Positions 1 to 64,000 of a stretch of DNA of 64,000 bases are shown here, in pieces. Source of the DNA: Buchnera aphidicola str. G002 (Myzus persicae). GTDB taxonomy: Bacteria; Pseudomonadota; Gammaproteobacteria; Enterobacterales; Enterobacteriaceae. The position numbers and the translations under genes are program-made. The stretch covers positions 372,001 through 436,000 of the forward strand of contig NZ_CP002701.1 in the NCBI RefSeq assembly GCF_000521565.1, read 5' to 3'. The stretch's first letter is position 1. Each line of letters begins with the position of its first letter. The notes beneath the pieces were generated by a model. It did no database searches and was not told the DNA's origin. It saw nothing but the letters and a program-made list of their open reading frames with translations.

Positions 1-25
1 TTTATTAAAAAAGATTTTACTTTAT

Positions 26-685
26 TTAAAGAGACACTATAACTTCTCCATTTTTATTAACAATTCCTGTAATAATCTTTCCGTTTTTTGTTTTAATACG
101 TACTTTTTCATTTTCTGCTCCATTATTTAATGATTTTGCTATTGAAGAAATCGTAAAACCATCTCCTTTAAAAATAATTTTAACTTGTTGATTGACTTGC
201 ACTAACCAAAACGGTCGTGTTATAAAAGATGTTATCGGTTGTAATGGGAAAATGTCACGTAAATTAACTCTATTAATTACGTCTTCTTTCTTGAGATACG
301 TATTATTAGGTAACATATCTAATCGTCCAATTAAAATTTTTAAATCTGATTTTTGTATTTTCGTTCCTCTAGGAATTTTTCTTTTAGCAACGATATATTC
401 TCCTTGTGTTTGAATTTCTACTTGTAAAAAATATTGTCGTGTATCGCACTTTAAAAGAACATCAACTAAACTCAAATCACGCAAATTACTTAAAATTGAA
501 AAAAAAGGTTTTTTACAATTCAGATGATCTTTTAATGGAGTACGTATTATGATATGCATACGATTTTTTTTAAAAGGATATTCTTTCTTAAAGAAATCAT
601 TTAATTTTTCATTTAAACTTAATGCATCAACTTGATAAGATAAACACAATAAAAAAAAACTAATTGTTATTTTTTTTAATATCAT
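26..685 (-). CDS. flgA: Flagellar P-ring assembly chaperone FlgA
   Basis: Periplasmic chaperone that helps FlgI assemble into the P ring around the flagellar rod. The 219-residue product opens with a Sec signal peptide (lysines 4-5, hydrophobic core, likely cleavage after VDA at residue 21). It ends in a SAF-type domain starting near residue 97 (IVAKRKIPRGTKI). Its length equals that of the E. coli protein. It is read away from the flgB operon across a 256-bp shared spacer, as in E. coli. flgM and flgN, which follow flgA in E. coli, are not visible because only 25 bases remain before the window edge. Identification rests on family pattern plus synteny. Confidence 0.93.
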   Translation of the reverse strand: MILKKITISFFLLCLSYQVDALSLNEKLNDFFKKEYPFKKNRMHIIIRTPLKDHLNCKKPFFSILSNLRDLSLVDVLLKCDTRQYFLQVEIQTQGEYIVAKRKIPRGTKIQKSDLKILIGRLDMLPNNTYLKKEDVINRVNLRDIFPLQPITSFITRPFWLVQVNQQVKIIFKGDGFTISSIAKSLNNGAENEKVRIKTKNGKIITGIVNKNGEVIVSL

Positions 686-774
686 TCTTTCCCTTAACTA
701 TATACTGTTAATAATAAGACTAAGGTATAGTAATTTAATAAAATTTATATTATTAAATTTTTAAAATGATTTTC

Positions 775-804
775 TTGATAGAAAATATTGAATAAAGTTA
801 TAAT
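775..804 (+). promoter_or_regulatory. Putative sigma70-type promoter for the flgB operon
   Basis: A TTGATA -35 element (775-780) and a perfect TATAAT -10 (799-804) are separated by 18 bp, about 137 bp before flgB. This is ordinary housekeeping-type spacing, not the flagellar sigma28 form. In such AT-rich DNA a TATAAT is common, so the -35 match and the spacing carry the weight. It would drive flgB through at least flgH. Confidence 0.5.
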
Positions 805-941
805 ATAAATATATTATTATTTCTAATATTTGTAAAAATTATTATGAAATAATGGATATTATAAAAAAAACAGAATAAAATAATATTTTATATGAATCTT
901 CAAACAAATTTGTATACTTTATAATATTAAAGGATAAAATT

Positions 942-1343
942 ATGTTTAATCAAATTAACCAAGTGTTTGATTTTAACCAAAAAGCATTAAATATTTATGT
1001 TAAAAGACAAGAAATTTTGGCTTCTAATATTGCTAATGCTGATACACCTGGATATAAAGCTGTAGATATTAATTTTAAAGATGAACTGAATAAAACATTA
1101 AACAAGAAAGATACAAAAATTATTCTTAAAAAAACATCTCCTAATCATCTTAATGGAAAAAATAACCATATATCTTTATTAAAAATAATACCTGTAATAA
1201 GTAATAACATCAAACCAGATGGAAATACAGTTAATATGGATAGAGAAAGAATCGAATTTGTAAATAATAGTTTAAAATACGTATCAACTTTAGCATTTAT
1301 AAAAAATGAAATTAAAAATATAATACATGTTTTACAAGGATAA
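942..1343 (+). CDS. flgB: Flagellar proximal rod protein FlgB
   Basis: Structural subunit of the proximal rod that joins the MS ring to the distal rod. The 133-residue product carries the rod/hook signature LASNIANADTPGYKA near residues 27-41, close to the N terminus as expected, and an amphipathic C-terminal helix. It lacks a cleaved signal peptide, consistent with export by the flagellar type III apparatus. It is the first gene of the flgBCDEFGHIJ series and lies 8 bp before flgC. Length is close to the E. coli protein (138). An AAAGGA Shine-Dalgarno sequence stands just before the ATG. Confidence 0.96.
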   Translation: MFNQINQVFDFNQKALNIYVKRQEILASNIANADTPGYKAVDINFKDELNKTLNKKDTKIILKKTSPNHLNGKNNHISLLKIIPVISNNIKPDGNTVNMDRERIEFVNNSLKYVSTLAFIKNEIKNIIHVLQG

Positions 1344-1351
1344 AATAAATT

Positions 1352-1762
1352 ATGTCTCTTCTTAATATATTTCATATTGCAGGTTCTGCAATGACTGCAC
1401 AGTCACAGAAAATGAATGTTATTGCAAGTAATTTAGCTAATATAGATAGTGTAACAGAGAAAAATGGAAAGTTTTATCCATATATTGCAAAACAAGTAAT
1501 TTTTGAATTAGATGCTTCAAATAATTCAGCAATAGGTGGAGTAAAAGTATCTAATATAATTAATGACTCTACTCCTATGAACTTAATATATAATCCTAAT
1601 CATCCTATGGCTAATAAAAAAGGCTATCTTTTAACATCTAATGTCAATCCTATTACAGAAACAGTAAACAACATATCGGCAGCAAGAAACTATCAAGCTA
1701 ATATAGAAGTATTAAAAACGGCTAAATCTATGATCATGAAAACATTGACAATTAACGAATAA
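1352..1762 (+). CDS. flgC: Flagellar proximal rod protein FlgC
   Basis: Second proximal rod subunit. The 136-residue product (E. coli 134) keeps the N-terminal motif VIASNLANIDSV near residues 23-34. The C-terminal segment NYQANIEVLKTAKSMIMKTL is typical of rod and hook axial proteins, whose two ends pair into a coiled coil. It sits between flgB (8 bp) and flgD (16 bp), implying one transcript. Nothing suggests decay. Confidence 0.96.
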   Translation: MSLLNIFHIAGSAMTAQSQKMNVIASNLANIDSVTEKNGKFYPYIAKQVIFELDASNNSAIGGVKVSNIINDSTPMNLIYNPNHPMANKKGYLLTSNVNPITETVNNISAARNYQANIEVLKTAKSMIMKTLTINE

Positions 1763-1778
1763 TGGAGAATAAATAAAC

Positions 1779-2435
1779 ATGATTAATATGAATTCATCCA
1801 TTGATAACAAATTAATTGAAAAAAATATTAATGATTCACCAAACAACTTGAATCCATTAGATTTACAAAAAAATTTTTTAAGTTTATTGATTGCACAAAT
1901 TAAAAATCAAGATCCTACTGATCCTATTAAGAATACTGAATTAACATCACAATTAGCGCAAATTAATACGGCAACAGGAGTCGAAAAATTAAATAATACT
2001 GTTTTAAATATTTCTAATGAAATTAATAAAAATCAAAATGTTCAAATATCTTCATTAATTGGACATCGTGTGATGATACCAAGTACTCAAATTGTACACA
2101 CCCAAGGTGCACCTAGTAGATATGGTATAGAATTAGTTGGATACGCTACTTTAGTAGAAATACAAATTAAAGATAAAAATGGTAATACATTATACACTAA
2201 AAGAATGAATGATATGAAACCTGGCATTCATAATTTTATCTGGAATGCAAAGGATATCAATACTGGAAAATATGATATTTTAGTTTCAGCTAAAAACAAA
2301 GATCAAAATATTCCTGTTCAAAGTTTAAGTGAAAGTTTAGTACAGAGTGTCATTATATCTTCTAGAGGTCCTCTTATAGATCTAGGGGTAGCTGGAAATA
2401 TAACACTATCACAGATTCGAGAAATTCTTAAATAA
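1779..2435 (+). CDS. flgD: Flagellar hook capping/assembly protein FlgD
   Basis: Scaffold that caps the growing hook and lets FlgE subunits polymerise. It is 218 residues (E. coli about 231). The conserved N-terminal stretch FLSLLIAQIKNQDPTDPIKN (residues about 32-51) is present, followed by the Ig-like and Tudor-like hook-cap region with VEIQIKDKNGNTLYT and the GIHNFIWNAKD turn. A GGAG Shine-Dalgarno lies 12 bases before the chosen ATG; a second ATG three codons later is possible. Keeping hook-building genes indicates that the retained structure extends beyond the rod. Confidence 0.95.
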   Translation: MINMNSSIDNKLIEKNINDSPNNLNPLDLQKNFLSLLIAQIKNQDPTDPIKNTELTSQLAQINTATGVEKLNNTVLNISNEINKNQNVQISSLIGHRVMIPSTQIVHTQGAPSRYGIELVGYATLVEIQIKDKNGNTLYTKRMNDMKPGIHNFIWNAKDINTGKYDILVSAKNKDQNIPVQSLSESLVQSVIISSRGPLIDLGVAGNITLSQIREILK

Positions 2436-2479
2436 AAGTTTTTTCATTTAATACATAATAAAGTGTAAGGGTGAATATT

Positions 2480-3721
2480 ATGACAGCAATGACAGCTATC
2501 AGCGGTTTACTCATTAATAATAATTATATAGATATTATATCTAATAATATCGCAAATGCTTCTACTATAGGATATAAATCTAGTCAACCTATCTTTTTTG
2601 ATATTTTTTCACATTCTTGTTATTCAAACACTCCTATCGGATATGGAGTTGGAATTTCAAATATTATACAAAACTTCAGCAATGGAATGTTAGTAGAAAC
2701 CGGTAGAGATTTAGACTTAGGAATTATAAAAGATGGTTTTTTTCGTGTTTTAGACGCTCAAGGTCACGTACATTACACACGAAATGGTCAATTCTTAATA
2801 GATAAAAATAAAAATATTATTAATATACAAGGAATGTATCTCACAGGACAAAATAAATCTCATTCAAAAAATACTTTTAATAATTTATCTAATTTAGAAC
2901 CGATTAACTTACAACATGCGCATATATTACAAGCAAAACCTACTTCATCAATTAAATTGAGTAGAGCTTTAAATAGTGATATGAATCCTATTAATCATGA
3001 AAATAATTCTGATAATGATTTGTCTCAAAAAGACAACTATGTAAGCAACATCACTATTTATAATAAAGATGAAAAAGCAGAAACACTAACTATTTCTTTT
3101 AAAAAGACAGATAAAAAAAATACATGGAACGTAAATATAAAATCAAATAACCTTTCAGATGATTCTGACAAAAAAGAGAATATTAATAAAAGTTTTGATT
3201 TAAAATTTGATTCTCATGGTGAATTAATTTCTGAGGCAGTATTAAGTATTCAATCAGAAAATTCAAAATATGAAAATATTACTTTAGATTTAACTGGTAC
3301 TATAGAACAATTAGACAGTGATAATTCTTATCATGAATACTTTTCTTCTCAAAATGGATATGCAAAAGGATCTTTAAAAACATTTCGCATTCTTCTCAAT
3401 GGTGAAATTATTGGTACATATTCTAACGAACAAACTGTTCCAATTGGACAAATATTATTGTCAAAATTTATTAGTCCAGAAAAATTACATCCTGAAAGTG
3501 GTAATTTATGGTCTGCTACTGAAGAATCAGGTCAAGGAGACATAGGTATAGCGGGTGATTCTGGTTTTGGAACATTAACAAATGGAACTTTAGAAACTTC
3601 AAATGTAGATTTGAACAAAGAATTAATAAACATGATTATAGCACAACGCAACTATCAATCAAATGCACAATCTTTTAAAACAGAAGATAAAATCATTAAC
3701 ACATTACTAAATTTACGATAA
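2480..3721 (+). CDS. flgE: Flagellar hook protein FlgE
   Basis: Major subunit of the hook. The N-terminal motif [17 protein letters not shown], the body motif [20 protein letters not shown] and the C-terminal end [20 protein letters not shown] identify the family. The frame is open from a GTG at 2471, but I place the start at the ATG at 2480: it lies 8 bases after the Shine-Dalgarno AAGGG and gives an N terminus like E. coli FlgE. The product has 413 residues (E. coli 402). The middle domain, about residues 150-300, is rich in Asn, Asp, Ser and Lys and diverges most, as expected for a surface-exposed region. Confidence 0.95.
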
Positions 3722-3747
3722 TCTATTAATGGGACTCAAAACTATAT

Positions 3748-4503
3748 ATGGAGAATGCAATATATCATTCTATGATGTCAGCTAAGCAATTATTAGAAAA
3801 ACAAACTATAATTTCTAATAATCTAGCAAATATTTCTACTAATGGTTTTAAAGAAAAATTTAATTATATATTACAGGATGAAAATACAAATAATTTATTT
3901 AATAATCATCATCCAATTATAAAAGAATATTATAATCTTTCTCCAGGTATATTACATCATACACAAAGAAATTTAGATTTATTTATTAAAGATGATGGTT
4001 GGTTAACAGTTAAAGATATAAATGGTGAAGAAGCATATACAAAAAACGGTCATTTAAAAATAAATGCAGCAAGAAAACTGACTATTCAAGATAATGAAGT
4101 AGTAGGACATAATTCTAATATAGAAATACCTGATAATGTAAATTTAAAAATTTTATCTAATGGAATTATTACTGTAATAGAAAAAAAGAATAAAAAAATT
4201 TTTACAAACCAAATAGGTGCATTAAAATTAGTTAGTCTTCCTTGGCAAAATCTAATACAAAAAGAAAATGGGTTATTTTATCTTAAAAAAGATTTCAAAA
4301 GTAACAAATATAGTCATATTATTAATCATAATAATAATATACGTGTGCAAGCAGGATTTTTAGAATCTAGCAATGTAAATACTTCAAAAAACATGATAGA
4401 AATGATATCTAATGCTAGACAGTTTGAAATGCAAATGAAAATGATATCTACGTGTGATCAAAATTTTGAATATGCTAATCAATTAATTAATATAAACAAT
4501 TAA
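3748..4503 (+). CDS. flgF: Flagellar proximal rod protein FlgF
   Basis: Rod subunit. The 251-residue product has MENAIYHSM at its N terminus, [16 protein letters not shown] near residues 23-38 and a C-terminal pairing helix with [20 protein letters not shown]. Length equals that of the E. coli protein. It lies 26 bp after flgE and 15 bp before flgG. A recognisable Shine-Dalgarno is weak (GGGA about 15 bases upstream), so translation may depend on coupling with flgE. Confidence 0.95.
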
Positions 4504-4518
4504 AAAGGAGAAAAAAAT

Positions 4519-5301
4519 ATGATTCCTTCTTTATGGATTGCTAAAACAGGACTAGATGCTCAACAAATTAATATGAATGTTATTTCTAATAATTTAGCAA
4601 ATGTTAGTACTAACGGATTTAAACGTTCTAGAGCTGTTTTTGAAGATTTAATGTATCAAACAGTAAGGCAAGCAGGAACAAACTCATCTATTGATACAAA
4701 TTTGCCATCAGGACTACAGATCGGTACTGGAGTGAGACCAGTTGCTACAGAAAGAATTCATAGTCAAGGTAACCTTTCTAAAACAGATTCTAGAAAAGAT
4801 GTCGCAATCAACGGACCTGGTTTTTTTCAAGTACAATTACCAGATGGAAATATGGCGTATACTAGAGATGGTTCTTTTCAATTTGACCAAAATGGTCAAT
4901 TAGTCACTAACAGTGGTTTTCCTATTATACCTGAAATTACTATTCCTGCTAATGCTTTAAATCTAAATATAGCAAGAGATGGTGTAGTTAGTGTTACTGT
5001 GCAAGGACAAACTCAACCTATTTTTCTTGGTCAATTGAATTTAATTAATTTTATTAATCATTCTGGATTAGAAAGTTTGGGAGAAAATTTATATCAAGAA
5101 ACTCAGGCATCTGGGACACCCATCGATACTACTCCTGGTTTAAACGGTACAGGTTTATTATATCAAGGATATGTTGAAACTTCAAATGTGAATGTTGCTG
5201 AAGAACTAGTTAATATGATTCAAACTCAAAGAGCATATGAAATAAATAGTAAATCTATTAATACATCTGATCAAATGTTACAAAAATTGTCACAATTATA
5301 A
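4519..5301 (+). CDS. flgG: Flagellar distal rod protein FlgG
   Basis: Distal rod subunit. It is 260 residues, identical in length to E. coli FlgG, and the best conserved of the axial proteins here. The N-terminal [19 protein letters not shown], the central [20 protein letters not shown] and the C-terminal [20 protein letters not shown] are all intact. AAAAAGGAG lies just upstream as a strong ribosome binding site. The strong conservation beside the degraded flgK suggests the rod is still under selection while the distal parts are not. Confidence 0.97.
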
Positions 5302-5387
5302 TATATTCTACTTCTATATTATTTTTAAAAATAGGTTAAGAAAAAACTTTTATTTATTGAACGTCTATTATTAAAGGTAACTTTTTC

Positions 5388-6104
5388 GTGATAAAGTTAT
5401 TTATCTGTCAATTTAAATATTATTTAACTGCTTTATTTTTATTAACTATTCAGAGCTGTGCATCAGTGCCATATCAACCTCTAGTGGAAGGTGTAACAAC
5501 AGCTGTAGCACCTAATATTTTACCCAAAATAGTAAATGGTTCTTTATTTCAAGAAAGAACACCTATAAACCCAGGTTATCAACCATTATTTGAAGATCAC
5601 CGTCCACATAATATTGGTGATACTATAACTGTTGTATTACAAGAAAATATAAGTGCTAGTAATAGTTCTGCTTCCAATATGAGCCGAGATGGAAGTGCTA
5701 ATCTAGGAATTACAATAGCACCTAGTCAATTCAATCCGATTTTAGGTTTTGATTCAAAAGACAATAAAACTGGATTAGATAGTATAGGAAAAAACGTCTT
5801 TTCTGGGACAGGTAGTAATTCAGCTGAAAATAAATTTACTGGTCTAATTACTGTTACTGTAAAACAAGTATTACCGAATGGAAACTTAAAAGTTGTTGGA
5901 GAAAAACAGGTAGCCATTAATGAAGGAACAGAATTTATTCGTTTTTCAGGTGTGATAAATCCTAATAACATTAGTAAAAATAACTTAGTAGCATCTACTC
6001 AAATATCTGATACGCGTATTGAATATTTAAATAATGGACGTATTCATGATATTCAAAAAATGGGATGGTTGCAAAGATTCTTACTAAAAATTTCTCCTAT
6101 ATAG
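5388..6104 (+). CDS. flgH: Flagellar L-ring lipoprotein FlgH
   Basis: Outer-membrane L-ring subunit. The start is a GTG with AAAGGTAAC about 11 bases upstream. The N terminus carries a lipoprotein signal with the lipidation cysteine in LTIQSC (Cys near residue 24), then the FlgH core [21 protein letters not shown] and [20 protein letters not shown] near the end. The product has 238 residues (E. coli 232). It is separated from flgI by 215 bp that contain a hairpin and a likely new promoter, so the flgB transcript may end here. Confidence 0.95.
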
Positions 6105-6173
6105 ATATTTGAACAAAAAAATAATTGAAAAAATATCCAAAAAATTATATATCCTCTAAAATAATATTAATTT

Positions 6174-6202
6174 TCATAAAGGACTCTATTTGTCCTTTAT
6201 GA
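6174..6202. terminator. Perfect 11-bp hairpin between flgH and flgI
   Basis: The arms at 6174-6184 (ending AAAGGAC) and 6192-6202 (starting GTCCTTT) pair over 11 bp with a 7-base loop TCTATTT. There is no T tract after either arm, so it is not a classic intrinsic terminator. It could be a weak terminator or an mRNA 3'-end stabiliser for the flgB-H transcript. Confidence 0.45.
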
Positions 6203-6257
6203 TAAACATATAAAATATTTTAAAAAATAAAAAATTTTTACATAATGAGAATATTTA

Positions 6258-6286
6258 TTGAAAATAATATATTTGTATACTATAAC
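6258..6286 (+). promoter_or_regulatory. Putative promoter for flgI-flgJ
   Basis: TTGAAA (6258-6263) and TATAAC (6281-6286) are spaced by 17 bp, 34 bp before the flgI ATG. The sequence TTTGTATACT around the -10 recurs before flgB at 910-919. The element supports a separate transcript starting at flgI, downstream of the hairpin at 6174-6202. Confidence 0.45.
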
Positions 6287-6319
6287 ACTTTTAAAAAAGT
6301 GAATTGATAAAGGTTTTCT

Positions 6320-7435
6320 ATGTCTAAAATAATATCATCATTAAAATTTATTATTTTTCTTTTAATAAGTTTATCTCTTCCTGTGTATGCTGAAAAAATA
6401 CGTGATTTAACTAGTATTGAAGGAATTCGAGATAATCAGCTGATCGGTTATGGTTTAATAGTAGGTTTAGATGGCACAGGAGATCAATCAATACAAGCAC
6501 CATTCACAAGTCAATCACTCAATAATATGTTAGCTCAATTAGGAGTTAGCATTTCACCAAATACTAATATGCAATTAAAAAATGTAGCTGCAGTAATAGT
6601 AACTGCAAATTTGCCTCCATTTAGTCATGCAGGTGAACAAATAGATGTTTTTGTTTCATCTATAGGAAATGCTAAAAGTCTGAGAGGCGGTACATTATTA
6701 ATGACTCCATTAAAAGGTACTGATAATCAAATTTATGCTCTGGCTCAAGGTAACATATTAGTATCTGAAAAAAATAACTCTATAAAAAAGTTTAATTATA
6801 TTCATGTAAATCAGGTTAATTCTGGAAAAATTCATCGTGGTGCAACAATCGAACGTGAGATCAAAAATAATTTTGGAAAAAAAAATACAATTAATCTCCA
6901 ACTAAATACAGAAGATTTCATTACGGCACAACGTATCAGTGATATGATTAATATAAAATATCCCGATACAGCTACACCTATTAATTCTAAAACAGTACAA
7001 CTGAATACTTCACCTAATAACGATGTACAAGTTCACATGCTTTCTAATATTCAAAATATCGATATTTCTTTACCATCTCAAGAGGCAAAAGTTATATTAA
7101 ATTCTCGTACTGGTTCTATTGTAGTTAATCAAGAAGTAAAACTAGGAACATGCGTAGTTTCTAACGGAAATATATCAATAATTGTACATGAAATAATTAA
7201 TAAAAAAAGAGATCTTAATTTTTTAAAAGATTTTAAAAAAAATATAAAAAAAGAATCTTATTCAGAAGATATAATAAATCAAAATTACATGGAGAACATT
7301 TCTTTAAATCAAAAAAATTTGAATAATATAGTGAGAGCTTTAAATATATTAGGTTCTACAACTAGTGAACTTATGTCTATTTTACAATCAATGAAAAGCG
7401 CTGGTTGTCTTAATGCTAAATTGGAAATCATTTAA
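6320..7435 (+). CDS. flgI: Flagellar P-ring protein FlgI
   Basis: Periplasmic P-ring subunit that surrounds the rod in the peptidoglycan layer. It has a Sec signal peptide (hydrophobic core about residues 9-22, cleavage after VYA) and the mature start EKIRDLTSIEGIRDNQLIGY, followed by GLDGTGDQ. The product has 371 residues (E. coli 365). Its TAA overlaps the ATG of flgJ by one base, so the two are translationally coupled. FlgA, its chaperone, is also in this window. Confidence 0.96.
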   Translation: MSKIISSLKFIIFLLISLSLPVYAEKIRDLTSIEGIRDNQLIGYGLIVGLDGTGDQSIQAPFTSQSLNNMLAQLGVSISPNTNMQLKNVAAVIVTANLPPFSHAGEQIDVFVSSIGNAKSLRGGTLLMTPLKGTDNQIYALAQGNILVSEKNNSIKKFNYIHVNQVNSGKIHRGATIEREIKNNFGKKNTINLQLNTEDFITAQRISDMINIKYPDTATPINSKTVQLNTSPNNDVQVHMLSNIQNIDISLPSQEAKVILNSRTGSIVVNQEVKLGTCVVSNGNISIIVHEIINKKRDLNFLKDFKKNIKKESYSEDIINQNYMENISLNQKNLNNIVRALNILGSTTSELMSILQSMKSAGCLNAKLEII

Positions 7436-7746
7436 TGAACAATAATTTATTATTATTTAATATATCAAATTATGGTACAAAATTTATTCATGAATTAAAA
7501 TATCAAGTTCATAATAATGCAAAAAAATATTCATTGCAAACTGCGAAAGAAGTAGAAGGTGTCTTTATTCAAATATTACTTAAAAGTATGAGAAGTTCTT
7601 TATCAAAAGATAACTTAATAGATAACAACCAAAGTCGTCTTTATACAGATATTTATGATCAAGAATTATCAAAAATATTAAGTAAAAAAGGAATGGGATT
7701 AACTAATATCATTTTAAAACAACTTCAAAAAACACAAAAAACATAA
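7435..7746 (+). CDS. flgJ: Rod-binding protein FlgJ, lacking the muramidase domain
   Basis: N-terminal rod-scaffold half of FlgJ. The 103 residues align with the first third of E. coli FlgJ (313 residues): AKEVEGVFIQILLKSMRSSL and SRLYTDIYDQELS are clear. The C-terminal peptidoglycan hydrolase domain is wholly absent. The frame ends cleanly at TAA and the 85-bp gap to flgK is too short to hold the missing domain. It starts on the last base of the flgI stop codon. Without its hydrolase, the rod must cross the wall with another lytic enzyme or through thin peptidoglycan. Confidence 0.93.
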   Translation: MNNNLLLFNISNYGTKFIHELKYQVHNNAKKYSLQTAKEVEGVFIQILLKSMRSSLSKDNLIDNNQSRLYTDIYDQELSKILSKKGMGLTNIILKQLQKTQKT

Positions 7747-7785
7747 AAAAATATATGGAATATAATTAAAATATACTATTTTATC

Positions 7786-7806
7786 GTAATAAATATAATT
7801 TATTAC
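7786..7806. terminator. Short hairpin between flgJ and flgK
   Basis: GTAATAAAT (7786-7794) pairs with ATTTATTAC (7798-7806) over 9 bp around a 3-base loop. No T tract follows. All pairs but two are A-T, so chance formation in AT-rich DNA cannot be excluded. Confidence 0.25.
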
Positions 7807-7831
7807 AAATTATATCAAAAAGGGAAGAATT

Positions 7832-9433
7832 ATGAGTTCTATATTTAACACTGCCATTGCTGGTATAAATGCAATGAGAATTATGATTGAAAAAACTACT
7901 AATAAAATTAACCATCCAGATGAAAATAACAATGTAGAAAAACGTATTTTTTTAGAAAATACAGCACAAGATTCTAGTGTCAATACTGCAGTAAAAGTAA
8001 AAGAAATTTACGATAATTATAATGATTTTATTACTGAAGAAAAAAGAAAAACAAATGTACAAGTACAAGATGAACAAACTAAAATTGAACAATTATTAAA
8101 ACTAGAAGACTTATTGTGTGAAAAATCAAATATTTTTAATGAATTAATTAATGATCTATACGAACAAATAGAAAAAGATGTTGCATTAGATAAAAAAAAT
8201 ATTATTAATAGTAATATAAAAGAAAAATCAAATAATATTATTACTGAATTAAAAGATTTTGATAGAAAATTAAAATTTCTAGAAAAAGATATTAAAACAT
8301 CAGTAATTAATAAAGTACAAAAAGTTAATTCTTTAATTGATCAAATTCATGATGCAACTATTGATATTCGTTTTTTTCCTATTTTGAAGATACCTAACAG
8401 AATTCAAGGTTTTATTGATAAAAGAGATGATTTAGTCGATGAACTAAATAATTTAGTTGGTGTTAAAGTTGTTAAGGGTAATGATAGTTATAAAATTTAT
8501 TTAAATAATGGAATATGTATTATTAACAATAATCAAAAACAAAACTTAATTCCATTAACATCTAAATCTGATGATAGATATATTAGTGTAGGATACATTG
8601 ATAAAGATGAAAATAGAGTAAAAAAAATAGAAGATATGATTCCTAGTGCTTCTTTAGGTGCTCTTTTAAAATTTCGCAGAGAAGAATTAACTAATGCAAG
8701 AAATAAAATTGGACAATTAACAGTCAATTTTGCTGATAGTATAAATTCTTATCACACATTAGGATATGATGTATTTGAACATGTTGGCAAACAAATTTTT
8801 AATATCAGCAATCCAGAAATTATAGCTAGTTCAACTAATCATTCATCCCCTATAACGTCTGCACAATGGGTTTCTACTAGTAATTCTAAAGATACTGATT
8901 ATATTTTATACTTTAAAAACAATAATTGGAACGTCAGAAGATTATCTGATCATACTTCAGTTCAACCTAATATACGTAGAGAAAATAATAATTTATTAAT
9001 CACTTTTGATGGACTTGAATTTTTAATACAAGGTCAGAATGAAGATGGTGATATTTACATGATTAAACCATATTCTAAAACACTAGAACAATTAGATCTA
9101 TTAATCGAAGAAAATGAACCTTTTTCATTTTCATCTGCAAATAAAATAAATAATCAAAAGAAAAATGTTTTAGTCAATCATCAAGAAACACTTGATGAAT
9201 CTTATCAAAAATTTTCAAAATCTATAGCTTATAAATGTAATTTACTTGAAGAAGAGTTACCTTTCAAAAAAAATATGATTAAAATACTTGATGATAAAAA
9301 ACTTTCCATGTCAAGTGATCTTGAAAAAGACTATCAAAATTTAAATTATCAACAAGAGTGTTATCTTGCTAACGTTAAAGTTTTAGAAACAGCAGAACGA
9401 ATTTTTAATGAAATAATTGAATGCTATAGCTAA
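7832..9433 (+). CDS. flgK: Hook-filament junction protein FlgK (HAP1), degenerate N terminus
   Basis: Hook-associated protein that would cap the hook. It is 533 residues (E. coli 547). Recognisable parts are [15 protein letters not shown] at the start, [20 protein letters not shown], the D2/D3 region with [16 protein letters not shown], and the C-terminal [19 protein letters not shown]. The axial-protein signature expected near residues 25-42 (ASNNIAN.NT.GY in relatives) is replaced by a lysine- and asparagine-rich run without it. It has its own Shine-Dalgarno (AGGGAAG). flgL, which follows in E. coli, is absent: a strong terminator and rne come next. It is probably expressed but under relaxed selection. 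Confidence 0.9.
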
Positions 9434-9461
9434 TTAACTAATTTTAAAATTATATCTTTAA

Positions 9462-9502
9462 AAAAAATAAAAACTTACTTTTAAAGTAAGTTTTTATTTT
9501 TT
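9462..9502. terminator. Bidirectional intrinsic terminator between flgK and rne
   Basis: An uninterrupted 18-bp stem pairs 9462-9479 with 9485-9502 (core ACTTACTT / AAGTAAGT). It is flanked by A6 on the left arm and T6 on the right arm, so it gives a hairpin plus U tract on both strands. It sits in the 105-bp gap between the convergent genes flgK and rne and would stop both transcripts. Confidence 0.85.
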
Positions 9503-9538
9503 ACAAGTATAAATATATAAAAAATATTAATACATGTA

Positions 9539-12286
9539 TTAAATTTTTTTTTTAGGTTTAAAAACAGGAGAATTAGAAAAATTTTTTGCAGAGTGTGCTC
9601 CTGCTGAATTTTTTATTTTAATATTTGATTCTCTTAAAAATAAATTAGAATTTATGACTTTCTTTTTTTCTTTTAAATATAGTTCTGTAGAGATCTTAGT
9701 AATGGGAGCACTAGATTGATTTTTTTTATTAAAAATAAATGTATTTTTCTTTTTAGGAATTAGTATATATTTACATTTTATGTTTTTTTTAATTTGTTTT
9801 TTAAATTTTGAATATTTTTTCAATGAATCGAGTTCGCTTGTTATTTTTTTTATTTGATCATAATCATTCTTAATTTCTTTCTTTTTTAACTTTTTTTCTG
9901 ATAAAATTGGATATGAAACTAAATTGTTTTTTTCAAAAATAGAAAATGAATTTATTTTTTTTTTCAATATGTTTTTTTTGTTTTTTTTTATTCCATCTAA
10001 TGAAATAATTGAATATTTAATCCAAACTTTACTAAAAGCTAATTCTAATGAAAAAACTGAAGATTTAATTGAAACAGGACATACGAGTGGATAAAAATTT
10101 AAATGATTATTCTTAATACTCCTTTTTTTTAATATTTTAGAAGCAGTAAAAACTGGATAAACAATATTATCATGTTCTATGATTTTATTCTTATTTAAAT
10201 TATTTATAACAGTCTTTTGGGATATATTTTTTTTATTTTCTATATTATAAAAAAAATTATATTCACTTATAAAATAAAATTGATTTTTTTTCATATAATT
10301 ATTATAAATCTGACTGAAAGTAAAACAATCATTTTTAAATACTTTAATATCTGAATCTTTTGAAAATGAATTTTGAATATTTTTACTATTAACATTGAAT
10401 TTATTGTCTTTTTTCTCTCTATCACTATAAGAAGATTTATTATTTTTATTTAGAGAATGATATTTTTTTTTTATATATATGTTGTTTTTATTCTGATAAG
10501 TATGATTCTTAATGAATTCACTTGTTGTTAAAATATATCTCATTAAAACAGAACGTTTTAACCAAGTTATTATTTTTAAAATAAAATTATTATTTAATAA
10601 AATCTTATAAAATTTACTATTAATCTTATTTTTTTTTAAAATATTTTCTTTTTCTTTTTTTGTTTTATTAATTTTATTATTCGTTAAAATAAAATTTTTC
10701 AAAACTAATTTTTCTTTTTGTTTTTTTTGAATAACGTTTTCTTTCAATGTATGAGAAAATTTTCTTTTTTTAGTATCAGAAAGATAATAACTCATTGAAT
10801 TGATATTTTCACCTTTTCTTATTCTAGAAACAGAATAATGTGGAGTTTTCATATTTTTACTCGGAACAATGATAGTTTTTCCACCACGTTGACGTTTTTC
10901 AATAGCATGTACTGCATCTCTTTTTTCATTTAATAAATAACAGGCTATTTCTATAGGTACAATAGCATGCACTTCATATGTATTCTCTTTCAGAGCTTCT
11001 TCTTCAATTAAACGTAAAATAGATAATGATAAAGATTCATTATCTCTAATAGTTCCAGTTCCTGTACATCTAGGACAAATATGATAATTAGATTCACCTA
11101 AAGAAGAACTTAATCGTTGTCTCGACATTTCCAACAAACCAAATTTAGAAATCTGACCAATTTGAATCTTTGCTCTATCTTCCCGTGCAATCTCACGTAA
11201 TCTATTTTCAATAGCTCTCTGATGACTAACCGGAGTCATATCTATAAAATCAATAACAATTAAACCCCCTAAATCTCTTAAACGTAATTGACGAGAAATT
11301 TCATCTACTGCTTCAAGATTAGTATTAAATGCTGTAGACTCAATATCTATACCACTTGTAGAGCGAGCAGAATTAATATCAATAGCAGTTAATGCTTCAG
11401 TACTATCTACCATAATTGATCCACCTGAAGGCAATCTTACTTGTCTTTGAAAAGCAGAATCTATCTGTGTTTCAATCTGAAAATGTCTGAACAGTGGAAT
11501 TGCTCCAGTATATAGTTTGATCTTATTAATAAAATCTGGCCGGCCTAAAAAAGTAATATGTTCTCGTGCGAAATCTAGCATTAAAGGATTATCAATTAAA
11601 ATCTCTCCAATGTCTTGCCGTAAATAATCTCTAAAAGCACGTACAATTACATTACTTTCTTGATGAATCAAAAATGGTGCTGTTCGTTGTTGTGCTATTA
11701 TTTGAATCGTCTCCCAATGCTGTAATCTAAGTGATAAATCCCATTTTAATGATTCTATCGATTTTCCGGCACCTGCAGTCCGAATTATGACACTCATATC
11801 TTCAGGTAATTTTAATGAAGTTAATAACTCTTTTAAAAGAGTTCTATCACTTCCTTCAATTCTTCTTGATATTCCACCAGCTTTCGGATTATTTGGCATA
11901 AGTACTAAATAACTACCTGCCAAACTGATAAAAGTCGTTAAAGCTGCTCCTTTAGTACCGCGTTCTTCTCTATTTATTTGAATAATAACTTCTTGACCTT
12001 CTTGCAAAATATCTTTTATATTTACACGTGAATTATAAATATATTTTTTCGGAAAATAATTTTTAGAAATTTCTCGTAATGGTAAAAAACCATGTTTTTC
12101 TTCACCATAATCTACAAAAGCAGCTTCTAAACTAGGTTCAATTCGAGCAATCTTTCCTTTATATATATTTGATTTTTTTTGTTCTGATCCAGAATTTTCT
12201 ATATCAAGATCATATAAACGCTGACCATCAACAAGTGCTACACGCAACTCTTCCTGCTGAGTGGCATTAATTAACATTCTTTTCAT
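9539..12286 (-). CDS. rne: Ribonuclease E, degradosome scaffold
   Basis: Essential endonuclease for mRNA decay and rRNA/tRNA processing, and scaffold of the degradosome. An upstream in-frame ATG at 12343 exists, but the N terminus [20 protein letters not shown] at 12286 matches E. coli exactly, giving 915 residues (E. coli 1061). Present are the S1 domain (about 35-125), catalytic Asp303 ([14 protein letters not shown]) and Asp346 (VIDFIDM), and Zn-link cysteines 404 and 407 (CPRCTGTG). All keep E. coli numbering. The C-terminal half is Lys/Asn-rich and eroded, yet about residues 745-760 ([15 protein letters not shown]) resemble the enolase-binding segment, and about 857-873 (SAPITK.STELY) the PNPase-binding one. 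A hydrophobic stretch near 575-600 may be the membrane anchor. Confidence 0.96.
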
Positions 12287-12629
12287 TGTAACTTTTTCTC
12301 TCTTATTTTTATAAATAAGTAAATACATCAACAGGAAATACAAACTGGAAAAAAATTCTTATTATCATATAATGACTTTTATTTGAAATACCTATAAAAA
12401 TAAGCTTTTTATAAAAAATTAAATAAAAAGAAGTTCAAAATATAAATATATAAAAAAATTAGTATATTCATAATATATTTTTTATAAAATAATTATTTTT
12501 TACACGATCAAATTTATTACTAATACTATATTTTATTCTAATAAATTTAATTAATATATTTATATAAATAATTATATTATAATAAATAAAAAATTAAAAA
12601 AATTACTGAATAAAATAGAGATTTTTTTA
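12287..12629. other. Divergent spacer rne / rluC, 5' leaders
   Basis: This 343-bp, very AT-rich spacer separates divergent rne and rluC. On the rne side there is a Shine-Dalgarno-like GAGAG about 11 bases before the rne ATG, preceded by a 7-bp hairpin (12302-12308 with 12313-12319). In E. coli the rne leader is a long structured RNA used for autoregulation. Here only this small hairpin is evident. No open frame of note and no clear promoter pair was found on either strand. Confidence 0.6.
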
Positions 12630-13574
12630 ATGAAATATAAAACACTACCTGTATCTATAATATATATTAATGAAGATATGATGAATCAAAGAATAGATAA
12701 TTTTATGCATAATCGATTTAAAAATGTGCCTAAAAGTATGATATATCGAATTATCAGAACAGGAAAAATTAGAATTAACAAAAAAAGAATTCAACCCTAT
12801 TATAAATTAAATATTGGAGATATACTTAGAATTCCACCAATAAAAATATCATATAATTTCAAAAATAATATTTTTCCTTTAAAAGATGCTGAAATTTTAT
12901 TAAATAGTATCTTGTATGAAGATAATGATTTATTGATTATTAATAAACCTTCTGGAATTGCAGTACACGGGGGAAGTGGATTCAATTTTGGAGTGATAGA
13001 GTATTTCAGAAAGTTACGTCCACTAAATAAATTTCTTGAACTCGTTCATCGTATTGATCGTGAGACATCAGGCGTATTAATATTAGCAAAAAAACGTACA
13101 TGTTTAACTTCTTTACATGAGCAATTAAGAGAGAAAAAAATAAAAAAAGAATACTTAGCATTAGTACATGGTTTATGGCCTATTCATAGAAAAAAAATTG
13201 TTAACTCTTTATTAAAAACAAAATTACAAAATAAACAAAAAAAAGTTTTAATTGACCCTCTTGGCAAACCTTCAGAAACTTATTTTAAAATAAAAAAACA
13301 ATTTTCTTCATCCACACTACTTTCAATTATTCCTAAAACTGGTCGAACACATCAAATCCGAGTACATACTGCACATATCGGACATCCTATAATATTTGAT
13401 AAACGTTACGGTGAAAGTTATTTAGATATTAATATAAAAAATAAAATAAATATTAATAGACTTTTACTTCATTCTGCTGCAATTCATTTTATTCATCCAA
13501 ATAATGGCAAAAAAATTTGTATTCAAGCACCCTTAGATGAAACTTTTAAAAGTTTCTTGAATAATATAGTATAG
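12630..13574 (+). CDS. rluC: 23S rRNA pseudouridine synthase RluC
   Basis: Converts uridines 955, 2504 and 2580 of 23S rRNA (E. coli numbering) to pseudouridine. The 314-residue product has an N-terminal S4 RNA-binding domain (about 19-75; MIYRIIRTGKIRINKKRI) and the RluA-family catalytic domain, with the nucleophile Asp143 in LVHRIDRETSGVLILAKK and the TGRTHQIRVH motif. E. coli RluC is 319 residues. Its position beside rne is conserved. An AGAG about 11 bases upstream is the probable ribosome site. RluD is the other candidate, but synteny favours RluC. Confidence 0.93.
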   Translation: MKYKTLPVSIIYINEDMMNQRIDNFMHNRFKNVPKSMIYRIIRTGKIRINKKRIQPYYKLNIGDILRIPPIKISYNFKNNIFPLKDAEILLNSILYEDNDLLIINKPSGIAVHGGSGFNFGVIEYFRKLRPLNKFLELVHRIDRETSGVLILAKKRTCLTSLHEQLREKKIKKEYLALVHGLWPIHRKKIVNSLLKTKLQNKQKKVLIDPLGKPSETYFKIKKQFSSSTLLSIIPKTGRTHQIRVHTAHIGHPIIFDKRYGESYLDINIKNKININRLLLHSAAIHFIHPNNGKKICIQAPLDETFKSFLNNIV

Positions 13575-13664
13575 TTTATTTTAAATCATATATTTCATAC
13601 TAATATGTTTCAATCACTGTTTAAATAATTATCTTAATACATTTAAGAAAAAGTGAGAATAAAA

Positions 13665-13829
13665 ATGGCTGTTCAAAAAAACAAACCGACACGTTCTAAA
13701 AGAGGTATGAGGCGTTCCCATAATTTTTTAATAGAACCAACCTTGTCTATAGATAAATTTTCCGGAGAAATTCATATACGACATCATATTACTAATAATG
13801 GTTATTACAAAGGTAAAAAAGTAATTTAA
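13665..13829 (+). CDS. rpmF: 50S ribosomal protein L32
   Basis: Small large-subunit ribosomal protein of 54 residues. It starts [20 protein letters not shown], almost identical to E. coli L32, and contains [18 protein letters not shown] at the end. The E. coli protein is 57 residues; the final Ala-Lys is missing. A GTGAG element lies about 8 bases before the ATG. In E. coli yceD precedes it and plsX-fabH follow; none of these is here, and rpmF is followed directly by an intrinsic terminator. Confidence 0.97.
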
Positions 13830-13842
13830 GAAATTTTATACA

Positions 13843-13875
13843 AAATGATGCTTATGAAAAAGCATCATTTTTTTT
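13843..13875 (+). terminator. Intrinsic terminator after rpmF
   Basis: AAATGATGCTT (13843-13853) pairs with AAGCATCATTT (13860-13870) over 11 bp with a 6-base loop, and the T run continues to 13875. This is a textbook forward terminator 13 bp after the rpmF stop. It implies that fabD has its own promoter, unlike the E. coli rpmF-plsX-fabH-fabD arrangement. Confidence 0.88.
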
Positions 13876-13994
13876 AAAAAAAATTAATGAAAAATATTAA
13901 ATTTTCTTAAACTTATTTTAGATAATATTATAAATTTTTTGAACAATATAAAAATGTTAATGTATTTTTTATTTAAGAAAATAAGGTATTCATA

Positions 13995-14945
13995 ATGGCT
14001 TTATTTGCAATGTTATTTCCAGGACAAGGTTCGCAATATGTAGGTATGTTGTCTTCTTTTTTTAAAAAAAATAACAATATTTTTAAATATACTTTTGATG
14101 AAGCATCTCATTATGTTAATCATAATTTGTTAAAATTAATAAAAGAAGGACCAAAAATAAAATTAAATGAAAGTTCATACTCACAAGTCGCGATATTAAC
14201 TTCATCAGTATCAATTTATCGTTTTTGGAAAAATCAAAATGGAAAATCTCCATCATTGATATCTGGACATAGTCTTGGAGAATATTCCGCTTTAGTATGC
14301 TCTAATGCAATAAAATTTTCTGATGCATTAAAAATTGTTTTTTTACGCGGTAAAATTATGCAAAAAACCGCTATGAATCATCCTAGTTTAATGCAAGCAA
14401 TTATCGATATAGATAAAAAAAAAGTTGAAAAAGCATGTTTAATAGCTTCAAAAAAAAAAGTAGTATCTTTGGCAAGTATAAATTCTAATAATCAAATCGT
14501 AATTTCTGGAGATAAATCAGCTGTTTATGAAGCAGGTTTACATTGTAAAAAATTTGGTGCTAAATGCATATTAAATTTAAATATTAACACACCTGCACAT
14601 TCGCAATTAATGAAACCAGCAGCTGAAAAACTGAAAAAAATATTACAACTCACTACTATATATTCACCAAAAATTCCAGTGATAAATAATGTTGATGTAA
14701 AATATGAAAACAATAGCAAAAATATTAAAAATGCATTAACCAGACAAATTTACAGTACTGTCAGATGGAAAGAAATTATAGATTTAATCCAAAATAAAAA
14801 AATTTTTATTATGTTGGAAGTAGGACCTAGTCAAATACTAACAAATTTAAACAAAAAAAATAAAAAAATTATTTCATTAAGTACAAACAATTTAAAAAAT
14901 TTTTTAGAAGCATTTCAAAAAATTAATAAAGGTAATCATGAATAA
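13995..14945 (+). CDS. fabD: Malonyl-CoA:ACP transacylase FabD
   Basis: Transfers malonyl from CoA to acyl carrier protein to supply fatty acid elongation. The 316-residue product (E. coli 309) has LFPGQGSQYVGML at the N terminus, nucleophile Ser93 in GHSLGEYSAL, and the catalytic histidine in NTPAHSQLM. Its end overlaps fabG by 8 bp. Two A tracts lie inside the frame, an A9 near 14414-14422 and an A10 at 14450-14459. Both are read through intact but are potential slippage sites. It forms a short fabD-fabG-acpP cluster without plsX, fabH or fabF. Confidence 0.96.
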   Translation: MALFAMLFPGQGSQYVGMLSSFFKKNNNIFKYTFDEASHYVNHNLLKLIKEGPKIKLNESSYSQVAILTSSVSIYRFWKNQNGKSPSLISGHSLGEYSALVCSNAIKFSDALKIVFLRGKIMQKTAMNHPSLMQAIIDIDKKKVEKACLIASKKKVVSLASINSNNQIVISGDKSAVYEAGLHCKKFGAKCILNLNINTPAHSQLMKPAAEKLKKILQLTTIYSPKIPVINNVDVKYENNSKNIKNALTRQIYSTVRWKEIIDLIQNKKIFIMLEVGPSQILTNLNKKNKKIISLSTNNLKNFLEAFQKINKGNHE

Positions 14946-15672
14946 AAATAAAAAAACTGCTTTAATCACAGGTGCTAACCGTGGAATAGGACAAGCAATT
15001 GCAAAAAAATTAATAAAAACAGGAATAAAAGTAATTGGAACAGCTACAAGTCAAGATGGTGTTAATTTGATTAATAATTATTTAAAAGAAGATGGATTTG
15101 GTTTTGTGTTAAATCTAGAAGATACTTCTTCTATTAGAGAAAAAATAAAAGAAATTTGTAACAAAAAATGTTCTATTGATATACTCGTTAATAATGCCGG
15201 GATAAAAGAAGATAAATTATTAGTTAATATGAATGATCAAGAATGGAATAAAGTTATAAAAATTAATTTTATGTCAATATTCTATCTTGTAAAATCAGTA
15301 CTTCGTTATATGATAAAAAAAAAACAAGGACGTATAATTACTATCAGCTCAATAATTGCTTATACTGGAAACAAAGGACAAGTTAATTATAGTGCTTCTA
15401 AATCTGCATTAATAGGATTTCATAAATCATTAGCGTTAGAAGTAGCATTAAAAGGAATTACTGTTAATATTGTTGCACCAGGATTTATTAAAACAGATCT
15501 TACAAATACGTTAAATATCATTCAATATCAAAAATATTTATCTGAAATACCTATGAAAAGATTAGGTAATGTTAAAGAAGTAGCTGACGCTGTTGAATTT
15601 TTATCTTCAGAAAAAGCATCATATATCACAGGACATACATTACATGTTAATGGTGGTATGTATATGATATAA
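14938..15672 (+). CDS. fabG: 3-oxoacyl-ACP reductase FabG
   Basis: NADPH-dependent reductase of the fatty acid elongation cycle. The 244-residue length equals that of E. coli. The short-chain dehydrogenase fold shows TGANRGIG at 11-18 (cofactor binding), NNAG at 85-88 and the catalytic Ser138, Tyr151 and Lys155 (YSASK). Its ATG lies within the end of fabD, so translation is coupled. An in-frame A10 tract occurs at 15315-15324, coding for part of MIKKKQGR. It is followed by acpP after 72 bp. Confidence 0.96.
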   Translation: MNKNKKTALITGANRGIGQAIAKKLIKTGIKVIGTATSQDGVNLINNYLKEDGFGFVLNLEDTSSIREKIKEICNKKCSIDILVNNAGIKEDKLLVNMNDQEWNKVIKINFMSIFYLVKSVLRYMIKKKQGRIITISSIIAYTGNKGQVNYSASKSALIGFHKSLALEVALKGITVNIVAPGFIKTDLTNTLNIIQYQKYLSEIPMKRLGNVKEVADAVEFLSSEKASYITGHTLHVNGGMYMI

Positions 15673-15744
15673 TATAAAATAAATCTATTTTTTTATAGAG
15701 TAAAATATTCATTATATTCACAAATACAATAGAGAATTATAAAA

Positions 15745-15984
15745 ATGAAAAACATTGAAAAACGAATAAAAAAAATAATTACTGATATATTAGATATAAA
15801 AGAAGAAAATATTTCAAACAATGCTTCTTTTATAGATGATCTTGGTGCTGATTCCCTTGATACAGTAGAATTAATTATGGCATTAGAAGAAGAATTCGAT
15901 ATTGAAATATCAGATGAAGCAGCAGAAAAAATGAATACGATACAACAATCTATTGATTATATTAAAAAATATTGTAAAACATAA
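15745..15984 (+). CDS. acpP: Acyl carrier protein
   Basis: Carries acyl chains on a phosphopantetheine arm. The 79-residue product contains [20 protein letters not shown] with the modified serine at position 37, flanked by the usual acidic helices. Overall charge is strongly negative, unusual in this Lys-rich genome and proof of strong selection. In E. coli fabF follows at once. Here the next gene is tmk after 107 bp, so fabF, pabC and mltG have been lost. Confidence 0.97.
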
Positions 15985-16091
15985 TTAATCAATTCTATAT
16001 ATTTCAAAAAAGATTAGACTTATTTTTTAAATTAATTAATAAATCTCATTTAACGTAATAAATCAATTATATAATCAATATATGTTAAAAA

Positions 16092-16730
16092 ATGATAAAA
16101 AATAAATTTATTGTTATTGAAGGATTAGAAGGCGCTGGTAAAACTCATGCTTGTATATATATTAAAAATACTTTAAATAAATATAATATTAAAAATGTAA
16201 TATTAGTACGCCAACCTGGCAGTACACCTATTGCAGAAGAAATAAGAAATTTAATAAAAAAAAATTTTAATACTGAAGATTTTACTAAAGAAACAGAATT
16301 ATTATTAATGTATGCAGCAAGAATACAACTAGTCAAAAAAATAATTCAACCTGCCTTAAAACGTGGAATGTGGGTCATTTCTGACCGCCATGATTTATCT
16401 TCTTTAGCTTATCAAGGTGGAGGATTGGGGATCCAAGAAAAAAAAATAATTCAATTAAAAAATTTATTTCTAAGAGGTTTTATTCCGGACTTAACTATTT
16501 ATTTAGACGTTTTTCCAAAAATTGGTTTAAAAAGAGCATTGAATAGAAATTCATTGGATCGAATTGAACGTAGAAAACTAGAATTCTTTAAAAAAACTAG
16601 AAAAATTTATCTAAAAAACACACAATCAGATCAAAAAATTATTAAGATTAATGCTAATTTAAATATTAATACTGTTCAAAAAAATATTAAAAAAAAAATA
16701 TTAAATTGGCTTAAACAGCAAATCATATGA
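16092..16730 (+). CDS. tmk: Thymidylate kinase
   Basis: Phosphorylates dTMP to dTDP. The product has 212 residues (E. coli 213). The P-loop GLEGAGKT is at 11-18, the DRHDLSSLAYQGGG lid/substrate motif near 97-110, and YLDVFPKIGLKRA follows. The conserved REPGGT motif of the bacterial enzyme reads RQPGST here (near 40-45), with Glu to Gln and Gly to Ser changes. The stop TGA overlaps the holB ATG (ATGA), so the two are coupled, as is common for tmk-holB. Confidence 0.95.
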   Translation: MIKNKFIVIEGLEGAGKTHACIYIKNTLNKYNIKNVILVRQPGSTPIAEEIRNLIKKNFNTEDFTKETELLLMYAARIQLVKKIIQPALKRGMWVISDRHDLSSLAYQGGGLGIQEKKIIQLKNLFLRGFIPDLTIYLDVFPKIGLKRALNRNSLDRIERRKLEFFKKTRKIYLKNTQSDQKIIKINANLNINTVQKNIKKKILNWLKQQII

Positions 16731-17716
16731 AATTATATCCTTGGTTACTTAAACCATATAACAATATTATTCAACAATATCAAATAAAAAAAGCTCATCA
16801 TGCTATTTTAATTAAAACTTCAAAAGGAATGGGTGTATCAAAATTAATTTGGTTTATCAGCAAATGGATATTATGTCTGGATCCTATCGGAACAAATTTT
16901 TGTAATAAATGTCATGGATGTAAATTAATGTCTATTCAAAATCATCCAGATTGGCATTATTGTAAATCTAAAAACAATGATCTGTTTAATATCGATGAGA
17001 TGAGAATAATTAACGAAAAAATATTCAAATGTTCACAACAAGGTGGATCTAAAATTATTTTTTTTCCAGATACTGAAAAATTAACAGAATCAGCAGTGAA
17101 TGCTTTTTTAAAAACATTAGAAGAACCACCAAACAATACTTGGTTTTTTTTAGTAAATTATAATAATTTAAGTTTACATTATACATTAAATAGTCGTTGT
17201 CTAATATATAAATTATTTGTTCCAAATGAAAAAGATAGTTTAACTTGGTTAAAAAAATCTACTAAAAAAAAAGATAAATCATGTTTAACTTCACTACGAA
17301 TCAATCAAGGTTCTCCTATATATGCAAAAAAATTTATTAATAGCCAAATATGGATAGAACGAATAAATTTTTATAAATGTTTATTTCATGCTTGTCAAAA
17401 TAGAAATTTATTAAAAATATTACCAATATTAAATAACAAGAATAGTATTGTCTATATCAACTGGATATGTTTTTTACTATTAGATTCTATTAAATTTAGT
17501 TTTAATCAAAAGGAATATTTAACTAATTTGGATCAAATAGAACTGATTGAATTTTTTTCTGATAATTACAAAACTATTATTTTAGATGTTAGTATTCGAA
17601 CTTGGATGAAATGTCGATACAGATTATTAAATATATCTGGAATAAATCATGAGTTACTATTATTAGAACAATTATTAAAATGGGAAAAAATTTTGAATTT
17701 TATATTTAAAATTTAA
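16727..17716 (+). CDS. holB: DNA polymerase III delta-prime subunit
   Basis: Clamp-loader subunit of the replicative polymerase. The 329-residue product (E. coli 334) has the zinc module CNKCHGCKLMSIQNHPD near 60-76, a degenerate Walker A site (KTSKGMGVSK) as normal for delta-prime, which does not hydrolyse ATP, and the sensor/SRC-like region with FLKTLEEPPNNTWF and NSRCLIY. It overlaps tmk by 4 bases and precedes tatD by 34 bp, forming the tmk-holB-tatD unit. Confidence 0.94.
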   Translation: MKLYPWLLKPYNNIIQQYQIKKAHHAILIKTSKGMGVSKLIWFISKWILCLDPIGTNFCNKCHGCKLMSIQNHPDWHYCKSKNNDLFNIDEMRIINEKIFKCSQQGGSKIIFFPDTEKLTESAVNAFLKTLEEPPNNTWFFLVNYNNLSLHYTLNSRCLIYKLFVPNEKDSLTWLKKSTKKKDKSCLTSLRINQGSPIYAKKFINSQIWIERINFYKCLFHACQNRNLLKILPILNNKNSIVYINWICFLLLDSIKFSFNQKEYLTNLDQIELIEFFSDNYKTIILDVSIRTWMKCRYRLLNISGINHELLLLEQLLKWEKILNFIFKI

Positions 17717-17750
17717 TAATTAAAAAATTGAAATAAAAAGAGATGAAATT

Positions 17751-18545
17751 ATGTTCTTAATTGATTCACATTGTCATTTTGATCGATTAAATTATGATTT
17801 ATTGCATACGAATATAGAAGATGTGTTAAAAAAGTCTTTTAATAATGATGTAAAAAAATTTTTAACTGTATCTACTTCCATAAATAATTTTTATAAAATT
17901 AATCAATTATGCAAAAAAAATATTTCCATTCTTTATTCTTGCGGTGTTCACCCTTTAAATTGTCAAAAAGAAATAATTAATTTTAATACAATAGAAAAAA
18001 TTACTGAAAAAATAGAAAAATTATCTTCTATACCACGTGTAATAGCAATAGGTGAAACTGGTTTAGATTATCATTATTCATCTGAAAATAAAAACATTCA
18101 AAAAAAATTTTTTCGTAAACACATTCGCACTGCAATAAAATTAAAAAAACCAATTATAGTTCATTCTCGTAATGCGATGGATGATACTATCCAAATATTG
18201 AAAGAAGAAAATGCAGAAATATGCACAGGAATATTACATTCATTTAATGATAACTATCATTCAGTATCTAAATTATTAGACATAGGTTTTTATATTTCTT
18301 TTTCTGGAATAATTACTTTTAAAAATTCTATAGAATTACGTTCTATAATTAAAAAAATACCATTAGAACGTTTATTAATAGAAACAGATTCACCTTATCT
18401 AACACCTGTTCCTTATCGAGGACAAGAAAATCAACCTGCATATTTATTAGAAATAGCAAAAACAATATCTATCTTGAAAAAGATAAACATAGAAAAAATT
18501 TCACAAATGACAACGGATAACTTTCATAGATTATTTAATCTATAA
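17751..18545 (+). CDS. ycfH: TatD-family metal-dependent hydrolase (YcfH)
   Basis: Amidohydrolase-superfamily metalloenzyme, related to the nuclease TatD; the precise physiological substrate is unsettled. The 264 residues match E. coli YcfH in length (265). Metal-ligand motifs are DSHCHFD at the N terminus, [30 protein letters not shown] and [11 protein letters not shown]. Position between holB and ptsG is as in E. coli. A weak 6-bp hairpin (18575-18593) follows the gene. Confidence 0.93.
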
Positions 18546-18626
18546 AAAATTAATAACAATTTTATAAAAATATATCAGATGAAATATATCTGAAAATTTT
18601 AGAATATATTTAGGAGTTCTTCAAAT

Positions 18627-20063
18627 ATGTTTAAAAATACTTTTGCTAACCTTCAAAAAGTAGGCAAATCACTTATGCTACCTGTTTCAGTTTTGCCTAT
18701 TGCAGGTATACTTCTTGGAATAGGATCTGCACATTTTAGTTTATTACCTGATATTGTTTCTCAAATAATGGCTCAAACAGGTAGTTCTGTATTTAATAAT
18801 ATGCCATTAATTTTTGCTATTGGCGTTGCTCTTGGTTTTACTAAAAATGATGGTGTTGCAGCTCTAGCTGCAGTAGTTGCTTATGGTATTTTAACTCAAA
18901 CGTTATTTTTAGTTGAACCTATAATTTTACATACTACTATTGATGTTATAAAAGATAATCATCTTACAGATACTGGTATACTCGGAGGTATTATTGCAGG
19001 AGCTATTTCAGCATATATGTTTAATAAATTTTATCGTATTCAATTACCTGAATATTTAGGTTTTTTCGCTGGTAAAAGATTTGTTCCTATAATTTCAGGA
19101 TTATCTGCTATATTAATAGGCTTAATATTATCAATAATATGGCCTCCTATTGGACATGGTATTCAAATTTTTTCTAAATGGGCTGCTTATCAAAATCCTA
19201 TTCTTGCTTTTGCGCTTTATGGTTTAGTAGAAAGAGCGTTAGTACCATTTGGATTACATCATATATGGAACGTACCATTCCAAATGCAAATTGGTGAATA
19301 TACTAATTCTATTGGACAAGTATTTCACGGAGACATTGCAAGGTATATGGCTGGTGATACTACTGCTGGTAATTTATCAGGAGGATTTATTTTTAAAATG
19401 TATGGACTTCCTGGAGCTGCTTTAGCAATTTGGCATTCAGCTAGAAAAGAAAATAAAAATAAAATAGGAAGTATTATGATCTCAGCAGCATTAACTGCTT
19501 TTTTAACAGGTATTACTGAACCTATTGAGTTTTCATTTATTATTGTTGCACCTATATTATATGTTATTCATGCTGTTTTAGCCGGGTTATCTTTTCCTAT
19601 ATGCATTTTTCTAAATATGCGAGCAGGAACAAGTTTTTCGCATGGCTTTATAGATTTCATAGTGTTAAGCGGAAATAGTAATCATATATATCTTTTCCCA
19701 ATCGTTGGAATACTTTATGGATTATTATATTATAGTATTTTTTACCTATTCATAGTCCATTTGAATCTAAAAACACCAGGACGAGAAGAAGATAAAAATA
19801 CTATTTTGTTTAAAAGTAATATTGAAATGGCACCATATATTATTAAAGCATTAGGAGGTAAAAATAACATTAAAAATTTAGATGCGTGTATAACTAGACT
19901 AAGAATTACAGTTTTAGAAATATCAAAAGTTAACCAAAAAGATTTGAAGAATCTTGGTGCAGCAGGAATAATCATTTCAGGATCAGGAATACAAGCTGTT
20001 TTTGGTACTAAATCTGAAAATATTAAAACTGCTATAGATGAATATATACAAAAAATGCTATAA
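18627..20063 (+). CDS. ptsG: Glucose-specific PTS enzyme IIBC
   Basis: Membrane transporter that imports and phosphorylates glucose. The 478 residues (E. coli 477) are collinear with E. coli PtsG throughout: IIC domain of about 8-10 membrane segments (to about 385) with [10 protein letters not shown] and [18 protein letters not shown], the LKTPGRE linker, and the IIB domain with the phosphorylated cysteine in [10 protein letters not shown] (near 420). A strong AGGAG precedes the ATG. This appears to be the main sugar entry route encoded here, feeding on IIA-Glc from elsewhere in the genome. Confidence 0.97.
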
Positions 20064-20098
20064 AATTTTTACATTTAAAAAATCAAGGAATTTTAATT

Positions 20099-20443
20099 AT
20101 GAAGGATGAATCTATTTTTAAGAAAATTATTAATAAAGAATTAACAGCTAGTATAATTTATCAAGATAAAATAGTCACCGCTTTCAAAGATATAAAACCA
20201 AAAGCACCAATACATATATTAATCATACCTAATATTTTCATTTCATCATCAAATGATATTGATGAAAAAAATAAAGATATTTTAGCTCATATGTTTTATA
20301 TTGCTGTACAAATTGCAAAAAAAAAGAAAATTAGTGAGAAAGGATATCGAATAATTATTAATTGCAACAAAGATGGAGGACAAGAAATAAATTATCTTCA
20401 TATGCATTTGTTAGGAGGAAAAAAATTAAGACCATTATCCTAA
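20099..20443 (+). CDS. hinT: HIT-family purine nucleoside phosphoramidase HinT
   Basis: Hydrolyses adenosine phosphoramidates and aminoacyl-adenylates. The 114 residues (E. coli 119) include [23 protein letters not shown] and the HIT triad region. The triad, HIHMHLL in E. coli, is YLHMHLL here (residues 99-105): the first histidine is tyrosine, while the central nucleophile His101 and His103 remain. The codon is TAT at 20393-20395, one transition from CAT. It lies between ptsG and the lpoB-like gene, as in E. coli. Confidence 0.92.
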
Positions 20444-20528
20444 TGATGTTTTATCATCAAATATTTTTTTATATAAAAAAATAATATATGACATAGTTCT
20501 TTTTTTTCAAATTTAAGGATGAAATTTT

Positions 20529-21047
20529 ATTAAATACTTAATACTTATATTTTTCACGTTTTTTTTTATTAATAATTGTTCATTTTTTAATAATTTTAAA
20601 AAAAATTTGACAAAAACAAAAAATGTCTCGTTGAACTTTGACGCTACGATAGATAATATTATTGAAGAATTATTAAATTCTAAAAATATATTTATCTCTT
20701 ATAAAACCTCATTTTTTGTTGATTTATTAAGAAATAAATCTAGTCTTATCATAGACGAAAAAAGAATCACAGATTTAATAAAAAATAAAATTACTAAACA
20801 TACTAATAAAATTTATTTTTTTGAAAAAAAAGTTATTGATAAAAACAAAATTAAATTAGGGTTATCAGATTTAGAAGATGCATTAGATACTAGTACTGCA
20901 ATGCTATTATGTCGTAATAATCATATAAAATATTATCTCCATAGCTCTGTACTTGAAGAACAAGATTTTTTTTTGTTAAAAATACAATTGATACTAGTTA
21001 GAACAGGAGAAATAGTTTTTGGAAAAACAGAAAAATTTTACTGGTAA
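20529..21047 (+). CDS. lpoB: LpoB-like outer-membrane lipoprotein (YcfM), non-ATG start
   Basis: Likely orthologue of LpoB, the lipoprotein that activates penicillin-binding protein 1b. The C-terminal half matches: LGLSDLEDALDTSTA and LILVRTGEIVFGKTEKF parallel E. coli LGLSPQDSLGTRSKA and LMLVQTGEIIWSGK. Position after hinT is conserved. No ATG opens the frame. A TTG at 20607 would drop the signal peptide. Upstream codons from an ATT at 20529 encode Lys-Tyr, a hydrophobic core and a lipidation cysteine (INNC, Cys codon 20577-20579), and AAGGA lies 9 bases before that ATT. Alternatively the ATG at 20519 is used and a one-base frameshift follows. From the ATT it is 172 residues. Confidence 0.78.
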   Translation: MKYLILIFFTFFFINNCSFFNNFKKNLTKTKNVSLNFDATIDNIIEELLNSKNIFISYKTSFFVDLLRNKSSLIIDEKRITDLIKNKITKHTNKIYFFEKKVIDKNKIKLGLSDLEDALDTSTAMLLCRNNHIKYYLHSSVLEEQDFFLLKIQLILVRTGEIVFGKTEKFYW

Positions 21048-21094
21048 TGGGTATAAAAAAATCTATTTTTTTATAAAAATTTTTTATTTTTACT

Positions 21095-21197
21095 AAGAGT
21101 AGCGCTTTCTACTGAAATTGACATCATTAAAATATTATTTTTTTAATATACAAAAATAAATTTTTTATTTATAGATCAGTAGAAAGTTCTAACTCTT
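21095..21197. repeat. Large imperfect inverted repeat between lpoB and porin genes
   Basis: The arm at 21095-21115 pairs with 21176-21197: 11 contiguous base pairs at the inner end (CTTTCTACTGA with TCAGTAGAAAG), one wobble, one mismatch, three pairs, a one-base bulge and five more pairs. The roughly 60-base loop is almost pure A and T. The arms are richer in G and C than their surroundings. It lies in the 212-bp gap between two convergent genes; no gene is visible in the gap. It may be a shared 3' structure or a small RNA. Confidence 0.6.
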
Positions 21198-21259
21198 AAT
21201 CAGGCAAAACATTATATAAAATTTTTAATTCCATTTAAAAAATATATTTTCTAAATATA

Positions 21260-22402
21260 TTAAAACTGATACACTATTCCTGCACCAATTATATTATCTG
21301 TAGGTATTTTATCTCTTTCAATAGATTTATGATTATTCTTTAATAAATTAATTTTATAATTCATATATGTAGAAATATTTTTATTAAATTCATAACGAGT
21401 AGAAATATTGATTTCTTTAGCTAATTCTAAAGCATTATTAGATGCATCTTTTAAATCTGAATTTGTTTGTTGTCCCTTAGAATCTAAATAACTTAATGAA
21501 GGGTGAAATCCAGAATGAAAATTATATTCTGCAATAGCTTCAATGTTTTCTGTCGTCTGTATATATGGTTCACTAGATGAATCATGATTTTCACGAATAC
21601 TAAACTGTATTGGTAAATGACTTCCTACACCATAAAAAGCTGCAATATATAAATCGTTAGCATCATATTTAAAACCTAATCCATATACATCTACAGACGA
21701 AAGTTTTTTATTTTTATTCGTATCAGAATTTAATTTTTCAGAAGAAAAAAAAGAACCTACAGCAGTAAGTCCTGTATCACTTTCATATTTTAAAGAAGCA
21801 CCCCAACCCGCACCATTTTTTTGGTGTACTGCTCTATTTTCTACTGCATCTTGATATTGTAATGCAATACTAATTCCATCTAATAAACCAAAAAAATTGT
21901 CATTTCTATAAGTTAGTAAACTATTACTTCTACCTATCATATAATTATCATTACTAGAAAATACACTTTCTTTAACAATATACGGCATATGATTTGTTAA
22001 TGATTGAGCATCATGTAAAATACCATAATTACGACCATAATCTATTGAACCCCAATTACCATATTTGAAACCAGCATATCCTAAACGCATAGAATTAGTT
22101 TTTTGTTTATCAAATGTTTCTTCTGGTATCGTAAGATCAGTATTATATTCAATATTTGCATAGCTCAAAAGTTGATCAGTAATATTGATTTCTCCTGATA
22201 AACCTAAAATAGCATTAGTATGATCATGATGAGATTTAATCTTTGTAGATAAAAATCCATGAGACAATTCATGTTTAGGATTAATACTACCATGTAATTC
22301 TAATTTATTACCATTTTTATTAAAAATTTCTACAGCATTAGCTCCATTACTAGCTGCTAATAACATTGGTATTACAATTGCTAAAGATTTACGATTTGTC
22401 AT
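21260..22402 (-). CDS. ompF: General porin, OmpF/OmpC family
   Basis: Outer-membrane trimeric beta-barrel channel for small solutes. The 380-residue product has a signal peptide (Lys4-Lys5-type start MTNRKSLAIVIPMLLAASNG, cleavage after ANA near 23), the mature start VEIFNKNGNKLELHG, the L3-region pattern YGRNYGILHDAQSLTNHMPY, and a C-terminal phenylalanine in GAGIVYQF, the signal for barrel insertion. AAAAGGT precedes the ATG. The link to asnS is the same as for E. coli ompF, so I use that symbol, but functionally it is simply the general porin. Loops are divergent. Confidence 0.9.
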   Translation of the reverse strand: MTNRKSLAIVIPMLLAASNGANAVEIFNKNGNKLELHGSINPKHELSHGFLSTKIKSHHDHTNAILGLSGEINITDQLLSYANIEYNTDLTIPEETFDKQKTNSMRLGYAGFKYGNWGSIDYGRNYGILHDAQSLTNHMPYIVKESVFSSNDNYMIGRSNSLLTYRNDNFFGLLDGISIALQYQDAVENRAVHQKNGAGWGASLKYESDTGLTAVGSFFSSEKLNSDTNKNKKLSSVDVYGLGFKYDANDLYIAAFYGVGSHLPIQFSIRENHDSSSEPYIQTTENIEAIAEYNFHSGFHPSLSYLDSKGQQTNSDLKDASNNALELAKEINISTRYEFNKNISTYMNYKINLLKNNHKSIERDKIPTDNIIGAGIVYQF

Positions 22403-22555
22403 AATTTTTTATACTACCTTTTTAGTAAATATAATTTAAATGAATATCGATTTGTATTTGAATAAAATAAATATTATCTTTTTTTATCTTATTTATGGAT
22501 ATAAAATTATTATAATCAAAAATTTGTTTATTAAAAATTTGAACAGAAATCTTAA

Positions 22556-23956
22556 CTAAAAATGTGCATTGTTTACTGTACGTGGAAATGGAATAATGTC
22601 TCTTATATTTGATATTCCAGTAATATAAGAGATTAATCTCTCGAAACCTAGTCCAAAACCTGAGTGTGGTACTGTACCATATCGGCGAAGATCTCTATAC
22701 CACCAATAATCTTCTTTTTTTAATCCTAATTCTAATAAACGTTGATCTAAAACTAATAAACGTTCTTCGCGTTGAGAGCCACCTATTAGCTCTCCAATAT
22801 TAGGTACTAATAAATCGATTGCTGCAACAGTTTTTTTATCATCATTCAATCTCATATAAAAAGCTTTTAATTCTTTTGGATAATTTTTTATTATTACGGG
22901 AATTTTAAAATGTTTTTCTACAAGAAAACGTTCATGTTCAGATGCTAAATCAACACCAAAAAAAACGGATTTTTTAAATTTCATATTAGAATTAAGTAGA
23001 ATATTTATAGCATCTATATAATCTATACGTACAAAATTTATTAATAATAATTCTTTTAAACGATTAACAATGTTACTATCAATATAGTTTTTAAGAAAAT
23101 TAATGTCTGGCATGCAATCTTTTAAAAGAGCTTTAAAAATATATTTTAACATACGTTCAATAAAATCTGATATATCGTTTAAATTTGTAAAAGCTGACTC
23201 TACTTCTAACATCCAAAATTCAGCTAAATGACGACTAGTATTAGAATTTTCCGCACGAAAAGTCGGTCCAAAAGTATAAACTTTAGAAAGAGCACAAGCA
23301 TATGTTTCTATATTAAGCTGCCCCGAAACAGTTAAAAAAGATTCTTTTCCAAAAAAATCTTTTTTAAAATCAACGGAACCATCTTTATTTTTAGGAATAT
23401 TTTTCATGTCTAATGTTGAAACACGAAACATTTCTCCAGTACCTTCAGTATTTAATCCAGTAATAATAGGAGTTGGGACCCAATAATAGTTATTTTTATA
23501 TAAAAAACTATGTAAGGTGTGTAACACATGATTTCTAATTCGAACTATTACACCTATTAAGTTTGTTCTAGATCTTAAATGAGATACTTCTCTTAAATAT
23601 TCTAAACTATGTTTTTTAGCTGATATTGGATAAGTATCTGGTTGATCAATCCAACCTTGAACTTCAATTTCTATTGCCTTAATTTCATATTTTTGTTTAT
23701 GTCCAATAGACAATATTAATACTCCTGTAATCCTTACAGAACATCCAATAGTTAAATTCAATATTTCTTTATCATAATTAGATAAAGAATTATTCGCAAT
23801 AACTTGTATTGAATAAAAACATGAACCATCATAAATCGTAATAAAAGAAAAACCAGATTTTGAATTTCTGCGGCTGCGAACCCATCCACATACAGTAATT
23901 GTACTACTTACTATAATATCATCTTTATATATATCTGATATTGATACTGTATTCAT
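22556..23956 (-). CDS. asnS: Asparaginyl-tRNA synthetase
   Basis: Class IIb synthetase charging tRNA-Asn. The 466 residues equal the E. coli length. An OB-fold anticodon-binding domain occupies about 1-110 ([18 protein letters not shown]). The catalytic domain carries motif 2 ([20 protein letters not shown]) and motif 3 ([10 protein letters not shown] near the C terminus). It lies between the porin gene and pncB, both on the same strand, as in E. coli. Nothing unusual is seen. Confidence 0.97.
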
Positions 23957-24084
23957 AAAATCTTTCCTTTTACACTTATTTTAAAATATTTTAATAGAAA
24001 TAATTTCAAAAAAACATACAAAAAATGATATTATCTAATTTAGCAATAAAATTCTTATTAAAATTTAATTTCACCTATTTTCTT

Positions 24085-25308
24085 TTACGATACGTTAAAA
24101 ACTTTACATAAATTTTTTAAAAATTTTTTATCTAAACAAAACGTTTTACCTGGACTATCAGATATTTTAGCAACAGGTTTTCCATTACATTTTACTAATT
24201 TAATTACAATATTTAATGGTTTTACATATGGAATATCACATGTTAATTTTGTTCCTATTCCAAAAACAAGATTGATTTTATTATTAAATCTTTTATATAA
24301 AGAAATAATTTTTTTAAAATTTAAATTATCTGAAAACAACAATGTTTTAGTACGAGGGTCTATTCCTGATTCTTCATAATGTTTTATAGCTTTTTCACCC
24401 CATTTGACAGGATCCCCCGAATCATGTCTAATTCCTTGATAGGAAGAGGTAAAAAATAAATTAAAATCATGTAAAAAAGCGTCCATAGTAATAGAATCTG
24501 TAAGTGCGATACTTAAATGATTCCCATAATGAGATAGCCATGTTTTTAATGCTAAAATCTGACTTTTTTTTAAATTTGAACTAATCTGTTGATGCGCTTG
24601 AAACCATTCATGCGCCTGTGTTCCAACTGGTGATAAATTTAATATTCGTGATATATGATAGTTACTTGAACCAATTAAAAAAGGAAATTTTTCTTTTAAT
24701 CTTTTAACAATTGCATACTGTACATCATAAGAAAATCTTCTTCTCGTTCCAAAATCAACAATTTTCAAACGAGATAAATCTATATTTTTAGTATATCTAA
24801 AGAATTTTTTTAATTTAGAATCTAAATATTGTATGGCACTTATAGTACTTATTTCTGGAGAAAAATTACTATGAAAAACTTCACTAATTAATGCTAAAAT
24901 AGGTACTTCCCACAATATGACTTCTTGCCATAATCCACTTATTCGAATATGCAATTGTCCTTGATAATTGTTTATTTTTACTTGTGATATATTATATCGA
25001 AATTTTTTTAACCAATGTAAATACTCTTTTTTAAAAAATGGGAAGGAAGTCATATAAATATATTCTTCATGGCTTAAAGATAGAGATCTCATCATACTAA
25101 TTTGTTCTAATAAAACATGAGAGTAACAGCCTAAAAAATTATCTCCTCTGCAAAGGAATTCTGCTACTACGTCGACGTTCTTATAATTATAAAAAATGGC
25201 TTGTTGCATATGAAGTTTATATGCGTCAGTATCAAGTAAAGTTTTTACTATTGGATAATCATATCGTTTCATAATATCTTGTATGTTATTATTATACTCT
25301 TTTTTCAT
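24085..25308 (-). CDS. pncB: Nicotinate phosphoribosyltransferase
   Basis: Converts nicotinate and PRPP to nicotinate mononucleotide in the NAD salvage route. The 407-residue product (E. coli 400) carries [19 protein letters not shown] near the N terminus, [28 protein letters not shown] with the functional histidines, and [17 protein letters not shown]. The start is uncertain. The ATG at 25308 gives 12 residues more than a second ATG at 25272, and neither has a clear ribosome site. The neighbouring E. coli gene pepN is missing from the 188-bp gap before pyrD. Confidence 0.95.
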
Positions 25309-25496
25309 ATATGATAACTAAAATATTATTTTTTTTCATATTTAAATTACATTAAAAAACAAAAACAAAAAATTTTTTTAAGATATTACAAAAAAATACA
25401 AACAAAAAAAGTTATTACTTTTTAATAGATAATATTATACAAGATTTTTTAATGTAAATTTTATGGAATTTTACTTTAAATTCAAAAGGAATTATA

Positions 25497-26510
25497 ATGT
25501 TTTATTATTTAATTCGTAAACTGTTATTTTTAATAGATCCTGAAAAATCTCATATTTTTATATTAAAATGTCTTAATTTTAAATTTTTTCAACTATTTAA
25601 CAAAATATTTTCTAAAAAAAATCAAAAATCAAAAAAAATAAAATGTATGGGTTTAATTTTTAAAAATAAACTTGGTACCGCAGCAGGAATAGATAAAAAT
25701 GGAGAGTATATAAATTGTTTATCAAAATTAGGATTTGGTTTTATTGAAGTAGGAACTGTCACTCCTTTACCGCAAAATGGCCATCCTAAACCTAGATTGT
25801 TTAGAATAACTCCTATGGAGGGTATCATTAATAGAATGGGATTTAATAATCTAGGTATAGATAATTTAATTCTTAACATAAAAAAATCTCATTTCAAAGG
25901 AATTATAGGCGTTAACATTGGAAAAAATCAAAACACTAGTATTAAAAATTCAATTAATGACTATTTAATATGTATAGAAAAAATTTATCTTTATGCTAGT
26001 TATATTGCAATTAATATTTCATCACCTAATACAACTAATTTAAGAAATTTACAATATGGAACTATTTTAAAACATTTATTGTATACTATTAAAGAGAAAC
26101 AAAAAGAGTTGCATAAAAAACATTTAAAATACGTTCCTATTGCAATTAAAATCTCACCAGATCTTTCCATAAAAGAATTAAAAAATATTTCAAAGCAATT
26201 TATAAAATATAAGATAGATGCAGTAATTGCTACTAATACAACATTAGACCATTCATCAGTTTTATCATTGAAAAATGGTTCACAAATAGGAGGACTCAGC
26301 GGGTTACCTTTACAGAAAAAAAGTACTAATATAATATCTATATTGTCAAAAAACTTAGGGGAAAAAATTCCTATTATTGGTGTTGGTGGAATTAATTCTA
26401 TACATTCAGCAAAAGAAAAGATTAAATCAGGTGCTACTTTAATTCAAATATATTCTGGATTAATATATCATGGGCCTGATCTTATTAAAAAAATTATAAA
26501 AAGTTTGTAA
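25497..26510 (+). CDS. pyrD: Dihydroorotate dehydrogenase (class 2)
   Basis: Membrane-associated, quinone-linked flavoenzyme that oxidises dihydroorotate to orotate in pyrimidine synthesis. The 337 residues (E. coli 336) have the N-terminal membrane-contact helices typical of class 2 ([19 protein letters not shown]), the FMN-site [12 protein letters not shown], the catalytic serine in [11 protein letters not shown], and the C-terminal [28 protein letters not shown] precedes the ATG. It complements pyrB-pyrI found elsewhere in the window. Confidence 0.96.
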
Positions 26511-26605
26511 AAATTTTATAGATAATAAAAAATCTATCTTATATAAAAATATTATATTTTTTTATATCATATACGTAATATTAATTAAATTAATTATAAA
26601 AAATA

Positions 26606-28708
26606 ATGAATTGTTTATTTGCAAGTACAAATTTTGGGACTGAAAATTTATTAAAAGAAGAACTCTTATATTTAGGAGCTAAAAATTTAAATATAAAAAA
26701 TGGAGGTATTTACTATGAAGCAAATGAGTTATTATTATATAAAAGTTTAATGTGGAGTCGCATTGCTTCTCGTATTTTTTTATGTATAAAACAATTTAAA
26801 ATAAAGAACAAAGAAGAACTATATTCTAATATCTATAATATAGATTGGGATGAAATCTTTTCTATAAATAAAACTTTTTCAATTAATTTTAAGGGAATTA
26901 ATCATTTTATTCGTAATAGTTTATTCGGATCTTTAATAATAAAAGATGCTATTGTTGATCAATTTAAAAGAAAATATCTTCTCCGTCCAAACATAGATCT
27001 TATAAATCCTGATATTCGAATCAGATCATTTTTATCACATGATAATATAATTCATATTATGTTAGATTTAAGTGGTTCATCATTACATAAAAGGGGATAT
27101 CGACAATTATCTAATTCCACTCCTATTAAAGAAAATTTAGGTGCAGCAATTATATTAAATTCAGGGTGGAATAAAAAAATGCCAATTATAGATCCTATGT
27201 GTGGCTCTGGAACATTATTAATAGAAGCTGCTATGGTATCTACTGATAGAGCACCTGGATTAAGAAGGGTGAAATGGGGATTTCAATCATGGAAAAAATA
27301 TAATAAAAGTCTATGGCTTAATGTTATTCAAGAAGCAGAAGAAAGATTTAAAATAGGACTCGAAAAATGTTTTAAAAATAATTTTATTGGATATGATTAT
27401 GATTCTAAAATAATAGAAAAAGCTAAAATAAACGCATCAAATGCAGGTTTATCAAAAACAATTAAATTTTTTACACAAAACTTAAATAATCTTAAAAATC
27501 TTTATGATGATAAAAAAATTGGAATATTGTTAACTAATCCTCCATATGGTGAAAGGCATCAAACTGAGAGTCAACTTGTAGGTTTATATATACAATTGGG
27601 TGTAGTATCAAAAAAATACTTTAAAAATTGGATATTGTCTATCTTTAGTTCATCAAAATTTTTGTTAAATTTTGTACAAATGAAATCAGATAAAGAGTAT
27701 TTTTTAAAGAATGGAGCGTTAAATTGTATTCAACAGAGTTTTAAAATTTACTCAAAAGAAGTGCATACGGAAAATAGTGAATATCAAAATAGATTAAAAA
27801 AAAATTTCAATAAATTTAAAAAATGGACAAATCAAGAAGGAATAGAATGTTTCCGTGTATATAATGCTGATTTACCAAATTACAATATTATAGTAGATGT
27901 TTATAATAAATGGCTAGTCATTCAAGAATACAAAGCTCCAAAACTAATCAACTCCAATAAAGCATATAAAAGATTATGTAATGCAATTTATTATACTAAA
28001 GAAATATTATCTATTGATATTAATAATATAGTATTAAAAATTAGACAAAAAAATAAAAATACAACACAATATAAAAGACTATATAACAGTAATAGTTTTA
28101 TGATAATTAAAGAATATCATGCAAAGTTTTTAGTGAATTTAATAGATTATTTAGATACCGGATTATTTTCAGATAAACGACTTATAAGAAAAATGTTAGG
28201 AACAATGGCGAGAGGAAAAGATTTCTTAAATTTATTTTCATATACTGGAACTGCTACTGTATATGCTGCACTAGGAAAAGCTAAAAGCACGACGAGTGTA
28301 GATATATCTAATACTTATATGAAATGGTCAATGCGTAATATGTCTATTAATAATTTAACAGATTATAATCATCATTTTATTCAAGAAGATTGTTTGAACT
28401 GGATAAAAAAAACAGATCATAAATTTGATCTTATATTTATTAATCCACCAACTTTTTCAAATTCTAAAAAAATGCAACAAGATTTTGATTTAAAAAGAGA
28501 TTACCTTATTTTGATGATAAATTTAAAAAGAATTTTACGGTACGATGGTAATATTATTTTCTCTAGTTCTACACGTAATTTTAATATTAATTTGAATTCT
28601 CTTAAGAAAATAAAATTACATGCACAAAATATTACAAAAAAAACACAAAGTAAGGATTTTTTAAAAAATTTTAATATTTACCATTCCTGGTTAATAAAAC
28701 ATTCATAA
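26606..28708 (+). CDS. rlmL: Bifunctional 23S rRNA methyltransferase RlmKL
   Basis: Methylates G2445 (N2) and G2069 (N7) of 23S rRNA. At 700 residues (E. coli 702) both halves remain: a THUMP domain (about 45-155), the RlmL methyltransferase with PIIDPMCGSGTLLIEAA (about 190-206) and LTNPPYGER, and the C-terminal RlmK methyltransferase with FLNLFSYTGTATVYAALG and LIFINPPTFSNS. It is followed after 23 bp by uup, the same order as in E. coli. No strong Shine-Dalgarno is visible before the ATG. Confidence 0.95.
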   Translation: MNCLFASTNFGTENLLKEELLYLGAKNLNIKNGGIYYEANELLLYKSLMWSRIASRIFLCIKQFKIKNKEELYSNIYNIDWDEIFSINKTFSINFKGINHFIRNSLFGSLIIKDAIVDQFKRKYLLRPNIDLINPDIRIRSFLSHDNIIHIMLDLSGSSLHKRGYRQLSNSTPIKENLGAAIILNSGWNKKMPIIDPMCGSGTLLIEAAMVSTDRAPGLRRVKWGFQSWKKYNKSLWLNVIQEAEERFKIGLEKCFKNNFIGYDYDSKIIEKAKINASNAGLSKTIKFFTQNLNNLKNLYDDKKIGILLTNPPYGERHQTESQLVGLYIQLGVVSKKYFKNWILSIFSSSKFLLNFVQMKSDKEYFLKNGALNCIQQSFKIYSKEVHTENSEYQNRLKKNFNKFKKWTNQEGIECFRVYNADLPNYNIIVDVYNKWLVIQEYKAPKLINSNKAYKRLCNAIYYTKEILSIDINNIVLKIRQKNKNTTQYKRLYNSNSFMIIKEYHAKFLVNLIDYLDTGLFSDKRLIRKMLGTMARGKDFLNLFSYTGTATVYAALGKAKSTTSVDISNTYMKWSMRNMSINNLTDYNHHFIQEDCLNWIKKTDHKFDLIFINPPTFSNSKKMQQDFDLKRDYLILMINLKRILRYDGNIIFSSSTRNFNINLNSLKKIKLHAQNITKKTQSKDFLKNFNIYHSWLIKHS

Positions 28709-28731
28709 TAGATTGAAGGATATAAAGATTT

Positions 28732-30549
28732 ATGCCTCTTATTAATCTTAAAGATGCTTCGTTATCATTTAGTAATTTAGAAATTTTAAAAAACAGTATG
28801 CTTCATATCCACAAAAATGAAAGAATATGTTTAATTGGTAAAAATGGTACTGGAAAATCAACGCTCTTAAAAATTATTAATAAAAAACAAGATCTGGATC
28901 ATGGCTGTGTTATTTATAAAAAAAATATAAAAATATCTTATTTAAAACAAGAAAATCCGAAAAATTTAAATATTTCTATACATGATTTTATTATTTCTGG
29001 TTTTTATAAAATTTATACTAATAGCAATAACAGTTATAATATTGAATCAATTAAAAAAAAATTAAATATGGATCAAATTGTAAAAATAGAAAAAACAATA
29101 GAATTAATTGAATTAAAAAAAAATACTTTACTATCTGAACTTTCTGGAGGTTTACTAAGAAAAGTTGCATTAAGTCGTGTTTTAATAGATGAACCAGATG
29201 TATTATTACTCGATGAACCCACGAATCATTTAGATATAAAAACAGTCAAATGGCTCGAAAATTTTTTAAAGAAATTTCATGGTAGTATATTATTTGTATC
29301 ACATGATAGAGGTTTTATTCAAAATATATCTACACGTATTGTTGATCTTGATCGAGGTAAACTAATTTCTTGGCCAGGAAATTATGAAAATTTTATAAAA
29401 TTAAAAAATGATAGCAACCGGATTGAAAAAATACAAAAAAAAATATTTGATAAAAATTTAGAAAAAGAAGAAAAATGGATTAGAAAAGGAATTAAAGCTC
29501 GTTCAACTAGAAATGAAGGAAGAGTAAAAAATTTACAATTATTACGTAAAGAAAATAATGATTACAAAAAAATAGAAAAATTAAATAATATTACAATCAA
29601 TCAAGATAAAAATTATTTAGGAAAAATAATTTTTAAAGTAGACAAAATAGATTTTTCATTTAAAAAAAAATTAATTATAAAAAATTTTTCATCAATAATT
29701 CAACATGGTGACAAATTAGCATTAATTGGAGCAAACGGATGTGGTAAAAGTACAATGATTAAACTTCTGATAGGAGAAAAAAAACCTACTAAAGGGGAAA
29801 TTTATAAAAGTCAAAGATTAAAAATATCGTATTTTGATCAAAATAGATCTATATTAAATCCTAATAAATCTATAATAGATAACATCTCTTATGGGAAAGA
29901 AACCGTTTTAATAAATGGAAAAGAACAATACTTGATAGGATATCTAAAAAAATTCCTTTTCAAACCGAATCAACTTAATTCTTTAGTAAAAACATTATCT
30001 GGAGGTGAATGCAATAGATTGCTTTTAGCAAGATTATTTTTGACACCCAGTAATGTTTTAATTTTAGATGAACCTACTAATGATCTAGATTTAGATACAT
30101 TGGAATTATTAGAAAAAATTATTATCAATTATAAAGGAACAGTTCTTATCGTAAGCCATGACGAAAAATTTATAAATAATACAGTAAACAAATGTTGGTT
30201 TTTTGAAAAAAATGGATTAATTAATACTTATGTTGGTAATTACGATTGTCTCAAAAAAGAACAAAATAATTTAATTAAAGAAAAAAAAAATATAACAAGA
30301 AAAACACATCATCAATTGATTACTCATATAAAAAAGAATCATAAAACAGTAATCAAAGAAATATTAATTAAAATAGAAAAAATAGAATGTGATATTAACA
30401 AACTACAAAAAATAGTTAATGAATTAAATTTCTTTCAAAAAAAAAGAGAAGAAAAAGTGCTAACATTAAAAATGTTAATACAAAAAGAAAAAGAATTAGA
30501 AGAAATATTAATATATTGGGAACAATTAGAAAAAAAACATAATCAGTAA
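28732..30549 (+). CDS. uup: ABC-F family ATPase Uup
   Basis: Soluble tandem ATPase of the ABC-F class, linked in other bacteria to ribosome assembly or rescue and to control of transposon excision. The 605 residues (E. coli 635) contain two nucleotide-binding domains: Walker A GKNGTGKST (near 37) and GANGCGKST (near 334), signature LSGGLLRK and LSGGECNR, and Walker B LLLDEPTNHLD and LILDEPTNDLD. A charged linker separates them, and a Lys/Glu-rich coiled coil forms the last 80 or so residues. It is tightly linked to rlmL. Confidence 0.94.
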   Translation: MPLINLKDASLSFSNLEILKNSMLHIHKNERICLIGKNGTGKSTLLKIINKKQDLDHGCVIYKKNIKISYLKQENPKNLNISIHDFIISGFYKIYTNSNNSYNIESIKKKLNMDQIVKIEKTIELIELKKNTLLSELSGGLLRKVALSRVLIDEPDVLLLDEPTNHLDIKTVKWLENFLKKFHGSILFVSHDRGFIQNISTRIVDLDRGKLISWPGNYENFIKLKNDSNRIEKIQKKIFDKNLEKEEKWIRKGIKARSTRNEGRVKNLQLLRKENNDYKKIEKLNNITINQDKNYLGKIIFKVDKIDFSFKKKLIIKNFSSIIQHGDKLALIGANGCGKSTMIKLLIGEKKPTKGEIYKSQRLKISYFDQNRSILNPNKSIIDNISYGKETVLINGKEQYLIGYLKKFLFKPNQLNSLVKTLSGGECNRLLLARLFLTPSNVLILDEPTNDLDLDTLELLEKIIINYKGTVLIVSHDEKFINNTVNKCWFFEKNGLINTYVGNYDCLKKEQNNLIKEKKNITRKTHHQLITHIKKNHKTVIKEILIKIEKIECDINKLQKIVNELNFFQKKREEKVLTLKMLIQKEKELEEILIYWEQLEKKHNQ

Positions 30550-30572
30550 TATAGAAAAAAATTTTTAAAATG

Positions 30573-30591
30573 TATAGTATATTATACTATA
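30573..30591. terminator. Palindrome at the convergent uup/trhO junction
   Basis: TATAGTAT (30573-30580) pairs with ATACTATA (30584-30591) over 8 bp around a 3-base loop. It overlaps the trhO stop codon. It lies in the 37-bp gap between convergent genes, so it may end or protect both transcripts, but its composition makes it weak. Confidence 0.3.
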
Positions 30592-31519
30592 TCTTTCTCA
30601 TACAATTTAAAGAACAACAATTATTAAAAGAAATTGTACAGTTTTTACACTGAATGAAAAGAAGATGACATAAATTATTCTTACAATTAACATAAGTGTC
30701 TGAAGGAGTGTTACATTGTGAACAAGAAGACAGAATTTCATCTGAAATTTTTTCACTCATACGGTTATCAAAAACAAAATTTTTCCCTTTAAAGAGTATT
30801 GGTAATCCATTTTTCTTAGCATCATGAACATAACCAATAATACCTCCTTCTATATGATAAACATATTTAAAACCATTGAAATGCATCCAAGCAGTAGCTT
30901 TTTCACAACGTATTCCACCTGTACAATACATAACAATTCTTTTGTTTTTAGCGTATTCCATTAATTTTATTATTTTTTTTAATTGTTCTCTAAAAGTCAA
31001 ACTTTTAATTTCAATTGCTTTTTCAAAATGACCAATAGCATATTCATAAGAGTTTCTCATATCAATAAATATCGTTTCTGTATCTTTAAGCATTAAATTA
31101 ACTTGTTTTGATCTAATATAAATACCCACATGTTCAGGATTAAAAAGAGGATCTACAATTCCATCTTCTACGATTTTTTTTCGTACTTTTACCGAAAGAA
31201 CCCAAAAAGATTTTTCATCATTTAGTGATTTATTAATACGTAAATTATTTAATACAGAGTTTAATCTACATAAAAATTGTTTTATAAAAAAGTATTTGTT
31301 TTTAGGCACACTTATTTGAGCATTAATACCTTCAGCTGCCACATAAATTCTTCCTAAAACATTATATTTATAAAATTCTTTATAAATTTGATCTCTATAT
31401 TCATATGGATTATTAATAGTAAAATATTTATAGAAAGATAGTGTAAAGCGTGGTTCTTTTTCACACAACATACGATTTTTTAATTCTTTTTTGCACATTA
31501 TATTATGTAAAATAGACAT
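30587..31519 (-). CDS. trhO: tRNA uridine 34 hydroxylase TrhO (YceA)
   Basis: Rhodanese-domain enzyme that hydroxylates uridine 34 of some tRNAs. The product has 310 residues, about 40 shorter than E. coli (350). The N-terminal region matches (LSFYKYFTINNP, AAEGINAQISVP). The rhodanese loop MYCTGGIRCEKATAW keeps the catalytic cysteine, and the Cys-rich C-terminal part (CSQCNTPSDTYVNCKNNLCH) is present. Only the basic tail beyond the last cysteines is missing. It lies between uup and valS, both neighbours differing from those in E. coli. Confidence 0.92.
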   Translation of the reverse strand: MSILHNIMCKKELKNRMLCEKEPRFTLSFYKYFTINNPYEYRDQIYKEFYKYNVLGRIYVAAEGINAQISVPKNKYFFIKQFLCRLNSVLNNLRINKSLNDEKSFWVLSVKVRKKIVEDGIVDPLFNPEHVGIYIRSKQVNLMLKDTETIFIDMRNSYEYAIGHFEKAIEIKSLTFREQLKKIIKLMEYAKNKRIVMYCTGGIRCEKATAWMHFNGFKYVYHIEGGIIGYVHDAKKNGLPILFKGKNFVFDNRMSEKISDEILSSCSQCNTPSDTYVNCKNNLCHLLFIQCKNCTISFNNCCSLNCMRKI

Positions 31520-31585
31520 AAAACACCCTTAAATTATATTATTTAAAATCAATGTTATTGTGTTTCAAAAAATATATCAACAAAA

Positions 31586-34456
31586 CTATTTTTTATTAGA
31601 TAAATTTGTAAAAATTTTTATTTGTTGAAAAAATTTTTGATATATTTTATTTAATTTTGACAATTTGTTTTTTTCTTCCGTTACTATTTTTTCTGGTGCA
31701 TAGGATAAAAAATTTTCATTTGCAAGCTTATTTTTAATTTTTTTGATATTTATTTCTATTTTTTCCATTTCTTTTTTTAATCTTTTTAGTTCTTTTTCTT
31801 TCTCTACTAGTTGAAGTATAGGAAGTATAATTTCAGCTCCATCAATTATTTCTTTTATACATAGATCTTTATTATATTCTTGAAATAATATTTTTACTTC
31901 ATTTAAGAAAGATATCTTTTTTAGTAAAAAAGTATTTTCTTGAATAACTTTTTCTTGTTCAGAAGTTGTTTTATATAAAAATAATGGTATTAATTTAGTC
32001 GAATTAATATTCATACTAATTCTAATATTTCTCAAAAAAATAATTATTTTTTTTATCCAATCAACATTAATCAATATTGTTTGATCAAAAATTGTATGAT
32101 TATATTCTGGAAATTTTTGTAGCATAATTGTTTTTGATTTAATATTTGCAATTACTTTTACACGCTGCCAAATTATTTCAGTAATAAAAGGAATAATAGG
32201 ATGTGCTAATCTTAAAAGTAATTCTAAAACATAAATTAAAATATTTTTAGTAAAAAAAACATTTTGAGAAGAACTTTTTTGAAAAATAATTTTAACAAAC
32301 TCTAAATACCAATCACAAAATATATTCCAAATAAAATCATATAAAATATTTGAAGCAATATCAAATCGATAAGCATCTAATGATTCTCGATATATTTTAA
32401 CTGTATTATTTAGTTTTATTAAAATCCATTTATTCACTAATAACATATCATCTTTTATATTTAAATTTAAATAATTATGATTGTGTGTATTTATTAAAAC
32501 AAATCGACTAGCGTTCCAAAGTTTATTACAAAAATTACGGTATCCTTTTAATCGACTCATATCCCATTTTATATCACGCGTACTAGATGCTAACGCAGAA
32601 AAAGTAAACCGAAGTGCATCTGTACCAGTAGATTCAATTCCTTTAGGAAATTCTTTTATAGTACGTTTAGTGATCTTGCTAGATAAATTTGGTTGGAGTA
32701 AATTACTAGTTCTTTTTTTGATTAATTCTGTTAAAGAAATTCCATCTATCATATCTAAAGGATCTATCACATTTCCTTTTGATTTTGACATTTTTTGACC
32801 TTCTTCATCTCGAATTAAACCTGTTATATAAACGTTTTTAAAAGGAACTTCAGGTTCTCCATGATCATCTTTAATAAGATACATAGTTAACATAATCATT
32901 CTAGCAATCCAAAAAAAAATAATATCAAATCCACTAACTAAAACATCTGTAGAATGAAAAAGTTTTAAAAATTTTGTTTTTTTAGGCCATCCTAATGTAG
33001 AAAAAGTCCATAATCCAGAAGAAAACCAAGTATCTAATACATCATCATCTTGTACTAATAATATATTTTTTGATATAGAATATTCTTTTCGTATTTCTTC
33101 TTCATTATGTCCAACATATATATTTTTTTGATTATCGTACCATACTGGAATACGATGTCCCCACCATAATTGACGAGAAATACACCAATCTTCTATATTA
33201 TTCATCCAAGATGAATACATAGTTGTATATTGCTCTGGAACAAATTTAATTTTTTTATTTTTTACCGCATCAAGAGCTATCTGAGATAATTGTGATGTTT
33301 TTAAGTACCATTGATCAGTCAAAATAGGTTGAACAATAACACCGCTTCTATCACTGTAAGGCGTAACAATATCACATTCTTCGCAACCTTCTAATAATCC
33401 TATTTTTTCAATTTCTTTAATAATTTTTATCCGTGCAGATAAGATGTCTAATTTTTGAAATTTAAGTGGAATAAAGTTACTATATACACTAGATTTTTGT
33501 CCATTATAATTATAAATTTTAGAAAAAGATCTAATTTTCCCATTTAGAGTAAAAATATTAATCATAGGTAATTTATGACGATAACCTATCTTATAATCAT
33601 TAAAATCATGTGCTGGTGTTATTTTAACACAACCTGTTCCTTTTTCTATATCAGCATATTTATCTCCAATAATAGGAATAATTCTATCAACTAAAGGGCA
33701 ATGAACAAATTCACCAATTAATTGATTATGTTGACAATCTTCAGGATTAATAGCAATAGCTGTGTCACCTAATAAAGTTTCTGGTCGAGTAGTGGATACA
33801 ATTAAATATTTAATATCTGAATTAGAATTTGTAATACTATTTTTCACTATAGGATATCGAATTAACCATTTTCTACCCTTTACTAAACGATGTTCAACTT
33901 CTAAATCAGAAATCACAGTTTCTAATTTTGAATCCCAATGTACTAATCTTTTTTTCTTATAAATCAAATTTTTTTTATATAATAAAATAAAAGCTTCTCG
34001 AACAGCAATAGAAATATCTGCATCTAAAGTAAATTTTTCACGATCCCAATCAACAGAAATTCCTAATCGGCGCATTTGTTTTGTAACAATACTATTATAT
34101 TTTTTTTTCCAAATCCAAATTTTTTCTATAAAATCATCTCTTGTATAATCTTTTTTGGTTTTCTTTTCTTCTAAAAATAATTGACGTTCAACTAATAATT
34201 GTGTTGCTATTCCGGCATGATCTGTACCAACTTGCCATAATGTATTTTTCCCTTGCATTCTATGATAACGAACTAATATATCCATAATTGTTTGTTGAAA
34301 AGCATGTCCCATATGTAAACTTCCTGTAATATTGGGAGGAGGCATCATAATACAAAAAGTTGGTTTTTTTAAATTATTTGGTTTAAAATAACCATTCTTT
34401 TCCCAAAAATTATATAAAGATTCTTCAATATGCTGAGGATTATAAATTTTTTCCAT
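31586..34456 (-). CDS. valS: Valyl-tRNA synthetase
   Basis: Class I synthetase charging tRNA-Val. The 956 residues (E. coli 951) show the HIGH-type motif PPNITGSLHMGHA near 41-53, the CP1 editing domain (VSTTRPETLLGDTAIA; ITPAHDFNDYKIG), the KMSKS motif in EEGQKMSKSKGNVID, and a C-terminal coiled coil rich in Lys and Glu. In E. coli holC lies between pepA and valS; only 86 bp separate them here, so holC is gone. Confidence 0.97.
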   Translation of the reverse strand: MEKIYNPQHIEESLYNFWEKNGYFKPNNLKKPTFCIMMPPPNITGSLHMGHAFQQTIMDILVRYHRMQGKNTLWQVGTDHAGIATQLLVERQLFLEEKKTKKDYTRDDFIEKIWIWKKKYNSIVTKQMRRLGISVDWDREKFTLDADISIAVREAFILLYKKNLIYKKKRLVHWDSKLETVISDLEVEHRLVKGRKWLIRYPIVKNSITNSNSDIKYLIVSTTRPETLLGDTAIAINPEDCQHNQLIGEFVHCPLVDRIIPIIGDKYADIEKGTGCVKITPAHDFNDYKIGYRHKLPMINIFTLNGKIRSFSKIYNYNGQKSSVYSNFIPLKFQKLDILSARIKIIKEIEKIGLLEGCEECDIVTPYSDRSGVIVQPILTDQWYLKTSQLSQIALDAVKNKKIKFVPEQYTTMYSSWMNNIEDWCISRQLWWGHRIPVWYDNQKNIYVGHNEEEIRKEYSISKNILLVQDDDVLDTWFSSGLWTFSTLGWPKKTKFLKLFHSTDVLVSGFDIIFFWIARMIMLTMYLIKDDHGEPEVPFKNVYITGLIRDEEGQKMSKSKGNVIDPLDMIDGISLTELIKKRTSNLLQPNLSSKITKRTIKEFPKGIESTGTDALRFTFSALASSTRDIKWDMSRLKGYRNFCNKLWNASRFVLINTHNHNYLNLNIKDDMLLVNKWILIKLNNTVKIYRESLDAYRFDIASNILYDFIWNIFCDWYLEFVKIIFQKSSSQNVFFTKNILIYVLELLLRLAHPIIPFITEIIWQRVKVIANIKSKTIMLQKFPEYNHTIFDQTILINVDWIKKIIIFLRNIRISMNINSTKLIPLFLYKTTSEQEKVIQENTFLLKKISFLNEVKILFQEYNKDLCIKEIIDGAEIILPILQLVEKEKELKRLKKEMEKIEINIKKIKNKLANENFLSYAPEKIVTEEKNKLSKLNKIYQKFFQQIKIFTNLSNKK

Positions 34457-34542
34457 TTTCTTTAACTATTTATTAATAAAAAGGCGAAATTGCCATGTTA
34501 TGAAAACAATATTGTAATAATATTAAGAAATATATTTAAATA

Positions 34543-36042
34543 TTAATAATTTTTTACTTGATTCAATAAAAATTGAGATAAAAGTTCAACAGGACGACCT
34601 GTAGCTCCTTTGTTGTTTGATTTCCAAGCAGTTCCAGCAATATCTAAATGTGCCCAACTATATTTTTTTGTAAAATAAGAAAGAAAATAAGCAGCAGTAA
34701 TAGCTCCAGCTTTTCCTTTTCCCGTATTAGACAAATCTGCAATAGAAGAATATAAATCTTTTTCATATTCTTGAAATAATGGCAAACGCCATATTTTATC
34801 ATTTGTTTCTTTTGAAGCACAATATAATTCATTAGATAAGTCTTCATTATTAGTAAAAAGACCACTAACAGACTCTCCTAATGCTGTAACGCATGCTCCA
34901 GTTAAAGTAGCAATATCAATTACTATATTGGGAGAAAAACGTTCGACATAAGTTAATGAATCACATAAAACTAAACGTCCTTCAGCATCAGTATTTAATA
35001 TTTCTACTGTTTTACCAGACATGGTAGTTAAAACATCTCCAGGTCTAAAGGCATGTCCTCCTGGCATATTTTCACAACCAGACAAAATTCCTATTATTGT
35101 TAAAGGTAAACATAGTTCTGCAGCCATAATTAAAATACCATATACTGCTGCTGCACCACACATGTCATATTTCATTTCGTGCATATTCATAGCAGGTTTG
35201 ATAGATATTCCTCCTGAATCAAAAGTTAAACCTTTTCCAACAAAAGCAATAGTTTTATTACTAATAATATTATCTCCAGAATACTTTATTACAGACATAA
35301 ATGGTTTATTTTTTGATCCCTGTGATACAGATAAATAAGCATTCATTCCTAATTTTTTCATTTCTTCAATACCAATTATTTCCACTGTAATATTTTTTGG
35401 ATATTTCAAAACAAGTTTTTTTGCTTCGTTAGATAAATATAAAGGATCACAAATATTAGGAGGCAAATTACTTATGTTTTTTGCAGATGTAATTCCAAGA
35501 TTAATTGCTAATGCGTGCTTTAAAGCTGTCTCTGCTATTAATACATCTTTTTTTTCAAAAAAATTAAATTTAATTAATTCTAAATTAATATTTTTTTGAT
35601 TTGAATTATTTATTTTTACAATTTTATATAAACTTTGTTGTATAGAAAGTATTCCACATCTTACTATCCAATAAATATTATTTTTAACATTAAGATTTAA
35701 ATCAGTAAAAGAATAAATAACATTTTTTACAGATATCTTTTTAATCATTTTAATAGTTTTTTTAAATATTTTTTTAAGAACTGATCTAGTAATAATTTCT
35801 TTTTTTCCACAACCAACTAATAATATTCTCTTAGAAAAAATATTAGGAACATCATATAAAACAAGTATTTCTCCTACTTGTCCTTTAATATCTCCTAATT
35901 TTATAAAAGAACGTATATATCCTTTGCTACATTCATCTAAATAATTTGCACTACTAGATAATTTATATGATTCGAAAACATTTACTATTATACAATCAGT
36001 TTCTTCTTTATCTAAGTGATCATTTTTTATAAGAAATTTCAT
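34543..36042 (-). CDS. pepA: Leucyl aminopeptidase PepA
   Basis: Dizinc (or Mn) aminopeptidase. In E. coli it also binds DNA for cer recombination and carAB control. The 499 residues (E. coli 503) have a poorly conserved N-terminal domain and a conserved catalytic domain: VGKGLTFDSGGISIKP (near 270), MKYDMCGAAAV, and NTDAEGRLVLCDSLTYVE with metal ligands. The C terminus AGTAWKSNNKGATGRPVELL is typical. It is upstream of valS on the same strand and divergent from argF. Confidence 0.95.
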   Translation of the reverse strand: MKFLIKNDHLDKEETDCIIVNVFESYKLSSSANYLDECSKGYIRSFIKLGDIKGQVGEILVLYDVPNIFSKRILLVGCGKKEIITRSVLKKIFKKTIKMIKKISVKNVIYSFTDLNLNVKNNIYWIVRCGILSIQQSLYKIVKINNSNQKNINLELIKFNFFEKKDVLIAETALKHALAINLGITSAKNISNLPPNICDPLYLSNEAKKLVLKYPKNITVEIIGIEEMKKLGMNAYLSVSQGSKNKPFMSVIKYSGDNIISNKTIAFVGKGLTFDSGGISIKPAMNMHEMKYDMCGAAAVYGILIMAAELCLPLTIIGILSGCENMPGGHAFRPGDVLTTMSGKTVEILNTDAEGRLVLCDSLTYVERFSPNIVIDIATLTGACVTALGESVSGLFTNNEDLSNELYCASKETNDKIWRLPLFQEYEKDLYSSIADLSNTGKGKAGAITAAYFLSYFTKKYSWAHLDIAGTAWKSNNKGATGRPVELLSQFLLNQVKNY

Positions 36043-36387
36043 GATATTTACTCTATTTAAAATATTATTAACTAATATAATTCAAATTACATTAAGTATA
36101 TTAAATATTCTTTAAAATTATTAATTAAATTTAATTTATATTTTTTATTTTAATATATAATTAAACTTATATATTAACATTACTTTTTTTTGTATTGAAA
36201 ATTTTTACGAAACATAACACTATCTTTTTACTGAAATACATTTTTTTATGTATGAATTTTATTGTAATTTCATAGAATTCCTTCCATCATTTATTGTTTA
36301 AGAAAAAAATATTATATACTATAATATGTATTCTCTAATTTCAATTTTTTTAAAAATATATTTTTTATTCAATGTTGAGACTTTAAC
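36043..36387. other. Divergent spacer pepA / argF
   Basis: 345 bp of AT-rich DNA between divergent genes. It holds a possible argF promoter (36297-36325) and a 6-bp hairpin with a T6 loop (36236-36253). GAG lies about 9 bases before the argF ATG. I find no open frame of note and no clear ARG box of the TGAAT-N4-ATTCA type, in line with the lack of arginine repressor reported for this lineage. Confidence 0.6.
36297..36325 (+). promoter_or_regulatory. Possible argF promoter
   Basis: TTTAAG (36297-36302) and a perfect TATAAT (36320-36325) are 17 bp apart, 62 bp before the argF ATG. The -35 is poor (3 of 6 matches), so confidence is low. Confidence 0.35.
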
Positions 36388-37404
36388 ATGAACAATCTTT
36401 ATCAACGTAATTGTTTGAAACTATTAGATTTCACTTCTTCTGAATTAAAAAAAATTATTTCTTTGGCAGAAAAACTTAAAAAAAACAAAAAAAATAATCA
36501 AGAAATTCCGTTACTTAAGAAAAAAAATATCGCTTTAATTTTTGAAAAAGAATCTACTCGAACTAGATGCTCGTTTGAAATAGCTGCTTTTGATCAAGGT
36601 GCTCATGTTACGTATCTTGGTCCCGGTAGCACTCATCTTGGAACAAAAGAATCAATTGCAGATACAGCACAAGTCCTTAGTCGTTTATATGATGGTATTC
36701 AGTATCGAGGACATAATCATAGAACAATAGAAATTTTAGCACAATATTCCCGAGTACCCGTATGGAATGGTTTAACTGAAAAATTTCATCCTACTCAAAT
36801 ACTAGCTGATTTGTTAACTATGCAAGAAATTTTTCCTAATAAAAAATTTAATGAAATAAAGTGTGCATATGTTGGTGACACACATAATAATATGGGAAAT
36901 AGTTTACTAGAAGCAGCTTCATTAGTTGGATTAGACTTACGTTTAGTATCTCCTAAAAAATATTGGCCAGAAAAAACGTTTTTTTTATTTTGTCAAGAGC
37001 AATCTCAAAATAAAAAAGGAAGAATAATTTGTACTGAAAATATTTCAGAAGGTGTTAAAAATGTAGATTTTATTTATACAGATGTTTGGGTATCTATGGG
37101 AGAACCAGAAGATCAATGGAAAGATAGAATTGAATCATTGCATGATTATCAAGTTAATAGTTCAATGTTAGATCTTACTAATAATTCTAATATAAAAATA
37201 TTGCACTGTCTTCCAGCATTACATAATCAAGAAACCAAAATAGGAAAATCTATATTAAGAAAATATGGATTTAAAAATGGGATGGAAATCACAGATAATA
37301 TTTTTCAAAAACACCAAAACACTATTTTTGAACAATCAGAAAATAGATTACATACTATCAAAGCACTACTAGTATCTAGTCTGCTAAAAACCATTGACTT
37401 TTAA
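36388..37404 (+). CDS. argF: Ornithine carbamoyltransferase
   Basis: Makes citrulline from ornithine and carbamoyl phosphate in arginine synthesis. The 338 residues (E. coli 334) carry the carbamoyl-phosphate motif [19 protein letters not shown] near 54-72, GIQYRGHNH, the substrate motif [29 protein letters not shown] (the SMG loop) and the active-site cysteine in HCLPALH. Adjacency to pyrB-pyrI-ridA corresponds to the E. coli argI locus, so argI would be an equally good symbol. The shared substrate with PyrB links arginine and pyrimidine synthesis. Confidence 0.95.
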
Positions 37405-37546
37405 ATAAATTATACATACATTGAAATATTCAAAATATTAATAAAATTTATAAAAATATTTAAAAAAACAATATTTTTTATAGAGTTTTCTATACTAAAA
37501 AAGTATCTTATGCTATCTTTTCTGAAATTATTAAGGTAAATAAAAT

Positions 37547-38476
37547 TTGAGAAATTCTCTATATAAAAAAAATATAATTTCTATAAATGACTTACAGCGT
37601 AATGAATTAGAATTAGTTCTAAAAAAATCTGCAATTCTTAAAAAAAAACCACATTATAACTTATTAAAAAATAAAATTATAGCTAGTTGTTTTTTTGAAG
37701 CTTCAACACGTACTCGTTTATCATTTGAAACTGCTATCTATCGATTAGGAGCATCGATAGTAGGATTTTCGGATGGAAATAATATTTCATTAAAAAAGAA
37801 AGGAGAAACATTATCAGATACTATTTCAGTAATTAGTTCTTATGTAGATGCAATTGTTATTCGACATCCACAAGAAGGTGCTGCACGTTTAGCAACAGAA
37901 TTTTCTAATGGTATACCGGTATTCAATGCAGGAGATGGTGCAAATCAGCATCCCACACAAACACTTTTAGATTTATTTACTATTCAAGAAACTCAGAATA
38001 GATTAGGTAATTTAAATATTGCAATGGTAGGAGATCTGAAATACGGAAGAACAGTCCATTCATTAGCACAAGCATTAGCAAAATTTAAAGATAATAAATT
38101 TTTTTTTATTTCTCCTAATGCTTTAACGATGCCAAATTATATCAATGACATGCTCGAAAAAAAAGAAATTTTTTGGAAAAGATATAAAAACATAGAAGAT
38201 ATAATTTCTGAAATAGATATTCTTTATATGACTCGAGTGCAGAGAGAAAGATTAGATTCTACTGAGTATGCAAATGCTAAAGCAAAATTTGTATTACATT
38301 CTTCAACTTTACGAAATGCACGAAGTAATTTAAAAATATTGCATCCTCTCCCTCGTATAGAGGAAATAGATCGTGATGTTGATCATACACCTTATGCTTG
38401 GTATTTTAAACAAGCTGCAAATGGAATTTATGCACGTCAAGCAATTTTATCTTTAGTCTTAATAGAAAAACATTAA
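37547..38476 (+). CDS. pyrB: Aspartate carbamoyltransferase catalytic chain
   Basis: First committed step of pyrimidine synthesis. The 309 residues (E. coli 311) match throughout: [54 protein letters not shown] and [20 protein letters not shown]. The start is TTG at 37547, fixed by the alignment ([16 protein letters not shown] with E. coli MANPLYQKHIISINDL) and an AAGG 10 bases upstream. No pyrL-like leader peptide with a run of uridines and attenuator is visible in the 142-bp gap after argF. pyrI follows after 10 bp. Confidence 0.95.
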
Positions 38477-38486
38477 TAATAAAAAT

Positions 38487-38948
38487 ATGCAAATAAATAA
38501 ACTTCAAGTAGAAGCTATTAGATCTGGCAGTGTTATTGACCATATACCTGCACATATTGGTTTTAAATTATTATCTTTATTTAGATTTACTGAAACAGAA
38601 AAACGTATTACTATAGGATTAAATTTACCTTCGCAAAAATTAGGAAAAAAAGATCTCATCAAGATTGAAAATACTTTTTTAAATGATCATCAAATCAATC
38701 AATTAGCTATTTATGCTCCAGATGCTACCGTAAATTATATTAATGAATATAATCTTGTAGGAAAAACATTTCCAACTTTACCTGAAAAAATAGATCAAAT
38801 TCTTATTTGTCCAAATAGTAATTGTATTAGTCATCATAATTTTGTAACTTCTAGTTTTGTTTTTCAAAAAGATAAATATCATAATATAAATTTAAAATGT
38901 AAATACTGTGAAAAAGAATTTCCTAAAAATATAGTTTTGTCATATTAA
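38487..38948 (+). CDS. pyrI: Aspartate carbamoyltransferase regulatory chain
   Basis: Regulatory subunit that binds CTP or ATP and holds the PyrB trimers together. Length is 153 residues as in E. coli. The nucleotide-binding N-terminal domain has [19 protein letters not shown], and the zinc domain has four cysteines, C-x4-C then C-x2-C (CPNSNC and CKYC). Retention implies that allosteric control by nucleotides is preserved, in contrast with the altered regulatory site in PheA. Confidence 0.96.
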
Positions 38949-38991
38949 CGATAGTATTAATATCACACAAATATAAAAACGGTTATCATAT

Positions 38992-39378
38992 ATGAAAGAC
39001 ATAATTAATACTAAAAATGCACCGCAACCTATTGGTCCCTATTCACAAGCTATTCAAGTTAATAATATTCTTATATTGTCAGGACAAATACCGATTGATG
39101 TTGTATCAAATTATATCCCACAAAATATTTCTGAACAGACATATCTTGTATTAGTTAATATTAAAGCTATTTTAACACAAGCTAAATTTCAGATAAAAGA
39201 TATTATTAAAACAACTATTTTTACGACTGATTTAAAAAAAATAGATATTATTAATGAAATTTATACAAAATTTTTTATAGATAATAAATCAGAATTTCCT
39301 GCACGATCTTGTGTAGAAGTAAAATCTTTACCTAAAAATGTAAAAATAGAAATTGAAGCAATAGCGTATCAAAAATAA
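38992..39378 (+). CDS. ridA: 2-iminobutanoate/2-iminopropanoate deaminase RidA
   Basis: Removes reactive enamine/imine intermediates released by PLP enzymes such as threonine dehydratase, protecting branched-chain amino acid synthesis. The 128 residues equal the E. coli YjgF length. NAPQPIGPYSQAI, ILSGQIPID, and the C-terminal FPARSCVEVKSLPKNVKIEI with the conserved arginine are present. It ends the pyrB-pyrI-ridA unit, as in E. coli. Confidence 0.96.
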   Translation: MKDIINTKNAPQPIGPYSQAIQVNNILILSGQIPIDVVSNYIPQNISEQTYLVLVNIKAILTQAKFQIKDIIKTTIFTTDLKKIDIINEIYTKFFIDNKSEFPARSCVEVKSLPKNVKIEIEAIAYQK

Positions 39379-39432
39379 AACTTATTTTAAAATAATATTT
39401 ATAAAGAAAATTTTTTATTTTAAATATTTGAA

Positions 39433-39451
39433 TATGCCGCAAAGCGGCATA
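39433..39451. terminator. GC-rich hairpin between ridA and deaD
   Basis: TATGCCGC (39433-39440) pairs with GCGGCATA (39444-39451) over 8 bp around AAA. Five of the eight pairs are G-C, striking in this DNA. It lies 14 bp after the deaD stop and 54 bp after ridA, both convergent. A strong T tract is missing on either side, so it may be a shared terminator or a 3'-end protector. Confidence 0.6.
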
Positions 39452-39464
39452 AAACTTCAAGAAT

Positions 39465-41255
39465 TTATACATTCCTACGACGAGAAAAAGACGTTTTTGA
39501 TTCGTTCTTAGAAAAATTAGATTTATTTAAACGATTTTCAGAAAAACGACGATTGCTATTTTTATCTTTATTAAATGTAGTACGGTTCGTTGTTTTAGTT
39601 TCGTAAACTCGAGAGTCACGTAATAATTTTATATTGATAGGTTTGTTTAAAATTCTAGTACGTGTCAAATATTGTAATAAATCTTTTGACATTCCCTTGG
39701 GTAATTCAATTGTAGCATAGGAAGAAAAAAGTTTAATATTTCCAATATTACGACTATTAATATTTCCTTCATTAGCAATAGCTCCAACAATATGACGTAC
39801 TTCTACTCCATCGTTACGTCCTACTTCAATGCGATATAAATCTATATCTTTATTATCACGACGTTCTCGACGTATTCGACTGTTACGATTGTCTTCTCGT
39901 CTACGTTCCTCTTTAGATAAACGATGATTGATGACTAAATCAGGTTTGATAATTAAAGGACGTTCTCCTTGAGCCATTTTTAATAAAGCAGCTGCTAAAG
40001 TTTTTATATCTAAATCATCTGTAAAATATAGTTTATCTAACAAAGCACTATATTGTTCTAAGTCTCGACTTTCTAATTGCTGTTGTACTTTTTTTGCAAA
40101 TTGTTCAAGCCGTCTTTTAGATAATAACTCAATTTTTGGTAATTGTACTTCTGGAATAGATTGTTTGATAGTACGTTCTATATTACGTAACAAACGACGT
40201 TCACGATTTTCAACAAATAATAATGCACGACCTGCACGACCTGCACGACCTGTACGACCTATACGGTGAACATAAGATTCTGAATCCATAGGAATATCGT
40301 AGTTTATAACAAAACTAATACGATCAACATCTAAACCGCGTGCTGCAACATCTGTAGCAATTAGAATATCTAATCGACCATTTTTTAATCTTTCTAAGGT
40401 TTGTTCTCGTAAAGCTTGATTCATATCTCCATTTAATGCAGCACTATTATATCCGTTACGTTCTAAAGCTTCTGATACTTCTAAAGTTGCATTTTTAGTT
40501 TTAACAAAAATAATAGTAGCAGAAAAATCTTCAGCTTCTAAAAATCGAATTAACGCATCAGTTTTTCGACTACAGACCATCCAATAACTTTGTTTGATAT
40601 CTGGACGTGTACTAATATTAGATTGTATTTTTATTTCTTCCGGATTTTTCATAAATCGTTTAGAAATTCGACGTATTGCTTCTGGCATTGTAGCAGAAAA
40701 TAATGCAGTCTGATGATCTTTGGGAATTTGTGCCATAATAGTTTCTACATCTTCTATAAATCCCATGCGTAACATTTCATCTGCTTCATCTAAAACTAAT
40801 CCATGTAAATTTGAAAGATTAAGAGTTCCTCGTTTTAAATGATCTAATAAACGTCCTGGAGTTCCTACAACAATTTGAGGTCCTTGTTTTAAAGCACGTA
40901 ATTGCAATTCGTATCTTTGTCCACCATATAAAGGTAATACATGTATGCCTATCATATGTTTAGAAAAATCCGAAAATGCTTCAGCTACTTGAACTGCTAA
41001 TTCTCTTGTAGGAGCTAATACTAATATTTGAGGAGCTTTTAAATTAATATCAAGATTATGTAACAACGGCAATGCAAATGCGGCAGTTTTACCGCTTCCG
41101 GTTTGTGCCATGCCTAATACATCACGTCCTTTTAAGAGCAAAGGAATACACGCTGCTTGTATAGGAGAAGGTTTAACATATCCCATTTCAGTTAAAGATT
41201 GGATAATAAAAGGGTTTAAACCAAGAAAAGAAAATGTGCTTTCAATATGAGTCAT
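39465..41255 (-). CDS. deaD: DEAD-box RNA helicase DeaD (CsdA)
   Basis: ATP-dependent RNA helicase for ribosome assembly and cold-adapted mRNA decay. The 596 residues (E. coli 629) show [17 protein letters not shown] (motif I), [13 protein letters not shown], the DEAD box in [22 protein letters not shown], and [16 protein letters not shown] (motif VI). The DbpA-like RNA-binding domain follows (about 455-545, [20 protein letters not shown]), and a basic Arg/Asn/Ser tail replaces the E. coli Arg-Gly-rich tail. The gene has a 425-bp upstream region; nlpI, which in E. coli lies between pnp and deaD, is gone. Confidence 0.97.
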
Positions 41256-41680
41256 GCAATAGATATGCCTTTTAAGTTACAGTGGCCAGTCTACATAGCT
41301 CATTATGAAAATATTTATTTATTCTCATTGAAAGGTGTGAACCGGCTCAAATTAAGTGATTTAATAAATAAAAAAATTGAATTTTATAAAAAATTAATAG
41401 TTATATTTATTAATTATTGCTAATGATTTTTTAGATATATATGATTTATTTCAAAAAATAACATTAGCAACTTATTGAATTTTATTTTTTAAAAAAATTA
41501 TATATCTATTCTAGATTAATATAATTTTTCAAAAATAAGATGAATTAAATTTTATATAATTTCTATTTCCATGGTACTATTTGAAAAGATATAAAGCTAT
41601 ATTTTATTAAAAAATGTTTTTTAAGAATTTTACTCTGGTTAAGATAATTTTTTAAATTTAATTAATTTAAAATAATTATA
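41256..41680. other. Intergenic region pnp-deaD with GC-raised deaD leader
   Basis: 425 bp without a gene, where E. coli has nlpI. The first part upstream of deaD (41266-41353) keeps blocks much richer in G and C than other spacers, including a near-palindrome TGAACCGGCTCA at 41338-41349 and GTGGCCAGTCTACATAGC near 41282-41299. E. coli deaD has a very long 5' leader, so this may be a conserved leader or promoter region. Further away lies a long hairpin (41417-41470). The rest is plain AT-rich DNA. Confidence 0.55.
41417..41470. repeat. Long hairpin in the pnp-deaD spacer
   Basis: TTGCTAATG (41417-41425) pairs with CATTAGCAA (41462-41470), and ATTTTTT (41426-41432) with AAAAAAT (41453-41459), leaving an AA bulge. 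Together there are 16 bp around a 20-base loop. It could mark the 3' end of the pnp transcript or lie in the deaD leader; no T tract supports a classic terminator. Confidence 0.45.
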
Positions 41681-43804
41681 TCAGATAATATCATGATTTA
41701 TTATTTTATTAGAAATAATAGAATTTTCTATTTCTTTTATGCTTAACCTCAAACGACCCTGACGATCTATTTCTAAAACTTTTACAGAGATTACTTGATC
41801 AATTTTTAAATGATCAGATACTTTATCAACTCGTTTATCAGAAATTTGTGAAATATGAACTAAACCTTCTTTTCCAAAACCGATAGAAACAAAAGCACCA
41901 AAATCAACAATACGAGTAACTTTTCCTGAATAAATTTTTCCTACTTCAATTTCTGCTGTAATTTCTTCAATTCTGCGGATAGCATGTTTTGCTTTTTCAC
42001 TAACAGCAGCTGATATCTTAACTGTACCATCATCTTCAATTTCAATTATAGTACCAGTTTCTTCAGTAAGCATTCTAATAACAGAACCTCCTTTACCTAT
42101 TACATCCTTTATTTTTTCAGGACTAATTTTAATGGTATGGATACGAGGAGCAAGTTCAGAAATTTCATTTCTTGATTTACTTAATGCTTGATTCATTACA
42201 TTTAAAATATGTAATCGAGCTAATCTTGCTGCATTTAGAGCTGTATGTATAATTTCATTAGTAATACCCTCTATCTTCATATCCATTTGTAATGCTGTAA
42301 TACCTATATCTGTTCCAGAAACTTTAAAGTCCATATCTCCTAAATGATCTTCATCCCCTAAAATATCTGAAAGTAGTACATATTGTTCTCCTTCTTTCAC
42401 TAAACCCATCGATATACCAGCAACAGCAGATTTAATAGGTACACCAGCATCCATTAAAGCTAAAGAAGCTCCACAAACAGAAGCCATGGAAGACGAACCA
42501 TTTGATTCAGTAATTTCAGAAACTATTCTAATAGTATACGGAAAATCGTCTAATTTTGGCATCACAGCTAATAAACTTCTTTTAGCAAGACGACCATGTC
42601 CAATTTCACGTCTTTTTGGTGATCCTACTGTTCCTATTTCTCCAACAGAATAAGGAGGAAAATTATAATGAAATAAAAAATTATCTGTTCTATCTCCTAA
42701 TAACTCATCTAAGTTTTGTGCATCTCGAGATGTTCCTAAAGTTACTGCAACTAAAGATTGTGTTTCTCCTCTAGTAAATAAAGCAGAACCATGTGTTCTA
42801 GGTAAAACACCAGTACGCACATCTAATGCACGAATCATATCTTTTTCTCGTCCATCAATTCGCGTTTCATTATTTAATATACGTTTACGCACAATTTTTT
42901 TTTCAATTTTTTGAAAAATAGCTTCTATTTCTAACACAGAAACATTCGAATTATTATCAGAAAATGTTTTTATTATTTCTTCTTTAATAGAATTTAATCT
43001 ATCAAATCTTTCTTGTTTATTAAAAATTAAATAAGCAGAACTTATTTCTTTTTCAGATAATTCGATAATTTTCAATTCTAATGCTTTATTTATATCTGGA
43101 TAAGATGTTGTCCAAGGTAATTTACTAGCTTCATTTGATAAAGAACGAATATTATTAATTACTACTTGTTGTTGTTGATGACCAAAAATAATAGCTTCAA
43201 GAATTTTTTCTTCACTAAGTATTTTTGATTCTGCTTCTACCATAAGAACAGCGTTTTGAGTTCCTGAAACAACTAAATCTAAAGAACTATTTTTCATATC
43301 ATCACTTGTAGGATTTAATAAGTATTGATTATTAATATAACCCACTCTTGCAGCACCTACTGGACCATAAAATGGAATACCCGATAAACTCAGTGCTGCT
43401 GATGCGCCTATAATAGAAATTATATCAGGATTAATTTGAGGATTAACTGATACAACTGTTGCAATAATTTGAACTTCATTCAAAAAATTTTTAGGAAATA
43501 GAGGTCGAATAGGTCTATCTATCAAACGAGCTATTAATATTTCATTTTCACTTGGACGTCCTTCTCTTCTAAAAAATCCCCCCGGTATACGACCTGCAGC
43601 ATATGTACGTTCTTGATAATTAACAGTAAGTGGAAAAAATTTTTGACCTGTATGTATTTTTTTTTGCCCTACAACAGTTACAAAAACTGCTGTATCATCC
43701 ATACTTGCCATAACAGCTGCTGTCGCTTGTCGTGCCATTATACCTGTTTCTAAAGTAATCGTATATTGACCATATTGAAATTTACGTACAATTGGATTTA
43801 GCAA
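41681..43804 (-). CDS. pnp: Polynucleotide phosphorylase
   Basis: Phosphorolytic 3'-5' exoribonuclease and degradosome component. The 707 residues (E. coli 711) start at TTG (43804), as E. coli pnp does, with AAGGAT about 8 bases upstream; [20 protein letters not shown] is nearly identical. Two RNase PH domains (the second with [12 protein letters not shown] upstream and [14 protein letters not shown]), an all-alpha linker, a KH domain ([17 protein letters not shown]) and an S1 domain ([20 protein letters not shown]) are intact; only the acidic/Ala-rich tail is shortened. Partner RNase E is in this window and keeps its PNPase-binding segment. Confidence 0.97.
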
Positions 43805-43853
43805 AATAATATCCTTAACATAAAACTAATTTTTTTAATAAATAGAAATTACC

Positions 43854-43880
43854 TTATTAATACTTTAATAGTATTAATAA
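43854..43880 (-). promoter_or_regulatory. Perfect stem-loop in the pnp leader
   Basis: TTATTAATACT (43854-43864) pairs with AGTATTAATAA (43870-43880) over 11 bp with a 5-base loop. It sits about 50 bases before the pnp start and after the rpsO terminator. In E. coli a pnp leader hairpin is cut by RNase III and allows PNPase to repress its own mRNA; this shorter stem occupies the same place. Confidence 0.45.
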
Positions 43881-43911
43881 CATTTAGTTTATAAAATTTA
43901 AATGAAACTGT

Positions 43912-43936
43912 AAAAAAAGGGCTAAAAAAGCCCTTT
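43912..43936 (-). terminator. Intrinsic terminator between rpsO and pnp
   Basis: On the reverse strand AAAGGGCT and AGCCCTTT (43929-43936 with 43916-43923) form an 8-bp stem with a five-base loop, followed by a run of seven T (43912-43918 read in reverse, partly within the stem). E. coli also has a terminator between rpsO and pnp, so pnp gets part of its transcription by read-through or from its own promoter. Confidence 0.78.
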
Positions 43937-44008
43937 GTAAGTAATATTTCTTCATTTTTTTATGAAAATATAGATTTTTTTTAAATTCTATATTTTTAGA
44001 AGAACTGT

Positions 44009-44278
44009 TTACCGTCTTAAATGTAATTCTTCAATTAAAATAGTATAACGAGAGATATTTTTTTTCTTTAAATAATCTAATAATTTACGACGTTTTGAAA
44101 CCATATTTAAAAGACCTCTACGGCTACAATGATCTTTTTTATGTTGAGAAAAATGTACTTGAAGATGATTAATTTGAGTTGTTAGTAATGCAATTTGTAC
44201 TTCTGTTTTTCCACTATCTTGTTTATTTTGACCATATTTTAAAATAATATTTTTTGTGTCTATTGCACACAGGGACAT
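44009..44278 (-). CDS. rpsO: 30S ribosomal protein S15
   Basis: Primary 16S rRNA-binding protein of the small subunit platform. An ATG at 44290 is in frame, but the ATG at 44278 is chosen: GGAG lies 6 bases upstream and the resulting 89 residues equal the E. coli length. [20 protein letters not shown] and [20 protein letters not shown] are conserved. It lies between truB and pnp in the usual metY-nusA-infB-rbfA-truB-rpsO-pnp order. Confidence 0.97.
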
Positions 44279-44384
44279 ATAATACTCCATATATTTAAAA
44301 CAATATTTTATTGATTTTAGAATCTAATTCAGTATTTTAAAAATAATATCATGCTAATCTTAAATTTAATAGTGAATAACTTAA

Positions 44385-45317
44385 TTAGTATATAGAAACT
44401 AATCGATATGGTATTAATAATGCTTCTGTATTAATTCTTCCTAATCCAATAAATTTTTTATCTTTTTTTTCTATTACACGTACCAAACTATTTTTAATAT
44501 TAGATTGATAATTTACTATCTGTCCAAGTTTAAAATGATATGATTCTGTACAAGAAAGATATACTTCTGGTAAAAAAGATACAGGACTATCTATAGGCAT
44601 TAATAAATTATCTATTTTTTGAAAAAAATTAATATTTTTAGTATTATTTTTGTTTAACAATTTATATAAATCAGTAATTTTGACTAATTTCGTATAACTA
44701 TAGGATGCAACTTGTAAACGACGTAAAAAAATTACATGAGCACCACAACCTAATTTTTCCCCTAAATCTTCAATAAGAGTTCTAATATATGTGCCTTTTG
44801 AACATAATACTGTAAATTCAATTAAATTATCTTTTTGAATAACAGAATCAATACTATATATCATTACTTTTCTTATTTTACGTTTTATATTTAATCCTTG
44901 ACGCGCATATTTATATAAAGGAATACCATTATATTTAATCGCTGAATACATGGAAGGAATTTGATTAATTAAACCAGTAAGTTCTTTTATAGATGCATTC
45001 AGCTGAAAATTAGTAAACAAAATAGGACGTTTTTCTATCACTATTCCATAGGAATCAGATGTAGATGTTTTTTCTCCTAATTTAGCAATAACATGGTAAC
45101 GCTTATTAGATTCCGTCAAATAACTAGAAAATTTTGCACATTCTCCAAAACAAATAGGTAACATTCCAGTTGCTAAAGGATCTAAAGTTCCAATATATCC
45201 TGCTTTTTTTGCATTAAAAATAGATTTTACTTTCTGTAAAGCCTGATTAGAGGACATACCGGAAGGTTTATCTAATAATATTAACCCATGAACATTGCGT
45301 TTTTTATGAAAAAACAT
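44385..45317 (-). CDS. truB: tRNA pseudouridine 55 synthase TruB
   Basis: Makes pseudouridine 55 in the T loop of tRNAs. The 310 residues (E. coli 314) carry GLILLDKPSGMSSNQALQKV, the catalytic aspartate in GTLDPLATGMLPICFGE, IPSMYSAIKYNGIPLYKYAR and SKGTYIRTLIEDLGEKLG. A reduced C-terminal PUA-like region follows. It is 15 bp after rbfA, in the nusA operon. Confidence 0.96.
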   Translation of the reverse strand: MFFHKKRNVHGLILLDKPSGMSSNQALQKVKSIFNAKKAGYIGTLDPLATGMLPICFGECAKFSSYLTESNKRYHVIAKLGEKTSTSDSYGIVIEKRPILFTNFQLNASIKELTGLINQIPSMYSAIKYNGIPLYKYARQGLNIKRKIRKVMIYSIDSVIQKDNLIEFTVLCSKGTYIRTLIEDLGEKLGCGAHVIFLRRLQVASYSYTKLVKITDLYKLLNKNNTKNINFFQKIDNLLMPIDSPVSFLPEVYLSCTESYHFKLGQIVNYQSNIKNSLVRVIEKKDKKFIGLGRINTEALLIPYRLVSIY

Positions 45318-45332
45318 TGATTAATCCTTTTT

Positions 45333-45716
45333 TCATTCATAAAATAGTGTATTCTCATTTTTTTTTGATAATTTATTCAATATCATAGAAATATGATTAC
45401 CTTTTAAAAACGAATCATCATAATAAAAAATAATATTCGGTATAATCCTTAGTCTCATTTTTTTGCATAATAATTTTCGAATATAACTAGAAGCGTTATT
45501 TAAGACTATTAATATTTTATCAACATTGCGTTGATTTAAATTTTCTAAAAAACTTACAAATACTTGAGCATAGGACAAATCTTTAGATATTTTAACTTCA
45601 GAAACTGTTATCATTTTTTTGATGCGTGGATCTTGCATTGAATATTGTATAATAACAGATATTTTTTTTTGTAATTCTTGTCCTATACGAATAGATCGAT
45701 TAAAAGATTTTTCCAT
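45333..45716 (-). CDS. rbfA: 30S ribosome-binding factor RbfA
   Basis: Late small-subunit maturation and cold-shock factor that binds the 16S rRNA helix 1 region. The 127 residues (E. coli 133) form one KH-like domain: RIGQELQKKISVIIQYSMQD, SEVKISKDLSYAQVFVSFL and LRIIPNIIFYYDDSF. It stands between infB (47 bp) and truB (15 bp). Confidence 0.95.
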   Translation of the reverse strand: MEKSFNRSIRIGQELQKKISVIIQYSMQDPRIKKMITVSEVKISKDLSYAQVFVSFLENLNQRNVDKILIVLNNASSYIRKLLCKKMRLRIIPNIIFYYDDSFLKGNHISMILNKLSKKNENTLFYE

Positions 45717-45763
45717 AATGATATTACCAAATTATTTTTTTTAAAATAAATATACATTTAAAT

Positions 45764-48409
45764 TTATAATATTCTTTTAACTTCTTTTACTTCGAAAACT
45801 TCTATGATATCTTTGATGCGTATATCGTTATAATTTTTTATACCAATACCACATTCTAATCCATTACGTATTTCATTAACATCTTCTTTAAAACGACGTA
45901 ACGATTCTAATTCACCTTCATGTATCACTATATTATCTCTTAATATATGAATTGGATTAGTACGTTTAACTATCCCTTCAATAACCATGCAACCTGCAAT
46001 CAAGCCAAATTTAGGAGATTTAAAAGTATTTCTAACTTCAGCTAATCCAATAATATTTTGTTTATATTCAGGTGATAAAAGACCAGTCATAGCAGATTTA
46101 ACTTCATTAATTAAATCATAAATAACTGAATAATAACGAAGATCTAAATGTTCTGAATTAATTATTTTTTTGGCAGCAGCATCTGCTCTAACATTAAATC
46201 CTAAAATAATAGCATTTGAAGCCATAGCTAAAGAAGCATCTGTTTCTGTAATACCACCGATACCTAATCCTATTATTTTTACTTTTACTTCATTTGTAGA
46301 AAGCTTTAATAAGGCTCCAGAAATTGCTTCTAAAGAACCTTGTACATCAGATTTAAGAATGATCTTTAATTCAGAAAAATTATTTTTACTCATACTATCA
46401 AACATATTTTCTAAATTTATTTTATTTTCATTTAATAACTTTCTTTCACGAAATTTTTCTTTTCTATAAGAAGCTACTTCTTTTGCTTTTTTTTCATCAC
46501 GGACTACAGTAACGTTATCTCCTGAAAAAGGAACTTTAGATAGTCCTAAAACTTCTACTGGCATAGCAGGTCCTGCATACAAGACTTCCTTTCCTGTTTG
46601 ATCACGTAAAGCTTTAATACGACCATATTCAAAGCCACATAGTATTATATCTCCTTTTTTTAAAGTACCTTTTTGAATTAATACAGTAGCTATTGGTCCA
46701 CGACCCTTATCTAAAAATGATTCAATAACGACACCTTCTGCCATACCAGTAGGTACTGCTTTTAATTCTAATATTTCTGCTTGAAGTAAAATTGCATTTA
46801 ATAGTTGATCTACACCGTTGCCTGTTTTTGCAGAAACAGATACAAATATATTTTCACCACCCCATTCTTCTGAAAGAATATTATATTTCATTAAATCATT
46901 TTTTACTTTATCAATATCAGAATCTATTTTATCAATTTTATTAATAGCTACAATTACTGGAACATTAGCTTCTTTTGCATGTTGAATCGCTTCAATCGTT
47001 TGAGGCATAACACCATCATCTGCTGCTATAACCAAAACAACAATATCAGTTATTTTTACTCCACGAGATCTCATGGCAGTAAAAGCTGAATGACCTGGTG
47101 TATCTAAAAAAGTAATAGAACCTAAATCAGTTTTCACATGATATGCACCAATATTCTGTGTAATTCCTCCAGCTTCATGAAAAGCGGTTTTTGTTGAACG
47201 AATATAATCTAATAATGATGTTTTACCATGATCAACATGTCCCATTATAGTAACTACTGGAGATCTTACAGTAAAAATATTATTACCTATATCACGATCT
47301 TGCATAATTATTTCTTCTAATTCATTTTCTCTATGCAAAGTAACTTTATGACCCATTTCTTCTGCAATTAACTGAGCTGTATCCTGATCTAAGATATGAT
47401 TAATAGTACCTATAACACCAATTTTCATCATAGTTTTAATCACTTCAGAACTTTTTATAGCCATTTTATTAGAAAGATCAGATACAGAAATAGTTCCATT
47501 AATTATAATATCTCTATTAACAATAGAATCGGGTTTTTTAAAAACTTGTTGCAATAAAATAGGCTTGTTTTTTTGTTTCAGATTTTTTTTCTGACGATTG
47601 GAAATACGTATTTCTTCTTTATTATTTTTACTATTATAAAAATTTTTATTACTTTTTTTCTGACGATGATTTTTTAAAACTCGGTTATGATTTCTTTTAT
47701 CAGTTTCGATATCTCTATCATTATCATCTTCAGCTTGTCGAGCATGTAAAAACGTTGTTAAATGATAATCTTTTTTTTCTTCTTTATAAGATTTTCTAGT
47801 ATCTATATTTTCTTTTGTTCTTTTTTTTTCATTAATATCAATAAAATTTTTTTCTATATTTTTTTTTATTTTTTTGTCTTTTTCTTCTTTATTTAAGATT
47901 TTAGAATTTTTTACTTTATTAATTTTTTTAAAGTTAAAAAATTCAACATTTGTTTTATTAAAATCTAATTTTTCAATATTTTTTTTACGTTTTTTGTCTA
48001 TAGTATTTTTTTCTATAGACGTATTTATATTATTTTTTTGTAAATTTTTTAAAGAATACTCTTGTTTTATTAGAATTTTATTAGTACTTGTTATATTCGA
48101 TGAAAAGTCAGCTTCAAATTTATTATTTTTTATGTAAGTTCTTTTCTTACGTACTTCTACTTGTATAGATTTATTTTTTCCACTAGTAGTAGATACGCTT
48201 AAAGTACTGCGTGTTTTCCTTTGTAAAATTAAAGTATCTAAAGAAGATTTTTTTTTAGATTCTAAATGTTTTAATAAATTATTTTTTTCAATTAAATTAA
48301 TTTGATCCTTTTCATTTTTTACTATACCGATATCAGATAATTCTTTTATCAACTCTTTGATTGATATTTTTATTTCATTAGATAAAAATTTTAAACTTAT
48401 ATCTGTCAT
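45764..48409 (-). CDS. infB: Translation initiation factor IF-2
   Basis: GTPase that brings initiator tRNA to the ribosome. The 881 residues (E. coli 890) have an N-terminal subdomain (1-50), a long Lys/Asn/Glu-rich low-complexity linker (about 60-290) in place of the Ala/Glu-rich E. coli linker, then the G domain with G1 [17 protein letters not shown] (near 390), [15 protein letters not shown] and NKIDK. Domains with [19 protein letters not shown] and the fMet-tRNA-binding C2 region follow. It begins 17 bp after the restored nusA stop codon. The linker change is typical of AT-driven drift where only flexibility matters. Confidence 0.97.
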
Positions 48410-48426
48410 ACCTTTTCTTCCTATTA

Positions 48427-49913
48427 TTAAACTTTACCACCGAACCAACAGATATTACGAGCAGTCATAATTAATAAACCAGCTTGTTCAGAATTGAGAC
48501 TCTTAATATCAGTTAAATCATCTATTCCTTGATCAGCTAATTCTGCTAAAGTAAATATATTTTTTTCAGCTAATTGCAAAGCCAATACTGTATTCATACC
48601 ATTTATATTTAGTAAATCTTTTTCTGTTTTTTTATCTTTAATTCTATTTTTTTTTCTGATTCTATGATACGTAATTTATTTTTTGCACCTTCACGTACTA
48701 TTTTTGCTTCTTCTTTACTTAAATCATTAATTTCTAATAATTCATTAAATGGTATATAAGCTAATTCTTCAAGAGAAGAAAAACCTTCTTTTACTAAAAT
48801 TTTTATAATTTTTTCGCTAATATTTAAATTTTTTTTAAAAGTATTAAAAGCTGCATGAGCTTCTTCTTGATGTTTAGAATGCAGATCTTCTGTAGTCATG
48901 ACATTTAATTCCCAACCACTGATTTGAGAAGCCAAACGAACGTTCTGCCCATTTCGACCGATAGCTTGTGCTAAATTTCCGGATTCTACAGCTATATCCA
49001 TAGTGTGATGATCTTCATCTACTACAATAGAAGCTACATCTGCTGGAGCCATTGCGTTAATAACAAACTGAGCAGGATTATCATCCCATAAAATAATATC
49101 AATTCGTTCACCACATAATTCGCTTGATACTGCTTGTACACGAGCTCCTCTCATTCCTACACATGCACCTACTGGATCAATGCGCTTATCATTAGTTTTT
49201 ACTGCAATTTTTGCTCGAGAACCTGGATCACGGGCAGCTGCTTTAATTTCAATGACTTCTTCTCCAATTTCAGGAACTTCTATCCTGAATAACTCAATTA
49301 ACATTTCTGTTTTAGAGCGACTAATAAATAACTGAGCGCCACGAGATTCAGGATATACACCGTATAGAATCCCGCGAATACGATCACCAGGACGAAAGTT
49401 TTCTCTCGGCAACATACCTTCACGTAAAATTAATGCTTCAGCATTATTGCCTAAATCTAAAGTTAAATTATCTCGATGAATTTTCTTAACTATGCCAGTA
49501 ATTATCTGACCAATATATTTTCGAAATTGATTAACTAACATTGCTCTTTCTGCTTCTCGTACTTTTTGTACAATTACTTGTTTTGCAGTTTGAGTAGTTA
49601 TTCTATCAAAATTTACAGATTCTATCTGATCTTCTATATAATCGTTAATCTGAACTTTTTCACCTTCAAAACAAGCTGCTTCTAAAGTAATTTCTCTAGT
49701 GGGTTGAGTCACTGTATCCACTACCATCCAACGTCTAAAAGTAGTAAAATTTCCAGTTTTTCGATTTATACTAACTCTAATATCAATTTCTTGTTCATGT
49801 TTTTTCTTAGTGGCTGTTGCTAAGGCGATTTCTAATGCTTCAAAAATTTTTTCACGAGGGAGAGACTTTTCATTAGAAACAGCTTCTACGACAGCTAAGA
49901 TTTCTTTATTCAT
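48427..49913 (-). CDS. nusA: Transcription factor NusA, frame broken at an A9 tract
   Basis: Elongation, pausing and antitermination factor that binds RNA polymerase. The true start is the ATG at 49913 ([20 protein letters not shown]), not the in-frame ATG at 49979. The N-terminal domain, S1, KH1, KH2 and AR1 read in one frame to a stop at 48609 (434 residues). The AR2 domain continues in the next frame to 48427, ending NICWFGGKV like E. coli NICWFGDEA. The break coincides with nine A on the coding strand (48647-48655). One extra A gives 1488 bases and exactly 495 residues, the E. coli length. Transcript slippage would restore it; otherwise AR2 is lost. Confidence 0.93.
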
Positions 49914-50068
49914 CTTAGAGTACCTTAAAATAAACATTTTTGAAATGAACAATAAATAGCTTATTTTGTATGTATTCATTACAAAAAATTAATTTTTAAA
50001 TTAAATAATTAATTATTTAATATTTTAAGAAATATTAATTTTACATAAATTAAAATAAATTTTCTAAT

Positions 50069-50094
50069 AAAAAACCCCGAAAATTCGGGGTTTT
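50069..50094 (-). terminator. Intrinsic terminator after tRNA-Leu
   Basis: AAAACCCCGA (50071-50080) pairs with TCGGGGTTTT (50085-50094) over 10 bp with a 4-base loop, followed on the reverse strand by a run of six T. It lies 65 bp beyond the 3' end of the tRNA and closes the glmM-secG-tRNA transcript before nusA. Confidence 0.87.
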
Positions 50095-50158
50095 AGGCAA
50101 TATTACCCTATATATATAGTAATGATGATAAATCTAAATCTTTTAAATAAAAAAATAG

Positions 50159-50241
50159 TACCGAGGATGGGAATTGAACCCATATGCCTATTTGGCACTA
50201 TCCCCTCAAGATAGCGTGTCTACCAGTTTCACCACCTCGGT
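50159..50241 (-). tRNA. leuU: tRNA-Leu (anticodon GAG)
   Basis: Reads CUC and CUU leucine codons. The 83-base sequence folds as a class II tRNA. The acceptor stem is ACCGAGG with CCTCGGT, the D arm has GGTGAAACTGGTAGAC, the anticodon arm has CTATC-TTGAGGG-GATAG with anticodon GAG, a long variable arm follows, and the T arm contains GGTTCAATTCC. Close similarity and position after secG match E. coli leuU. The 3' CCA is not encoded: after the discriminator A the DNA reads CTA, so CCA must be added enzymatically. The E. coli neighbours metY and rimP are absent. Confidence 0.95.
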
Positions 50242-50306
50242 ATATTATATTTATTCTTAAAATCACAATTAACTTAATATACAATTAATATAAGAATGAT
50301 AAAAAA

Positions 50307-50636
50307 TTAATGCGGTATATCAGAATGAAACAATTTTTTATCTAATATAGGTTTTTTTGCTATAATATTTTTTGTATGATCTTCCCATAAAAAATCTGGT
50401 TCCATTTTTCTATTATTAATATTACATAAAATAATACTAATCAGTAGAAACAAAAAGGAAAAAATTCCAATAATATTAGTTACAAAATTATTAGTTCCAA
50501 TGCCACTGAAGAATTTAATATTATTTTTACTATTAAAATTCAACGTATTATTAAATCCTTTTCTTGGCTGTAATAAAATAAAAAAAATTAAAAAAATAGA
50601 AATGAAAATAAAAAAAAATAAAAAAAATAAATACAT
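50307..50636 (-). CDS. secG: Protein translocase subunit SecG
   Basis: Small membrane subunit of the SecYEG channel. The 109 residues (E. coli 110) form two membrane helices (about 1-24 and 50-73, Phe/Ile-rich) around a loop with LLQPRKGF, and [11 protein letters not shown] matches E. coli SGSGNFMTR. The tail ends in SDIPH (E. coli SDIPN). It follows glmM, with tRNA-Leu 65 bp downstream, as in E. coli. Confidence 0.93.
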
Positions 50637-50884
50637 AAAAAATTATTTCCTTTTTTTATAAAATATGAACTATTTATAATCTATTTTTTCATAAATAATT
50701 TATATATAAATTATTTAGATATAAATTATCTATTTAATAGTAAAAGAAATAAAATTATTCAAAATAATATCATCTAATTTTATTACTATAACATCGATGT
50801 ATTATGACCACTTATATTTTTTTAATAAAAATAATTTATTTTATAATAGGTTTTGAAAAGAATACTTAATATAGAAAATATAAA

Positions 50885-52219
50885 TTAAAGTAATTCAATA
50901 GTTTTTGCAATATCATGTGCTAATTTATGAACCTTTAAAAAATTTTTACCTTCCACCATAATGCGAATACAAGATTCTGTACCTGATTTACGAAGTAAAA
51001 TACGACTATTTTGACCTAAAATGGATTTAGATTTAGCAAGAATGTTTTGTATAGTTAAATCTTCTGCTAAATTTATCTCTTTTTTAGAAAAAACATTTAA
51101 TAATATTTGAGGAAATAATTTTACTTCTTTAGATAATTGATACAAAGTTTTATTATTATTAATCATACTTAATAAAACTTGTAAACTTGCTATGATACCA
51201 TCACCTGTAGAATGTTTATCTGATAATATAACATGACCTGATTTTTCTGCTCCGAGTATCCATTTTTTTTCTTGAATTTTTCTATATACATTACTATCTC
51301 CTATTGGTGCAGCGAAAAAAGGAATCCCAAGTTTTTTTAAACTTAAAACTACTCCCATATTAGTCATTAACGTACCTACGACACCACCATTTAACATTCT
51401 ATTTTTTAAATATTCTTTCGCAATAATATAAATAATTTGATCGCCATCTATTTCATGACCTAAATGATCGATCATAATCACACGATCTCCATCTCCATCA
51501 AATGCCAAACCTATATCTGCTTTTTCTAATAAAACTTTTTTTTTTAATTTTAAAACATTCGTAGATCCTGAATTTTTATTAATATTTACTCCATTAGGAT
51601 TAATTGAAAAATTAATTATTTTTGCACCTAAATTTCTAAAAATTTTAGGTGCTACACGATAAGTAGCACCATTAGCACAATCTAAAACAATAGTCAGTTT
51701 AGATAAATTTAAATTTTTAGGAAAAGTATTTATACAAAAATTAATATATTTTTTTTCAGCATCAATCATTTGATGAGAAAGGCCAAAATGAATAAAATTA
51801 GAAAAAAAAACATTTTTTTTAATATTTTTTTCAATAGAACACTCAATTTCTTTGTCTAATTTAATCCCATGTTTATAGAAAACTTTTATTCCATTATCGT
51901 CAAAAAGATTATGAGAACCTGAAATTACAATACCCGCTGATGCATTTAAAAATCTTGTAAAATATGCAATTGCTGAAGTAGGAACACAATCAGCTAATAA
52001 AGTAGATGTTCCTGTTGATAAAATCCCATACTCTAAAGCAGACTGTAACATAGTACCAGAAATACGAGTATCTCTTCCTATAATAATTTTTTTTGTTTTA
52101 TTTTTACCTAAAACTGTTCCAATAGACCATCCTAATTTTAAAAAAAACTCTGGTGTTATAGGTTTTTTACCTACTTTACCACGGATGCCATCTGTTTTAA
52201 AATATTGCAAATCATGCAT
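50885..52219 (-). CDS. glmM: Phosphoglucosamine mutase GlmM
   Basis: Interconverts glucosamine 6- and 1-phosphate for peptidoglycan and lipid A precursors. The 444 residues (E. coli 445) have GIRGKVGKKPITPEF, the metal loop FDGDGDRVIMID and the phosphate-binding RKSGTESCIRIMVEG. The active-site loop is SGSHNLFDDNG (100-110) where E. coli has SASHNPFYDNG: the phosphorylated Ser102 and His103 remain, but the flanking Ala and Pro are Gly and Leu. folP, which separates it from ftsH in E. coli, is missing; a strong terminator stands there instead. Confidence 0.95.
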   Translation of the reverse strand: MHDLQYFKTDGIRGKVGKKPITPEFFLKLGWSIGTVLGKNKTKKIIIGRDTRISGTMLQSALEYGILSTGTSTLLADCVPTSAIAYFTRFLNASAGIVISGSHNLFDDNGIKVFYKHGIKLDKEIECSIEKNIKKNVFFSNFIHFGLSHQMIDAEKKYINFCINTFPKNLNLSKLTIVLDCANGATYRVAPKIFRNLGAKIINFSINPNGVNINKNSGSTNVLKLKKKVLLEKADIGLAFDGDGDRVIMIDHLGHEIDGDQIIYIIAKEYLKNRMLNGGVVGTLMTNMGVVLSLKKLGIPFFAAPIGDSNVYRKIQEKKWILGAEKSGHVILSDKHSTGDGIIASLQVLLSMINNNKTLYQLSKEVKLFPQILLNVFSKKEINLAEDLTIQNILAKSKSILGQNSRILLRKSGTESCIRIMVEGKNFLKVHKLAHDIAKTIELL

Positions 52220-52290
52220 AATAATTTTATTCCTGTACTATTTTAAAATAATTAAATTTGTAATAAATATCATAACTTTTATCTTCCATT

Positions 52291-52337
52291 AAAAAATAAG
52301 ATGAAGTTATAATTTTTTTATTACTTCATCTTATTTT
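52291..52337 (-). terminator. Intrinsic terminator after ftsH
   Basis: A perfect 15-bp stem (52293-52307 with 52323-52337; core AAGATGAAGT / ACTTCATCTT) has four further pairs inside the loop and is followed by six T on the reverse strand. It ends 38 bp beyond the ftsH stop and separates the greA-rlmE-ftsH side from glmM-secG. Confidence 0.87.
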
Positions 52338-52374
52338 AATACATATTAAATTAATTAATTTTACACAGAATAAA

Positions 52375-54219
52375 TTATTTTTTTATATCTGTTTCTACCC
52401 ACCCCTTCGGTTTTCGTACTTCTCGTCTTTCCATTAAGTCATCAATTTGAAAAGCATCAATAGTTTCATATTTAATTAAAGCATCTTTCATAGCATGTAA
52501 TACATCAATGTTTGCATTTAAAATATTTCGAGCTCTACTATAATTAGCTTCAATTAATAATTTAACTTCTTCATCAATAATTCTAGCTGTTTCATCAGAC
52601 ATATGTTTTGCTTTAGCTACCGAACGACCCAAAAATACTTCTTCTTCTTCTTCAGCATATAATAAAGGTCCTAACTTATCTGAGAAACCCCATTGAGTTA
52701 CCATATTTCGTGCTAAATTAGTAGCAACTTTAATATCATTACAAGCACCAGTAGAAACATTTTTAGGACCATAAATAATTTCTTCTGCTAGACGACCACC
52801 ATATAAAGTCGATATTTGACTTTCTAGTTTCTGACGACTGATACTTAATGTATCAGATTCTGGTAAAAAAAATGTAACACCTAAAGCTCTTCCTCTAGGA
52901 ATAATTGTAACTTTATGCGCAGGATCATGATCAGGTACTAATCTTCCAATAATCACATGACCAGCTTCATGATATGCAGTAGATTCTTTTTGAAAATCAC
53001 TCATCACCATTGATTTACGCTCTGAACCCATCATCATTTTATCTTTTGCTCGTTCAAATTCTAGCATAGACACAACACGATTATTAAGTCTAGCAGCAAA
53101 AAGAGCAGCTTCATTCACTAAATTAGCTAAATCTGCACCTGAAAAACCAGGTGTACCACGCGCGATAATCATAGGATCTACATCTTTTGATAAAGGCACT
53201 TTTCTCATATGTACTTTTAAAATTTGTTCTCGTCCACGAATATCAGGAAGTGCTACAATAACTTGACGATCAAATCGACCCGGACGTAATAAAGCAGGAT
53301 CTAAAACATCTGGTCTATTAGTAGCAGCTATTAAAATAATACCTTCATTTCCATCGAAACCATCCATTTCTACTAACATTTGATTAAGTGTTTGTTCTCT
53401 TTCGTCATGTCCACCACCTAGTCCAGCTCCTCTTTGACGACCTACTGCATCAATTTCATCAATAAATATTATACACGGTGCAGATTTTCTTGAATGTTCA
53501 AACATGTCTCTTACTCTAGAAGCACCTACTCCAACAAACATTTCGACAAAATCAGAACCAGAAATTGTGAAAAAAGGCACTTTAGCTTCTCCAGCTATTG
53601 CTTTTGCAAGTAATGTTTTACCAGTGCCAGGTGGACCAACCATTAATACACCTTTTGGAATTTTTCCTCCTAATTTTTGAAAACGACTAGGCTCCTTAAG
53701 ATATTCAACTAATTCACTTACTTCTTCTTTTGCTTCGTCACATCCTGCAACGTCTGCAAAAGTAGTTTGAATTTGATCTTCTGATAGCATACGTGCTTTA
53801 CTTTTACCAAATGACATTGCACCTTTTCCACCACCCATTTGCATTTGTCTCATAAAAAAAATCCATACCCCAATTAAGAGTAACATAGGAAACCAAGAAA
53901 TAAATATAGAAATAAGAAGACTGGGTTCCTCAGGAACTGCACCGATAATTTTAACGTTTTTTGTCAAAAGATTGTCTAACAGTTTAGGATCATTTACAGG
54001 AATATAGGTGATGTATTTACTGCTATCTTTTTTAGTAACACTGATCATACGTCCGTTAATGTATGTTTCACGAATTTGATCTTGGTTAACTTCTGATAAA
54101 AAAGTGGAATAATCAACTCTATGATTGTTTACATCACTAGTGTTAAAATTTTGAAAAATAGACATTAATACCACTGTGATAACTAACCAGAAGATCAGGT
54201 TTTTAACCATGTCACTCAA
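52375..54219 (-). CDS. ftsH: ATP-dependent zinc metalloprotease FtsH
   Basis: Membrane-bound AAA protease that degrades misfolded membrane proteins and regulators such as LpxC. Two N-terminal membrane helices (about 5-25 and 100-122) flank a periplasmic domain. The AAA domain has [28 protein letters not shown] and the second-region arginines. The protease has HEAGH and a downstream Asp. The frame opens at TTG (54219), which has GAGAGG 8 bases upstream; an ATG three codons later (54210) is the alternative and corresponds to the shorter E. coli form. The 614 residues lack the roughly 30-residue Pro/Asn-rich tail of E. coli (644). Confidence 0.96.
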
Positions 54220-54277
54220 GGGAACAACCTCTCATTGGATCTATAATATTTAAAAATAACACAGACTACTATAATGT

Positions 54278-54898
54278 TTATCTGGTTGCTAAAATGAATA
54301 TTTCTCGAGATCTTGATCGAGAAGTTTTAGGTTTACAAATTTTAACTTGTGTAAATAATATTTTAATTTTTTTATAAAATTCATTAAAACCTTCTCCTTG
54401 AAATGATTTCAATAACAAAATACCATTTTTAGATAAAACATAATTTGATATTTTTAATGCTAATTTAGATAAATCAATAATTCGTGGCATATCAATAGAA
54501 AAATTTCCTGTTATATTAGGAGCCATATCTGACATAACTAAATGAAATTTAGTACTATTTAAAGAATTTAACATGAGATTTAATACATGTTGATCACGAA
54601 AATCTCCTTGAAAAAAATCAACACCTATGATTGGTTTAATAGGCAAGATGTCACAAGCTATGATACGTCCTGTTTTACCTATTTTCTGAATTGCATATTG
54701 TGACCAGCTTCCAGGAGCTGCACCTAAATCAATTACATTCATCCCAGTTTTAAATATTTTATTAGTTTGATCTAGTTCTTCTAATTTAAACCAAGCCCTT
54801 GAACGTATTTTATTTTCTCTTGCTTTCTGAACATATTGATCTTGAAAATGTTCTAATAACCAACGATTAGAACTTTTTGATTTTTTTCGAGAAATCAT
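54278..54898 (-). CDS. rlmE: 23S rRNA 2'-O-ribose methyltransferase RlmE
   Basis: Heat-shock methyltransferase (FtsJ/RrmJ) for U2552 of 23S rRNA. I start it at the ATG at 54898 (MISRKKSKSSNRWLLEHFQD), which aligns with the E. coli N terminus; an upstream in-frame ATG at 54934 would add 12 unmatched residues. The 206 residues equal the family length (E. coli 209). The SAM motif is VIDLGAAPGSWSQYA, and the catalytic tetrad residues lie in RAWFKLEE, MSDMAPN and LLKSFQGEGF. It is 58 bp before ftsH, as in E. coli. Confidence 0.95.
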   Translation of the reverse strand: MISRKKSKSSNRWLLEHFQDQYVQKARENKIRSRAWFKLEELDQTNKIFKTGMNVIDLGAAPGSWSQYAIQKIGKTGRIIACDILPIKPIIGVDFFQGDFRDQHVLNLMLNSLNSTKFHLVMSDMAPNITGNFSIDMPRIIDLSKLALKISNYVLSKNGILLLKSFQGEGFNEFYKKIKILFTQVKICKPKTSRSRSREIFILATR

Positions 54899-54956
54899 AT
54901 TATTATAATTGTAAAATTTATTTGAAAAACACACTTTTAAGTTATAATAAAACCAA

Positions 54957-55436
54957 CTATATATAATCGATCTTTAGAATTTTATATTCGACTTCACCAC
55001 CTGGTGTAGATATAGTTACAATAGCATCATTTCTTTTTCCAATTAAACCTCTTGCTATTGGAGAATTAATAGAAATTAAATTTTTTTTAAAATCAGATTC
55101 ATCATCACCAACAATTTGATAAGTAAATTTTTCTTTATTTTTCATATTTAAAATTGTAATAGTAGAACCAAAAATTACTCTTCCATTATTCGTTAATTTT
55201 GTTACATCTATAATTTGAGAATTAGATAATTTTGCTTCAATTTCTTTGATACGTCCTTCACAAAAACTTTGTTCTTCACGAGCAGAATGATATTCGGCAT
55301 TTTCTTTTAAATCACCATGTTCTCTTGCCTCTGCTATTGCAGTAATAATACGAGGACGTTTTATATTTTTTAATTTCTGAAGTTCTTCACGAAGTTTTTC
55401 TGCACCTCTTACAGTCATAGGAATTAAATTAACCAT
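54957..55436 (-). CDS. greA: Transcription elongation factor GreA
   Basis: Rescues backtracked RNA polymerase by stimulating transcript cleavage. The ATG at 55436 is chosen because GGAG lies 9 bases upstream and it aligns with E. coli; the in-frame ATG at 55451 has no ribosome site. The 159 residues (E. coli 158) have the coiled-coil N-terminal domain with the catalytic acidic tip ([17 protein letters not shown] near 40-56) and the C-terminal FKBP-like domain ([13 protein letters not shown]). yhbY, which lies between greA and rlmE in E. coli, is absent. Confidence 0.96.
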
Positions 55437-55919
55437 ATATAAACACTCCATTATTTTTTTATTTCATATTATAAAAATAATTTCATTTATAATATAAAAA
55501 TATTTTTTAAAATTTAAAAAAATGTTAAAATTTTAAATTATATTTTTTAATAAAAAATATAGTTTAATTTTTCAAATATTGTATTTGTAATAAAATTTAA
55601 AATGATTAAAAATTTTAATTTGCATCTCTTATAAAATTTTATATGAAAATTAGAACAAAAAATTATCATTATATAAAATTAAATCATTTTTTTATAAAAA
55701 ATGATATATACATTAAAAATAAACTAAAATAAGGTATTTAAAATATTAAAAACATATACATTTTAAAGTAAAAAATAGAATTTATCAAAATTTTAAAAAT
55801 TTAGTTATATATTTTTATATCCTTAATTTAAATCAATGAATAATATTCTTTATGAAAAAATCATTAATTTTTTAAAATTTTAAAATTATTTCAATATTAA
55901 ATTAAAAGTATATTAAAAA
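55437..55919. other. Longest spacer in the window, greA / ibaG
   Basis: 483 bp of extremely AT-rich DNA between divergent genes. The only structure I can point to is a symmetric 10-bp hairpin (55683-55692 with 55696-55705, ATCATTTTTT / AAAAAATGAT), and several T and A runs. No open frame, RNA gene or convincing promoter pair is visible. In E. coli the mla genes precede ibaG and dacB lies near greA, so this is probably the eroded remainder of lost genes. Confidence 0.6.
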
Positions 55920-56186
55920 ATGAATAATCAAAATATCAAATTGCTACTTATGAAAGAATTAAATTTAACACAAGCCTATATCACAGGAGATAACAATCAT
56001 ATTAAAATAATAGCGATAGGAAATATATTTAAAGAAATGAGTCAAGTAAAAAGACAACAAATAGTTTATAAACCTTTAATAAATATGATTACAGAAAAAA
56101 ATCTTCATGCTATATCTATAATTTCTTATACAGATGAAGAATGGGATAAAAATAATACAAGTATAGATAATTCTTATCATGCATAA
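55920..56186 (+). CDS. ibaG: BolA-family protein IbaG (YrbA)
   Basis: Small protein of the BolA family, associated with acid stress and iron-sulfur/glutaredoxin partners. The 88 residues (E. coli 84) align end to end: LMKELNLTQAYITGDNNHIK, AIGNIFKEMSQVKRQQIVYK and HAISIISYTDEEW. The single histidine in the conserved H-A-x-S-I motif is kept. It is 46 bp before murA, as in E. coli; the mla genes usually before it are not present. Confidence 0.92.
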   Translation: MNNQNIKLLLMKELNLTQAYITGDNNHIKIIAIGNIFKEMSQVKRQQIVYKPLINMITEKNLHAISIISYTDEEWDKNNTSIDNSYHA

Positions 56187-56232
56187 AATAAAAAAAATTT
56201 TCATATCAATAAAAACAGAGATTTCTTAATAA

Positions 56233-57486
56233 ATGAATAAATTATGCATCGAAGGTAATAAAAATTTATATGGTAGTGTTGTTATTTCCGGTTCTAAAAA
56301 TGCTGCATTACCAATTTTATTTATGACGATACTAACAGAAGAAAAAATTAAAATAAGTAATGTTCCAAATTTGACAGATATTAATATAGCACTGAGATTA
56401 CTTGTATATTTAGGTGCAAAAATAGCATATAAAAAAACATTATCTATTGACACTAGTAGAATAAACGTATTCTCTACTCCATATGACTTAATTAAAAAAA
56501 TAAGAGCATCTATTTGGATATTAGCTCCCCTTTTAGCAAGGTTTGGAAAAGCTCAAATATTTCTTCCTGGAGGATGTAAAATAGGTAGTAGACCTATAGA
56601 TTTACACTTAAATGGATTGATAAAATTAGGCGCGACAATTAATTTAAAAAATGATTGCATTAACGCTTTTGTAAAGGGACGTCTAAAAGGTAAATATATT
56701 TTAATGGAAAAGATCAGCGTTGGTGCTACTATTACAATTATGAGTGCTGCAACTTTAGCTCAAGGTTTAACAATTATTGATAATGCAGCATGTGAACCAG
56801 AAATTATTGATATAGCAAAATTTTTAAATACTTTAGGTGCAAATATTATTGGAGCAGGTACTCACAAAATATTTATTACAGGTGTACTGAAACTAAACGG
56901 CGGTAATCATAAAGTAATTCCTGATAGAATTGAAACAGGTACTTTTTTAGTAGCTGCAGCAATATCAAAAGGTTATATTACTTGCCATAAAACTGAACCT
57001 AAACATTTAAAAAATGTACTTTCAAAATTAGGTAAAACTGGCGCCAAGATTAAAACAGGAAAAGACTGGATTAAATTAGATATGAGAGGGAAAAGACCAA
57101 AATCCTTAAATATTTCTACTTCACCCTATCCAGGGTTTCCAACAGATATGCAAGCTCAATTCACTTTATTAAATATAATCTCTAAAGGAATGAGCACTAT
57201 AACTGAAACTATATTTGAAAATCGTTTTCTTTATACTTCAGAATTAATTCATATGGGAGCTAAAATAAAAATTCAAAATAGTAATACTATTGTTTGTCAT
57301 GGAGTCCCTACATTATCTTCTGCAAATGTTTCTTGTAGCGATTTGAGAGCTGCAGCAACATTAGTATTAGCAGGATGTATCTCTATAGGTGTCACTATAG
57401 TTAATCAAGCTGATCATCTTATTAGAGGATACGATTCATTTCCGAATAAATTAAACAAATTAGGAGCTAATATTAAAATTATATAA
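56233..57486 (+). CDS. murA: UDP-N-acetylglucosamine 1-carboxyvinyltransferase MurA
   Basis: First committed step of peptidoglycan synthesis, adding enolpyruvate from PEP. The 417 residues (E. coli 419) show GSKNAALPILF with Lys22-Asn23, the active-site Cys115 in LPGGCKIGSRPIDLH, DRIETGTFLVAAA, and FPTDMQAQFTLLN with the catalytic aspartate. A recognisable ribosome site is weak. Together with GlmM and FtsH it indicates retained cell-wall synthesis. Confidence 0.96.
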   Translation: MNKLCIEGNKNLYGSVVISGSKNAALPILFMTILTEEKIKISNVPNLTDINIALRLLVYLGAKIAYKKTLSIDTSRINVFSTPYDLIKKIRASIWILAPLLARFGKAQIFLPGGCKIGSRPIDLHLNGLIKLGATINLKNDCINAFVKGRLKGKYILMEKISVGATITIMSAATLAQGLTIIDNAACEPEIIDIAKFLNTLGANIIGAGTHKIFITGVLKLNGGNHKVIPDRIETGTFLVAAAISKGYITCHKTEPKHLKNVLSKLGKTGAKIKTGKDWIKLDMRGKRPKSLNISTSPYPGFPTDMQAQFTLLNIISKGMSTITETIFENRFLYTSELIHMGAKIKIQNSNTIVCHGVPTLSSANVSCSDLRAAATLVLAGCISIGVTIVNQADHLIRGYDSFPNKLNKLGANIKII

Positions 57487-57576
57487 ATGCAATTAATAAA
57501 AATTATTTATCTTTTTTAAATAGAAAGTTTTTTGTTTGTTAAAAGAATAATGAATAATAGATAGCTGGAGTTATTT

Positions 57577-57921
57577 ATGTATGCAGTCTTTATCAGTGGT
57601 GGGAAACAATATCGAGTAATTAAAAACCAAATTATTCGGTTAGAAAAATTAAAAAATCCAATTGGTACAACTATAGAATTTAAAAAAATATTGATAATGT
57701 CTAATAATAAAGATGTCCAGAGAATTGGCACTCCTTTCATAACTGGAGGCATAATAAAAGCTAACATTGAAAATCATGGTCGTTTAAAAAAAATTAAAGT
57801 TATTAAATTTAATCGTCGTAAACATTATAAAAAACAACAAGGTCATCGTCAATATTTTACTGATGTAAAAATTTTAGATATTAATAATATTTCAGAGGAA
57901 ATTGAAAAAAATGGCTCATAA
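57577..57921 (+). CDS. rplU: 50S ribosomal protein L21
   Basis: 23S rRNA-binding protein. [20 protein letters not shown] and [20 protein letters not shown] are close to E. coli L21. The 114 residues exceed the E. coli protein (103) by about 11 at the C terminus (ending EEIEKNGS). That extension overlaps the start of rpmA by 11 bases and contains the GAGGA that serves as rpmA's ribosome site. It is the first gene of the rplU-rpmA-obgE group. Confidence 0.95.
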
Positions 57922-58165
57922 AAAAGCTGGAGGTTCTACTAGAAACGGACGTGATTCTAATGCTCAAAGACTAGGTGTGAAACATTTTGGTGGTGAATTT
58001 ATTTCAGCAGGAAGTATAATTGTTAAACAACGTGGTACTAAATTTCATCCTGGTAAAAATGTAGGCTGCGGAAAAGACCATACAATTTTTGCAATGGTAA
58101 AGGGAAAAGTAGAATTCAAGAAAAAAGGATTAAAAAAAAGAACATATGTAAATATTATAAATTAA
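57911..58165 (+). CDS. rpmA: 50S ribosomal protein L27
   Basis: Ribosomal protein whose N terminus reaches the peptidyl transferase centre. The ATG at 57911 gives [20 protein letters not shown] and 85 residues, as in E. coli; an ATG at 57902 would add three unmatched residues. [20 protein letters not shown] is conserved. It overlaps rplU by 11 bases in another frame and is followed by a terminator-like hairpin. Confidence 0.96.
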
Positions 58166-58187
58166 AACAAAAAATTAATATATATAA

Positions 58188-58208
58188 GACCCCTTTTTTC
58201 GGGGGGTT
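58188..58208 (+). terminator. Terminator-like hairpin after rpmA
   Basis: ACCCC (58189-58193) pairs with GGGGT (58203-58207) around a loop containing T6; extra G allows alternative pairing. Only a short TTT follows. It lies between rpmA and obgE and is probably a partial terminator, letting some transcripts reach obgE. Confidence 0.6.
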
Positions 58209-58247
58209 TGATTATTGAGAATAAAAAATATCAGAATATATGGATAA

Positions 58248-59273
<1,026 letters not shown>

Positions 59274-59325
59274 TTAAAAAAACCAAGTCCTTGTATAATA
59301 AAAAATAATTATGTGTTTTTTAGTA

Positions 59326-59718
59326 TTAACGTTTAGAAAACTGTGGACGTTTTCTAGCTTTTCGTAAACCTATCTTTTTACGTTCAACTTGTCTTGAATC
59401 TCGAGTAACAAATCCAGATTTTCTTAATTCACATCGTAAAGATTGATTATATTGAATTAAAGCACGAGTAATACCCTGTCGAATAGCACCAGCTTGACCA
59501 GAAATACCTCCGCCTTTAACGGTAATATAAATATTAAATTTAGTCATCATATCAACTAATTCTAAAGGTTGACAAACGATCATACATGACGTTTCACGAC
59601 CAAAATATTCATTTAAAGAACGCTTATTTACAATAATTTTACCATTACCAGATCTAAGAAAAACTCTAGCAGAAGAGCTCTTACGACGACCAGTACCATA
59701 GTTTTGAATTGGAATCAT
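59326..59718 (-). CDS. rpsI: 30S ribosomal protein S9
   Basis: Small-subunit protein whose basic C-terminal tail reaches the P-site tRNA. The 130 residues equal E. coli. [20 protein letters not shown] and the end [14 protein letters not shown], with the terminal Lys-Arg, are intact. It lies 22 bp after rplM. Confidence 0.97.
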
Positions 59719-59740
59719 TTATTATTTTTTAACCTCTTTA

Positions 59741-60169
59741 TCAAATATTTAACAATTGAGGACATTGTGCCATATGATCATGTTTATCATTAGAAAAAAC
59801 TTTCAATTTTTTAAACATAGCACGTCCTAAAGGACCTTTAGGTAACATACCCTTGACAGCAATTTCAATGACTCTTTCAGGATGATTAGATAGCATTTCT
59901 TCAAATCTAGAAGATTTTATACCGCCTATATAACCTGTATGATGATAATAGACTTTATCTGTCTTTTTTTTCCCTGTAACTAATATTTTTGAAGCATTTA
60001 AAACAATAATATAGTCTCCAGTATCAAGATGAGGAGTATACTCGATTTTATGTTTCCCTCTAAGACGTAAAGACAACGCACTCGCTAATCTTCCTAATAT
60101 TTTATTCGTTGCATCTACATAATACCAATTTCTTTTTATATCACTTAATTTAACTGAAAAAGTTTTCAT
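59741..60169 (-). CDS. rplM: 50S ribosomal protein L13
   Basis: Early-assembly large-subunit protein. The 142 residues equal the E. coli length; [31 protein letters not shown] and [20 protein letters not shown] are conserved. It is first in the rplM-rpsI pair and is divergent from pheA across 234 bp. Confidence 0.97.
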
Positions 60170-60403
60170 ATAAAACTCACTAAAATATAATCATTTATAT
60201 AGAAAATAATACTATGATTAGAATTAATAAGATATAGTAAATATATTTTACTAAAATATTTTTTAAAGTAATTTTTTAAACAACTTTATAATGTAAAAAA
60301 TTATACTAATTTTACTACTATTGATGTTACTAAAAAAAAATAATTTTTTAAAAATATTCCTTTTACATTAATACATTCTATATATTTTATAGGTAATCAA
60401 TAT

Positions 60404-61561
60404 ATGACCGCTAAAAACTCTTTATTAGTTCTTCGTAATGAAATTAATAATATTGATGAAAAAATAGTTACATTATTAGCAAAAAGAAAAGATCTAGTTT
60501 TAAAAATTGCGATGTCTAAAATAGAAAATAATCAACCAATACGCGATATAGAACGTGAAAGAAAAATATTAAGAAAATTGATTGTTTTAGGAAAAAAAAA
60601 ATATCTCACACCTGAATATATAACTCAATTATTTCAGTTGATAATTGAAGAATCAGTATTAAATCAAGAAAAATTATTAAAAAAATTTTGTAGTGATAAT
60701 AAATTAACGCTTGCTAGTTTTTCTTTTTTAGGACCTAAAGGTTCTTACTCTCATATTGCAGCTTCTGAATATGCGGATCGTAATTTTAAAACATGTATTA
60801 TTAAAGAATGTTCAACATTTGAAGAAGTTATTGCATCAGTCGAAAATAATGAATCAGATTATGCTATTTTACCAATAGAAAATACTTGTTCTGGATATAT
60901 TAATGAAGTTTTTGATATATTAAAAAAAACTAATTTATTCATTGTTGGTGAAATTAATATTTTTATAAACCACTGTTTACTTGCAATAAAAAAAATTGCA
61001 TTAGATGAAATTAAAACAGTATATAGTCATCCTCAACCGTTTCAACAATGTAGTAACTTTATTAAAAAATTTCCACAATGGAAAATTAAATATACCAAAA
61101 GCACAGCTGATGCTATGGAAAAAATATCTAAATATAACGACATACATAATGCAGCATTAGGTAGTGAAATAGGATCTAAAATTTACGGACTAAATATTTT
61201 ATCTAAAAATTTAGCAAATCAAGAAAAAAATATTACAAGATTTATTTTATTGAATCGAAAACCTATTAAAATTTCTGAAAAAATACCAACTAAAACAACA
61301 TTAATTTTTAGTACAGGACAAGAATCAGGTGCTCTTTCTAAAGTATTGTTAATATTACAAGAAAAAAAATTAATTATGAAAAAACTCACTTCTCAAACAA
61401 TTTATAAAAATCCATGGGAAGAAATGTTTTACATTGATATTCAAGTAAATTTATCGTCTGAACTGATGCAAAAAACTCTAAAAGAAATTCAAAAAATAAC
61501 TAAATTTGTAAAAATTTTAGGATGTTATCCAAGTGAAAATGTAATTCCAATAGTATCATAA
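60404..61561 (+). CDS. pheA: Chorismate mutase/prephenate dehydratase PheA, altered feedback site
   Basis: Bifunctional enzyme making phenylpyruvate for phenylalanine. The 385 residues (E. coli 386) keep E. coli numbering. Mutase residues Arg11, Arg28, Lys39, Asp48, Arg51, Glu52 and Gln88 are present, as is the dehydratase Thr278 in ITRF. The ACT regulatory domain (about 299-385) has GALS at 309-312 and TSQT at 329-332 where E. coli has GALV and ESRP, the two phenylalanine-binding motifs. No pheL leader peptide or attenuator is seen in the 234-bp upstream region. Catalysis is thus preserved while feedback control is probably weakened. Confidence 0.97.
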   Translation: MTAKNSLLVLRNEINNIDEKIVTLLAKRKDLVLKIAMSKIENNQPIRDIERERKILRKLIVLGKKKYLTPEYITQLFQLIIEESVLNQEKLLKKFCSDNKLTLASFSFLGPKGSYSHIAASEYADRNFKTCIIKECSTFEEVIASVENNESDYAILPIENTCSGYINEVFDILKKTNLFIVGEINIFINHCLLAIKKIALDEIKTVYSHPQPFQQCSNFIKKFPQWKIKYTKSTADAMEKISKYNDIHNAALGSEIGSKIYGLNILSKNLANQEKNITRFILLNRKPIKISEKIPTKTTLIFSTGQESGALSKVLLILQEKKLIMKKLTSQTIYKNPWEEMFYIDIQVNLSSELMQKTLKEIQKITKFVKILGCYPSENVIPIVS

Positions 61562-61712
61562 TATCTTTAAAAAAATAAAACGATTCTTATCGTAAATATA
61601 TACCATATATAAATATCATAAATAATCATTTTTCTAAATCAAGAACATATTTTTTAAGATAATTATTATTATATTAATAATGTATTAAAAATATTAACAT
61701 GAGCAATAAATA

Positions 61713-63071
61713 ATGTTCAATAATTTAACTCAACGTCTTTCACAAAGTTTACGTAAAATTATCAATAAAGGAAGACTTACAGAAGACAATATTCAAGATA
61801 CCATAAGAGAAGTACGAAAAGCATTATTAGAAGCAGACGTAACCTTATCAGTAGTACAAAAATTTATAGAAAATGTCAAAAAAAAATCAATTGGATCTCA
61901 AATTAATAAAAGTTTAACTCCTGGTCAAGAATTCATAAAAATAGTGAAAAATGAGTTAATACTTGCTATGGGTGAAAAAAATAATACTTTAAATTTATCT
62001 ATTGCACCACCCGCTATCATATTAGTCATCGGATTACAAGGAGCAGGAAAAACAACTACTTTAGCAAAATTAGCTAAATGGATACGAGATAAACATAAGA
62101 AAAAAATATTAGTTGTATCTACTGATATTTATCGTGCAGCTGCTATTAAACAACTTGAAATTCTATCACAGCAAATTCAAATAGATTTTTTTTCATCAAA
62201 CACAAATGAAAAACCAATAGAGATCACTGAAAAAGCGATAAAATATACAAAATTAAAATTATATGATGTTTTATTGATTGATACTGCAGGACGCTTACAT
62301 ATTGATGAAAAAATGATGAATGAAATTAATCAAATACAAAATTTATCAAAACCTATTGAAACATTATTAATAGTAGATTCTATGATGGGTCAAGATGCAA
62401 TAAATATGTCAAAAATATTTAATAATAAACTATTTATATCTGGTATAGTATTAACAAAAACAGATAGTGATTCTAGAAGCGGAATTGCTTTATCTATGCG
62501 ATATATCACAGGAAAACCAATTAAATTCATTGGAACAGGAGAAAAAATAACAGATTTGGAAGCATTTTCTCCTGAAAGAATTTCTGATAGAATCTTAGGA
62601 ATGAATGATGTCATATCTCTGATTGAAGATATTGAAGAAAAAGTTGATCAATCTCAAGTTCAAAAACTCACAAAAAAGTTAAAAAAAGGTCATAATTTTA
62701 ACTTAAATGATTTTTTAATACAAATTAAACAAATAAAAAAAATAGGAGGATTAAACTATTTTATTAATAAATTTTCTATGAATAATATATTATCTAATAA
62801 TATATCATTGCTAAATTCAGATAAAAATACATTAAAAAAAATAGAAGCAATAATATCTTCAATGACACCTAAAGAAAGAGAAAAACCAATAATTATAAAA
62901 GGATCTAGAAAACGTAGAATTGCTTTAGGTTCTGGAACAAAAATACAAGATGTCAATAAATTATTAAAAAATTTTGATGATATACAAAGAATTATGAAAA
63001 AAATAAAAACTGGAGGAATATCAAAAGTGATGAGAGGAATAAAAAATATATTACCTAAAAATTTTTCATAA
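61713..63071 (+). CDS. ffh: Signal recognition particle protein Ffh
   Basis: GTPase that binds 4.5S RNA and signal peptides for co-translational membrane targeting. The 452 residues (E. coli 453) have the N domain, the G domain with GLQGAGKTTTLAKLAKWI (near 107-124), DTAGRLH and TKTDSDSRSG, and the M domain from about 300 with the RNA-binding IIKGSRKRRIALGSG. The hydrophobic groove of the M domain, methionine-rich in E. coli, has mostly Ile, Leu and Thr in place of Met. Confidence 0.97.
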   Translation: MFNNLTQRLSQSLRKIINKGRLTEDNIQDTIREVRKALLEADVTLSVVQKFIENVKKKSIGSQINKSLTPGQEFIKIVKNELILAMGEKNNTLNLSIAPPAIILVIGLQGAGKTTTLAKLAKWIRDKHKKKILVVSTDIYRAAAIKQLEILSQQIQIDFFSSNTNEKPIEITEKAIKYTKLKLYDVLLIDTAGRLHIDEKMMNEINQIQNLSKPIETLLIVDSMMGQDAINMSKIFNNKLFISGIVLTKTDSDSRSGIALSMRYITGKPIKFIGTGEKITDLEAFSPERISDRILGMNDVISLIEDIEEKVDQSQVQKLTKKLKKGHNFNLNDFLIQIKQIKKIGGLNYFINKFSMNNILSNNISLLNSDKNTLKKIEAIISSMTPKEREKPIIIKGSRKRRIALGSGTKIQDVNKLLKNFDDIQRIMKKIKTGGISKVMRGIKNILPKNFS

Positions 63072-63073
63072 AT

Positions 63074-63124
63074 AAAATTACATACATAAAATATTAAAAA
63101 ATATTTTTATATGTAATTTTATCC
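63074..63124 (+). terminator. Long AT-rich hairpin after ffh
   Basis: AAAATTACATA (63074-63084) pairs with TATGTAATTTT (63110-63120) over 11 bp. A small internal loop is followed by 8 more pairs (63088-63095 with 63100-63107). The right arm ends in TTTT. It begins 3 bp after the ffh stop, as expected of a terminator, though low GC makes it weak. Confidence 0.5.
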
Positions 63125-63182
63125 AAAAATAAAATTCAGTTTCATGATATTTCTATTAAATAAATTTAAAGAAGATAAATAT

Positions 63183-63437
63183 ATGGTAAAAATTCGTTTA
63201 GCTCGATATGGAACAAAAAAACGTCCTTTTTATAAGTTAGTAGTAGCTGATAGTCGTTGTCCTAGAGATGGTCGTTTTATTGAGCGTGTAGGCCATTTTA
63301 ATCCCATTTCCAAAGGAAAAACGCATGATCTCAAGGTTAACTTAGATCGTATTAAATATTGGAAAGAAAAAGGAGCTAAAATATCAAAAAGAACACAAAA
63401 AATAATAAAATTATCTGATAAAGAGGTCATATTATAA
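63183..63437 (+). CDS. rpsP: 30S ribosomal protein S16
   Basis: Small-subunit assembly protein. The ATG at 63183 gives [20 protein letters not shown] as in E. coli and 84 residues (E. coli 82); an in-frame ATG at 63144 would add 13 unmatched residues. [14 protein letters not shown] is conserved. It heads the rpsP-rimM-(trmD-rplS) operon. The last codons contain GAGG, which may serve rimM. Confidence 0.96.
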
Positions 63438-63466
63438 TTATTAGTATAAAGAAACCAATTGCACCA

Positions 63467-63958
63467 TTGTTAATAGGAAAAGTAGGAAAAGCTTATGGAA
63501 TACTAGGCTGGATGACTATTTTTTCTTTTACAGAAGAAAAAGAAAAAATATTTAATTATCAACCATGGTTTTTTTTTAAAAAAAAATGGTTAAAAGTTCA
63601 ACTTAATAAGTGGAAAAAACATAATAAGAATTTTATTATTCATATCAAAGGTATTTCTAATCGATCAGAAGCTAGAGAACTAACTAATTCAGATATTATA
63701 ATTAATAAAGATGTATTGCCTGTATTAAAAAAAAATGAATATTATTGGAATGATATTATCAACTATAAAGTGTTTAATTTAAACCAAATTTATTTAGGTA
63801 GAGTTATTAATTTAATACGTACAAAACATAATGATATTTTAATAGTCGAAAATTCATTAAAAACATTAAAAAAAAATATTTTTATTCCATTCATCGATAA
63901 AAAAATCATCAAAAATATAAATACCAATTATAAATTTATAACAGTTCAATGGAACTAA
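63467..63958 (+). CDS. rimM: Ribosome maturation factor RimM, non-ATG start
   Basis: Factor for 16S 3' domain maturation that binds S19. The body matches E. coli: LIGKVGKAYGILGW, FNYQPWFFFKKKWLKVQLNK, ELTNSDIIINKDVLP and the PRC-barrel part YYWNDIINYKVFNL. No ATG opens the frame. The coordinates use the TTG at 63467 (163 residues; E. coli 182). The frame and similarity (KKPIAPLLIGKVG with DPIVLGKMG) extend further upstream to an ATT at 63437, which overlaps the rpsP stop and has GAGG 10 bases before it. trmD, expected next, is not visible before the window ends. Confidence 0.9.
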   Translation: MLIGKVGKAYGILGWMTIFSFTEEKEKIFNYQPWFFFKKKWLKVQLNKWKKHNKNFIIHIKGISNRSEARELTNSDIIINKDVLPVLKKNEYYWNDIINYKVFNLNQIYLGRVINLIRTKHNDILIVENSLKTLKKNIFIPFIDKKIIKNINTNYKFITVQWN

Positions 63959-64000
63959 ATTATCTATTCTAAATGAAAAACAAATATGATAAAACTTTAA

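Follow-up and report, generated by a model that had tools for sequence, protein, structure and literature searches.

The nusA reading frame of Buchnera aphidicola str. G002 is split at an A9 tract between the AR1 and AR2 repeats

Poly(A)-broken genes in endosymbionts and the nusA locus

Genes broken by a single base in a poly(A) run, with an intact reading frame downstream of the break, have been described in AT-rich insect symbionts (the cases of Tamas 2008 and Wernegreen 2010); mixed transcripts are reported for these genes, and some of the breaks are said to be shared between species (PMC5009743, PMC3017870). In Thermus thermophilus dnaX a run of nine leads to two protein lengths from one gene, the longer product being read in a single zero frame and the ratio of the two having been measured at about 1:1 (PMC5009743). 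For strain G002 itself, Jiang et al. 2013 reported a chromosome of 643,517 bases and a pLeu of 7,799 bases, 651,316 bases altogether. The commonest curation issue that they describe is gene-splitting poly(A) indels, for which the authors kept the tract lengths as they were and merged the gene models (PMC3890641).

The nusA gene of strain G002 is similar to the insect symbiont cases in all three structural respects (single-base poly(A) break, AT-rich host genome, intact downstream frame). On the other hand, it is known from sequence alone, and the break is present in none of 35 relatives. With Thermus dnaX it shares the run of nine and the two protein lengths, but not the reading of the longer product in one frame. 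The closest likeness is to the genes of the same genome that poly(A) indels truncate or split with both sides conserved (PMC3890641). Poly(A)-split genes in the G002 genome are already published, and the nusA break is a further example. We found no occurrence of nusA in the main text of Jiang et al. (PMC3890641; the supplements lay outside the search) and no earlier report of the break in the listed titles and abstract openings of the literature on Buchnera slippage, frameshifts and nusA, supplements again lying outside. These sources do support the precedent, invoked in a first-pass annotation of this DNA, of slippage in poly(A)-broken endosymbiont genes.

The window, that is, the whole stretch of 64,000 nucleotides that was analysed, carries nusA on the minus strand from 49913 to 48427, with the reading frame split at an A9 tract in the AR1-AR2 linker. 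The features of the locus are as follows.

48609..49913, minus strand: nusA zero frame, 434 aa, domains NTD-S1-KH1-KH2-AR1, ATG at 49913, TAA at 48611-48609
48647..48655, minus strand: A9 tract, read in the zero frame as GAA AAA AAA ATA and holding an in-phase A AAA AAA heptamer
48627..48633, minus strand: A7 tract with a second in-phase A AAA AAA, ahead of the zero-frame stop
48427..48646, minus strand: adjacent frame with the remaining linker, an intact AR2 (the second NusA C-terminal repeat) and TAA at 48429-48427
48410..48608, minus strand: 199 nt between the zero-frame stop and infB, untranslated if the zero-frame stop is used
45764..48409, minus strand: infB (IF2), the next gene downstream of nusA

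The zero-frame product matched the TIGR01953 core with 413.1 bits (cut-off 253.4) and the NCBIfam model of the NusA C-terminal repeat, TIGR01954 (cut-off 48.15 bits), only once, at residues 365-414 with 58.9 bits; its last 12 residues, 423-434, lie outside the NusA family frame. The 56-aa AR2 piece of the adjacent frame gave 52.5 bits with TIGR01954, while an intact Buchnera NusA (P0004) gave two matches to this model. The gene is then of the gammaproteobacterial type, with the TIGR01953 core and two TIGR01954 repeats, the second of which is found only in the adjacent frame. It also has the form of a poly(A)-frameshifted endosymbiont gene, with a single frame break at a homopolymer and the rest of nusA intact. 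A -1 shift at the A7 tract would likewise lead into the AR2 frame.

The first-pass annotation had placed the zero-frame stop at 48609 and the A9 tract at 48647-48655, and had read on in the adjacent frame to 48427 through a complete AR2 ending in NICWFGGKV, with the restored stop 17 bp ahead of the infB ATG at 48409; all of this was confirmed on the minus strand. A tRNA-Leu gene (GAG, 50158-50241), the sole one detected by ARAGORN in the window, lies directly upstream of nusA.

The break among Buchnera genomes and the constraint on AR2

We searched 36 genomes of the genus, one of them the window's own, and in all 35 others NusA is unbroken with a length of 495-500 aa, which makes the indel in the A-rich linker lineage-specific. 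Comparison of the tract in related strains had been proposed in the first-pass annotation as a check; in the species-level genomes compared here the frameshift is shared by 0/35, so that it is not maintained across these species. The codon position before the A run is GAT in 24 of the 35 relatives, and in two of them (G003 and G007) the junction reads GAT+A8+T. Therefore, loss of the T alone would also yield A9. The claim that one extra A restores the gene holds as a repair of the frame but not as the sole history of the tract. An alternative route to A9 would be a change of T to A, giving A10, followed by loss of one A. The linker is a place where such runs are frequent: in the 36 genomes, runs of at least eight A occur at 13.9 per kb in nt 1251-1300, a stretch picked after the break had been seen. 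Before this stretch, in nt 1-1250, their density is 0.8 per kb, and beyond it 1.0 per kb.

The sequence of AR2 does not look decayed. On the window (G000) branch we counted about 5 nonsynonymous changes in the AR2 core, compared to about 57 expected without constraint. For nusA upstream of the break, dS on this branch was about 0.385 and dN about 0.0145. The dN of AR2 was higher, about 0.034, and AR2 was also the faster part in many other pairs, but not in the pair G009-G023. All these values come from rough Nei-Gojobori counts in 9 of the 36 genomes, the branch values being obtained by arithmetic on rounded values from G009 and G023. At 4 of its 62 columns the window AR2 core has a residue other than the most frequent one. 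At one of them, column 24, E has changed to A at a residue that is invariant in all 35 relatives; private changes of an otherwise invariant AR2 residue were seen in 4 of the 36 genomes, the window and three others. Signs of AR2 relaxation in the window, as judged from these substitutions, are weak.

With these counts, old decay of AR2 could be rejected, and the earlier argument against it from the conserved AR2 reading was borne out. By a Poisson bound, constraint on AR2 may have been lacking for at most about 10-15% of the Myzus branch. The AR2 frame was constrained over most of the branch, and a break within its last 10-15% would fit too. Any two strains of Myzus persicae Buchnera are reported to be separated by no more than 203 SNPs over 643 kb (PMC3890641), so that a break could be species-wide and still young on the scale of the branch. 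As read from sequence, the conservation of AR2 agrees equally well with rescue and with a recent event, and is thus no proof of rescue. The proposal that full-length and AR2-less NusA are both produced was not established; AR2 conservation does not tell rescue from a recent event. The same warning applies to similar cases, where a conserved downstream frame by itself does not prove rescue.

NusA without AR2 and the favoured explanation

NusA-AR2 is described as binding KH1 and thereby blocking RNA binding, and as being freed by alpha-CTD, NusG, SuhB or lambda Q (PMC7171158). In E. coli, the fragment comprising AR1 and AR2 is reported to be non-essential and deletable (PMC12297416). The contacts with IF2 have been modelled with KH2 and AR1, both of which the short NusA retains.

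To see how often AR2 is present in the family, we started from a survey of 295 genomes, a selection from a larger group, in which 294 had a NusA match, and took its subset of 79 genomes of at most 900 kb, with the window's genus excluded, of which 78 had a match. A frame long enough to include AR2 was present in 61 of these 78 small-genome symbionts and absent in 17. Given its presence in all 35 genus relatives as well, AR2 looks selected in most lineages. In 11 of the 17 AR2-less loci the frames were shorter than 460 codons and had no internal stops; seven of the 11 had 414-453 codons. With tblastn at E values up to 0.5, AR2 was found in 0/17 of these loci; one of them (L162) has a masked N run after nusA, so that absence of AR2 is not fully testable there. 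An AR1 query matched 5/17. An infB-like start follows the nusA stop after 106-171 nt in 4/17, the corresponding distance in the window being 199 nt; in a fifth locus, L161, a start about 300 nt beyond the nusA stop is suggested by the match to infB.

Loss of AR2 is a path followed in several symbiont genera, and the window nusA would be its first step. The AR2-less NusA of other reduced-genome symbionts, with seven open frames of 414-453 codons, five of these seven carrying an AR1-like repeat, is like that of the window; in those genomes AR2 is undetectable, whereas the window still has an intact AR2 in the adjacent frame. We also observed that most of the 17 loci (L161-L177) lack a detected AR1 as well. 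In L175-L177 the first nusA stop is a TGA at a position where the window has Trp, and TGA is probably read as Trp there.

The explanation that we favour, tentatively, is a recent base loss specific to this lineage, with the short NusA tolerated and a minor full-length share supplied by slippage. As the comparison with relatives shows, the lineage of this strain has lost a single base of nusA in the A-rich linker between AR1 and AR2. The predominant product would most likely be the 434-residue NusA with NTD, S1, KH1, KH2 and AR1 and without AR2. This short protein probably functions well enough, because AR2 appears to be a dispensable autoinhibition and docking domain, as judged from the E. coli report and from the symbionts that lack it. 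A minor share of full-length NusA would probably come from transcripts into which RNA polymerase has put an extra A at the A9 tract. The break would be either recent relative to the species branch or under weak selection, which would explain why AR2 has not decayed yet. Rescue of nusA by slippage is possible in this explanation and would not be needed.

If the break is real, a central transcription factor of a symbiont tolerates being without its regulatory domain, and the AR2 loss that is complete in other small genomes may begin with such a break. The nusA A9 tract also offers a clean case for measuring the contribution of slippage in vivo.

Other explanations of the break

The next explanation in order, possible but clearly less probable than recent base loss, is that the A9 tract is a homopolymer miscall or a variant private to the strain or sample, nusA of Myzus persicae Buchnera being otherwise intact. 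From Table 2 of PMC3890641 we derived 34.5 private indels on the G002 branch compared to 10.5 on the F009 branch, with 99 and 104 SNPs, respectively; these are four-taxon counts obtained by arithmetic on a pairwise table, and the binomial p of about 0.0003 is rough, as the counts were rounded. This roughly threefold excess of private indels at equal SNPs could be real or could be residual error (PMC3890641). Low read coverage and trouble with 454 sequencing are reported for poly(A)-rich regions, but the same paper describes a 454 assembly with Illumina correction, 375-fold coverage for G002 and Sanger checks of low-coverage regions (PMC3890641).

The surroundings of nusA speak against a miscall as well. 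The comparison with G009 covered 59 genes of the window, which contain 40 distinct coding A/T runs of 9-10 (41 rows, one run being shared by two overlapping genes), and nusA alone was split between frames. A generally frame-broken assembly was rejected: among the 59, 57 and 58 ORFs matched in G009, G023 and G003, respectively, nusA was the sole gene split. Coverage was at most 93% for 4, 3 and 7 ORFs, nusA being among them each time and the others matching in one frame and in one place. The ORFs that had no match numbered 3, 3 and 4, and in this comparison breaks near gene ends could be missed. An RlmL-like methyltransferase that appeared split in G003 (window 26606-28702) has masked N between its two ORFs, and we make no claim of a frameshift for it. 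Genome-wide, A10 runs were matched 72 times in the forward and 68 times in the reverse direction, each overlapping match being counted separately.

A search for nusA from the same species returned nothing above 91% identity among the best 120 protein database matches, a result made uninformative by the fact that 90% clusters can hide members. No nusA match was found in the plasmid records. The pLeu sequence (7,799 bases) is 99.8% identical to the pLeu plasmids known from Myzus persicae Buchnera. Five Myzus persicae records of pLeu were compared, and the indels among them all lay outside annotated genes, which counts against a miscall; two of these indels were private to G002. A separate observation on pLeu (L160, 2904-2931) is that in G002 the spacer separating leuA from the second repA runs, inside a short inverted repeat, in the opposite orientation to that of USDA, W106, F009 and BSU_Myz_2018.

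Somewhat less probable again, and in our judgement unlikely, is efficient rescue, in which slippage of RNA polymerase at the A9 tract is frequent enough to make a useful share of NusA full-length, and AR2 is still under selection after the frameshift. Besides the conservation of AR2 in the adjacent frame, the precedents are numerous. Corrected transcripts amount to 12-50% in aphid and ant endosymbionts (PMC5009743), with 30% as another figure cited beside this range (PMC3017870, PMC5009743); slippage at the nine T of Thermus dnaX gives about 50% full-length product (PMC5009743); and slippage at A10 is cited for Buchnera mur genes (PMC6260861). Frame-breaking indels were highly tolerated in a laboratory gene with an 8A repeat (PMC3812077). 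In Blochmannia vafer, eight genes including dnaX, dnaG and pth are reported as broken at poly(A) or poly(T) (PMC3017870), and in the G002 genome Jiang et al. report that all signs around poly(A) breaks were of purifying selection (PMC3890641).

Conversely, bacterial RNA polymerase is reported to be a relatively poor bypasser that needs at least seven T and more still for A (PMC6260861). Insertions in Buchnera transcription grow exponentially with the length of A/T runs up to 11 nt, and frame-restoring transcription errors are given by Traverse and Ochman as not detected in Buchnera (PMC5574713). The frameshift in nusA, moreover, is shared by none of the 35 relatives.

An elaboration that we regard as improbable places AR2 behind a run that only slippage can cross, as a living intermediate of AR2 loss. 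As NusA regulates polymerase pausing, the AR2-bearing share would then report on slippage and feed back on it.

Full-length NusA could also arise from a programmed -1 ribosomal frameshift at A AAA AAA, similar to that of dnaX, which we consider very improbable. The heptamer is in phase at both the A9 and the A7 tract, but every A9 holds such a heptamer in phase, so that its presence is trivial. The genome has a single tRNA-Lys gene, with anticodon UUU, among the 32 of 33 tRNA matches that could be typed (the untyped one was below the family cut-off), and in E. coli the sole tRNA-Lys is reported to render the dnaX site shift-prone (PMC5009743). On the other side, there is no stimulatory structure downstream (z of -0.63, 0.99 and -0.18), no Shine-Dalgarno-like stretch was seen by eye just upstream, and the site has no counterpart in any of the 35 relatives.

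The least probable explanation of all is a restart of translation at the in-frame ATG at 48597, 11 nt past the zero-frame stop, giving a 56-aa AR2 peptide that works in trans: the piece matches TIGR01954 across positions 1-50 of 50, but no ribosome-binding site was seen by eye at this ATG, and the match of the piece to Pfam HHH_5 begins at position 11 of 57, so that the piece may lack the beginning of the fold. As for AR2 being a separate gene elsewhere, a candidate that we rejected, the database proteins found with the AR2 piece were two short ones of 87-88 aa with 68% and 73% identity, encoded on contigs of 402 and at most 1331 bases, and one of them is labelled partial.
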